Shown here piece after piece: positions 1-49,267 of a stretch of 49,267 bases of DNA (the first letter of the stretch is position 1; every line of letters starts with the position of its first letter). Source of the DNA: Balneolaceae bacterium (GTDB lineage: Bacteria; Bacteroidota; Rhodothermia; Balneolales; Balneolaceae); contig SKYV01000178.1 of assembly GCA_007127745.1 (NCBI GenBank), forward strand, positions 1 through 49,267, in the 5' to 3' direction. Below the pieces are notes generated by a model. The model worked only from the letters and a program-made list of their open reading frames with translations, had not been told where the DNA came from and ran no database searches. The position numbers and the translations under genes are program-made.

Positions 1-1
1 A

Positions 2-880
2 ATTCTGGACCTGCCATATATCAACCGGGAAGCCATCCGGCAGCAAAACTTTACCGTTGCCGTGGATGCCGTAAACGGTGCCGGGTCGCACGCACTGCCT
101 GCCCTGCTTGAAAACCTGGGGACAACCGTACACAGGCTGAATTGTGAACCCAACGGAATTTTTCCACACAATCCCGAACCGCTGCCGGAGCATTTGACCG
201 AAATCCGAGAGTTTATCAAGAACAACAAATGCGATCTCGGTGTGGTGACAGATCCCGACGGCGACCGGCTCGCACTTGTGGATGAAAATGGAGATCTCTT
301 TGGCGAAGAGTATACACAGGTGGCGGCGTTCGACCTGATGCTCTCCCATAAACCGGGTGATACCGCCACCAATTTGTCTTCGTCAAGAGCGGCGGATGAT
401 ATCACAAAAAAATATGGTAAAACCTGCCACAGATCGGCAGTGGGCGAAATTAATGTGGTGAAAAAGATGCAGGCAACAAATGCCGTAATCAGTGGCGAGG
501 GAAATGGCGGTGTGATCAACCCCGACTTGCATCCCGGGCGGGACTCACTCGTGGGCACAGCCATGTTTTTGCAGCTGCTTGCCGAACGAAACATGAAAGC
601 ATCCGAATATCGCTCTACCCTGCCCCACTACGAAATGAGAAAACAGAAAATAGAGCTAAAAAAGCTCGGCAGGGATGCGGATGAACTGCTGGAACTTTCT
701 GCTAAAACATTCAGCAAATATCAGCCCGATACCACCGACGGTGTAAAAATAAACTTCGAGGACGGCTGGGTTCACCTTCGAAAATCGAACACAGAACCGA
801 TTGTGAGAATTTACAGCGAAGCAGGAAGCACTCAACAGGCCGAAAAACTTGCCGAAGAAGTAATAACCTCCATTAGTTAA
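2..880 (+). CDS. glmM: Phosphoglucosamine mutase / phosphomannomutase family, C-terminal part (5' truncated by window edge)
   Basis: Open frame runs from the window edge; VAVDAVNGAGS, TDPDGDRLALVDENG, GEGNGGVINPDLHPGRDSLVG and the C-terminal RKSNTEPIVRIYSEA phosphate-binding loop are classic alpha-D-phosphohexomutase motifs. Confidence 0.9.
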   Translation: MLDLPYINREAIRQQNFTVAVDAVNGAGSHALPALLENLGTTVHRLNCEPNGIFPHNPEPLPEHLTEIREFIKNNKCDLGVVTDPDGDRLALVDENGDLFGEEYTQVAAFDLMLSHKPGDTATNLSSSRAADDITKKYGKTCHRSAVGEINVVKKMQATNAVISGEGNGGVINPDLHPGRDSLVGTAMFLQLLAERNMKASEYRSTLPHYEMRKQKIELKKLGRDADELLELSAKTFSKYQPDTTDGVKINFEDGWVHLRKSNTEPIVRIYSEAGSTQQAEKLAEEVITSIS

Positions 881-1120
881 TGGAAGCATCCGCGGTTATT
901 TTCAGCACTCATTAACTGTTGCTTCAAAATTAAAACCGTGTAACCTGGTTTTGACGAGCTTCTGATCATCGGATATGCTTTCAATGCAAACCTTTATTAT
1001 TTTCTTGTTCACAAAATGTAATGAAATCACCAAGCCACAGGATGGCCCACACCGTTATCCGGTGGCTTGCGGTTTTCAGAATCATTATTTATATCAAATT
1101 TTGAAGAAAATCTACCGAGC

Positions 1121-2002
1121 ATGATCAGATCTATGACAGGGTTCGGCCGGGGTGAGTCATCATCCAACGGCTTCCAGATAACAGTTGAACTGAAAACTTT
1201 AAACAGCCGCTACCTGGATATATCCAACCGCATTCCAAAAAGTATTCAGCATCATGAATTCAACATCAAAGAGTTGATTCAGGACAAATTGTCCAGGGGT
1301 AAAGTTCACGTAAATGTAAACGTGGAAAAAACCAAGAATGCCAGCCCGGAAATTACCTACAACAGCGATCTGGTTCAGGCCTATGGAAAGATGCTCGAAC
1401 AGATGAGGCACATGGCCGGGATTGAACAGCCCATAACCCTGCAGGATATTCTCGTTTTTGAAGAAATTTTTGAAAATCAGGAGGAAGATGAGAAAGAGGT
1501 GGAAACCATCTGGAACTGCACTAAGATTGCTCTTGATGATGCACTCGATCACTTGAATGAGATGCGCACACAAGAAGGGAAAGAACTAAAAAACGATCTC
1601 TTCAATCAGATAAGCGATATTTCAGAGATGCTAAAAACTGTTGAAAAGTTATCAGCCAAACGGGCACCGGAAATCCGAGAAAAACTGCAAAACAGAATAA
1701 AAACCATGATTGTGGATGAGAAAATTGATCCCGAACGAATGGAAATGGAAATTGCTCTCATCATTGATAAAATGGACATCAACGAGGAAATCATCCGTTT
1801 ACAATCTCACCTGAAATTTTTCCAGGAAGCGCTCGAAAATGATGATCCGGTGGGCAGACGACTGAATTTTCTGTGCCAGGAAATTAACCGTGAGCTGAAT
1901 ACCATTGGGGCAAAAGCCAACGATTCTACCATTGCACATCATATTGTTTTGGGTAAAGAGAAGCTGGAACAGATCAGAGAACAGGTACAGAATATTGAGT
2001 AA
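1121..2002 (+). CDS. yicC: YicC family endoribonuclease-like protein
   Basis: MIRSMTGFGRGE N-terminus and QEINRELNTIGAKANDSTIAHHIVLGKEKLEQIREQVQNIE C-terminus; the ATG at 1121 is preferred over the ORF-track start at 1067. Confidence 0.92.
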   Translation: MIRSMTGFGRGESSSNGFQITVELKTLNSRYLDISNRIPKSIQHHEFNIKELIQDKLSRGKVHVNVNVEKTKNASPEITYNSDLVQAYGKMLEQMRHMAGIEQPITLQDILVFEEIFENQEEDEKEVETIWNCTKIALDDALDHLNEMRTQEGKELKNDLFNQISDISEMLKTVEKLSAKRAPEIREKLQNRIKTMIVDEKIDPERMEMEIALIIDKMDINEEIIRLQSHLKFFQEALENDDPVGRRLNFLCQEINRELNTIGAKANDSTIAHHIVLGKEKLEQIREQVQNIE

Positions 2003-2567
2003 AAAAGGGAAAATTCTGGTTTTGGTTTCTCCAAGCGGCGGCGGAAAATCGACCATGACAAAGAGATTGCTGGAAGATTTTGACAACCTGAAGTTTTCGG
2101 TCAGCGCCACCACTCGCCCACCCCGTAAAGGCGAAATCGACGGGGTCCATTATCAGTTTATTTCAAAAGATGATTTTCGAAATCGGGTTGAAAATAACGA
2201 GTTTCTGGAGTGGGAAGAATTTTACAACGGAACGATGTACGGAACCCTGCGCAAAAGCGTTGAAAATGAACTTGAAAAAGGTTATTTTATTTTGCTTGAT
2301 ATCGATATACTTGGTGCATTGAATGTCAAGAAAATTTTTGGAGATGACGTTCTTGCAATTTTTCTCGCACCACCATCAATCGACATCCTGAAAGAGCGCC
2401 TTGAAATGCGTGGCACAGAAAGTGAAGAAACACTAAAAACACGCATAGAACGTGCCCAAAAAGAGATGGCCTATGCCGGCAGATTTGACAATATAGTAGT
2501 GAACGATGATCTGCAATTGGCTTATAATCAACTCAAAAAAATCGTTTCAACATTTATTAATTCTTAA
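1995..2567 (+). CDS. gmk: Guanylate kinase (TTG start overlapping yicC by 8 nt)
   Basis: KILVLVSPSGGGKSTMTKRLL P-loop, SVSATTRPPRKGEIDGVHYQFIS; follows yicC as in many bacteria. Confidence 0.93.
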   Translation: MSKKGKILVLVSPSGGGKSTMTKRLLEDFDNLKFSVSATTRPPRKGEIDGVHYQFISKDDFRNRVENNEFLEWEEFYNGTMYGTLRKSVENELEKGYFILLDIDILGALNVKKIFGDDVLAIFLAPPSIDILKERLEMRGTESEETLKTRIERAQKEMAYAGRFDNIVVNDDLQLAYNQLKKIVSTFINS

Positions 2568-2573
2568 TTCGCT

Positions 2574-2864
2574 ATGGGAATAAAAACACTGGACATTGAA
2601 AAGCTTGGAGAAGAAAGCAACAAGTATGAAAAGATTGTTGTGCTTTCAAAAAGAGCCCGTCAGATTGCCGCTCAGGAAAAGCTCGAACTCGACGAAAAGC
2701 TGAAGTATTTTGAAGGCTTTGAAGATGAAGATGAATTCACTTTCAACGAAGAACAAGAGCGCATCTCCAAAGCTTTTGAAGAACTCCCGCATGCCACTCA
2801 GCGATCTGTTAACGAACTGCTGGATGGCAAAATAACCTCCCGATATCCTGACAAAGAACTGTAA
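2574..2864 (+). CDS. rpoZ: DNA-directed RNA polymerase omega subunit-like protein
   Basis: Small ORF between gmk and coaBC; KYEKIVVLSKRARQIAAQEK resembles the RpoZ core; position is canonical. Confidence 0.75.
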   Translation: MGIKTLDIEKLGEESNKYEKIVVLSKRARQIAAQEKLELDEKLKYFEGFEDEDEFTFNEEQERISKAFEELPHATQRSVNELLDGKITSRYPDKEL

Positions 2865-2866
2865 CC

Positions 2867-4063
2867 ATGGTTGCCGGTAAGCGCATTTTACTGGGCGTTA
2901 CCGGTGGCATTGCTGCCTATAAAGCAGCATACCTCCTTCGGGAATTTCAAAAATCGGGTGCTCAAGTCCGTGTTATCATGACGCCATCGGCCACCCGGTT
3001 TGTCGGAACCGAAACCTTCTCTTCTCTAAGCCGGCACGAAGTTGCTGTTGATGTTTTTAATCAAGAGAACCCAGGCAACGACTGGACCAAGCATATCCAC
3101 TGGGGTGATTGGGCCGATATATTTGTAATTGCCCCCTGCACAGCCAATACACTCGCCAAAATTGTGTACGGACAGTCCGACAATATGCTTACATCCACAT
3201 TGCTTGCTGCCCGCTGTCCGATATTAATTTGTCCAACAATGGACGGTGAAATGTATGAAAGCCCGGCGGTTACCGAAAACCTGCAAAAAGCAAAAGAGCT
3301 GGGATTTTACATTCTGGAACCTGAGAGTGGCTATCTTGCCAGCGGAATTGAAGCTGTCGGGCGGCTGCCGGAGCCGGAAAAAATTATTGAAGAATCATCA
3401 AAAATCATCGGGAAACATTCTATTCAGGGACCTTTAACGGGAAAACAGGTACTCGTTAGTGCCGGCCCAACCCGCGAATTTATTGATCCGGTTCGGTTCA
3501 TCTCCAATCCAAGCACGGGTAAAATGGGAATTGCCATGGCTGAAGCTGCCAGATTATTGGGAGGCAATGTGACTCTCCTGCACGGGCCCGTTACAGCTGA
3601 AATTCCCGACAGGCTCAAATCCGAATCGTTTATCACTGCAGATGAACTGTTCGAACAGGTGAAAGCTCACCAGGATGCGGATGTAATTATAATGGCGGCG
3701 GCCGTTTCTGATTTCAAAGCTGCAGAAACCAACAATCATAAAGTCAAAAAAGAGCACGCTTCACTCACACTTGAATTGAGCCGGAACCCCGATATCCTTG
3801 AATGGCTGGGGCAAAATAAAAATCCCGGCCAGATCCTGATCGGTTTTGCGATGGAAACCGAACACCTGAGAAAACATGCGCTTTCCAAACTGGAACGGAA
3901 AAAACTGGACTGGATTTGTGCAAATTCCCTCAGCGAGGGCGGAGCCGGTTTTGGCTCTGATACCAACAAAATAACCCTTCTGGGCAAACAGACTGAAGAA
4001 GCCTTCACGGGCACCAAGCAGCAAGTGGCCAATCAAATATTGGAAAAGATTTTTCCTGAATAG
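2867..4063 (+). CDS. coaBC: Bifunctional phosphopantothenoylcysteine decarboxylase / phosphopantothenate-cysteine ligase
   Basis: ILLGVTGGIAAYKAAYLLR, PTMDGEMYESPAV, VSAGPTREFIDPVRFISNPSTGKMG motifs. Confidence 0.95.
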   Translation: MVAGKRILLGVTGGIAAYKAAYLLREFQKSGAQVRVIMTPSATRFVGTETFSSLSRHEVAVDVFNQENPGNDWTKHIHWGDWADIFVIAPCTANTLAKIVYGQSDNMLTSTLLAARCPILICPTMDGEMYESPAVTENLQKAKELGFYILEPESGYLASGIEAVGRLPEPEKIIEESSKIIGKHSIQGPLTGKQVLVSAGPTREFIDPVRFISNPSTGKMGIAMAEAARLLGGNVTLLHGPVTAEIPDRLKSESFITADELFEQVKAHQDADVIIMAAAVSDFKAAETNNHKVKKEHASLTLELSRNPDILEWLGQNKNPGQILIGFAMETEHLRKHALSKLERKKLDWICANSLSEGGAGFGSDTNKITLLGKQTEEAFTGTKQQVANQILEKIFPE

Positions 4064-4069
4064 GGCATC

Positions 4070-4735
4070 TCACCCGTACATCCGTTTCATATCCGGTAAT
4101 TCAGTGCAATAATAATGCACCCAAATATAGACATGATTAAAACCCGCAAGCAAAAGTGCTGCCTTCGATTCAAAGAGTATGGCAATCAGCCAAAAGATCA
4201 AAAAACCGTAAACATACATTCCGTTATCGGAATATTTAAAAATTCCCTGCTTTACAAGTGGCAGATTACGGTATTCAGAGAAAAAATGATCGGCACCCGC
4301 TGCTCTTTTTAACCCAAAATATCGGATTACGGAATAGAACAGCCAGATCGCCAGAACAGAAAAAAGAATGACGAGCGGCCATTTTATTCCACCCTGAATT
4401 GTGATGCTGCCCCGGTTTGAGACGGCCGTAAAAACCACGAACATCAGGCGTGAAAAAATCAGTATAAAAAAGATTATGAGATAAGCCGTAAAACCTGAGG
4501 CCTGAAATTTCTTTGTCACCCATTCTGTTGAAAGCTGAAACCGCCAGGCCGCCCAGACAAACAGCTGATGAAAAATTGCAATGAATATCGCAGACCAGAA
4601 CCAGACGCTTGTTTCTATCCCCCAGAAACAGCCGATACTAAATCCCTCATCTGTTTGCAAGATGATGAAGGACAGACCTGCAAGAACCACAACAGCCAAT
4701 AAATGCCATCCCTGTTTTTCGGTTATCTCATCCAT
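4070..4735 (-). CDS. Multi-pass integral membrane protein of unknown function
   Basis: 221-aa ORF with several hydrophobic segments and no recognised family; convergent to coaBC. Confidence 0.7.
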   Translation of the reverse strand: MDEITEKQGWHLLAVVVLAGLSFIILQTDEGFSIGCFWGIETSVWFWSAIFIAIFHQLFVWAAWRFQLSTEWVTKKFQASGFTAYLIIFFILIFSRLMFVVFTAVSNRGSITIQGGIKWPLVILFSVLAIWLFYSVIRYFGLKRAAGADHFFSEYRNLPLVKQGIFKYSDNGMYVYGFLIFWLIAILFESKAALLLAGFNHVYIWVHYYCTELPDMKRMYG

Positions 4736-4893
4736 TTTGCATCGTTTCTTGATTTGGTTCAGAATAAATTTTTATTCATCGCCAGGCTGAGGCTTTAATT
4801 TCAGTCACTGATACAGTGGATATAATTTTCCGTGTTACCCTGTGCACTGTGGCAATAGCTATTGCAGATTCAACACATAGTATCGATTCACAG

Positions 4894-6453
4894 CTAACCT
4901 GCCTTATTCTTTCCGAGCATTTTCCTCAAATAGTAAGAAGCATTTGCCACCACGATCACTATAAATCCCCCGACCGCTGTATATAATGGCCAGGCAATTG
5001 CCAGTGGATCTCCCGGTAAATATTGCTGCAAGGCACCTTCAACCATAAAGAGTAAAGCAATCAATCCGCTGAAAAATCCAATCATGGCATCGGTTTTATC
5101 AGGTTTGTCGAAAAGCCGGCCGAGCAGGAATATTCCTAAAAGCCCTCCATAGGTATAGGAAGCGATACCCAGCCCCAGTTCAACAATTGCCGGGCGGTCA
5201 TCTCCGCTGAGCTGCAGCCAGGTGAATAGAAATGCCGAGCCGGTAAGAACGATTCCCCACCCAATCGTCACCATTCTTGAAACCCAGAGTTCTTTGGCAT
5301 CATCCCAGTCGGCACTGGGCCAAATCGGTTTAATCAGGTCATAGGTTGTAGAGGAGGCCAGTGCATTCAGTGAAGAGCTGAGGCTACTCATGGCGGCAGC
5401 AAAAAGTGCAGCTACAATCAAACCGGCTACCCCGACCGGCATGTGGTCAACAATGAACCGGGCAAATACTTCATCAGTTGTTGCCAGGCCGATCTCCTGA
5501 GGAGCTACTCCTCCATAGAAAACAAATAATATCAAACCGATAAATAAAAACAGACCAAATTGCATACTGGCAACAATACCACTCCAAATCAGTGCTTTTT
5601 GGCTCGATCTCAGGTTTCCGGTAGCCAGAAGCCGCTGCACAATCAACTGATCGGTGCCGTGGGAGGCAATCGAGAAAACGGCGCCTCCAAACACGGCCAC
5701 CCAAAATACATAAGGATCAGCCAGAAATGCAGACCAGCTCATATCTGTACCGAAATTGAACAGGGTAAATTTCCCTGCATCGCTCAGTGAAGAAAACGCC
5801 TGTGCTGCGGTTACATCTAATTTACCGAAGAGAAGAAACAGGGCAAACAGCGCACCGCCGATATAAACCACCATCTGCACTACATCCATCCAGATAACCG
5901 CTTTGATTCCCCCAAGAAATGTGTATATCAGAGTGATAACAGCGATTACGGAGATCGCCATCAGGTAAACTTCGGCATCGCTCCATTCGTCGAATACACC
6001 GGCAAAGCGAAAAATAATAGCTAATGGAATGGCTGTAGCAAAAAGCCGGACTCCATCCGCCAACAACCGGGTTATGATGAATGTGGAACTTGCAGCCTTG
6101 CGCATGCCGTGGCCGAACCGGTTCTCAAGATATTCGTAGGCTGTGCTGAGTTCACCCTGCACATAGGCCGGCAAAAACCAGACGGCCACAATAACACGGC
6201 CGATGATATATCCGAATGTGAGCTGCAAAAAGGTAAGATTACCACCGTATGCCACGGCAGGTATACTGATAAAGGTAAGTGTGCTGGTTTCGGTAGCCAC
6301 AACTGAAAAGAGAATAGCCCACCAGGGCATGGTACGACCGCCAAGAAAATAATCGGTAGTAGATTTTTGTGTCCCGGCCGACCAGATACCGAATACGGCA
6401 ACCGCAACCAGATATAAAACGATGACGATACCGTCAATCAGCGTAAATCCCAT
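4894..6453 (-). CDS. Sodium:solute symporter (SSS family)
   Basis: DYFLGGRTMPWWAILFSVVATETSTLTFISIPA and AALFAAAMSSLSSSLNALASSTTYDL are SSS signatures; about 13 hydrophobic segments. Confidence 0.92.
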   Translation of the reverse strand: MGFTLIDGIVIVLYLVAVAVFGIWSAGTQKSTTDYFLGGRTMPWWAILFSVVATETSTLTFISIPAVAYGGNLTFLQLTFGYIIGRVIVAVWFLPAYVQGELSTAYEYLENRFGHGMRKAASSTFIITRLLADGVRLFATAIPLAIIFRFAGVFDEWSDAEVYLMAISVIAVITLIYTFLGGIKAVIWMDVVQMVVYIGGALFALFLLFGKLDVTAAQAFSSLSDAGKFTLFNFGTDMSWSAFLADPYVFWVAVFGGAVFSIASHGTDQLIVQRLLATGNLRSSQKALIWSGIVASMQFGLFLFIGLILFVFYGGVAPQEIGLATTDEVFARFIVDHMPVGVAGLIVAALFAAAMSSLSSSLNALASSTTYDLIKPIWPSADWDDAKELWVSRMVTIGWGIVLTGSAFLFTWLQLSGDDRPAIVELGLGIASYTYGGLLGIFLLGRLFDKPDKTDAMIGFFSGLIALLFMVEGALQQYLPGDPLAIAWPLYTAVGGFIVIVVANASYYLRKMLGKNKAG

Positions 6454-6681
6454 TACAACGGGCTTTAGTTAGTAGCATCTTTCCTTAAATAGTTAAGTAA
6501 ACAAATTCGGGAATTGATTCAAAAGGGAATTGCAAGAGTTGTGTAAAAGTGAGAAGGTTTTGATGGCAGTCTAATAATTCAATAACAACTCAGCATGAAT
6601 CTACTGAATTAGCTATGTAGAGTCCGTTCTTGCCTTCTTTTTTAAATCACTTCTCACTTTTGTGTTTTGCCTTTTACCTGC

Positions 6682-7266
6682 TCACTTCAAAAATTTTAGG
6701 AACTTCTGCAGTGCAAGGCCCCGATGGCTTATCAGGTTTTTCTGTTTTGCGCTAAGCTCGGCAAAAGTTTTATCAAACCCTTGTGGCTGAAAAACCGGGT
6801 CGTATCCAAACCCCTTCTCTCCTCTCGGTTCCCGGATAATCTTCCCCTTGCAGATTCCTTCAAACAGGTGTTCATTTTCACCATCCACAAAAGCGATCAC
6901 CGTTCTAAACCGGGCATTTCGGTTCTGTTTACTGTTTAATTCACGAAGCAGTTTATTCACATTATCGGAATAGGTTGCATCATTGCCGGCATATCTGGCT
7001 GAATAGACACCGGGTACACCATTCAGAGCATCCACTTCGAGACCGGTATCATCTGCCAGGGAGGGCAACCCGGTTTTCTGATGCCAGAAGCGCGCTTTCT
7101 TTAGTGCATTACCTTCGAGTGTGGGCTGATCTTCCTCAACATCTTCCCTTACGGCATAATCCCGGGTTGATTTTAGTTCAACCCCGAAAGGTTCCAGAAT
7201 TTGTTCCAGTTCTGCAATTTTATGCGGATTGGCAGACGCCAGAAAAACGGTATTATTTGATAGCAT
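6682..7266 (-). CDS. rdgB: XTP/dITP diphosphatase (RdgB/HAM1 family)
   Basis: FLASANPHKIAELEQIL, LADDTGLEVDALNGVPGVYSARYAG, GEKGFGYDPVFQPQG. Confidence 0.95.
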   Translation of the reverse strand: MLSNNTVFLASANPHKIAELEQILEPFGVELKSTRDYAVREDVEEDQPTLEGNALKKARFWHQKTGLPSLADDTGLEVDALNGVPGVYSARYAGNDATYSDNVNKLLRELNSKQNRNARFRTVIAFVDGENEHLFEGICKGKIIREPRGEKGFGYDPVFQPQGFDKTFAELSAKQKNLISHRGLALQKFLKFLK

Positions 7267-7612
7267 TTTTACGTAATCAGTTCTTTTTGAGTTCTTCCAA
7301 TTTTACTGGCCAAGATATGAATTGTTTTACTCTATCAACGTAGCTATCCGGTACAATTTGATGTATTTATATGATCCGGATTTACTTTTCAACGGGTGCA
7401 GAAAAAGTTAATTGAAATATTTTGAAAATCGGTTTGCATTATTCCAATTAAAACTTGCATTTTGATGGGTATAAGGCCAAAAAAGAAGAACAGGAAATAA
7501 AAATTCAACTACCCATACCGAAAATTGTTCTTCGGGCTTTGAATTACACATTAAAAACATTTATAACCAGTATGTTTTTAAAAAAATAATAACATGGAGG
7601 ACACTTACAATA

Positions 7613-8572
7613 ATGAAAGAGTATGTAATAGGAATTGATATAGGTGGTACATTTACTAAAACCGGTTTTGTTGATCGTGATGGCAACATTTACTGTGAAG
7701 GTTCATCCCCTACCGACCCTTTTGACAAAATAGAAGATTATATAGCCAATCTCGTAAAAGAGCTGAAAGATGCTGAGAAAAAGCTCGAAGAACCTTACAA
7801 AATTCTCGGAATTGGAGTTGGTGCACCAAACGGCAATTATCACAAAGGAACAATAGAACAGGCTACAAATTTGAAATGGCAGGGAATCGTTCCATTTGCC
7901 GATATGCTGCAGAAGTACTATGACCTACCCGTTAAGCTGACCAACGATGCAAATGCTGCTGCGCTCGGAGAGAAGATTTACGGAGGTGCCAAATATATGA
8001 ATGACTTTGTAATGGTAACTCTTGGAACCGGGCTTGGAAGCGGTATCGTAGTAAATGGCGACCTTGTTTACGGCCATGACGGTTTTGCCGGCGAACAGGG
8101 GCACGTTAACGTAATAGAAAACGGAAGACAGTGTGGTTGTGGAAACCTTGGCTGCCTTGAGACATATGCATCGGCACCGGGCATTAAACGCACCGTGTTT
8201 GAACTGCTTGCCAAAGATACTAAAGGGTCTGAGCTCGTAAATTACACCTTCGACAAACTTGACTCGGAAATTATCTTCAATGCTGCCGAAAAAGGAGATC
8301 CAGTTGCTCAGGAAGCTTTTGAGATTACTGGTAAAATCCTTGGAAAGCATCTTGCTGATACTGTTGCACTTTTCAGCCCCTCAGCCATTTTCCTTTTTGG
8401 AGGACTGGCAAAAGCAGGAGACTATATCATAAAACCAACCAAAAAATGGATGGAGCACTTTGTCATGCGATTGTTCAAAGACAAAGTAAAAATTGTACCT
8501 TCACAGCTAATGGGTAAAAATGTTGCCGTACTCGGTGCCAGTGCCCTTATCTGGAACGAACTGGACAAGTAG
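7613..8572 (+). CDS. ROK family sugar kinase (glucokinase-like)
   Basis: GIDIGGTFTKTGFVD, LTNDANAAALGE, LGTGLGSGIVVNG, GHVNVIENGRQCGCGNLGCLETYAS (ROK Zn motif). Confidence 0.93.
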   Translation: MKEYVIGIDIGGTFTKTGFVDRDGNIYCEGSSPTDPFDKIEDYIANLVKELKDAEKKLEEPYKILGIGVGAPNGNYHKGTIEQATNLKWQGIVPFADMLQKYYDLPVKLTNDANAAALGEKIYGGAKYMNDFVMVTLGTGLGSGIVVNGDLVYGHDGFAGEQGHVNVIENGRQCGCGNLGCLETYASAPGIKRTVFELLAKDTKGSELVNYTFDKLDSEIIFNAAEKGDPVAQEAFEITGKILGKHLADTVALFSPSAIFLFGGLAKAGDYIIKPTKKWMEHFVMRLFKDKVKIVPSQLMGKNVAVLGASALIWNELDK

Positions 8573-8636
8573 TAGGCAAAGATCGCCAAACATTGTCTGC
8601 AAAACGGTGTAATGCCGTATCATTAACATTTTTCTT

Positions 8637-8681
8637 TACAATACTGAGTGTATATAAATTATCAAATATGTCGGTATTGTA
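8637..8681. promoter_or_regulatory. Interrupted inverted repeat upstream of the MFS transporter (candidate operator)
   Basis: TACAATAC(T)GA ... TC(G)GTATTGTA; arms match apart from one position and lie about 50 nt before the MFS start. Confidence 0.35.
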
Positions 8682-8731
8682 TTAAAATTGTTGCATTCAA
8701 CATGTAAGATTAACTAACCAAACACATAATT

Positions 8732-10177
8732 ATGTCAAACTTAGATAGTAAGACCTTAAAGGTGGGAATGGTATTCATTTCCATCGTTTTCTTCATCTTC
8801 GGGTTTGTCACTACGTTTATTATCACACTTAGTGACCCTGTGATGGAAGCCTTTGATCTGAGTTACACTGAAGCTTTTTTGGTGAACTCGGCGTTTTTTA
8901 TCTCCTATGCGATTTTCTCGATACCCTCTGGTGCAGTCGTTAAGAAAATCGGTTATAAAAATTCAATCGTTGCAGGATTGTTAATTTATGCCGTAGCCGG
9001 ATTTTTGTTTTATCCTGCCATCGGCCTGGAATCCTACATATTCTTTTTAGGAGCCATTTTTATTCTTTCACTTGGTACAGTATTGCTGCAGACTGCTGCA
9101 AATCCATATGTAACCGAGCTTGGCCCTGAAGAAACAGCTTCCGGTCGGCTGAACCTGACCCAGTCGCTGAACTCAATTGCTACATGGCTTGCACCACTGT
9201 TTATTGTAGCACTCATCATTCCTGCCGAAGTTCTCGATGGTGCTATGGAAGAAATGATGGAAGCTGCTGCTGTACAGCCCGGCGACTTATTACTGCCTTT
9301 CCTCATTATCGGTGGAGTAACCTTAGTTATTGCCATTGCTGTCGCCTGGATCCGACTGCCGGACCTCAGCCAGGAAGGTGTAGGAAACTACTCCAGTACG
9401 TTCAAATATCGCCACACTTTGCTGGGCGCTTTTGGAATTTTCTGTTACGTGGGTGCCGAAGTGAGTATCGGAACCTCGATTTCATCATACATTGTACAGC
9501 CCGATCTTGGCGGAGGCATCAGCCGTTCGCTCGCCATTCAGTTTGTTGGATTGTATTGGGCAGGAGCCATGATTGGCCGGCTCTTTGGAGCAATTGCCAT
9601 GTCTGACATCAAGAACAAGCAAACGAAAACACTCATGGTGTTTGGTGTGCTTATATGGGCGTTCTTTGTTGCCATTTATACACTTGACTGGAACTTGCAA
9701 ATGGCATCGATATTCCTCGGGTTCGCAATTGCCAATTACTTGCTGATGCAGCTTGGTACAGGCCGTGCAAACCGTATTCTTGCTATCTTTGCAGTGGTTG
9801 CGATGGTACTTGCAATTACTTCAATGCTATCAACCGGCCGACTTGCCCTCTGGACAATTGTAACCATTGGCTTGTTCAATTCAGTAATGTTCCCCAACAT
9901 ATTCACGCTTGCCGTTAAAGGATTGGATCGCAGCGAAGTCAGCCTTGCGTCCGGTATCATTAACACGCTGATCGTTGGTGGTGCTGTTGTTCCGGTAATT
10001 ATGGGAGCAGTAGCTGATATGTACAATATTGAGATCGCATTTATCGTGCCTGTTGTATGTTATGCATACATCCTTTTCTATGCGTTGATTGGAAGCAAAA
10101 TCAAGCCGAAAGAAGGAGCTGTTGCTGCTGCACCGGCAACTTCCACAGGCGTAGATCCCGAACACAAAGATGTTTAA
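8732..10177 (+). CDS. MFS transporter, FHS (fucose/glucose/galactose:H+ symporter)-like
   Basis: 12-TM hydrophobic pattern; LGTVLLQTAANPYVTELGPEETASGRLNLTQSLNS matches the FHS-family signature; follows a ROK kinase. Confidence 0.88.
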   Translation: MSNLDSKTLKVGMVFISIVFFIFGFVTTFIITLSDPVMEAFDLSYTEAFLVNSAFFISYAIFSIPSGAVVKKIGYKNSIVAGLLIYAVAGFLFYPAIGLESYIFFLGAIFILSLGTVLLQTAANPYVTELGPEETASGRLNLTQSLNSIATWLAPLFIVALIIPAEVLDGAMEEMMEAAAVQPGDLLLPFLIIGGVTLVIAIAVAWIRLPDLSQEGVGNYSSTFKYRHTLLGAFGIFCYVGAEVSIGTSISSYIVQPDLGGGISRSLAIQFVGLYWAGAMIGRLFGAIAMSDIKNKQTKTLMVFGVLIWAFFVAIYTLDWNLQMASIFLGFAIANYLLMQLGTGRANRILAIFAVVAMVLAITSMLSTGRLALWTIVTIGLFNSVMFPNIFTLAVKGLDRSEVSLASGIINTLIVGGAVVPVIMGAVADMYNIEIAFIVPVVCYAYILFYALIGSKIKPKEGAVAAAPATSTGVDPEHKDV

Positions 10178-10200
10178 CACCAGATAAATCAAAAAAATAA

Positions 10201-10225
10201 GGTGGTGATTTATGATATCACCACC
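10201..10225. terminator. Perfect 9-bp hairpin downstream of the MFS gene (first of two tandem hairpins)
   Basis: GGTGGTGAT-ttatgat-ATCACCACC. Confidence 0.5.
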
Positions 10226-10233
10226 CATTAAAT

Positions 10234-10282
10234 AAAAAAGCCGTCACTCCCGATATTTTTCGAAGGTGGCGGCTTTTTTTTT
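10234..10282. terminator. Bidirectional rho-independent terminator between convergent MFS and ppc
   Basis: AAAAAAGCCGTCAC ... GTGGCGGCTTTTTTTTT; stem with one G:T wobble, A-tract and T-tract on both sides. Confidence 0.85.
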
Positions 10283-10303
10283 GATTTTGAACTTTTGAAG
10301 ACC

Positions 10304-13099
10304 CTACCCCGTACTCTGCATTGCTGCAGAAACTCCGTTGATGCTTAAAAACAGAGCCTGTTTAAGTTCGGCCAACTCCTCTTTTGAACCGGCCTGATCC
10401 CATCTGTCCAAAAGTTCAACCTGCATTAAATTCAGCGGATAAGTGAATACATTCCTAAATTCAATTGAATTTTGAATCACCTTGCGGAAATCCAGTATCT
10501 CCTTTTGGCCCGTTATTTTCAGGATCATTTCGGTTGTTTTCCGAAAATCATCCAAAATCATATTGTGGTGTTTATTTGAACCGCGCCTTGTGTACATTTC
10601 TGTGGTAAGTAGGTGGGTTCGCGCAATTTCACGCTGGGCATTGTCCATCACCGTGCCAAAAAAGCTCCATTCACTATACCACTTTTTTAGTGTCTCCAGT
10701 ATAGCAGGATCGTCGGCTACCATTTGCTCCAGTGCAGCGCCGAAACCAAACCAACCGGGAACGTTGTACCGAACCTGTGTCCATCCAAACACCCAGGGAA
10801 TGGCTCTCAGATTTTTGAATTCAAGACCCTTTTCACCCCCTCTCGATACCGGCCTCGATGCTATCGGCAAATTCCCGATATGCTCTACTGGGGTGATTGT
10901 TTTAAACCAGGCCCAAAATTCCTCGTCATCGATTAATCTTCGGTAGGCTTTCATCGACCCTTCGGCAATGCGGTCCATGATCAGTTCCGTTTCATCTCCC
11001 TCAATAATTGGCTTCTGACCCTCACCGGCAGTTACCCGAACCACAGCATTCACAATTTGTTCGAGATGCCGACGGGTAATTTCAGGCAGTGAATAGCGGA
11101 ATGAAATAATTTCGCCCTGCTCAGTAAACCGGATTCTGCCATTGTTGCTAATGGACGGCAGCGCAAGAATGGCACGGTTTGAACGGCCTCCGCCACGCCC
11201 AACCGATCCGCCGCGGCCATGGAACAGCCTGAAATCCACATTTTGTGCGCGTAACACTTCGCCAAGCTCAATCTGAGCTTTTTGTAGTGCCCAGTTTGCC
11301 ATCCAGTACCCGCCGTCTTTGTTGCTGTCCGAATATCCAAGCATAATCTCCTGGAAGTTATTTCGTGCAGCCAACTGCAGGCTGTATACCTGATTCGACA
11401 AAATTTCCTTCAGCTGATCTGCACCTCTGTCCAGGTCATCAATCGTTTCGAATAGCGGTACAATGTCAATTTTGCTCTCAACTTTTCCATTCTTAAACCA
11501 CCATAAGCCCGTTTCTTTGGCCAGCAGAACCACTTCAAGCATATCACTCACACCGTGAGTCATACTTATGATGTAGCTGCCAAAAATATTTTCATCAAAC
11601 TCGTGCATGGTTTCAATCAGGCGAAATACGTCCAGCATTTCAATGGTCGATTTCTGCAGCTTGGCCTTGATGGGGGCAAGCGGACGCGGATTATGCAGCT
11701 CCTGCATCAACAGGTTTACTTTTTCTTTTTCGCTGAGTGATGAATAATCGTGATGAACATTAGCCGCTGCCAAAAGTTCTTTCACTGCCTTTTCGTGCAT
11801 GCCACTGTGCTGGCGGATATCCAGAGATGCCAGATGAAACCCAAACGTATGTGCCCGGATATTCAGATCGTTAAATTCACCATATTTGGCAATTTCGTCC
11901 AGGCCACTTTCAATCAGCGATTCTCTGATTATTTCGAGATCTCTGATAAAATCTTTCGTGCGATATTGCGCTGATGATTCAAGTATCTCCTGTTCAGATT
12001 TTTTCAAATCATCCAGCATATTTCGCATTCTGTGCATAATGTGGGTGAGTTTACGGCGATACGGTTCATTCTTGTAATGGCGTTTATACTGAGTGCTGAG
12101 AGGCACCTCTTTCTCATCCTTTTTGAGAGACTCCAGCAGCGCATTCGAGGCGGGAACCAGATTTTGAGAAATTGACAAATATCGCCGGATTTTTTCCAGC
12201 TCGCTGAGATAAAGCTTCAGCACAGATTTCCGGTGTTCAATCATGGTTTTCCATGTAACATCCCGGGTCACATTCGGGTTGCCGTCGCGGTCGCTGCCAA
12301 TCCATGACCGATAGCGCAAAATAATCGGCAAATCCGGGCTCTTCTTATACTGCTGACGGAATGCTGTGCGAACTTCATCATAGAGCCGGGGAATGGTGCT
12401 CCAGATGGAATTAGTAAAATAAAACAAGCCATTCTCCACCTCATCTTCTACGGTTAACCGCTCCTGGCGCACTTCATCAGTAGAAATAAGCAGGGCAATT
12501 TCATTGATAATCTGTTTCAGGCGTGCTTCACGTTCGTTGGGTGTCAGATCCAGGTTATCAATATCCCCGATCATTGCCGTGATGTTTTCCTGCTTGTTCA
12601 AAATACTTCGCCGGCGGGCTTCTGTGGGGTGAGCCGTGATGGTAGGCTGTATGTCCAGCTTGTTAAATACATCTACCGCTTCCTCATAACTGATATCTTT
12701 ATTTTTGATGTATTTCAAGGCATCTGCAATACTTTCCGGCCTCGGATTATCGAGATCGATATTTTTGGCCCGCTCGCGATTGATCCGGATTATTTCATGC
12801 TGTTCAAGTGAGTTCACAAGATGAAAAAATATGGTGGTGAGCCTCAGTAATTTTCTGATCTGCTCTATATCCATTGCCCGAATTTTATTAATCAGGTCTT
12901 GATTCTCTTTGCCGGTTGAATCACTAAAAGCTGCTGCTGATTTCCGGGGCAGTTCTGCCGCCAGCTCCTTCAGTGAAGATTCATCTCTCCTCACCAGATA
13001 ATCTTCAAGAAAACCGGTCAGAGATATCAGATTATTCGTTAACGGTTCGCTGATATTGGCATTAGCGGCAAAATGTTGAATGGTTTCTTTCCAGGTCAT
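10304..13099 (-). CDS. ppc: Phosphoenolpyruvate carboxylase
   Basis: TAHPTEARRRS, GSDRDGNPNVT, GYSDSNKDGGYWMANW, FHGRGGSVGRGGG motifs; 931 aa. Confidence 0.96.
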   Translation of the reverse strand: MTWKETIQHFAANANISEPLTNNLISLTGFLEDYLVRRDESSLKELAAELPRKSAAAFSDSTGKENQDLINKIRAMDIEQIRKLLRLTTIFFHLVNSLEQHEIIRINRERAKNIDLDNPRPESIADALKYIKNKDISYEEAVDVFNKLDIQPTITAHPTEARRRSILNKQENITAMIGDIDNLDLTPNEREARLKQIINEIALLISTDEVRQERLTVEDEVENGLFYFTNSIWSTIPRLYDEVRTAFRQQYKKSPDLPIILRYRSWIGSDRDGNPNVTRDVTWKTMIEHRKSVLKLYLSELEKIRRYLSISQNLVPASNALLESLKKDEKEVPLSTQYKRHYKNEPYRRKLTHIMHRMRNMLDDLKKSEQEILESSAQYRTKDFIRDLEIIRESLIESGLDEIAKYGEFNDLNIRAHTFGFHLASLDIRQHSGMHEKAVKELLAAANVHHDYSSLSEKEKVNLLMQELHNPRPLAPIKAKLQKSTIEMLDVFRLIETMHEFDENIFGSYIISMTHGVSDMLEVVLLAKETGLWWFKNGKVESKIDIVPLFETIDDLDRGADQLKEILSNQVYSLQLAARNNFQEIMLGYSDSNKDGGYWMANWALQKAQIELGEVLRAQNVDFRLFHGRGGSVGRGGGRSNRAILALPSISNNGRIRFTEQGEIISFRYSLPEITRRHLEQIVNAVVRVTAGEGQKPIIEGDETELIMDRIAEGSMKAYRRLIDDEEFWAWFKTITPVEHIGNLPIASRPVSRGGEKGLEFKNLRAIPWVFGWTQVRYNVPGWFGFGAALEQMVADDPAILETLKKWYSEWSFFGTVMDNAQREIARTHLLTTEMYTRRGSNKHHNMILDDFRKTTEMILKITGQKEILDFRKVIQNSIEFRNVFTYPLNLMQVELLDRWDQAGSKEELAELKQALFLSINGVSAAMQSTG

Positions 13100-13324
13100 G
13101 AATAAATTTTTACTGATAATTTTAAAAGCTATAGATAGCCATATCTCACATTAATTTCATCATTCAAATGCAATCGATTTGAGCGGAAGCGCTTCTAATT
13201 TCACAATTTCTTAATAATCCGAAAAATCGTATATCATTTTTCTCTTTTTAAAAAACCAAACCATTTTTTCTTCAACCCGTCTAAAATAACAGAAACACTT
13301 AAAACAGACTTAATGGAGAAAAAC

Positions 13325-14095
13325 ATGAAAACCCTTATAACATTTATCATACTCTTTTTCTGGGGTTCGCTTACCACAGCAGAAGCCCAATTTATGCAAA
13401 ACAGAGGTATGAGCGCACCCGGAATACATCAAATGATAATCCAGCATGGTGAAGGCCTCAACCTCACAGACGAGCAGAAACAACAGCTTGTTGAACTTCA
13501 AACAGAATGGCGAAGTGAAGTGAGAACTCCCCAAAGGGATGCCCGTGTACGGGGTGATGTGCGCACACCGAGAAGAGGAACTGCACAGTTTGAAGCATCC
13601 ACTCGCGGCAACCGGCAAGTGCGGGCAAACAGAACTCCAAGGGCTGACTACAGAAGCGGCACTGCCTGGAATCGCGATCGATTTGCAGATCAAACAGAAA
13701 AAGTATTCGACATTTTAACCGAAGAACAAATTTCCGAATTACAGTCAATCCGGTTAGATTATATAGATCGACAGCATGAATACATGACACTGCGAAATCA
13801 GACTCTTGTAAATCAGGCGGACATCGATAGTGAAAAAGCCGGTGAAGTGCTTGAATTACTGAATCAAATCAGCGAATCTCGCAAACAAGTTCAGGCAGAT
13901 CGCATTGAAAATATCACCGATTGGGATGCCAATGCCATGAGAAACCACCTGGCTGAAGTTCGTACAATACATAACAGTTTGAGACATTTATTAACCGTTG
14001 CCGAATATGAATCGCTGATGCCCGCCGGTGTGATGGGGCGACAGGGTCATCGGGGCAGCAAAGCAACTGGCAGAACCATCATGCGCCGTCGATAA
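13325..14095 (+). CDS. Exported Spy/CpxP-like LTxxQ-motif protein with Arg-rich insert
   Basis: Signal peptide MKTLITFIILFFWGSLTTAEA; LTDEQKQQLVELQ and LTEEQISELQSI motifs. Confidence 0.65.
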   Translation: MKTLITFIILFFWGSLTTAEAQFMQNRGMSAPGIHQMIIQHGEGLNLTDEQKQQLVELQTEWRSEVRTPQRDARVRGDVRTPRRGTAQFEASTRGNRQVRANRTPRADYRSGTAWNRDRFADQTEKVFDILTEEQISELQSIRLDYIDRQHEYMTLRNQTLVNQADIDSEKAGEVLELLNQISESRKQVQADRIENITDWDANAMRNHLAEVRTIHNSLRHLLTVAEYESLMPAGVMGRQGHRGSKATGRTIMRRR

Positions 14096-14123
14096 ACAGA
14101 TTTCGTAACACGATGGAGAAGCT

Positions 14124-14645
14124 ATGGATTCACATAAAAAAGAGGAGTTCAAAAGAAGCATCAGTGAGCTCTATCCGCGCCTCCATCGTGCCATGAGCGC
14201 ATATCTTGCCGGAAGTTCCGTTGAAGCCGAAGACATTTTGCAGGAAACCTTTTTAAAAGCGTACCGAAACATCAATACATTTCAAAATCAATCAACACTG
14301 TACACCTGGCTTTATTCCATAGCCCGAAATCTTGCAATTGATGAATTCAGAAAACGTAAACATGAAAAAATGCGAAGCTCAACTCCGGTTGATGAGTTTG
14401 AACTTGCATACGACAACGAAACCACCGACAACAAACGCGAGGAGATACAACTGTTGCGGAAAGCCATTGCCGAACTGCCCGAATTACTGCGCTCGATAGT
14501 GGTAATGAAAACCATAGACGGCATGACCTATCCCGAAATATCAGAAATTACCGGTGTAAACGAACAGACCCTGAAAAACAGGATGTTCAGAGCCAGAAAA
14601 GAACTGGCACACACTTTAAAACGAATGGGAGTAAACGAATTATGA
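14124..14645 (+). CDS. RNA polymerase ECF-family sigma-70 factor
   Basis: Region 2 AEDILQETFLKAYRNINTFQNQSTLYTWLYSIARNLAIDEFRKRK; region 4 MTYPEISEITGVNEQTLKNRMFRARKEL. Confidence 0.93.
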   Translation: MDSHKKEEFKRSISELYPRLHRAMSAYLAGSSVEAEDILQETFLKAYRNINTFQNQSTLYTWLYSIARNLAIDEFRKRKHEKMRSSTPVDEFELAYDNETTDNKREEIQLLRKAIAELPELLRSIVVMKTIDGMTYPEISEITGVNEQTLKNRMFRARKELAHTLKRMGVNEL

Positions 14646-15100
14646 AACCATACAACAACATGAAACCGGAAGAACTGGAAGTAATCATTAATGATGCGGC
14701 CGACGGGCTTCTCAGCCGGGATGAACGTAAAGAGCTGGAAAAAACACTGGAAACCCACCCTGAACTTTTACAGGACTACCGGAGCATCATGAAGCTTCCT
14801 GATATGAAGAATATTTACGGCAAGGCAGCCTCGTACAGTAATCCGCAGCAGGCACACAATATTTTGCATCTGCTGGACAAAGAGGATGAAAAAACGACGT
14901 TCTACAATACTACTGTAGTCTGGTTCAGAAAATATGCAATTGCTGCATCTCTGCTCATTCTTGCACTCACCTCCATCTTTTACGTTACACAGCCGGAACT
15001 TTTAAACGGCGACATCACTTTAGAAGAGTTTTACTATCCGGACGAAGAACTGGAATCAGAAAATTATGCAACCTATCTGGATGAATGGTTCGAGCAATAA
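14642..15100 (+). CDS. Putative membrane-anchored anti-sigma factor
   Basis: Overlaps the sigma gene by 4 nt; cytoplasmic N-terminus EVIINDAADGLLSRDERKELEKTLETHPEL then one TM segment KYAIAASLLILALTSIFYV. Confidence 0.75.
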   Translation: MKPYNNMKPEELEVIINDAADGLLSRDERKELEKTLETHPELLQDYRSIMKLPDMKNIYGKAASYSNPQQAHNILHLLDKEDEKTTFYNTTVVWFRKYAIAASLLILALTSIFYVTQPELLNGDITLEEFYYPDEELESENYATYLDEWFEQ

Positions 15101-15112
15101 AAAAGAAATTAT

Positions 15113-15580
15113 ATGAATACAAAAACCAAAGCACTGTTAGCTTTTACATTTATTTTTTTGATAGGATTTGCCTCCGGATACGTATTTAACCAGGCATTTC
15201 AAACCGATGAACCGGCAGTAACGGAAACACGGCCCGACCGGAGCGAGCACCGGGAGCGGGATGGAGACAGAGACCGCTCTGAGCGTGAGCGCCGGGCGCG
15301 TGAATGGCTCACCGATTATCTTGATCTTGAAGAGAATCAGCAGGGAGAGTTTTTTGAAAAAATGAATGACTATCGTAATGACATTCGGGAGGTGATCCGC
15401 AATCAGCGATCCCACGAGCACGATTTGATTATTGAACAATATTATGATTTTCGAAGCGAGATTTCTTCCTTACTGAATAGCGATCAGCTCGAAAAACTGG
15501 ACAGCCATTTTCACCCCGATTCGGTAAAACAAAAAATGCAGCGTGAACCCCAAAGAGAACAACGGCGCGGCCGAAACTAA
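15113..15580 (+). CDS. Periplasmic Spy/CnrX-like (heavy-metal sensor-like) protein
   Basis: N-terminal TM anchor, charged Arg/Asp/Glu linker, then a helical region (YLDLEENQQGEFFEKMNDYRNDIREVI... LLNSDQLEKLDSHF); downstream of ECF/anti-sigma. Confidence 0.6.
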   Translation: MNTKTKALLAFTFIFLIGFASGYVFNQAFQTDEPAVTETRPDRSEHRERDGDRDRSERERRAREWLTDYLDLEENQQGEFFEKMNDYRNDIREVIRNQRSHEHDLIIEQYYDFRSEISSLLNSDQLEKLDSHFHPDSVKQKMQREPQREQRRGRN

Positions 15581-15605
15581 CTGCAGGTATGCCCAAAATT
15601 TTGAA

Positions 15606-16727
15606 TCAGGCAGAATGATGGATACCATGTCCGTCCAGCACAGAAATTTCAGTATCTGAACAGGAGAGGCACTCAATATTTCCGTCAGTATTCACCACTC
15701 TTGAGGCCATCACGCTTTCGCCGCATTTGTGGCATATTTCGTCGTCGTGAGAGGGAGCGTACTCTGGTACTTCCACCTCAACCCACATGGTATCGAACAG
15801 GCGATCAAAATCCAGTTTTAGCGTTCCGAATGATCGTTTAACACCACTTTTCCGGTAGGCAGCCACTATTTCTGGATCTCGATTTTTCCGGGCTACCACC
15901 TCTTCGTAATAGTTGTCGAACTCAGGGAATGACTGCCGGATATATGCCTGAGAATCCGGGCGGGAAACAACCCGGAATCCTTTGCCACTCCGTTTTGTGA
16001 GAGTAATGGCCGTTTTGCCCACATCATGAAAAATGAGGCTGTTATTTCCGAATGAGCAGCCGGTAACAAACTGAACCCCGTCTGCCAGGCAGTTATTGGT
16101 TTCCACAATAGCGAGCAGATCTTCAAGCCCGTCCGATTCAGCATCCAATTCTTGCATAGCACGTGTTGCCGCCATCACCCCCATCGCCAGGCCGGGGCAG
16201 TAGTGCCCGTGCATTTTACCTGCTTCGAGCAGCAGTTTTTCAGTATCTTCTGCAATAATGGATTTCCGGATTGATACCCGCGGATTATTCTTCATGACCG
16301 TTGTATGATACTTCTTCATTTCAACATCTTCGAACACAGAAGTATCACACGCTTTGATATCCAAAACCGGTGTGCCGTCAACCGCATCCAGCCCTGACAC
16401 CTTCAGCCGATTCCCATTTCTTTCAATTACTTTTACAGTGGTTACGCCGATTAAATTGGGCCTCAGCGGAGACCGCGACGCAAACACACCCTTTTTCTCA
16501 CCACTCCGGGTGGTAACCATCCAGTCATCCGCAGCCGAGGTGATTTGTGAGAGATGAAAGTTGAACAGAATATCGAGATAATCGAAGGTCTCAGTCATAA
16601 AAAGACCTGTGGAATAATCATCAAAAACGTCCACCACACTCTCCGAATGTTTCAGGCGCTGTACATCATCAGGGTGTTTGATTTGATTCCGAACAACGCC
16701 AACGGGTTTTAATTGATACATAATCAT
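15606..16727 (-). CDS. TrmO/TsaA-like domain fused to FmdE-family domain and C-terminal zinc-finger
   Basis: N-terminus VGVVRNQI... GVFASRSPLRPNLIGVTTVKV (TsaA/TrmO motif); middle KMHGHYCPGLAMGVMAATRAM (FmdE); C-terminus CHKCGESVMASRVVNTDGNIECLSC. Confidence 0.85.
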   Translation of the reverse strand: MIMYQLKPVGVVRNQIKHPDDVQRLKHSESVVDVFDDYSTGLFMTETFDYLDILFNFHLSQITSAADDWMVTTRSGEKKGVFASRSPLRPNLIGVTTVKVIERNGNRLKVSGLDAVDGTPVLDIKACDTSVFEDVEMKKYHTTVMKNNPRVSIRKSIIAEDTEKLLLEAGKMHGHYCPGLAMGVMAATRAMQELDAESDGLEDLLAIVETNNCLADGVQFVTGCSFGNNSLIFHDVGKTAITLTKRSGKGFRVVSRPDSQAYIRQSFPEFDNYYEEVVARKNRDPEIVAAYRKSGVKRSFGTLKLDFDRLFDTMWVEVEVPEYAPSHDDEICHKCGESVMASRVVNTDGNIECLSCSDTEISVLDGHGIHHSA

Positions 16728-16732
16728 AAGTA

Positions 16733-17500
16733 TTAGATTGAATGGATACGGTCCGGCACGATATAGACGGTTCCGTTTTTATGAATCGTTTCTACATGTA
16801 CATCGTAAAGTTTTTCTACATTTTCTGCGGTAAAAATTTCTTTACCGCCACTGGCAAAAAGCTGTCCCTCTTTCATCATCATAACCTGCCGGCTGTACAT
16901 GGCCGCCAGATTGATGTCGTGCATTGCCATTACCACGGTGATTCCCTGACGGGTGAGGCTGCCCAGCAGTTTTAGAACATCAACCTGGTACTTTAAATCG
17001 AGGTTGGCTGTGGGTTCATCGAGCAGAAGAATTTCCGGCTCCTGAGCAAGTGCCCGCGCAATAAAAACCCGCTGTTGCTGGCCTCCGCTGAGTTTATTTA
17101 CATCTCTCATCGCCACAGAAGCCAGGTTCAATCTCTCCAAAATATCCGCCGTAATTTCCATGTCGCGCTTCGCAGGTTTAAAACGGATGTAGGGCTTCCG
17201 GCCAATCAGAACGGCATCGAAAACACTCATCGGCACGGCTTTCTGTTCTGTTTGTGGCACATAAGCCATTTTTTGTGAGAGTCGGTTTGAACCATACGTT
17301 TCCAGATTGTTGCCATCCAGCAGAACCTCACCTTTTTGAACTCTCAAAATTCCATTGATACATTTGATGAGGGTACTCTTCCCGGAGCCGTTGGGTCCCA
17401 CAAGTGCCACAAATTGCCCGGGTTCAATCCTCCCGTTTATATTTTGTAAAACAGGAGTCTTATCGTAGGCAAATTCAATATTTCGAAGTTCAATATTCAT
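16733..17500 (-). CDS. ABC transporter ATPase, FecE/BtuD/FhuC type
   Basis: ALVGPNGSGKSTLIKCING, KLSGGQQQRVFIARALAQEPEILLLDEPTANLD. Confidence 0.93.
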   Translation of the reverse strand: MNIELRNIEFAYDKTPVLQNINGRIEPGQFVALVGPNGSGKSTLIKCINGILRVQKGEVLLDGNNLETYGSNRLSQKMAYVPQTEQKAVPMSVFDAVLIGRKPYIRFKPAKRDMEITADILERLNLASVAMRDVNKLSGGQQQRVFIARALAQEPEILLLDEPTANLDLKYQVDVLKLLGSLTRQGITVVMAMHDINLAAMYSRQVMMMKEGQLFASGGKEIFTAENVEKLYDVHVETIHKNGTVYIVPDRIHSI

Positions 17501-17590
17501 TCAGTACTCGTCTCATCATTTCATATCTATTGAATATAGCTGATCATATGGTGGCTTGCATTAGGGGAAAACAGGGTTTGCCAGATTTTG

Positions 17591-18652
17591 TTATGACCAG
17601 TAACCACGCCCCATTCCTTTCAGCAGTAAAAACAGAAACAGCGGCGCCCCGATGAAGGATGTCAGAATACCAACCGGCAGAATAACCGGCGAAAAGAGGG
17701 TTCTTGCCACCGTGTCCGACAGCAGCAAAAACAGAGCCCCGAACAACGCAGAAGCCGGGATTAAAAACGAGTCGTCCCCGCCTATACACCGGCGGACAAT
17801 GTGAGGAACGACCAAACCCACAAAAGCAATAATTCCGTAAAAACTTACCACAACTGCCGTGGCCAGTGAAGCTGCAAGCATACCGGTAAGCCGCACACGA
17901 AATGCATTCACCCCCAGGCTCCGGGCAAATTCATCACCCGACTGAAGTGCTTTGTAGCTCCAGGCTTTCAGTGAAAAATAGATCAGTATCGGGAAGAGCA
18001 GCAGTGATAAAACCAGAACATCATCCCAGGCGGCACGCCCCAGGTCACCAAACATCCAGAAAACAATGGCTGCCAGTTCCACATCGGTAGCCACATATTG
18101 CAGTGCTGATACTCCTGCCCCGAACAGCGACCCGATGGCAATTCCGGCAAGAATCATCACTTCGGGAGTGGCTCCCCGGTAGCGTGCAATGGCCAGGATA
18201 AACCCCGTGCTTACCATGCTCCAGGCAAATGCGGAGAACATCACCAGGTATTGATCGCTCAGCCAGGGAAACAGTACAAAACCGGCCGATCCAAAAAAAA
18301 CAATAGCGAATGAAGCGCCAAACGCCGCCGCACCGGATATTCCCAGCGTGAAAGGGGAAGCCAGCGGATTTCGCAGCAAACTCTGCATGACAGTACCGGA
18401 TGCCGAGAGCGCCAGACCGGCCAGCAATGCGGCAAGCACACGGGGCAGCCGGATATTGAGAATAATTTGTTCTGAAACCGGATCTCCCGTGCCGGTAAAT
18501 ACACGAAATATATCCCCGAATGAAATACCGGCAGCCCCCACAACCACGGCATACATTCCCACAATTATGATGCCCAGAAAAACCAGCAGAATAAATAGAA
18601 TCCGCCGGCTTCTGTAGCGGCTGTAGTCCTGAACCAGTTCGGTTGATTTCAT
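17591..18652 (-). CDS. FecCD-family ABC permease
   Basis: RLPRVLAALLAGLALSASGTVMQSLLRNPLASPFTLGISGAAAFGA; ATG at 18652 overlaps the upstream binding-protein gene by 4 nt. Confidence 0.93.
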   Translation of the reverse strand: MKSTELVQDYSRYRSRRILFILLVFLGIIIVGMYAVVVGAAGISFGDIFRVFTGTGDPVSEQIILNIRLPRVLAALLAGLALSASGTVMQSLLRNPLASPFTLGISGAAAFGASFAIVFFGSAGFVLFPWLSDQYLVMFSAFAWSMVSTGFILAIARYRGATPEVMILAGIAIGSLFGAGVSALQYVATDVELAAIVFWMFGDLGRAAWDDVLVLSLLLFPILIYFSLKAWSYKALQSGDEFARSLGVNAFRVRLTGMLAASLATAVVVSFYGIIAFVGLVVPHIVRRCIGGDDSFLIPASALFGALFLLLSDTVARTLFSPVILPVGILTSFIGAPLFLFLLLKGMGRGYWS

Positions 18653-19761
18653 AATAATTCTCCGTCGAGCTGCCGGAACCCGCCCCAAACTTCTTTCAAT
18701 TCTTCATACACCGGTTTACCAAGAAATGCTTCAAAAATCTCATCTGTTTTTTTATCAGGATCTATATCTGAAAATGCATCGGGAAAAAGCACTTTGCCTG
18801 CATACCAGCCGTTCGCCAGAATATTTTCGTAACTGGCAGAATAGTTGTTGTACGGCAGCATGCCATAAACCTGCCCCTGCTGCAGGGCTTTCAAACTTAC
18901 ATAAAGCGGTGTTCCGCGGGAAATCTCCGACCCGGTAATGCTAAGGCTTGCCAGATCCACAAACAGCACATCCGGATTCCACAAAATAAGCTGTTCTTTA
19001 TCAATAAACGTACCCTGAATCGGATTAATCCTGCGTTCGTCGAGTTCTTCTGCAACATTTTTGACTCCCAAAAAGCGAAATGGCGGGTAGTATGGTTCGG
19101 TAGATGAAATTCCCTGAGTTCCGCTGTAGGAAACTCCGCCGATATACACTCGCTGCACCTCATTCTCTGCCTGACTTTCGGTCCTCTCCTGAAGTTTCTG
19201 AAGAGAATTTTGAATGTAACTCACCAACTCATCAGCCCGATCGATTTTTCCAATAACGGTAGCCATCAGCTTCAGAGAGTCAAAAAAGATTTCCCGCCGG
19301 TGGGAAAAATCTCCATAATCCAGGGCAATGACGGGAATTCCGGTTCTTCTCTGCAGTTCATCGGCCTGTCCACGGCTGGTAAATGTCATAAAAATTACAT
19401 CGGGCCTGGCAGATACAATCAGCTCAAGATCGCCGCCCATCAGCGGGCCAGCGCCGGGCCGTTCTCTCAATTCGGGATATGCCATCAAATAGGGACGGTC
19501 TGCTGTTCTTTCGGGTTCTTCAATCGCCGCAACAAGATCAATGGCATCCAGGTATGCAAGCATCCGCAAAGCACCGGCCCTCAACCCAATTACCCGGTTG
19601 ACTTCTTCAGGAACAGCAACTTCGCGGCCGGTCATATCCTGAATTAACTGAACATCTCCGGCCCGATCATTCTCTCCTTCACCGGCACAGGCTGATAGCA
19701 CAAACCCCAACATCAGTCCTGTCAGCAGCCATTTTGGTATGTTGATTCTCTTACCAATCAT
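18649..19761 (-). CDS. ABC transporter periplasmic substrate-binding lipoprotein (PF01497-like, metal-chelate type)
   Basis: Lipobox-like LMLGFVLSAC; DMTGREVAVPEEVNRVIGLRAGALRMLAYL; next to FecCD permease. Confidence 0.88.
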   Translation of the reverse strand: MIGKRINIPKWLLTGLMLGFVLSACAGEGENDRAGDVQLIQDMTGREVAVPEEVNRVIGLRAGALRMLAYLDAIDLVAAIEEPERTADRPYLMAYPELRERPGAGPLMGGDLELIVSARPDVIFMTFTSRGQADELQRRTGIPVIALDYGDFSHRREIFFDSLKLMATVIGKIDRADELVSYIQNSLQKLQERTESQAENEVQRVYIGGVSYSGTQGISSTEPYYPPFRFLGVKNVAEELDERRINPIQGTFIDKEQLILWNPDVLFVDLASLSITGSEISRGTPLYVSLKALQQGQVYGMLPYNNYSASYENILANGWYAGKVLFPDAFSDIDPDKKTDEIFEAFLGKPVYEELKEVWGGFRQLDGELL

Positions 19762-21763
19762 ATCCGATTTTTACATTCAGCATTCTGCCGGGCGACATAT
19801 CTGTGATGGTTTCCATATGTCGGTTGTCCAGAATATCCATCACTTCCATCGAGAGAGTCAGGTTGCTCATAAACTGCCTCGAAACGATTACATCCAACGT
19901 AATGTAGGGATCGATTTTTTCGCTGTTATCTTCGCTGATGTACTGACTGCCTTTGTGCATTGCATAAATCCCGACATTTGCCATGCGGCTGCTCCAGCTT
20001 ATTGACCCTTTAAGCTGATTGGCCGGTGCAAACGTCAGAACATTGCCTTCCAAATCCGGGCGATCCGGGAAGGATACTATTTCGGACAGATGGCGGGTAT
20101 AGCTGGCGGTAAAGGTCAGATTATCGCTAATAAAATATCTCAGGTCAATCTCGGCACCGGCAATTCTGACAGACGACACATTCTCCCGTCGGAAGACCGA
20201 ATCGTCATCTTCCATCTCTACAAAATAGAGAAAATCATTACCGCGTGAATAGAACAGGCTTGGAGAGATCATCATATTCCAGACCGGGCGTAAGTCCATA
20301 CCTATTTCATAATTATCAAGGGTTTCCGGGCCAAGTTCGGGATTGGCGATTTTATCTCTCCCCCATAAAATTCCCGTTCGTGAGAGGTCGTCCAGAATGG
20401 ATGCCCTGAAGCCCCTTGAATACGAAACATAACCACTCAGCGATCTTCGGGGAGTGAACCGAACTGCCGCTCTCGGACTGAACGTTGACCAATTGTTGGT
20501 ATCCAGTTCGCCGTTATAACCGCTCAGTCGGGGTGTGGTTGCTTCAAAAAATCCGTCATAAAACGTAACATAATCGTAACGCAGGCCAAACTGCATGTGC
20601 ATTTGGTTATCAAGCATATGAATTTCATCCTGAAAATATCCGGCAAGGAACCGCATTTTTCCACGGTTTACCACCACATCATCCGAGGTTTGGTAAAAAT
20701 CTCCCCCATCCACAGAGCCGGTTTTGGCTTCCACGCCTGCGGTGAATGAATGAGCTCCAAGATCCTGAAACAGATCGAGTGTTATCCCATAATCATCCCG
20801 GTCAGACTCTACATTAAACCGTGAGTAATCGCCGTTCCGAACCCGCTCGCTAACTCTGAAATAATCTTCCCGCTGAAAAAACATATTAAGTGAATACCGG
20901 AAATCATCCTGTTCTCCCCGGATGTTCATTCTTGCTCTGCTCTGATCAAATTTCCGATACATGCCCGGATCTCTGATTTGCTGGCCATCACTACGTTCAT
21001 TCAAAAAGAGATCGTAACCGGCGGTAACCTCAAGCAGTTCACTCATTTGGTATGTTACCCTGCTGTTAAAGCCTTTGTCGTCCACATACCTGGCCACATC
21101 AAAATCGGTTCGTAAAGATTCAGGTGTGCTGATATATCCGTCGCTGTAATTATAAAATGCACCCATTTGCAGGCTCAGGCGATCGTTGGGTCGGCTGGTT
21201 ATGTGAATATGATTTTGAAATGTATTGAACGTTCCATAAGAAATACCAGCCGATCCGGAAAATGGCTCATCGGGTGTTTGTGTAATAATGTTTATGACAC
21301 CGCCCATGGCATTGCTGCCGTAGAGCGAAGAACCCGGGCCTTTGTACACCTCTACCTGTTTGACGCTGCCGGTGTGGATGCTGTTCCAGTTCACCCCTCC
21401 GGTATCGGAATTGTTGATAGATACTCCGTCAACCATCACCAGTGTGCGGCTTTGATCTTCCCCGGAAAGCCCCCGAAGAGTCACATTCGGGCGCATGGTA
21501 AACATCCCGAAACTGCTTGATGTGTTAATCCCCGAAATCGACCGGATTTTATCCACCAGTGTAAACGCAGGCACGTTAGCCATCACATCAGAAGAAATCA
21601 CATCCACCCGGGCGGGCACCTCAGACAGTGTCCTGGGTGATTTGGTGGCCGTCACTTCTATTTCATCCAGTTCTTGGTAGAGTGTATCTGCCACCCATTG
21701 CGCTTGCATGGATGAAGCCAGGAGTAAAAAGAAGGCAGCTATCAGAGTCAAATTTTTTATCAT
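19751..21763 (-). CDS. TonB-dependent outer-membrane receptor (BtuB/siderophore type)
   Basis: Signal peptide; plug VTATKSPRTLSEVPARVDVISSDVM... VNWNSIHTGSVKQVEVYKGPGSSLYGSNAMGGVINIITQTP; barrel. Confidence 0.93.
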   Translation of the reverse strand: MIKNLTLIAAFFLLLASSMQAQWVADTLYQELDEIEVTATKSPRTLSEVPARVDVISSDVMANVPAFTLVDKIRSISGINTSSSFGMFTMRPNVTLRGLSGEDQSRTLVMVDGVSINNSDTGGVNWNSIHTGSVKQVEVYKGPGSSLYGSNAMGGVINIITQTPDEPFSGSAGISYGTFNTFQNHIHITSRPNDRLSLQMGAFYNYSDGYISTPESLRTDFDVARYVDDKGFNSRVTYQMSELLEVTAGYDLFLNERSDGQQIRDPGMYRKFDQSRARMNIRGEQDDFRYSLNMFFQREDYFRVSERVRNGDYSRFNVESDRDDYGITLDLFQDLGAHSFTAGVEAKTGSVDGGDFYQTSDDVVVNRGKMRFLAGYFQDEIHMLDNQMHMQFGLRYDYVTFYDGFFEATTPRLSGYNGELDTNNWSTFSPRAAVRFTPRRSLSGYVSYSRGFRASILDDLSRTGILWGRDKIANPELGPETLDNYEIGMDLRPVWNMMISPSLFYSRGNDFLYFVEMEDDDSVFRRENVSSVRIAGAEIDLRYFISDNLTFTASYTRHLSEIVSFPDRPDLEGNVLTFAPANQLKGSISWSSRMANVGIYAMHKGSQYISEDNSEKIDPYITLDVIVSRQFMSNLTLSMEVMDILDNRHMETITDMSPGRMLNVKIGYDW

Positions 21764-22181
21764 AACATCTGGTTATTTCGGAGTCAAAACGCATAAAAAC
21801 CCACGTTGTATCGGCTGGTAACTCATTTTTAATTTTTACGCTGGTAATATCTTTTAACCGGCAGTAATTCTGGCTGCTTCAATTTCTCTCCAGTTCATAA
21901 TACATCTGAAATATATCAACTTACGTCTTTATAATCTCATTTTGAGATACGCTGAATGCTGACTCTGTTGTAAGGAAATCCCTGATATTGATCTCAAACT
22001 GTCTGGTTCTCACACTCTCTCTTTTCCGAAATGTTGATATTCGAACAAGTTTTATTCCCGAATTCACAACATATTTACAGCACTTTCTGATTTTTCATGC
22101 TTATAAAAGTCTCGGACAAAAATAAATAGCAAATAAAGAGAGGCTGGGAGTAACCTGTAACTTCAAAAAATAAAAACGGCC

Positions 22182-24104
22182 ATGAAAACACTTGTTCAAT
22201 TTCTTGAGGGATATGCGGAAAAGTACAGCAACAATCCTTACATCTGGGAAAAAAAGAAGGGAAAGTATCAACCAACCACCTATAAACAGACTCTGAGTTC
22301 AGTCCGGCAGTTTGCCGCAGGACTTATGTCGCTCGGGGTTGAAAAGGGTGACCGAATTGCCCTGTTATCAGAGGGGCGAACCGAATGGATGGTTTCCGAG
22401 CTTGGGATTGTTTATGCAGGGGCCATAAATGTACCGCTTTCGGTGAAACTGACACCTCAGGAGCTTCGGTTCCGATTACAACACTCCGACAGCGGAATGT
22501 TGATTGTATCGCGCCATCACCGGGATAAAGTGATGGAAATCCGTAAGGATCTGCCAGACCTGAAACAGATTATTCTGCTGGATGAGCCTGAATCGTATCT
22601 TCAGGACGAAATCGGTTTCAAAAAAGTGATGCAGCTCGGTAAAACTCATGTCGACCATCACGAAGATTCGCTGGATGAACGAAAAAACAGTGTTCAAGCC
22701 AGTGATATTGCAAACATCTCTTACACATCCGGAACCACGGCTGATCCGAAAGGAATTATGCTCACGCATCGAAATTACACGGCCAATGTGGAGCAGGCTT
22801 TAACGCTGATGAACATTCCGGAACACTTTAGAACCCTGCTGATTCTTCCACTCGATCATTCGTTCGCCCACACTGCCGCCATGTACAGTTTCATGGCAAA
22901 CGGGGCGAGTATTGCCATGATTGAAATCGGCGAAACCCAACTTGAAACTCTCCGGAACATTCCAAAAAATATCAAAGAAATACAGCCCTCTTTGCTGCTG
23001 AGTGTGCCTGCACTGGCCAAAAATTTTCGAAAAAATATTGAGTCGGGCATCAGAGAAAAGGGACCGAAAGCAGAAAAAATATTTAACTACGCCTTGAAAG
23101 TCGCCTACAAATATAACCGTGAAGGATTTAACAAAAACAAACTGGATCTGCTGAGTCGTGCACAGTTAAAGCTTTTTGATAAAATTCTGTTCAGTAAAAT
23201 CCGTGAAAATTTCGGAGGCAAACTGGAATTTTTTATTGGCGGCGGAGCCCTCCTCGATATTGAACTTCAGCGATTTTTTTATGCCATTGGCATCCCGATG
23301 TTTCAGGGGTACGGCCTTTCTGAAGCCACCCCCATTATTTCATCCAATGTCCCGGATCATCATAAACTGGGATCGTCAGGCAAACTGGTAAAAATGATGG
23401 ATCTGAAAATTATTGATGAAGACGGAAACGAACTTCCGCCCGGCAAAAAGGGAGAAATTATCATCAAAGGTGAGAACGTGATGAAAGGATACTGGAAAAA
23501 TGAAGAGGCAACCCGCAAAACGGTTGTGTATGGGTGGCTGCACACCGGTGATCTCGGGTATCTGGATGAAGACAGGTACCTCTATGTTCTGGGACGGTTT
23601 AAAAGTTTGTTGATTTCCAACGACGGTGAAAAATACAGCCCCGAATCGATTGAAGAATCCCTGGCCGATCAGTCTTCCGTCATTGAACAGGCCATGCTGC
23701 ACAACAATCAGGACCCCTACACCACCGGGTTGATTTTTCCCAGCCGGCAGGGACTGGTACTCCGTTTAAAACGCAAAGGTATAGAGCCATCGGATGATCT
23801 TGCTGTTGATGAATCCCTGAATATTATCCAGGATGAAATAGATGCATATCGTAAAGGCGGAAAGTATGCCGGACAGTTCCCCGAACGCTGGCTACCAACA
23901 GCCGTTGGGGTACTTTCTGAAGGATTCAACGAACAAAACGGCTTGATGAACAGCACGATGAAAATTGTGAGGAGCAAAATCAACGAATATCACAAAGAAC
24001 TGATGGACTATCTGTATGAGAAGGAGGCAAAATCTATCAATCATCAAAAAAACCGTGAGTCATTAAAAAAACTACTGCACGAAAATAATGGACGCAGCAA
24101 TTAA
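22182..24104 (+). CDS. Long-chain fatty-acid-CoA ligase / AMP-binding protein
   Basis: ISYTSGTTADPKGIMLTHRNY, GYGLSEATPIIS, YGWLHTGDLGYLDEDRYLYVLGRFKSLLISNDGEKYSPE. Confidence 0.93.
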   Translation: MKTLVQFLEGYAEKYSNNPYIWEKKKGKYQPTTYKQTLSSVRQFAAGLMSLGVEKGDRIALLSEGRTEWMVSELGIVYAGAINVPLSVKLTPQELRFRLQHSDSGMLIVSRHHRDKVMEIRKDLPDLKQIILLDEPESYLQDEIGFKKVMQLGKTHVDHHEDSLDERKNSVQASDIANISYTSGTTADPKGIMLTHRNYTANVEQALTLMNIPEHFRTLLILPLDHSFAHTAAMYSFMANGASIAMIEIGETQLETLRNIPKNIKEIQPSLLLSVPALAKNFRKNIESGIREKGPKAEKIFNYALKVAYKYNREGFNKNKLDLLSRAQLKLFDKILFSKIRENFGGKLEFFIGGGALLDIELQRFFYAIGIPMFQGYGLSEATPIISSNVPDHHKLGSSGKLVKMMDLKIIDEDGNELPPGKKGEIIIKGENVMKGYWKNEEATRKTVVYGWLHTGDLGYLDEDRYLYVLGRFKSLLISNDGEKYSPESIEESLADQSSVIEQAMLHNNQDPYTTGLIFPSRQGLVLRLKRKGIEPSDDLAVDESLNIIQDEIDAYRKGGKYAGQFPERWLPTAVGVLSEGFNEQNGLMNSTMKIVRSKINEYHKELMDYLYEKEAKSINHQKNRESLKKLLHENNGRSN

Positions 24105-24281
24105 AAACCGGTGTAAGTTTTTACTGAATGAACCGGATTTTCTATTTTTTTGAAAATGTTTTAACCCTTTTGTTACAGTTTTGTGCTGTTTTTTCTAAAG
24201 CAGACCAATAAGTTTTAATTGGACAACAGCAGAGTAACCTTGTTACCTGTTACTCTTCCTTAAGCATTCCCAACAAACAGG

Positions 24282-24312
24282 GAAGCCGGGTGTAGAAGCC
24301 CGGCTTCTTTCT
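24282..24312 (+). terminator. Rho-independent terminator downstream of acyl-CoA ligase
   Basis: GAAGCCGGG-tgtagaag-CCCGGCTTC followed by TTTCTTTT; perfect 9-bp GC-rich stem. Confidence 0.8.
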
Positions 24313-24313
24313 T

Positions 24314-25084
24314 TTAAAAATTGATCAAAATTCCATTTTTCAATTCGTATGTAAGCTTTGGAACATCAATAATCGGCTCGGCATCGTGCTGCATGGTAAA
24401 ACTTACGGAGAGGCTCAGATACCGGCTCATTCTCACATTCAGCTGACTTTCCATAATTGCCCTGGGCCTGAAAAATTTGCCGGGGCGCGCCTGGTAATAT
24501 CCCGTCAACAGAAGAGATGTTTGCGGGTTGATTCGCCCGATCACAGAAATGTTACTGGTAGATTTCAGATAGTCGTTTTCCACGGCCTCTTCACCCGAAA
24601 GCTTCCACTCCTCAAATTCGTACATCAATCCCGTTGCAATGTGCCCGGTCAGGTTTTCACCCGATAAAAAATTATACCGGACACCCCCTCCGGCCAATGC
24701 ACGATTACTCAGCCCCATGTTGTTGTTGTATTGATACTGCAAAAACAGTTCCGGTGAAAGGTTATTTTTTCTGAACAATTTAGACCGAAGATGAAAATAG
24801 CCACTGCTGATCAGAGAAGAGCCATCTACATCTACAAGTTCCAGGCTGCTGAGAAAAAGATAGCTGTGTTTTTGTGAGTAATACGATGTGTTTGTGCTGT
24901 TGGCAAGTTTCAGCACCCGATCTTTGTAACTGCTCAGGGAAAAATCAAATCCCATATCGCCGTGCCAGCCTGTGGTATCGGCTTCTCCCCGCACTCTTTC
25001 TACATTCAAAAGCTGGGCTTTTGCTGAATCGGCAAAGAATAAAAACAGGCAAAACAGAAAAACTGGTTTTGAAAAATTACGCAT
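24314..25084 (-). CDS. Exported DUF481-like outer-membrane beta-barrel protein
   Basis: Signal peptide MRNFSKPVFLFCLFLFFADSAKA; repeated amphipathic strands (LFLSSLELVDVDG, LFLQYQYNNNMGLSNRALAGGGVRYNF). Confidence 0.6.
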   Translation of the reverse strand: MRNFSKPVFLFCLFLFFADSAKAQLLNVERVRGEADTTGWHGDMGFDFSLSSYKDRVLKLANSTNTSYYSQKHSYLFLSSLELVDVDGSSLISSGYFHLRSKLFRKNNLSPELFLQYQYNNNMGLSNRALAGGGVRYNFLSGENLTGHIATGLMYEFEEWKLSGEEAVENDYLKSTSNISVIGRINPQTSLLLTGYYQARPGKFFRPRAIMESQLNVRMSRYLSLSVSFTMQHDAEPIIDVPKLTYELKNGILINF

Positions 25085-25227
25085 AGATTATGAGGCTGAA
25101 TTCCGGGTACACCCCGTTAGAAGAAAAATGCAATAACGGGGTAAAAATAAGCCGTAAAGATAAACTCAAAATTGTCATTGACCAATGATAATTTGTGCTT
25201 GTCATCGTAGGGCTTGGCCATATCGAG

Positions 25228-25251
25228 TGGCACAAGCGGACGCTTGCGCCA
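25228..25251. repeat. REP-like palindrome (family A, copy 1)
   Basis: TGGCACAAGCG-GA-CGCTTGCGCCA. Confidence 0.7.
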
Positions 25252-25274
25252 GTATCGGTATCAGAGATAAAAAA

Positions 25275-26591
25275 TCAGTCTAATGGGTCAAGAATTTTGG
25301 TCTCTCTGATGAAGATAAAAGCATCGTACCGATCGGGAAGAACCGTTGGCACATAGTTGTTCTGCTCATCGGCCGGATTGTATGTTACACCAATTGCCCG
25401 GTGTGGAATTTGCCGGTCGAGAGTGAATGACAAACCCTCATCTCTGAAGTCAAGATAGAATTTCTCAAGGCCGGTCTGCATCAGAAGATGCTCCCAGCTA
25501 CCCTGCATGGCTTCCGGGGTGTTCATAACAGTCATGTCTCCTTCCCATTCATACGCGGCCAGCACTTCGCCGGTAAAGGTGCCAAACCCGATGGCAAAGG
25601 TATTTTCCTGGCCAAGCTCCTGTCTGCTCAACTGACCAATATTGTGAATGCCGAAATTGGCCATGTCGGTAGCCCGAGCATCCCCGATATGCGTGTTGTG
25701 AGCCCAGATCACACCCCGGCTCCCCGCTCCGTAGTAATCGAGCAGGCGCTCGGCGGTGAGATAAAAATGAGACGCTCTTGCATTCCAGGATGTGGCATCC
25801 TGCTGAAGATTCCCGCGAAAATGCAGCTCAGCATTGATGGCCACTTTAGCACCGTGTTCTGCTCTGAAAAATCCCCATCGGGTGGCATCTTCGTGACTTT
25901 CGAGGCTTTGGACAATATCGAGCACTTCGTTCAGATCTTCAGAACAATCCTGTCCGGTTTGAGCCACCATCCGCACATATCCTCCGGGATCGGGGAAACG
26001 GGTGAGGCACGAATAGGCGTTGGAGGCTGTTCGCCCCTGCCTGCTGTCAATTTCCGAAATCCACTCAACAACATCTTCCATCACCTTGTAGTTGTCATAA
26101 ACATCAATTCCGTAGATGCCCACACGGTCTTCCGGCTCACGGTCACGGTTATATTCATGCAGCCAGCCAACCAGCGCTTTCGTCTCCTGGTTTCTCCACA
26201 TCCACAACGGCCAGCGTTCGATGGCACCCATCGCTTCTTCCAGGGTTTCTGCTGCGCCCGGCTTGTGTTTCACAAATTCGTTGATTCTCGAAAACGAAGA
26301 CCAGTCAGCCTCAACAGCGATGAAATTAAATTCATTTTCGGTGATCAGGTGCTTGCTTAAAAAAGATCGTTTGGTGTAAAACTCAGACGTTCCGTGAGAA
26401 GCCTCCCCCATCAGCACAAGCCGTTCGCCCGTAATCAGTCCGGCCAGTGATGCGAGATCAGAGCGCTCATCAAAAGCCACGGCTTTTTCGGATATCAGCT
26501 CTTCAACATCCTGCGCCGGTAAAACGGCAGTATTCAATAAAATAGAAACGATCAGAAAAATTAAGACGGAAAAAAAATTGCCTGTTTTCAT
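25275..26591 (-). CDS. Erythromycin esterase-like (EreA/ChaN-like superfamily) exported protein
   Basis: LVLMGEASHGTSEFYTKRSFLSKHLI, VEADWSSFSRINEFV, GVIWAHNTHIGDARATDM; signal peptide. Confidence 0.85.
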   Translation of the reverse strand: MKTGNFFSVLIFLIVSILLNTAVLPAQDVEELISEKAVAFDERSDLASLAGLITGERLVLMGEASHGTSEFYTKRSFLSKHLITENEFNFIAVEADWSSFSRINEFVKHKPGAAETLEEAMGAIERWPLWMWRNQETKALVGWLHEYNRDREPEDRVGIYGIDVYDNYKVMEDVVEWISEIDSRQGRTASNAYSCLTRFPDPGGYVRMVAQTGQDCSEDLNEVLDIVQSLESHEDATRWGFFRAEHGAKVAINAELHFRGNLQQDATSWNARASHFYLTAERLLDYYGAGSRGVIWAHNTHIGDARATDMANFGIHNIGQLSRQELGQENTFAIGFGTFTGEVLAAYEWEGDMTVMNTPEAMQGSWEHLLMQTGLEKFYLDFRDEGLSFTLDRQIPHRAIGVTYNPADEQNNYVPTVLPDRYDAFIFIRETKILDPLD

Positions 26592-26920
26592 ACGGTTTTT
26601 CTTTTCAAGATATGAATGAAAGTTGTGTCTTGAAATTTTTCTCCGAAATTCTCCGCAGAGTTATGAACGGAGGGCTCTTCATATTATCGGAAGCAATTGA
26701 AGGTAAGATTGCACACCAAAGTTATTTGAATTATTATGGGGCAATAACCTGCTGTAAATGGCGAAGAATAACGGTTGATACTGAGGATTGGAGCTAACAC
26801 AAAGCTGATAACCAAATTTTTGGTACAGCCTCGGCTTGGTAGAAATACCACCAAGGTGCTAAACCTTTTTTGAATGATTATCTTATTTATAACTAAAATC
26901 ATTTTTTATAACCGAACAGC

Positions 26921-27352
26921 ATGAGCGAACAAGATATACGGTGGAAACAGCGTGCTCAAAATTTTGAGCTGGCATTTCTCCGGCTGAAAGAAGCGATGGA
27001 GATGGAAGAGTTGAATGAACTGGAAAGAAACGGACTGATACAGCGTTTTGAATTTACAATCGAGCTGGCATGGAAAGTGCTGAAAGACTATTTGGAGCAT
27101 AAAGGATTCGAATTTAACCCTTCACCAAAAGACACCATTCGCCTGGCTCAGCAAAGTAAATTTATTAATTATGCCCAGGAACTGTTGGATGGGCTTCAGA
27201 TCAGAAATGAACTTTCACATGATTACAGCGGTGAAAAGTTTGAAACCCGCGAACAGCAGCTTCGGGAAGAAACCTGGCCAGCACTTCAAAAACTATACCG
27301 ATTTTTCGTAAGTGAAGGCGGCACCAATCAAACGGATTTGTTTCATGATTGA
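26921..27352 (+). CDS. HEPN-fold protein, HI0074/HepT-like (toxin or nucleotidyltransferase substrate-binding subunit)
   Basis: QIRNELSHDYSG matches Rx4HxY; directly upstream of an MNT-type nucleotidyltransferase with an 8-nt overlap. Confidence 0.88.
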   Translation: MSEQDIRWKQRAQNFELAFLRLKEAMEMEELNELERNGLIQRFEFTIELAWKVLKDYLEHKGFEFNPSPKDTIRLAQQSKFINYAQELLDGLQIRNELSHDYSGEKFETREQQLREETWPALQKLYRFFVSEGGTNQTDLFHD

Positions 27353-27677
27353 AAAAACAAAAAACCGGTTCGGGCTTACCGAAAGAGACATGGAGACGTT
27401 CTGGACAGTTTTTAAAAAATTTCCGGAGGTGAAATGCGTGCATGTTTTCGGCAGCAGGGCAAAGGGAAATTACCATACTGGCAGCGATGTGGACCTGGCT
27501 GTGATGAATAAAGGTGTGTCGGCAGACCGTCTTTCAAAAATAAAAGATGAATTCGAGGAAAGCAGTTTGCCCTATATTGTAGATTTGGTGGATTATAACC
27601 GTATAGATAAACAGGAATTTATTGATCACATAAACCGCGTAGGCGTACCTTTTTATACGCGGGATGAAAAAAATTGA
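27345..27677 (+). CDS. Minimal nucleotidyltransferase (MNT/MntA-like antitoxin)
   Basis: VFGSRAKGNYHTGSDVDLAV fits GS-x10-DxD; ATG at 27345. Confidence 0.88.
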   Translation: MIEKTKNRFGLTERDMETFWTVFKKFPEVKCVHVFGSRAKGNYHTGSDVDLAVMNKGVSADRLSKIKDEFEESSLPYIVDLVDYNRIDKQEFIDHINRVGVPFYTRDEKN

Positions 27678-27937
27678 GGTGTCATAACATGGCAGACGAA
27701 TATGTTGTCAACGGCTACTCTCGTGTTAACAATAAAAAGACTGGCATATGATCTTTGCACCGATTAATTCATTTACCGGTGATGTTGAATGTACTGTTTG
27801 GGAGTATAGCGGCTTAAAAAGCAGCCTGATATACCTTTGGAAGTGGTTTGGAGTAATATGACTTTGTTTTAACCTAAATTGTTTGGTTAATTAAATACAT
27901 GTTATACAGCTTAATAGAGAACAAAATCTAAACATAA

Positions 27938-28261
27938 GTGTTGAAAAAATTCCACTCTCACTTAGTTCTTTATCACAGGGATTCAGAACTTATTAAATCC
28001 CTCAATTTTGGTGACTTTAACATAGATTTAGAGTTAGAGCCTGAACCAACCAGAACTTATTGGAGGTCTAAAGATGGTGTTGAATCACATTACTCTGAAA
28101 GCCAGTTAGATGCCCCAAATAAAAAATCAATTCCATCAGACCAATTAATAATAGTAGCTGAAAATGAAGGTATTGCTGAGGATGCTTTATCAACTATCAA
28201 AGGAGGTATATTATTAGCTTATCCAGATCTAACTGATAGATATGCAGCAAGATGTAATTAA
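27938..28261 (+). CDS. Hypothetical protein, first gene of an overlapping two-gene unit (GTG start)
   Basis: 107-aa ORF overlapping the next ORF by 20 nt in another frame; AT-rich; no family recognised. Confidence 0.55.
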   Translation: MLKKFHSHLVLYHRDSELIKSLNFGDFNIDLELEPEPTRTYWRSKDGVESHYSESQLDAPNKKSIPSDQLIIVAENEGIAEDALSTIKGGILLAYPDLTDRYAARCN

Positions 28262-28979
28262 TGTAGATGAATTCGATTCAAAAATCTATACAGATCAGGC
28301 ATTCCATAGTTCTTTTAAACGATTTAATCATGTGGGATATGGGTGTTATGTACTAAATAAGTCGTATGGGGATGACAGCATTCAATATGCAATTGAAAAA
28401 TACAAACTAAGTTTAGAAATAAATTCAATGACGCCTCATTCAGCCAATCCCAAATATGGTCAAATGTTTGATCATTATAATGTTGATAAAAGATATCATA
28501 CGAGTGGTGCCTTTGCTATAATTGCAGCTTTTTCGGCAGTTGAAGAATTAGGTTTAGAAATTAGATCAAGCCCAAAGAAACACAGATTTATAGATAATGA
28601 AAAAGGGGTTTGGAATCCCACAGTCCTCAATGACCTCAAAGAGAGGTTAGAGAAAATTGGAATAACACAGGAAAATACGTTTGACTGGATATTTAGAGGG
28701 GAAAAGACTGAAGTAGAAAAGGATCTTAAACCCTACTTTGGTCATGATTCACAATGGACTAAAATAAATGAAGAGGTACGAGATAAGACTCTAACTTTTC
28801 CAGAAGCAATTCACAACTTAAGCTATTTAAGAAATTTCATAGCTTCTCATAAGTTTAAAGAACTCACTCAGTTTATAAGTCCATATGATATTTTTAATGC
28901 ACAAAGTTTAGCTAGAAATCTAATTCTAAGAACTCTTGGTATTTGGCAAGTTGACATTTATAAAAAAGACCGTATCTAA
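28242..28979 (+). CDS. Hypothetical protein with HEPN-like C-terminal motif
   Basis: 245-aa ORF; C-terminal NLSYLRNFIASHKF (R-x5-H) followed by a helical AQSLARNLILRTLGIW. Confidence 0.65.
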   Translation: MQQDVINVDEFDSKIYTDQAFHSSFKRFNHVGYGCYVLNKSYGDDSIQYAIEKYKLSLEINSMTPHSANPKYGQMFDHYNVDKRYHTSGAFAIIAAFSAVEELGLEIRSSPKKHRFIDNEKGVWNPTVLNDLKERLEKIGITQENTFDWIFRGEKTEVEKDLKPYFGHDSQWTKINEEVRDKTLTFPEAIHNLSYLRNFIASHKFKELTQFISPYDIFNAQSLARNLILRTLGIWQVDIYKKDRI

Positions 28980-29052
28980 TCTGTATAACAGACCGTAAGC
29001 CCTCACTAAACAATTTCGTTGCATGGATACCGTCAAACTGTTAAATAGCAGA

Positions 29053-29363
29053 ATGATCAAATCATTCGGAGATAAAGCAACATTAGATCTATTTCATGGC
29101 ATAGCGCTTCGCGGTACTATCGTATCAAGCACCAAAATCAGGAAGATCCTGTCCCAAATTCTTTATCCGCCACCTATAAACTGGATATGCTGAATGCTGC
29201 CACTTCTCTTGATGATTTGCGTTCACCGCCCGGCAACAAGCTTGAAGCATTGTGGGTGATTACAAAGGTTTTCATAGCATTCGAATCGTAGCCCAATGGA
29301 CAAATGTATTCCGATGGCAGGATTCCAATACTTATGATGTTACTATTGTATATTATCATTAAT
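29053..29363 (+). pseudogene. higB: Frameshifted higB/RelE-type toxin relic
   Basis: Frame pieces MIKSFGDKATLDLFHGIA / RYYRIKHQ...YKLDMLNAATSLDDLRSPPGNKLEAL / GDYKGFHSIRIVAQWTNVFRWQDSNTYDVTIVYYH* assemble a HigB-like protein across two frameshifts. Confidence 0.88.
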
Positions 29364-29384
29364 GCATAAAATTGGTGAATCATC

Positions 29385-29675
29385 ATGATTCCAAAAAACA
29401 GAGTAACCACACATCCCGGTACCATATTACTGAAAGAGTTTATTGAGCCAATGGGACTAACCCAGAAGGAGTTGGCGGATCATTTGGACATCCCCATTCA
29501 GCGGTTAAACAAAATTGTAAGAGGCAAAAGAGGAATCTCTCCGGATACGGCTTGGCTGCTATCGCAAGCGTTCGATACCTCTCCCGAATTTTGGTTGAAT
29601 TTGCAGTCCAAGTATGATCTGTCTGCCAATCGGCCAAGCAAACATATTAAGCCTCTTAAGGCTGTTCAGTCGTAA
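29385..29675 (+). CDS. higA: HigA-family HTH antitoxin (VapI-like)
   Basis: NRVTTHPGTILLKEFIEPMGLTQKELADHLDIPIQRLNKIVRGKRGISPDTAWLLSQAFDTSPEFWLNLQSKYDL. Confidence 0.93.
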   Translation: MIPKNRVTTHPGTILLKEFIEPMGLTQKELADHLDIPIQRLNKIVRGKRGISPDTAWLLSQAFDTSPEFWLNLQSKYDLSANRPSKHIKPLKAVQS

Positions 29676-29745
29676 CCGGCAAATCACCTTGGATTAATCC
29701 TGGGAAGGGACAATTTTCACTGAAACTATCAATTAATCAAACACA

Positions 29746-30525
29746 GTGTATCTAAAAAAACTATTATCACTTGCAGTACCTCTTGCATTTCTAATGATCC
29801 TCATCACATCTGGAACCGTTATTGAATCCGAAACAGATGAGCTGATTGAAAGGGCCAAGCAGAAAATAGATGACAAAAATGAAGAAACAGCTCTCGAGCT
29901 TTTTAAACAGGTTCTGGAAAAAGATCCGGGAAATTACACAGCCCTTTGGAACAAAAGCCTGCTCACAACAAGAAAATATTACCGGGTAGATGATGAAGAT
30001 AAACAGCTCGAAGGTTATAAAGAGGCACTTAAAATTGCTGAAAAGACCTTAGAGTTGCATCCGGACAAGGGGCACTCCTATTATGTGTATGCGATAGCTA
30101 AGGGCAGATATTCAGAACTTGAGGGTACCCGTGATATGATCAGAGCCTCACATGTTATCAAAGAGAAAATTGAAAAAGCAGCCGAATTAATTCCCGATTA
30201 TGCCCCGGTATGGCATCTTTATGGAGTTTGGCACTCCGATATAGCCACTGCCGGCAGAACTGAAAGAAGTGTTGCAAGGCTTATATCAAGAGGGTTACCT
30301 GACGGTGCTGAAGAAGAGAAAGCTGAAAAATACCTGAAGAAATCTATTGAGATGATGCCTGAAAGTATTCTGTTTCGCGTTGATCTTGGCAAACACTACA
30401 TTGAAATTGGAGAAAAAGAGAAAGCAATAGAGATTCTTGAAGAAGCCGCCTCTCTGGAGCCAAAAATGATGGATGACGACGACAAAAAAAAAGAGGCCAA
30501 AGAACTGCTGGAGGAGCTTAGGTAG
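29746..30525 (+). CDS. TPR-repeat protein with N-terminal hydrophobic/signal segment
   Basis: ETALELFKQVLEKDPGNYTALWNKSLL and EKAIEILEEAASLEP TPR-like units; GTG start. Confidence 0.75.
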   Translation: MYLKKLLSLAVPLAFLMILITSGTVIESETDELIERAKQKIDDKNEETALELFKQVLEKDPGNYTALWNKSLLTTRKYYRVDDEDKQLEGYKEALKIAEKTLELHPDKGHSYYVYAIAKGRYSELEGTRDMIRASHVIKEKIEKAAELIPDYAPVWHLYGVWHSDIATAGRTERSVARLISRGLPDGAEEEKAEKYLKKSIEMMPESILFRVDLGKHYIEIGEKEKAIEILEEAASLEPKMMDDDDKKKEAKELLEELR

Positions 30526-30631
30526 CTCTCTCTATAAGATCAAAGCAAATCGAGCGGACGGGTTCGCGGTAGGACGTTGAATCTAAAATAACTCCGCCGC
30601 TCATTTACCAAACCGTTAAGTACCTTTAGAA

Positions 30632-30958
30632 TCAGGCTGGTTCCAACTCTCCTTCTAACAGTTTACCTATCTGTTTTTTTGATGTTCCAAGCCTTAGAAG
30701 TGCTTTAATCATCAGATCCATTGAAATACCAGGATCACCACCTTCAAGCTTGGCAATGCGTGATTGGCTTGACCCGATTGCACGTGCAAGTTGTTCCTGG
30801 GTCCACCCTCTTTTCGAACGTTGGCTTTTTACCATATTACTGATATCCAGACGAATGTCAATGTAGGCCTCTTCTTCCGGTGTCAGTTCCAAAAAATCTG
30901 CGGCTGAGCCTACCCTAAATCCTTTTTCTTCCAGTTGTTTTCGTTTCTTCTTATCCAT
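30632..30958 (-). CDS. XRE-family HTH antitoxin
   Basis: RSKRGWTQEQLARAIGSSQSRIAKLEGGDPGISMDLMIKALLRLG. Confidence 0.88.
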   Translation of the reverse strand: MDKKKRKQLEEKGFRVGSAADFLELTPEEEAYIDIRLDISNMVKSQRSKRGWTQEQLARAIGSSQSRIAKLEGGDPGISMDLMIKALLRLGTSKKQIGKLLEGELEPA

Positions 30959-30976
30959 GATATTTCCTGTACTTAA

Positions 30977-31306
30977 CTACTGTTTGTAACGAGTCAGACG
31001 CTTTTTGCATACATCAATGACTTCCTGCGGCGTCTTTTTTGTTTTCTTCGCGAATACGTCCAATATGACAATGGCATCATCATCAATGAAATAGATAATG
31101 CGCCACGTTTTATTTTTATCGTTGACGCGAAGTTCATGACATTTTTTTCCAACAGATGGCATTGGCCTGGAATCCGGCAATTCAAGTAATTCACCTTTTT
31201 GAAGCCTTCTTAACAGAAAGCCGGCTTTAATTCTGGCATCTGCCGAAAAAGGCGGAGTTTTTACTTCTCCCTGAATCCAGACTAATGGTTTATCATTATC
31301 AGACAT
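30977..31306 (-). CDS. RelE/HigB-superfamily toxin, phage Gp49-like
   Basis: LLRRLQKGELLELPDSRPMPSVGKKCHELRVNDKNKTWRIIYFIDDDAIVILDVFAKKTKKTPQEVID is typical of Gp49-like toxins; precedes the XRE gene. Confidence 0.88.
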   Translation of the reverse strand: MSDNDKPLVWIQGEVKTPPFSADARIKAGFLLRRLQKGELLELPDSRPMPSVGKKCHELRVNDKNKTWRIIYFIDDDAIVILDVFAKKTKKTPQEVIDVCKKRLTRYKQ

Positions 31307-31444
31307 AAACTAATATGTCGAATATGACATAAATAAGCAATAGCACAGGTGGGTACTTAACATCTTTAAAAAAGACAATGTCAAGGGTAAATAGCTTTGG
31401 GGAGTTAACCCATTTTTCAAATCATTCCCATCACGATTCTCTTC

Positions 31445-31482
31445 TTTCTTTTGTCTTGATACAAAAGAAACAAAAAATCAAG
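31445..31482 (+). repeat. Perfect 10-bp hairpin whose 6-nt loop is complementary to a downstream 6-mer (H-type pseudoknot potential)
   Basis: TTTCTTTTGT-CTTGAT-ACAAAAGAAA-caaaaa-ATCAAG; the CTTGAT loop pairs with ATCAAG. Confidence 0.75.
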
Positions 31483-31647
31483 GCGGTGAATTGCTTGACG
31501 GCGGGCTTTTCATCAATGCGGCACCATTTGAATATTTATAATGGTTTATTTGTTAAAACGACATAAAATTGGGGTAACTTCTGTAAATAGCTTTCCCACC
31601 GCATATTCTACGCTTTCGCTATTATTGAAAGGTTGTTACCACCAAAA

Positions 31648-32544
31648 TCACCAGTACAACAGCTTCATACAAAACACGCTTCCGCCGCTTTTGATGAATT
31701 CGTACGTACTGAATTCATGAACAGCAAACCCGGTATCGCGAAGTTTTTTGTTTACATCGGTGCAACCCTGCTGAATAAACACATTCTTGCCATCCGGGCA
31801 GGTAGCATTCACGGCAAACAGTTTTTCTGCTTCGTATTGGGTAGCTTCAATCACCGTATCGTACAGCGTATGGATTAACTCAAGGCTCTCTTCTGTAAAA
31901 GCATCGGGATAAATCAGAACAGAGCTTTCATTCAGCATGCACATGCAGGTATCCAGATGGTAAAATTTTTCATTCACCAGTTGCAGCACCACCACCGGCA
32001 CATCCAGCAGTTTTGAAATCTGTTCGTAAGCATTCAGTGAGCTTCGGTATCCATAACCGCCCCAAAGCAGCCTTCTTTTAAAATGCCACTGGCCGTCTCC
32101 CATTCCTTCAAACGTTTCTGTTTTTTCCGGGTTGAGGTGCAGCACATCGTAGCCAATCTTTTGATACCACTCCTCAATCAGCGGTACTTCTCCTTTTCGC
32201 TGCGGCGCACGCATTATACTCATTATCGCCTTCCTTTTGCCTTCGGTATCTTTATACGGCAGGCTTTGGTTGGCACAAAATACCATATCGGGCAGGCCTT
32301 TCACGCCGTCTAAAATCTCAACATTCAGGCCCAGCTCTTCAAAACCATCAACCAGGTGCTCCCATTCGTTGGCAGCCTGCATTTTATCCACTCTCCCCAC
32401 ATGTTCCTTCATGTGCGGATTAATCACATATTCAACATCAAAATAGGTGGGTTTTACCATCAACACCCGACCGGGTACCGGCAGTGCGGGCAGGTCAGCA
32501 ATGGTAAAATCAAGTTGGTCAGCCGAAGTGTAAATACGATTCAT
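31648..32544 (-). CDS. Amidinotransferase / dimethylarginine dimethylaminohydrolase-like protein
   Basis: DMVFCANQSLPY, FEGMGDGQWHFKRRLLWGGYGYRSS, FYHLDTCMCMLNESSVLIYPDAF. Confidence 0.85.
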   Translation of the reverse strand: MNRIYTSADQLDFTIADLPALPVPGRVLMVKPTYFDVEYVINPHMKEHVGRVDKMQAANEWEHLVDGFEELGLNVEILDGVKGLPDMVFCANQSLPYKDTEGKRKAIMSIMRAPQRKGEVPLIEEWYQKIGYDVLHLNPEKTETFEGMGDGQWHFKRRLLWGGYGYRSSLNAYEQISKLLDVPVVVLQLVNEKFYHLDTCMCMLNESSVLIYPDAFTEESLELIHTLYDTVIEATQYEAEKLFAVNATCPDGKNVFIQQGCTDVNKKLRDTGFAVHEFSTYEFIKSGGSVFCMKLLYW

Positions 32545-32711
32545 GTTATTGAATTTTTTTCTTTATGTTCGATTCCCAACGGGCTTTCACTCCCACTGGT
32601 TTTTTGCAGCTCTGGACACTTTCATACTTCGTTCAGAAAATAGCAATGTTGCAGCAAAGATAAACGTTAGTTTTAACATCGACAGACTTTCAGTTAACCC
32701 TGCAAACTTTT

Positions 32712-33632
32712 ATGATTTTAGACCCCGACTTATTAACCCAGCTCGCCCCGCTCGACTTAAAGGCCCGCACCATTGTAGAGGGATTCATTTCCGGTTTGCA
32801 CCGAAGCCCGTTTCACGGATTCAGTGTAGAATTTGCCGAACACAGGCCCTACAACCAGGGAGACGATTTTAAACACATCGACTGGAAAGTCTATGGAAAA
32901 ACCGAGCGTTTTTATGTGAAACGGTATGAAGCTGAAACCAACCTGCGGGCACATGTAGTGCTGGATATCAGCAGTTCGATGTATTTTAAACATTTTGCCG
33001 AATGGAGCAAACTGCGGTACGCTATTCATTATGCCGCCTCGCTTATTTACATGATGCACCGTCAGCGCGATGCCTGTGGCCTTGTACTTTTTGATGAGGA
33101 AATCCGCCACCTGTATCCGCCAAAATCATCCTACAGCCACGTGCGGATGCTCTACAGTCAGCTGGAAAAGGAGCTGGAACAAGAACGGGCGAAATCGAAA
33201 GAACAGAGAGGTTCTGCATCGGCCAATGCCCTTCATGAACTGGCCGAAAATCTGAAACGAAGAAGCCTGGTAGTCATTCTCACCGATCTTTTTGAAAATG
33301 CAAATTCACACGATGCTCTCATCTCCGCACTGCGGCACCTGCGGCATCAAAAACATGAGGTACTGCTCTTTAACATACTGGAGCACAAAAGCGAACGCCA
33401 GCTCGATTTTCCCGATGGAAAATTTCTGTTTGAAGACATGGAAACCGGCTCTGAGCTGGAAGTAATTCCCGCCCAGTTGAAAGAAGATTACCGCAAAAAA
33501 GTGGCCGATTATACCCGGAAATTCAAAATTGCCTGCAACGAGGCTCGTGTTGATTTTGAAGAAATTGACACCCAGAGTCCGTTTGATCTTGCTCTGCTGG
33601 CCTATCTGAATAAGCGTAAACGCTTGAAGTAG
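32712..33632 (+). CDS. DUF58 domain protein
   Basis: FSVEFAEHRPYNQGDDFKHIDWKVYGKTERFYVKRYEAETNLRAHVVLDISSSM. Confidence 0.92.
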   Translation: MILDPDLLTQLAPLDLKARTIVEGFISGLHRSPFHGFSVEFAEHRPYNQGDDFKHIDWKVYGKTERFYVKRYEAETNLRAHVVLDISSSMYFKHFAEWSKLRYAIHYAASLIYMMHRQRDACGLVLFDEEIRHLYPPKSSYSHVRMLYSQLEKELEQERAKSKEQRGSASANALHELAENLKRRSLVVILTDLFENANSHDALISALRHLRHQKHEVLLFNILEHKSERQLDFPDGKFLFEDMETGSELEVIPAQLKEDYRKKVADYTRKFKIACNEARVDFEEIDTQSPFDLALLAYLNKRKRLK

Positions 33633-33769
33633 AAAAGCTTCTTACTGTGCACAACGCAACCCCTGAACAAGCGGATCAAAACCCGCAAGCTGCATCTCTT
33701 AACACCCTTTTCCCTATTTATTTTTCGTAAATTTCACAGATACATAAAAATTAAATATTACTCCGCAAT

Positions 33770-34651
33770 ATGAACTCTATTCTCAAGACAATTTTCGTGG
33801 CATCCACTTTTTTCCTGTTTGCCTTCTCATGCAGCGAAACATCGGCAGATTCTGACACAAATAACGACAACGGCCAGAACGAAGAGCCGGCACCCAACGG
33901 AGAAAAAGAGTGGCAGCTTGTCTGGGCCGACGAATTTGAAACCGAAGAACTGGACGCGGATAAATGGTCGTTTCAGTATGGTACCGGACGGGATGAAGGG
34001 CTAACAGGCTGGGGCAACAACGAACTGCAATACTACACCGACCGCGAAGAAAACATTTTTATAGAAGATGATATGCTGCACATTGTTGCCCGGGAGGAAA
34101 ACTTTGAAGGTATGAATTATACCTCGGCACGAATCCGATCCATAGATAAAGGAGACTGGCAGTACGGCCGGTTCGAAATCAGGGCGAAACTACCCGAGGG
34201 GCAGGGAATCTGGCCTGCCATTTGGATGCTGCCTACAAATGAAGTTTTCGGAATTTGGCCTAATAGTGGGGAGATTGACATTATGGAGCTTGTTGGGCAT
34301 GAGCCGGAAACAATTCACGGAACTGTGCATTATGGTTTTAACAACGAAAACCAGTACGATCACCAATTCACTGGAGATTCTTACACACTTGAGGAAGGAA
34401 AGTTCTCAGATGGTTTTCACGTTTTTTCTATTGAGTGGGAACGTAACCAAATCAAATGGTTTATGGATGGTGACCACTTTTTCACGGTTACCCAATCCGA
34501 TCTCTCACCTTACATTTATCCCTTTAATTACGAATTTCACATGCTGATAAACCTGGCAGTAGGCGGCAACTGGCCGGGTAATCCCGACGATACCACCGAA
34601 TTTCCCCAAAAAATGATTGTGGATTACGTGAGGGTGTATCAGTTTAAGTAA
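33770..34651 (+). CDS. Glycoside hydrolase family 16 lipoprotein (laminarinase-like)
   Basis: Lipobox FLFAFSC; WADEFETEELDADKWSFQYGTG; WPNSGEIDIMELVGHEP (ExDxxE); VDYVRVYQ C-terminus. Confidence 0.93.
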   Translation: MNSILKTIFVASTFFLFAFSCSETSADSDTNNDNGQNEEPAPNGEKEWQLVWADEFETEELDADKWSFQYGTGRDEGLTGWGNNELQYYTDREENIFIEDDMLHIVAREENFEGMNYTSARIRSIDKGDWQYGRFEIRAKLPEGQGIWPAIWMLPTNEVFGIWPNSGEIDIMELVGHEPETIHGTVHYGFNNENQYDHQFTGDSYTLEEGKFSDGFHVFSIEWERNQIKWFMDGDHFFTVTQSDLSPYIYPFNYEFHMLINLAVGGNWPGNPDDTTEFPQKMIVDYVRVYQFK

Positions 34652-34716
34652 CACTCAAAGTGTAAACAAAGTTATGGAGATGCCTGCTTTCGCGTAGGCA
34701 TGACGTAAATCTGTAA

Positions 34717-34741
34717 TAGCGCAAACGTCCCGTTTGTGCTA
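34717..34741. repeat. REP-like palindrome (family A, copy 2)
   Basis: TAGCGCAAACG-TCC-CGTTTGTGCTA. Confidence 0.75.
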
Positions 34742-34780
34742 TTTCAATTTCGGGTAGGCATCACGTATAATAAAAAAATC

Positions 34781-35575
34781 TCACGTGACCTTCATTCTGC
34801 GAAGCAGTTTATTCAGCAGGCCGGGGAACCAGCGTTTCAGGTAAACAGCCGATATTTCCAAACCGCCAATGTAAACCTCCTCTTTCTGTTTCGCGAGTTT
34901 GGGAATCAGTTTTCGGGCAAAATCTTCGGGTGTCATCGCTTTTTTCTGTCCCTCTCCCATCTGGTTGAACTTCTCCCCATCGGCCGTAAGGGCATTGAGA
35001 GTCACATCGGTTTTTACATAACCGGGACACACCATCGTAACGTGGATCTGATCATCATAAACTTCCTGCCGAAGCGAATCGAACCAGCCGTGCAGTGCAT
35101 GTTTTGAAGCGGCATACACCGAGCGGTGCCGGGTGCCAAACTTGCCCATTACACTCGAAATCACCACTATATGGCCCGACTGTTGCTCAACCATATGCGG
35201 CAGCACTTCTTTGGTCAACTGTACAGTCCCAAAAAAATTGACCTCCATCACCTTCCGGATCGTTTCCATGGTGGCATCCACCGCATATGCCCGCTGGCTG
35301 ATTCCCCCGTTGTTTATCAGCATATCAACACTTCCAAAAAGCTCCAGGGCGTCTTCAACTTTGCCGGGAATGGTGTCTGATTCAGCCAGGTCGAGAGGTA
35401 AAATTTTCACCATTTTCTCGTGATCAACACATGCACTTTTTACTCTCTCAAGTTCTTCAGTGCGCCTTGCGGAAAGAATCAATCGTGTTCCTTTTTTATT
35501 AAATTCATAGGCAAGAGCTTCACCGATTCCGGATGATGCCCCTGTAATCCACACTACTTTTTTTTGAATATTCAT
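34781..35575 (-). CDS. SDR-family short-chain dehydrogenase
   Basis: VVWITGASSGIGEALAYEF, INNGGIS, YAASKHALHGWFDSLRQE. Confidence 0.94.
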   Translation of the reverse strand: MNIQKKVVWITGASSGIGEALAYEFNKKGTRLILSARRTEELERVKSACVDHEKMVKILPLDLAESDTIPGKVEDALELFGSVDMLINNGGISQRAYAVDATMETIRKVMEVNFFGTVQLTKEVLPHMVEQQSGHIVVISSVMGKFGTRHRSVYAASKHALHGWFDSLRQEVYDDQIHVTMVCPGYVKTDVTLNALTADGEKFNQMGEGQKKAMTPEDFARKLIPKLAKQKEEVYIGGLEISAVYLKRWFPGLLNKLLRRMKVT

Positions 35576-35730
35576 CAGATTTGGAATTAAAGCGTTTTTT
35601 CGAGAAGATTAATTATCTTACATATGTGATATTTAAAGTTAACTGTCAAGATGGTAAAGAATCTTTGCTTCAAATCATTATTTTAGTAAGGATATCTCCT
35701 GAAACTATATACCTCTGAAAGTAATCGTTT

Positions 35731-36432
35731 ATGATCCCTAAACATACCATTTTACTCGTTGAAGATGAAGTTGAGCCTGCCGAGATGCTGGCAAATTTTC
35801 TTGAAATGAATAATTATAATGTTCTGCTTGCGCACGACGGTAAAGTAGCACTCGAACACATCGAAAAACGAGCCAGCGACATTCACCTCGCTATTCTCGA
35901 TATCATGGTTCCCCATGTTGATGGCAAGGAAATTTGCAGAGTGATCCGCAAACATCCCGTGCTAAAAGATATTCCTGTGATTTTTCTTACAGCCAAAGAT
36001 AAAGAAAAGGATGAAATTGAAGGCCTTGAGCTGGGCGCGGACGATTATGTTTCCAAACCGGCAAGCCTGAAACTTGTGAAAGCTCATGTGGAATCGCTAC
36101 TGAGGCGCCAGCAGCCACAAAACAGCAAATGGATTCAGCACGGCGATCTTCTGCTCGACATAAACGGAAAGGATCTATACATCAACGAAGAACGGGTGGA
36201 ACTCACTTCAACCGAATACACACTGGTTGAGCTCTTTTTTAAAAATCCCAAACGGGTGTACAGCCGACAGGAAATTCTGGAGCACATCGGCGGCGATGAT
36301 AAATTTGTTTTCGACCGCACTGTGGATGTTCACATAAAAAATCTTCGGCTCAAACTTGGTGATGCTGCCGATATGATTAAAACCTACCGCGGTATCGGCT
36401 ATGGCCTGAACCGTGATCTTTTACCTGCATGA
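35731..36432 (+). CDS. OmpR/PhoB-family response regulator
   Basis: ILLVEDEVEPAEMLANFL, LDIMVPHVDG, FLTAKDKEKDEIEGLELGADDYVSKP; winged-helix VDVHIKNLRLKLGDAADMIKTYRGIGYGL. Confidence 0.95.
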   Translation: MIPKHTILLVEDEVEPAEMLANFLEMNNYNVLLAHDGKVALEHIEKRASDIHLAILDIMVPHVDGKEICRVIRKHPVLKDIPVIFLTAKDKEKDEIEGLELGADDYVSKPASLKLVKAHVESLLRRQQPQNSKWIQHGDLLLDINGKDLYINEERVELTSTEYTLVELFFKNPKRVYSRQEILEHIGGDDKFVFDRTVDVHIKNLRLKLGDAADMIKTYRGIGYGLNRDLLPA

Positions 36433-37823
36433 GTATACGAGCCAAACTTGCCTGGACATTCATCCTGCTGTTGATTTTCGGAATTACAGCAATAGGCAGC
36501 TATTCCATTCTGTTCATCAGGAATTATTTGCATGATGAGGGCTGTAAACAAATAATAAATGATGCCGAATGGCTTGCCATCACCATCGAAAACCTGCGTT
36601 ATGACGAAAATTTTGAAACCAATCTGAACGAGGCAGCCAGGACTTCCGGCTACAGGCTGGCCATTTATGATGAAGATGGCAGGCTGTTTGCTCAGGTTCC
36701 CTACCACGAAATGCTGCAAGCATCTGCTACGATTTCTGCAAATATCATCGATCAACTGCGCACCGAGGATCAATCAAGAGCCATTATTAACGATCCCGGC
36801 GGCGAAGAGCTCATCGCCTACACACACCTCAGCAGCCCTCACAATCCGGCGCGATACATGGAGGTCAGCATTTTTAAAGATCAGATATATGAACCCATAA
36901 AAACCATCCGCTGGATTATTTATACGGGTATGTTTATTGCCATTGGCCTTGTGTTGTTGGTCAGTATGCTTTTTGCACGATACATTTCGCAGCCCATCAT
37001 GCAGCTCGAAAAAGCAGCCAAAAATATTGCCCGGGGCAAGACCGACCAGACCCTGAACCTCGACAGAGACGATGAATTTGGCACACTGGCAAAATCACTC
37101 AATCAAATGGCTGAGAAATTACAGTCAGATAACCTGGCCCTGAAGCGCCTGTATCAAAAACAGACACAGTTTTTTGCCGACATTACCCACGAAATCCGGA
37201 ATCCGCTTCACACAATATCCGGCTCTCTGGAAATGCTGCAGATGGACAATCTTGATGAAAATCAGAAGAGAAAGTACCTGGTTACAGCCGAGCGTCAAAC
37301 CCAAAGAATCGACCGGTTGTTCAAAGATCTTGTAACTCTGCAGCGTTACGATTCTGATGATCAGTTTATCCGCAAAAAAACGTTCGATATAAAGCATACC
37401 ATCCAAATGATTCTTGACCAGCATGAACAGGAGGCCAAAGATAAAGGGCTGGAGCTGAAAACAAAGAATCAATCATTCATTGTTGTTGCCGATCCTGATA
37501 AAATTGAGCAGGTGCTGGACAACCTGGTAACCAATGCCATCAAATTTACCAATGAAGGATCAGTAGAAATTTCGGCACAAATGAAAGAAGACGGGATTGA
37601 AGTGGCCGTGCAAGACACCGGTATCGGGATTTCGGAAGAACACCTCGACCGGCTGTACGACCGTTTTTACCGCACAGATAAGGCACGCTCGCGCGACAAA
37701 GGAGGCACCGGGCTTGGCCTGGCTGTGGTAAAAAGTATTCTGAATTCCCACGGATCTGATATATTTGTGGAAAGTGAACCCGGAAAAGGATCGAAATTTT
37801 GGTTTACTCTGCCCGCCGGTTAA
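36429..37823 (+). CDS. Sensor histidine kinase with HAMP domain
   Basis: Two TM segments, HAMP, HEIRNPLHTISGSLEML H-box, NLVTNAIKFTNEG N-box, GTGLGLAVVKSI. Confidence 0.95.
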   Translation: MSIRAKLAWTFILLLIFGITAIGSYSILFIRNYLHDEGCKQIINDAEWLAITIENLRYDENFETNLNEAARTSGYRLAIYDEDGRLFAQVPYHEMLQASATISANIIDQLRTEDQSRAIINDPGGEELIAYTHLSSPHNPARYMEVSIFKDQIYEPIKTIRWIIYTGMFIAIGLVLLVSMLFARYISQPIMQLEKAAKNIARGKTDQTLNLDRDDEFGTLAKSLNQMAEKLQSDNLALKRLYQKQTQFFADITHEIRNPLHTISGSLEMLQMDNLDENQKRKYLVTAERQTQRIDRLFKDLVTLQRYDSDDQFIRKKTFDIKHTIQMILDQHEQEAKDKGLELKTKNQSFIVVADPDKIEQVLDNLVTNAIKFTNEGSVEISAQMKEDGIEVAVQDTGIGISEEHLDRLYDRFYRTDKARSRDKGGTGLGLAVVKSILNSHGSDIFVESEPGKGSKFWFTLPAG

Positions 37824-37953
37824 AGTTTTTGGGCAACCATATCCGGAATTATCTGGAAAATTGGTTAAAAAGGGATTTCTTCACGAATTCTTCACATAAA
37901 AATCGTTCTTTTCACGATTGTAATTTCACCCTGTGCAGCTAAAATATTTTACA

Positions 37954-39078
37954 ATGAAAATAGGTATTGTTTTAATGAATTTGGGTGGCCCCACCCATGA
38001 GGATAACGTCAGGATTTTTCTCGAAAACCTGTTCAAAGACGAAGACATCATTAAACTTGGAGGCGGTAACACACAGAACCTGTTTGCCAAACTGATATCC
38101 AAATTCAGAGCGCCCAATGTTGCTGAAGATTACAAAGAGATAAATGGCTGCCCGAACGGCTGCACCGGTAACAAGCACTGTTTTAACCGCCAAAACAAAG
38201 TTGTTTCCGATTGCTGCTCTCCCATTAACGGGCTTACGGAACTGCAGCGGCGCACACTGGAAAAATATTTCAAAAAAATTCTGCCCGACCATGATGTGAC
38301 GGTTTACACCTGCATGCGCTACTGGCTTCCTTTTGCCGACCAGATAATGGACGACATGGCTGAAGATGGAATCACCCATACGGTTTTAATGCCCTTATAC
38401 CCACAATTTTCGTGGACCACCACCGGAAGCAGTTTCCGTGACTGGGAAACAACCCTGAACAAAAAATTCCCAAATGGCGGCAAACCATGGAAAGAGTTTC
38501 ACGTAAAAAACTATTATCTTAATGAGAGTTACCTGCGGTCAATTAATGCTCGTATAGACGAAGCACTTGAAAAAATGGACGGTGATACCCGCAGAAAAAC
38601 GCATTTGATTTTCAGTGCACATGGTACGCCTCTGCTTGAAGTTCGAAGCGGTGACCCATATACTACAGAGATAAAGGAAACGATGGAAGCCGTTATGGCC
38701 CGGCGGGAAGTTAAAAACCCGTACTGGCTCAGTTATCAATCAAGAGTGGGGCCACAAAAGTGGACTCAACCCAATACTGAGGATCTTGTTCAGCGGCATC
38801 TTGAGTATGGAATTAAAAACTTTTTAATGGTGCCTGTTGCATTTGTAACCGATCATATTGAAACGTTGTATGAATTGGGAGTTGAGCTGGTAGAAGACAT
38901 GGAAGAAGAAGGATTTGAGTTTGAAAATTTCGAGGTTATGAAGGGAATTAACGATCACCCCGACTTTATAAAAGCACTGGCCGAAGAAACTCTGCACTGC
39001 CTGAGACATGAAATTCCGGCTGAAGCCGTTCAATGGGATAATACAGTAAACAAAACCAGGAAATCAGCAACTGCGTAA
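37954..39078 (+). CDS. hemH: Ferrochelatase
   Basis: IGIVLMNLGGPTHEDNVRIFLENLF, YPQFSWTTTGSS, YWLSYQSRVGPQKWTQPNTED, VPVAFVTDHIETLYELGVE; ATG at 37954. Confidence 0.95.
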   Translation: MKIGIVLMNLGGPTHEDNVRIFLENLFKDEDIIKLGGGNTQNLFAKLISKFRAPNVAEDYKEINGCPNGCTGNKHCFNRQNKVVSDCCSPINGLTELQRRTLEKYFKKILPDHDVTVYTCMRYWLPFADQIMDDMAEDGITHTVLMPLYPQFSWTTTGSSFRDWETTLNKKFPNGGKPWKEFHVKNYYLNESYLRSINARIDEALEKMDGDTRRKTHLIFSAHGTPLLEVRSGDPYTTEIKETMEAVMARREVKNPYWLSYQSRVGPQKWTQPNTEDLVQRHLEYGIKNFLMVPVAFVTDHIETLYELGVELVEDMEEEGFEFENFEVMKGINDHPDFIKALAEETLHCLRHEIPAEAVQWDNTVNKTRKSATA

Positions 39079-39081
39079 AGG

Positions 39082-40341
39082 ATGGTTCATCCAACAATTC
39101 AGGATTTTACGACGATTGGAATCAATCACTGGGATGCTCCTGTAGAGATCAGGGAAAAGTTTAGCCTTGATTCCGAAAAACAGGCATTGATGCTTGAAGG
39201 CGCCCGGCGCGAAGGAATTAACAGCCTGTTTATTGTTTCTACCTGCAACCGAACAGAAGTATTTTCTCAGGGAACCACCACAAGCGAACTCATCCGGCTG
39301 CTAACAACCTACAGCCACGGCAACCTCGACGAATTTCATAAATTTGGATTTGAACTGGAAGGAAAGCGGGCCATTCAACACCTTTTTAATGTAGCTACCG
39401 GGCTCGATTCGCAGATTCTCGGAGATCTTCAGATTGTAAAACAGGTGAAAGAAGGATATGAATATGCGGCTTCCGAAAATATGATTTCCGGAGAAACGCA
39501 CCGATTAATCCAGCATGTTTTCAGGGCTCATAAACGCTCGCGACATGAAACCTCCCTCGGCCACGGAGCCGCCACCGTTGCCTATGCTGCAGTAAAATTT
39601 GCCACCCGTACCTTCGAAAATCTGATCAACAAAAATATTTTGCTGGTGGGCACTGGCAAAATTGGAAAAGTTACCTGTAAAAACCTGGTAAACCTGGGCG
39701 CCAGCAAGCTCACACTAATTAACCGTACCCGGGACCGGGCAGAATTTGTGGCCGGAAAATACAATCTTGAAGTGGCTGATATAGATGAGCTGCCAGAACA
39801 AATAGCCCAATCCGATCTGGTGATTGTTGCCACAGGCGCATCTGAACCGGTAATTCGTCCCGAGCACATGTTGCCGTCTATCGAAAATCCCAGATTCAAA
39901 ATCATGCTCGATCTTTCCGTGCCCCGAAATATCGACCCAAAAGTAGCCTCACTCGATTTTGTTGACGTGGCTAACATGGATATGTTGAGTGATGTAACAG
40001 ATGAAGCCTACAAAAATAGAGAGCAAGAAGTGCCTCTGGTTAAACAAATCATAGAAGACGAATTTTCAAACTATAAGCTCTGGTTAAATAAACAGAAAGT
40101 AGTTCCCACCATCAAGGCACTCACCAAGAAGTTTGAGAGTATTCGCGAAGAAGAGCTCAATTTTTTCAAAAACAAAATTGAGACCGACGATTTTGACAAA
40201 ATTGAGAATATGACCCGCCGGATTGTAAACAAACTGGCCGCCTACAGCATCGAACATCTTCGGGAAAATCACCACTCGCAAGAAGTTGCTGAAATGGTAA
40301 AACAGATGTTCAAGCTCGAACAGCAAAATGGCCATGACTAA
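39082..40341 (+). CDS. hemA: Glutamyl-tRNA reductase
   Basis: STCNRTEVF, GLDSQILGDLQIVKQVKEGYEYA, GTGKIGKVTCKNLVNLGASKLTLINRT. Confidence 0.95.
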   Translation: MVHPTIQDFTTIGINHWDAPVEIREKFSLDSEKQALMLEGARREGINSLFIVSTCNRTEVFSQGTTTSELIRLLTTYSHGNLDEFHKFGFELEGKRAIQHLFNVATGLDSQILGDLQIVKQVKEGYEYAASENMISGETHRLIQHVFRAHKRSRHETSLGHGAATVAYAAVKFATRTFENLINKNILLVGTGKIGKVTCKNLVNLGASKLTLINRTRDRAEFVAGKYNLEVADIDELPEQIAQSDLVIVATGASEPVIRPEHMLPSIENPRFKIMLDLSVPRNIDPKVASLDFVDVANMDMLSDVTDEAYKNREQEVPLVKQIIEDEFSNYKLWLNKQKVVPTIKALTKKFESIREEELNFFKNKIETDDFDKIENMTRRIVNKLAAYSIEHLRENHHSQEVAEMVKQMFKLEQQNGHD

Positions 40342-41251
40342 AACTGTACGAATTGGCACCCGTGACAGTGAACTTGCTGTCTGGCAGGCCGAAACAGTCT
40401 CTTATCAGTTAAAAAAGGCTGGCCATCAAACCGAACTGATCCATGTGAAATCTCGCGGAGATCTCGACCTCACCACCCCTCTGACGGAAATGGGTGGAAA
40501 AGGAGTGTTTACCAAAGCTCTCGACGATGCACTTCTGGAAAACCGGATCGACCTGGCTGTTCATTCATACAAAGACCTCCCCACCGAAAATCCGCTGCCA
40601 CTCACTGTATCTGCAGTGCTTGAGCGGGAAGATCCCCGGGATGCCCTGGTGGCGCCTGATGGCGATACTTTTTTGGAAGATGAAAAACTTCAGGCCATCA
40701 TTGCCACAAGCAGCAACCGGCGCAAGGCACAGTGGCTCCATAAATATCCGCGCCATGCCATCACCAATATCCGCGGAAATGTGAATACACGGCTGCGGAA
40801 AGTTCAGGAAAATGCCTGGCACGGTGCCATTTTTGCCGCAGCAGGCCTGAAGCGGATCAACCTTGAGCATCACATCACCCAATTTCTCGACTGGATGATC
40901 CCCGCTCCGGCCCAGGGCGCGATGGCTGTTATGATCCGTGAAGATGATTCCGAAATGTTTGAGATCACCAAAAGCCTGAACCACTATGAAACCGAACTGT
41001 GCACGGCCATTGAACGGGAACTGCTGAATGAAATGGAGGCCGGTTGCAGTGCTCCGGTTGGTGCCTACGCCTGGATTGAAGAAAACCATCTGACCCTGCA
41101 GGCTGTTGCTCTTAAAACCGATGGAACTCTCCAGTACGATATTGAATTAACATCAGCAGTTGATAATGCTAAAGGGCTGGGACGCAAAGCTGCCCGGAAA
41201 CTCCTTGCTCAGGGAGCCGACAAACTGGTAGAAGAGATGAAAGGCAGATAA
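40328..41251 (+). CDS. hemC: Hydroxymethylbilane synthase
   Basis: IGTRDSELAVWQAE, LAVHSYKDLPTE, IRGNVNTRLRK, APAQGAMAV, EMEAGCSAPVGAYA. Confidence 0.96.
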   Translation: MAMTKTVRIGTRDSELAVWQAETVSYQLKKAGHQTELIHVKSRGDLDLTTPLTEMGGKGVFTKALDDALLENRIDLAVHSYKDLPTENPLPLTVSAVLEREDPRDALVAPDGDTFLEDEKLQAIIATSSNRRKAQWLHKYPRHAITNIRGNVNTRLRKVQENAWHGAIFAAAGLKRINLEHHITQFLDWMIPAPAQGAMAVMIREDDSEMFEITKSLNHYETELCTAIERELLNEMEAGCSAPVGAYAWIEENHLTLQAVALKTDGTLQYDIELTSAVDNAKGLGRKAARKLLAQGADKLVEEMKGR

Positions 41252-41470
41252 CAACCAGGTTTGTCTGAATAGTCACTTAAGGTAATTTTAATTTGTCGAT
41301 GTAGAGTTGACAATTGACAGTAGCCAAAATTCTCAACTGTCAACTGCTTTCCGCGCATCAAGAATTTTTTAGAGGGAGTTTATTTTAGTAGATTACTAAT
41401 AAATGAAAACCTTATTTATATTCATTTTCATTATTGCCATAAAATATGCCGTTAGGCATAGCCGATTTCA

Positions 41471-41680
41471 TAACCCCGGATTTCAATCCGGGGTTAAAAT
41501 GAGCTACCTCTATTTTAGTGCCGTAGGCACGATCCATCTCAGAGGATGGATTTGTGGTGATGTGGGTTTTATGCGGATTGTGCAGATGGCACGATCCAAC
41601 AACCAGATCGTTCGTACCTACGGCACTTGTCACAATCAATGTCCATCTTGATCCCCGGATTGAAATCCGGGGCTATAACA
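41471..41680. repeat. Composite intergenic element of nested inverted repeats between hemC and hemD
   Basis: TAACCCCGGATT..AATCCGGGGTTA (41471-41495), GTGCCGTAGGCAC (41519-41531) pairing with GTACCTACGGCAC (41614-41626), hairpin ATCCATC-tcagag-GATGGAT, CCCCGGATTgaaATCCGGGG (41653-41672). Confidence 0.8.
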
Positions 41681-41904
41681 TTGGTCATCCGCAAGCGGAT
41701 TTTTTTAAATCAATCCAATAATTCATTCAAATTTTATTACTAATTAATCTGAAGTAAACAGTCTTCTTTGACCTCCTAAACCATAAATATCTTTGAATGA
41801 CTAAACTAAATTATACTGAAAAATCTTGAGGCATCGGGATCAACTTTTCCAAACGGGCTTAGTTCTCGGAGAAAAGACATAGACACTTTACTAAATTATT
41901 TTAG

Positions 41905-42639
41905 ATGACTAAACCAATCAATATACTTGTAACACGAGAACTGTCTGACGAACAAATTCAACTGGCTGAAGAGCTTGGACTGAATGTTGTGATTGAACCG
42001 GCTATCCGTATTGAATTTCGTTCCGACTGGTTTACCGTTAATACCATCCTGCGAAACACTCAAAATCCGGTTTTTGCATTCACCAGCCAGAACGGAGTGG
42101 AAGCATTTGACCAGTACAGGCAATCAGGTGCCGAGACCCCCGAAAATGTTCCCGTTTATGCAGTCGGTGAAAAAACGGCAGAAGCTCTGGAAAAGATCGG
42201 GCTGAAAGCCGAATCCCCGAACCAACAGGATGGCGCTGGTCTGGCTCAAAAGATAGTGGAAGATTTTTCGAAAGACCCTGAAATGAAAAGTGCAAAAGTG
42301 CTCCATTTTTGCGGTGATAAGCGCCGGGATGAGTTCCGTCAGTTTCTGCAGGATGCCGACATTCACGTTCGGGACGTGGTAGTGTACAAAACCATTCTGA
42401 ACAACATGAATATTCCGCAAACCCCGGTTGACGGCCTCCTGTTCTACAGCCCGAGTGCCGTGCAGGCATTCCGAAGCAGCGGCGGATTTCTGAACAAACA
42501 ACTTCCCGAACTCTTTGCTATTGGCAGTACCACCGCAGAAGAACTCAGCATCGAAACCGGGAAACACGTTCACATTTCACCGGAACCGAATACGGAAACC
42601 CTGTTAGAGTTTGTTGCTCAGGTGTTAAATGAAACTTAA
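41905..42639 (+). CDS. hemD: Uroporphyrinogen-III synthase
   Basis: ILVTRELSDEQIQLAEELGLNVVIEPAIRIEF; FTSQNGVEAF; LLFYSPSAVQAF; in haem cluster. Confidence 0.9.
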   Translation: MTKPINILVTRELSDEQIQLAEELGLNVVIEPAIRIEFRSDWFTVNTILRNTQNPVFAFTSQNGVEAFDQYRQSGAETPENVPVYAVGEKTAEALEKIGLKAESPNQQDGAGLAQKIVEDFSKDPEMKSAKVLHFCGDKRRDEFRQFLQDADIHVRDVVVYKTILNNMNIPQTPVDGLLFYSPSAVQAFRSSGGFLNKQLPELFAIGSTTAEELSIETGKHVHISPEPNTETLLEFVAQVLNET

Positions 42640-42643
42640 TATG

Positions 42644-42720
42644 TCCCCCTTCGAAGGGGGAAAGTGAGCGGAGCGAACTGGGGGATGAATAAAAATTTTT
42701 ATTACAACACGAATCTTAAA
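42644..42720 (+). repeat. 77-bp direct repeat, copy 1 (includes DUF559 start codon region)
   Basis: TCCCCCTTCGAAGGGGGAAAGTGAGCGGAGCGAACTGGGGGATGAATAAAAATTTTTATTACAACACGAATCTTAAA. Confidence 0.92.
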
Positions 42721-43053
42721 GAGTTAGCCCGGCTACTGCGAAAAAATTCAACCAGGGCTGAAATCAGATTATGGACTGAAGTTTTGAGAGGAAAATATAC
42801 AGGCTATACTTTTCTCAGGCAGCGGCCTATTCTACATTATATTGCTGATTTTATGTGTAAAGATCTTCAGCTAATCATTGAACTTGATGGATATTCCCAC
42901 AATTTTGAACAACAATGGAAAAAAGATTTAAAGCGCCAGAAAGAGCTTGAAGATAAAGGCTTTAAAATTCTGCGTTTTACCGATCACGAAGTGATGAAGG
43001 ATCTTGAAAATGTTGAACGTGAAATTATGTATTGGATAGAAAAATTAGGCTAA
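42685..43053 (+). CDS. DUF559 (Vsr-like fold) endonuclease-domain protein
   Basis: LARLLRKNSTRAEIRLWTEVLRGKYTGYTFLRQRPILHYIADFMCKDLQLIIELDGYSH... GFKILRFTDHEVMKDLENVEREI. Confidence 0.93.
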   Translation: MNKNFYYNTNLKELARLLRKNSTRAEIRLWTEVLRGKYTGYTFLRQRPILHYIADFMCKDLQLIIELDGYSHNFEQQWKKDLKRQKELEDKGFKILRFTDHEVMKDLENVEREIMYWIEKLG

Positions 43054-43158
43054 AAGTCTTTTAAATATACTTGTTACTGTTAGTCTGATGCTATAAGAAA
43101 ATATTGAACTTTATTGAAAACATTGCCAAACAGTCATCCCCCGGCACCTACGGCGCCT

Positions 43159-43235
43159 TCCCCCTTCGAAGGGGGAAAGTGAGCGGAGCGAACTGGGGGA
43201 TGAATAAAAATTTTTATTACAACAAGAATCTTAAA
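43159..43235 (+). repeat. 77-bp direct repeat, copy 2 (carries a truncated DUF559 5' end)
   Basis: Same 77 bp as 42644-42720 with one difference (ACAACAAG vs ACAACACG); its frame reads MNKNFYYNKNLKQ*. Confidence 0.92.
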
Positions 43236-43459
43236 CAATGAACCCGGCAGTTTCGAATAAATCTCTGCGTTTCACTGCGCCTTTTGCGGTTAAAAAAATA
43301 AAGGCCCTCATCTTATCTTTAGGGATTTCCACTCATTTTTTGAAGAGATAATCATATGATCACTGCCTAAAATTTCCGTGACTTTGTTGCAAATTTTAAT
43401 CATTCAGAAACAGGCATAAAAACCGTATCATCAGATCAAATAATTTTATCGAATTCAAA

Positions 43460-44503
43460 ATGTCCCAAAACTTCCCCAAACTAAAAAACGACCTCTTTCT
43501 CAGGGCACTAAAAGGAGAAAAAGTAGAACGCCCACCCGTTTGGATGATGCGCCAGGCCGGCCGATATTTGCCTCAGTATATGGAGCTGCGAAAAAAATAT
43601 TCATTCTTTGAACGGGTTGAAACACCCGAACTGGCCTGTGAAATCACCATCCAGCCGATTGACGAACTTGAGCCGGATGCCGCCATCATTTTTTCCGACA
43701 TTTTAACGGTACCGCAGGCACTGAACATTGACGTAGAGCTTGTTCCCGGAAAAGGGCCGGTGATGGGAAACCCGATCCAAAATGAAGATGATGCGTTTGC
43801 CGTTATCGCCGAAGATGTAGCCGAAAAGCTGGATCACGTGATGAAAGCCATCACTCTTACGCGAATGGAACTGAATGGGCGGGTTCCGCTAATCGGGTTT
43901 GCCGGTGCACCGTGGACACTCTTTTGCTATATGGTTCAGGGAGAAGGCTCCAGAAATTTTGACAAGGCCAAAGCCTTTCTCTACCAGCACCCGGATGCAT
44001 CGCGTCATGTGATGAAAGAACTAACCAAAGCCACTATCGATTACCTTCAAGCGCAGATCCGTGCCGGTGCACAGACTGTGCAGATCTTCGATTCATGGGC
44101 AGGAATTTTAAGTCCGGATGATTTTAATGAATGGGCACTTCCTTATTTGATGGAAATTACCGGCGCCATAAAAGAGGTTCCGGTCATCCTCTTTGCCAAA
44201 GGCGCCTGGTATGCTTTGGAGCGACTCAGTTTTAAAAGTGGTGCATCGGCCCTGGGCATCGACTGGGTGATTTCCCCCGAATTTGCACGGGAAAAAACCC
44301 GCAACTCCATTACCCTGCAGGGAAATTTTGACCCCACGCAACTGTTGGCACCCATTCCGGAGATTGAAAAAAAGGCCAAACGAATGATTCAGCGGTTTGG
44401 AACACAGCGGTACATCGCCAACCTGGGACACGGAATTTTGCCCAATATACCCGTTGACCACGCCAGAGCTTTTGTGGATACAGTGAAAAATTATGGAAAG
44501 TGA
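43460..44503 (+). CDS. hemE: Uroporphyrinogen decarboxylase
   Basis: PPVWMMRQAGRYLPQYMELR, IIFSDILTVPQAL, GFAGAPWTLFCYMVQGEGS, GNFDP, NLGHGILPNIPVDHARAFVD. Confidence 0.96.
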   Translation: MSQNFPKLKNDLFLRALKGEKVERPPVWMMRQAGRYLPQYMELRKKYSFFERVETPELACEITIQPIDELEPDAAIIFSDILTVPQALNIDVELVPGKGPVMGNPIQNEDDAFAVIAEDVAEKLDHVMKAITLTRMELNGRVPLIGFAGAPWTLFCYMVQGEGSRNFDKAKAFLYQHPDASRHVMKELTKATIDYLQAQIRAGAQTVQIFDSWAGILSPDDFNEWALPYLMEITGAIKEVPVILFAKGAWYALERLSFKSGASALGIDWVISPEFAREKTRNSITLQGNFDPTQLLAPIPEIEKKAKRMIQRFGTQRYIANLGHGILPNIPVDHARAFVDTVKNYGK

Positions 44504-44801
44504 AAAGGCAGAAGGCAAAAGTGAAAAGGATACACTAATATCGCAAATTTGAACATAAGATATGGCGCAAACATCCTGTTTGTGCCCTGTTTGTGCTTCT
44601 CCAATGATGGATACGCGTTGTATGAATGGCATAAACGGAATACTTCGACAGGCTCAGTACAGGCTGTTTGCGCCATTTAGTTAGCCCGTTTGACAGTAGC
44701 ACAAACGAGACGTTTGCGCTATACCTTTTGAAGTAAAAACAGCCTTTTGTCGCGTGCTTTCCGCGATCCTGATCCATCGGGGCCTTTTGCCTTCTGCCTT
44801 T
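44504..44801. repeat. About 300-bp intergenic block bounded by 17-bp inverted repeats, containing a TIR-flanked unit and REP-like palindromes
   Basis: AAAGGCAGAAGGCAAAA (44504-44520) and its reverse complement TTTTGCCTTCTGCCTTT (44785-44801); inner unit 44563-44675 with TGGCGCAAACA/TGTTTGCGCCA; palindrome 44697-44721 TAGCACAAACG-AGA-CGTTTGCGCTA. Confidence 0.8.
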
Positions 44802-44814
44802 AAAAAAATAGCCA

Positions 44815-45732
44815 ATGCCTGAAATCAAACAACAGTTCACAGAATTCATTGAAAATCTTCAGGATGAAATATGTACGGCCCTGGAAGAGATCGACGGGAA
44901 AGAAAAATTCCGGGAAGATCTCTGGGAAAGAGACGGTGGCGGAGGCGGGCGAACCCGGGTAATCGAAAAAGGGGATGTGTTTGAAAAGGGCGGTGTGAAT
45001 ATATCTACCGTTCACGGAGAGCTGCCTGATCCCATCAAAAAACACTTCAGCGTAGAAGAAGGCTGGTTTTGGGCCGGGGGAATCTCGCTGGTCATTCACC
45101 CCGAAAGCCCGATGGTGCCCACCGTACATGCCAATTTCCGCTATTTTGAACTATACGATGACGAAAAGATGGAACATCGTGTGGATGGATGGTTTGGCGG
45201 AGGAGCTGATTTGACCCCCTATTATCTGTGGATGGAAGATGCGAAGCACTTTCACTACGTTTTAAAAAATGCTTGCGACAAGCACGGAAACGATCTTTAT
45301 TCACGGTTTAAAAAACAGTGTGATGACTACTTCTTCAACACGCACCGGGGTGAAGCCCGGGGCATCGGTGGGCTCTTTTTTGATTATCTGCGGGAGGATG
45401 ACAATCGCTCACTGGCTGACTGGCACGCATTTACCGAAGATACCGGTTCAGCTTTTCTGGATGCATATCTGCCCATTGTGAAGAGAAGGGCAGATGAACC
45501 TTACACTGCCGATCAAAAATATTGGCAGGAGATCCGCCGGGGCCGTTATGTGGAATTTAACCTGATCCACGACCGCGGCACCCTCTTCGGCCTAAAAACC
45601 AAAGGCCGCATCGAATCCATTTTTATGAGCCTGCCGCCTAGTGTTCGCTGGGATTATGATTTTCAGCCAAAGGCAGGCTCCCGGGAAGAAAAACTACTTG
45701 ATGTGTTAAAAAATCCAAGAGTGTGGGCTTGA
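44815..45732 (+). CDS. hemF: Coproporphyrinogen III oxidase (oxygen-dependent)
   Basis: FREDLWERDGGGGGRTRVIEKGDVFEKGGVN, WFGGGADLTPYYLWMEDAKHFH, RGEARGIGGLFFDYL, RRGRYVEFNLIHDRGTLFGLKTKGRIESIFMSLPPSVRW. Confidence 0.96.
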   Translation: MPEIKQQFTEFIENLQDEICTALEEIDGKEKFREDLWERDGGGGGRTRVIEKGDVFEKGGVNISTVHGELPDPIKKHFSVEEGWFWAGGISLVIHPESPMVPTVHANFRYFELYDDEKMEHRVDGWFGGGADLTPYYLWMEDAKHFHYVLKNACDKHGNDLYSRFKKQCDDYFFNTHRGEARGIGGLFFDYLREDDNRSLADWHAFTEDTGSAFLDAYLPIVKRRADEPYTADQKYWQEIRRGRYVEFNLIHDRGTLFGLKTKGRIESIFMSLPPSVRWDYDFQPKAGSREEKLLDVLKNPRVWA

Positions 45733-45851
45733 TCCACATTTACCGATAGCAACTCTTCTACTCTTTCTTTTAATTTTGAATGGCATTATTCCGCCTTCGG
45801 CTTCAATCGATTCAAATTACAGATTTTGTTTACTCAGATGTTTGATCAATT

Positions 45852-48386
45852 TTATTTTATCAATGTCAACTTTTTGCTCAATACTGTTGAACCGGCCTGA
45901 AGACGGTACACGTACACACCGCTTGAGAGATTTGAGCCATCAAATATGATTTGATGACTGCCGGCCTGAACCTGCCCTTCAACCAGGTTTGCCACCCTTC
46001 GACCGCTCATATCAAACACATCCAGGGTTACGTGGCTGCTCTCCGGTAACTGATAGGATATTATGGTGGTAGGGTTGAAGGGATTTGGATAATTTTGGCC
46101 TAATGTAACCGCACTTGGCAATTCCTGGCTACCCGGCGCCTCTGCCGTAACTGCAAACCTTGTTTCACCAGTGGATACAGCCTTTGTTGGAAAATTCAAA
46201 TAGCCGTTATTCTCAATTTGTTTGTTTACCCGGTTTAACATAAATGTATATTGAGCATTTTCAGCGATTAAAGTTTTCATACCTGTTTGCAGATCATGCA
46301 GGTATAGTTCGGTACCAGGTGTAAGATTTACGTCTGTAAAACTAAGGATAAACGAACCGGATTTAGTTGCTGAAAACTGAATCGGGATAGCTGACTTCTC
46401 ATCCGGAAGCGGAAAATGTCCAATATCGAGCAGTGTTTCATCTTTTTTTACTGAAGAAAGGGTTGCAGTATTTGAATCCAGAGATCTCAGCTTCAAGGCG
46501 TCATCGGCAACCTGGGTTGTGTTACCATTTTCAGAAAATTGCAGCCACACCGAATTGTACAGGCCTTCGCCCTCAACACCAAGGCGTATATATTTAAGCC
46601 CGATTTCCTGCGCTTTCCCCACAAAACCTTTTCCGGGGCCAGCAGCCTTACTTTCCTGGGTAAATTCAACAAACGGATTCGAAGCAGATTCTACATTTCG
46701 GACAATAAATCCCTGAAACGGGTCAATGATTCCTTCTGTAACATCCCCAATATTTCCATTCCAGGAAATCCAGTTCGATTGATTCTGATCATAAACCCAT
46801 AAGGTTCCTGTAATGTCATTCTTGTTTAGCCTGTCGAATGAAATCCTGTTTTTAAACGGATTCCCAAGAATATTATATCCATCATCACCTACTCCGGATA
46901 TGTTGGGAAGATTTACAGTAAGCGGAGCCTGGTTTTCCACTGCATCAAATGCTGCCGTTTTATTCCATGAACCGGTAACTCCATAATCATCATCTGTATA
47001 CACCATCATTAAAAATCCGCTGCCGGCCGGTATGGGTTCAGTCAAATTTTGAATTGCTTCCCAATCATTACCATTTTCATCCAGGGTGTATACATTTGGA
47101 AAACCTCCATCATGGCGTGCTCCGATAATTGCTTTCCCCTGGGTCCATAGACCGTTGCCGCCAAATCCTTCAAAAAACTCACGGTAGGTTTGTCCTGCTA
47201 CAGGTGATGAGAGCGTGCGCCAGCCGGAATCGGCTGTTAACGTTAAAGTGGCAATATACTGAACGGTTATTGTCGCAATATTTGATGCTAACCCACTTAC
47301 ATCGCTGATTCGGTACTGAACCGGTGTGGGATCACCCACAAAATCAGGATCTGGTGTAAAAGTAACGAATCCTTGCGTATCAGCATCCCATACTCCCTCG
47401 CCTGGTACAGTCAGGGTTTGATCGTTATTGGATGCAATGCTTCCATCAGGCAGTTCTCCGGTAAAAACAATCGTTGACGGATCTACGGGTATAGTTTGAA
47501 CTTCAATTGCCTGTCCATCCCTTGATCCATCAGTATCATTTTCTGATACATTGATAGTTACAGGGTTTCCAGCTTGGTTTCCAAATGATTCATCATCATT
47601 TGCCTCTGGTGGTGTTTGAGTGTAAACTTCAATTAACTCCGGCACGACACCCACTTCGGGCACTAAATTTGTTATGGTGTGGTTATCTGTTTCAAACCGC
47701 CCTCCTGACACATGCCGAAATATAATTTCATCAAACGAAAGCCCTTCGGATGCAATAAAATGAATATATGCGTACGGTTCACCTGAATTCTGGTCCTGCC
47801 CGGGCGGTGCCGGTTTACCATAATAATCACTGGTTTCAAAAGTTTCACCCTTAATTGTGGTTCTTGTAGTATTGTCATTTGGCAGAAATTCCACAATATC
47901 ACTTGTAACAAGTGTAAACAGTGAAACACCATTACGCCTGACTTCCACCTCATTTCCATTATCCCCGGCAGGCCATGCAAACCCAAAATATCTTGTGGAC
48001 TCATTTAGTTCCAGTGTTACAACACCGTCTCGCCCAATCGACATGTAATCCTCGGTTCCTGCACCATAATTGTCATCTACCTGTACTTGAGAATTTCCAG
48101 CTGTCTGATAATAGATCCCTATAACTGAAACGTATCCGTTTGGTAAAGGCGCCCAGCTTGTATTTAGCGGATTTAATCCGGAAAAGGTTTCCGTTACCGG
48201 GTTATATTGCCCACCCAGGTTATACTCCATGATTTCCGGCGGGCTTACATAAACATCAATATTATCAACATCTTGAGCTTTTACATTTGTGGTATAATGT
48301 ATAGTTACAACACCTATTAAAAAAAATGCTGATAGCACCTTTCTCAAAGTTTTGCAACTATTGCCCACATTGAACCTCTTAACCAT
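45852..48386 (-). CDS. Large exported protein with T9SS type A-like C-terminal sorting domain and Ig/cadherin-like region
   Basis: C-terminus QNYPNPFNPTTIISYQLPESSHVTLDVFDMSGRRVANLVEGQVQAGSHQIIFDGSNLSSGVYVYRLQAGSTVLSKKLTLIK; N-terminal hydrophobic segment; VNVSENDTDGSRDG... TFTPDPDFVGDPTPVQYRISD. Confidence 0.88.
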   Translation of the reverse strand: MVKRFNVGNSCKTLRKVLSAFFLIGVVTIHYTTNVKAQDVDNIDVYVSPPEIMEYNLGGQYNPVTETFSGLNPLNTSWAPLPNGYVSVIGIYYQTAGNSQVQVDDNYGAGTEDYMSIGRDGVVTLELNESTRYFGFAWPAGDNGNEVEVRRNGVSLFTLVTSDIVEFLPNDNTTRTTIKGETFETSDYYGKPAPPGQDQNSGEPYAYIHFIASEGLSFDEIIFRHVSGGRFETDNHTITNLVPEVGVVPELIEVYTQTPPEANDDESFGNQAGNPVTINVSENDTDGSRDGQAIEVQTIPVDPSTIVFTGELPDGSIASNNDQTLTVPGEGVWDADTQGFVTFTPDPDFVGDPTPVQYRISDVSGLASNIATITVQYIATLTLTADSGWRTLSSPVAGQTYREFFEGFGGNGLWTQGKAIIGARHDGGFPNVYTLDENGNDWEAIQNLTEPIPAGSGFLMMVYTDDDYGVTGSWNKTAAFDAVENQAPLTVNLPNISGVGDDGYNILGNPFKNRISFDRLNKNDITGTLWVYDQNQSNWISWNGNIGDVTEGIIDPFQGFIVRNVESASNPFVEFTQESKAAGPGKGFVGKAQEIGLKYIRLGVEGEGLYNSVWLQFSENGNTTQVADDALKLRSLDSNTATLSSVKKDETLLDIGHFPLPDEKSAIPIQFSATKSGSFILSFTDVNLTPGTELYLHDLQTGMKTLIAENAQYTFMLNRVNKQIENNGYLNFPTKAVSTGETRFAVTAEAPGSQELPSAVTLGQNYPNPFNPTTIISYQLPESSHVTLDVFDMSGRRVANLVEGQVQAGSHQIIFDGSNLSSGVYVYRLQAGSTVLSKKLTLIK

Positions 48387-48951
48387 AATCGAATCAGAAA
48401 AAAGTATTTAATTTAAGGGTGTTTTTGCATTAAAGGCGCCAAAAATGACTGCTCAAAAACTATATAGATTTGCCAGGTTGTTAGTAATCGTTGACTTTTA
48501 CTAAAAAGTGGGCCTGTAATTCTGTTTAATGTTTGTCAGTTAGGTTTTTTTATGCAGTCCCCAATCAGTTCATATTTTGCTCTTAAGTTTACTTTTAGCA
48601 ACCCACTTGATTTTAAAATATCAAAGATTGGTCGGATGGCTTATTTAAATATAAATTTTTTAATATATCAATACCATCTTATCTAAAATCTTTAAGATTT
48701 TTTAACAATTAAGCCAAAGCAAAAATAATGAGCTGCATAGTTTTGTTTTAATTTCACATACGAGATAAACATCCATTTTTCCAGCAACTACGAAATTTAT
48801 GAAAACCCACAAATCGTACAACACTCTTACAAACTCAAAAATAAGTATCACGGAGTCCCAAAGAGAAGATATCAACATACTGACAAGCCAAATTAGATAA
48901 ATCCAATGTATAGAAAGGTGATTTTTTTCCGTGGGCATTTGCGGCTCTCAA

Positions 48952-49122
48952 CCTGGGCACGATCTTGAAATCTTGTTCAGCATGAAAACCAAAGGCCGCA
49001 TCGAATCCATTTTTATGAGCCTTCCGCCCCGCGTTCGCTGGGATTATGATTTTAAACCTATACCCGGCTCCGGTGAAGAAAAACTGCTTGATGTGTTAAA
49101 AAATCCGAGAGAGTGGATTTAA
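48952..49122 (+). pseudogene. hemF: Displaced second copy of the hemF 3' end
   Basis: GHDLEILFSMKTKGRIESIFMSLPPRVRWDYDFKPIPGSGEEKLLDVLKNPREWI* aligns to the HemF C-terminus; by hand about 19 mismatches in 132 nt (45601-45732 vs 48991-49122). Confidence 0.92.
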
Positions 49123-49148
49123 CACAAGACATGGTATTTCAACTGTCA

Positions 49149-49225
49149 TAGCGCAAACATCCTGTGTGTGCTTTGCCAATGATGGTACGTGTTGTATGAA
49201 TGGCACAAGCGAGACGCTTGCGCCA
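49149..49225. repeat. REP-like repeat unit (family A), second copy of the unit found before hemF
   Basis: TAGCGCAAACATCCTG...CCAATGATGGTACGTGTTGTATGAATGGCACAAGCG-AGA-CGCTTGCGCCA; closely resembles 44563-44640. Confidence 0.85.
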
Positions 49226-49267
49226 TCTCTGGTTAAACACAAATTTGATTTCAAACCTTCTCAAATT

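Follow-up and report, generated by a model that had tools for sequence, protein, structure and literature searches.

A frameshifted gene for a putative HEPN ribonuclease with integron-cassette ends in Balneolaceae

Within the 49,267-nt stretch of Balneolaceae DNA that was analysed here (the window), two overlapping open reading frames raise the question of whether they form a two-gene toxin-antitoxin or defence module or are something else. The original prediction took the first, ORF1 (27938-28261, + strand, 107 aa), as partner or regulator, and the second, ORF2 (28242-28979, + strand, 245 aa), as a HEPN effector. The observations behind this proposal were accurate. The ORFs overlap by 20 nt and are AT-rich, with a GC content of 0.33-0.34 against 0.40-0.54 in adjacent stretches; neither has a match in Pfam, NCBIfam or PADLOC; the RN-x4-H motif is present, as SYLRNFIASHKF; and the ORFs are flanked upstream by an NTase_sub_bind/MNT pair and downstream by an orphan higA with a decayed higB.

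Comparison with relatives changes the picture. In G211, G267 and G203 (L002-L004) one unbroken 346-aa frame spans both window ORFs. ORF1 aligns with residues 1 to ~100 of the intact proteins at ~61% identity, and ORF2 aligns with the remainder at 71-74% identity over ~240 aa. Synonymous sites are near saturation between the window and the intact relatives while nonsynonymous differences are 0.26-0.27 for ORF1 and 0.14-0.16 for ORF2, so that both parts were under purifying selection. Because the relatives carry one intact 346-aa ORF, the window copy is, on the evidence of the aligned sequences, a single gene whose frame is broken within the 20-nt overlap. The features of the locus are the following.

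26592..31647, no strand: variable island that holds the cassette; its flanking genes lie close together in relatives.
27901..27907, + strand: half-site GTTATAC (R' box), the left end of the cassette; pairwise homology starts here to the base and the full attC of the relatives ends at this box.
27941..28258, + strand: N-terminal part of the gene; the likely start is TTG at 27941, as in G119, and GTG at 27938 is also possible.
28228..28262, + strand: frame-break zone, across which L002-L004 are open.
28242..28979, + strand: C-terminal part with the predicted HEPN core and R-N-x4-H, assigned from identity to relatives, the invariant motif, an AlphaFold domain model and fold matches.
28982..28988, + strand: half-site GTATAAC, the R'' box of the attC that belongs to the cassette itself and is otherwise no longer recognisable in the window; the same box lies directly past the stop codon in G267 and G203.

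The source assembly is a draft of 287 contigs, and the frameshift could therefore be an assembly error; unless it is, the window copy is probably inactive. The window sequence was left unrepaired, and intact relatives were used in its place in the analyses. Other broken or truncated copies occur in Bradyrhizobium (L008), Defluviimonas (L010), Lentibacter (L014) and Kiloniella (L022), and gene decay recurs within the protein family. The original prediction had itself named, as a result that would refute it, homologues showing one housekeeping gene split by a frameshift. The split gene was found, but it is accessory, not housekeeping. More generally, frameshifts in draft assemblies can mimic toxin-antitoxin operons.

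The gene lies in an accessory island rich in toxin-antitoxin genes. The gap between the flanking esterase and amidinotransferase genes measures 112-372 bp in eight relatives versus 5.06 kb in the window, where it is filled by a PF08780/MNT pair, the HEPN cassette, a decayed higBA, a TPR gene and a HigBA-type pair. The first of these, an NTase_sub_bind (PF08780) gene overlapping an MNT nucleotidyltransferase gene (26921-27677), is a separate HEPN/MNT-like module of the island. At 29019-29675 higB is decayed and the higA after it intact; G203 carries the homologous pair with both genes intact (L035 6964-7588, minus strand). The second HigBA-type pair (30632-31306, minus strand) consists of a Gp49-like toxin and an XRE antitoxin.

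The distribution of the gene is rare and patchy. Among 396 genomes of the phylum that were searched, four besides that of the window, all from its own family, carry a relative, one copy being cut by a contig end. The gene is present in 5 of 92 Balneolaceae genomes; one carrier (G203) is Rhodohalobacter sulfatireducens. More distant relatives, of ~30-40% identity, lie on plasmids of Ensifer and Roseovarius and also on chromosomes of Alphaproteobacteria, and the gene was found in 4 of 395 genomes of the order of Roseovarius. In the contig search a single-protein query gave no matches and an alignment query retrieved the relatives. Phage and viral collections contained no relatives.

How such a gene comes to lie at different loci is suggested by its ends, and here the original prediction had overlooked that the gene is an integron cassette. 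In the relatives it is bracketed by GTTATACAACTT upstream and AAGTTGTATAACAA, or a close variant, downstream, both being outer boxes of attC sites of integrons; the R'' box is degenerate (GTATATC) in G211. Complete attC sites of 89-123 nt are found on both sides of the gene in G211 and G267 and downstream of it in G203, where similar sites also occur near the integrase gene. In most of them the bottom strand forms the imperfect hairpin expected of attC (z -1.1 to -2.2). A search of the window for a complete attC found none; the two half-sites at 27901 and 28982 remain, and the fold at the R'' box reaches a z of only -1.2. An integron integrase (TIGR02249, above the curated cut-off) is encoded in all five carrier genomes. 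The one belonging to the genome of the window (G000:C79:302-1240, L045) is full-length and lies on a short contig, on which no attC was found.

The strongest evidence for a cassette, as judged from sequence comparison, is the homology boundary at G|TTATAC. When carrier loci were compared in pairs, homology began exactly at this recombination point wherever the left end was reached, and GTTATAC formed the left boundary in G211, G267, G203, G119 and the window (at 27901, G119 versus window). Pairwise homology stops inside attC and the surroundings differ, the loci being non-syntenic. The attC bounds in the relatives, the G|TT boundary shared by different loci and the presence of an integrase together indicate that the gene moves as an integron gene cassette in the Balneolaceae relatives. 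The exact GTATAAC...GTTATAC pattern was also tried as a genome-wide statistic; it proved overly strict and did not exceed its reversed control in frequency, and was therefore not used as evidence of enrichment. Inspection by eye of the alphaproteobacterial copies revealed no attC-like ends. As in the window, toxin-antitoxin genes are the neighbours in the relatives: the G211 cassette lies between HigBA-type and Phd/YoeB genes and that of G203 adjoins an RHH/PIN pair. This RHH/PIN toxin-antitoxin pair is common to G203 (L035 ~8870-9610, minus strand) and G211 (L033 8877-9614) and is probably also a cassette, since homology starts near a GTTAT half-site.

The libraries searched contain no description of the protein family. 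None of the Pfam, NCBIfam, PADLOC, PHROG and PDB sequence families covers the protein, and the matches obtained are of the kind expected by chance. The PADLOC match to Cas13a (E 0.017) covers residues 137-193, ahead of the motif, and concerns a single member only. PDB entry 4r1h (Lmo0741, E 0.004) aligns over 70 residues outside the motif; besides this chance-like match, PDB sequence searches up to E 10 gave no related chain.

Assignment to a function begins with the motif, R299-N/S-x4-H305 in the numbering of L009. The frequency of the loose pattern R[polar]x3-5H in the other proteins of the window is 0.26 per 245 aa, so that the motif on its own would be weak evidence, and it is its conservation across the alignment that carries the weight. 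The arginine, the following asparagine or serine and the histidine are kept at the same spacing in the window and in 18 of 18 intact relatives, those of ~30% identity included; the exception is the decayed Bradyrhizobium copy. The R/H conservation on which the original prediction had made its case depend is thus borne out, and the HEPN superfamily is characterized by an Rx4-6H motif, conserved throughout a family, in which R is followed by a polar residue.

Structure prediction, another check that had been proposed, points the same way. An AlphaFold model of the C-terminal domain built with 16 sequences (pLDDT 75.6, pTM 0.78) shows a HEPN-like four-helix core at the motif, with helices at 73-92, 116-128, 176-192 and 204-222 and an insert at 129-175 that separates core helices two and three. 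R187 and H193 are located at the end of helix 176-192, ahead of helix 204-222. In HEPN enzymes the motif is found where helix 3 ends, and the modelled layout of helices and motif matches the arrangement given for them by Anantharaman et al. (2013, PMC3710099). The full-length model is weaker (pLDDT 63.7). Foldseek comparison with the PDB gave a best E of 0.48 and nothing at E <= 0.001. HEPN proteins account for 16 of the best 50 PDB fold matches, none individually significant. Csm6 is represented by eight chains; the others include 2hsb, a HEPN domain with a TM-score of 0.51 on the target, the HEPN-MNT toxins 7ae2/7ae9, the sacsin HEPN domain (3o10) and 4nqf. A viral fold library gave no matches. 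That all profile and fold matches fall short of significance would fit a helical protein other than HEPN, for example a cassette-borne regulator, in which R-N-x4-H serves another purpose. We consider this unlikely, as the motif is invariant, has a polar second residue and stands at the expected structural place, and HEPN proteins are strongly enriched among the fold matches. The C-terminal part is likely, not proven, to be a HEPN domain, its fold being supported by the model only. Of the HEPN effector originally proposed, the conserved signature and the modelled four-helix core stand, but the effector/partner arrangement falls, since there is one gene.

If the domain is HEPN, it could act as the toxin in a type VII HEPN-MNT pair, with a neighbouring nucleotidyltransferase neutralising it. 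On the Roseovarius plasmid pTHAF8_d a 103-aa MNT gene indeed follows the HEPN homologue with an overlap of 8 nt (L007 5608-6994), in the window an MNT gene is situated ~260 bp upstream, and HEPN-MNT structures occur among the fold matches. Yet pTHAF8_d is the only one of 22 loci searched where an MNT motif immediately adjoins the gene; the other alphaproteobacterial copies and, in G211 and G267, the cassettes bounded by attC have no adjacent MNT, and the window MNT is already paired with its own PF08780 partner. The pairing is therefore quite improbable as a general explanation, and the MNT of pTHAF8_d is possibly a secondarily acquired antitoxin. The pTHAF8_d locus adjoins HipA and PrlF/YhaV toxin-antitoxin genes. 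The neighbourhood search that had been suggested to reveal co-occurring genes gave no partner conserved across the loci, the solitary gene being the common form. A genuine operon of two translationally coupled genes, with gene 1 as partner or antitoxin, to which the 20-nt overlap of the window ORFs would lend itself, is hardly credible, as the intact relatives carry one continuous frame and in none of them was a separate ORF1 gene, or a conserved pair of separate genes, found.

In view of this, the locus is best explained, and with good probability as a whole, by a single frameshifted gene of ~346 codons, borne on an integron cassette and encoding a HEPN RNase of the defence or toxin type. The product is predicted to be a metal-independent HEPN ribonuclease. 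Its N-terminal alpha/beta domain of ~95 residues may sense or regulate, and in the HEPN four-helix core R-(N/S)-x4-H would cut RNA once triggered, probably as a dimer. We infer RNase activity, its activation and a role in defence, the last from a context that is accessory, integron- and plasmid-borne and rich in toxin-antitoxin genes: the protein would be a stand-alone, trigger-activated RNase, most likely of the abortive-infection or anti-phage type, with growth arrest or phage defence as the outcome. Among Balneolaceae it would have spread as a single-gene integron cassette beside toxin-antitoxin genes. Tentatively, the family may represent undescribed single-gene HEPN RNase immune effectors that have their own sensor domain and no antitoxin, and that spread within Balneolaceae as cassettes and within Alphaproteobacteria by other routes.

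Although no library searched describes the family, it belongs to a known kind. Anti-phage genes in integrons have recently been shown mainly in Vibrio and in mobile clinical integrons. An integron-borne HEPN domain is already known from the PDB 3jrt family (Anantharaman et al. 2013, PMC3710099). Like the present gene, it combines a HEPN domain with Rx4-6H and an integron cassette, but it was described from Gammaproteobacteria and the present family has an additional N-terminal alpha/beta domain. PDB sequence searches up to E 10 gave no relationship to 3jrt, which is also absent from the best 50 fold matches listed. HEPN-MNT systems (HepT/MntA) share the modelled HEPN fold, the R-polar-x4-H motif and, at one Roseovarius locus, an adjacent MNT, whereas their proteins have ~140 aa against ~346 aa here and a conserved MNT partner is lacking here. 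The CRISPR-associated RNases Csm6/Csx1 give the top, though not significant, fold matches of the HEPN core; the present family differs in showing no CARF domain and in having no CRISPR neighbours noted. One-protein HEPN defence also exists, in DS-11 (CBS-HEPN; PMC13092281), where, as proposed here, a single gene couples a HEPN domain with a second one that may be a sensor; the N-terminal domain found here is not recognised as CBS. Integrons moreover store phage-defence genes, according to work (Darracq 2025, Kieffer 2025, Getz 2025) cited in passages of PMC12444791 and PMC13092281. Since integron defence stores, DS-11 and the integron-borne HEPN of 3jrt precede it, the kind is not new; what the present gene adds is a candidate effector family, missed by the annotation libraries searched, in the integrons of a different phylum.
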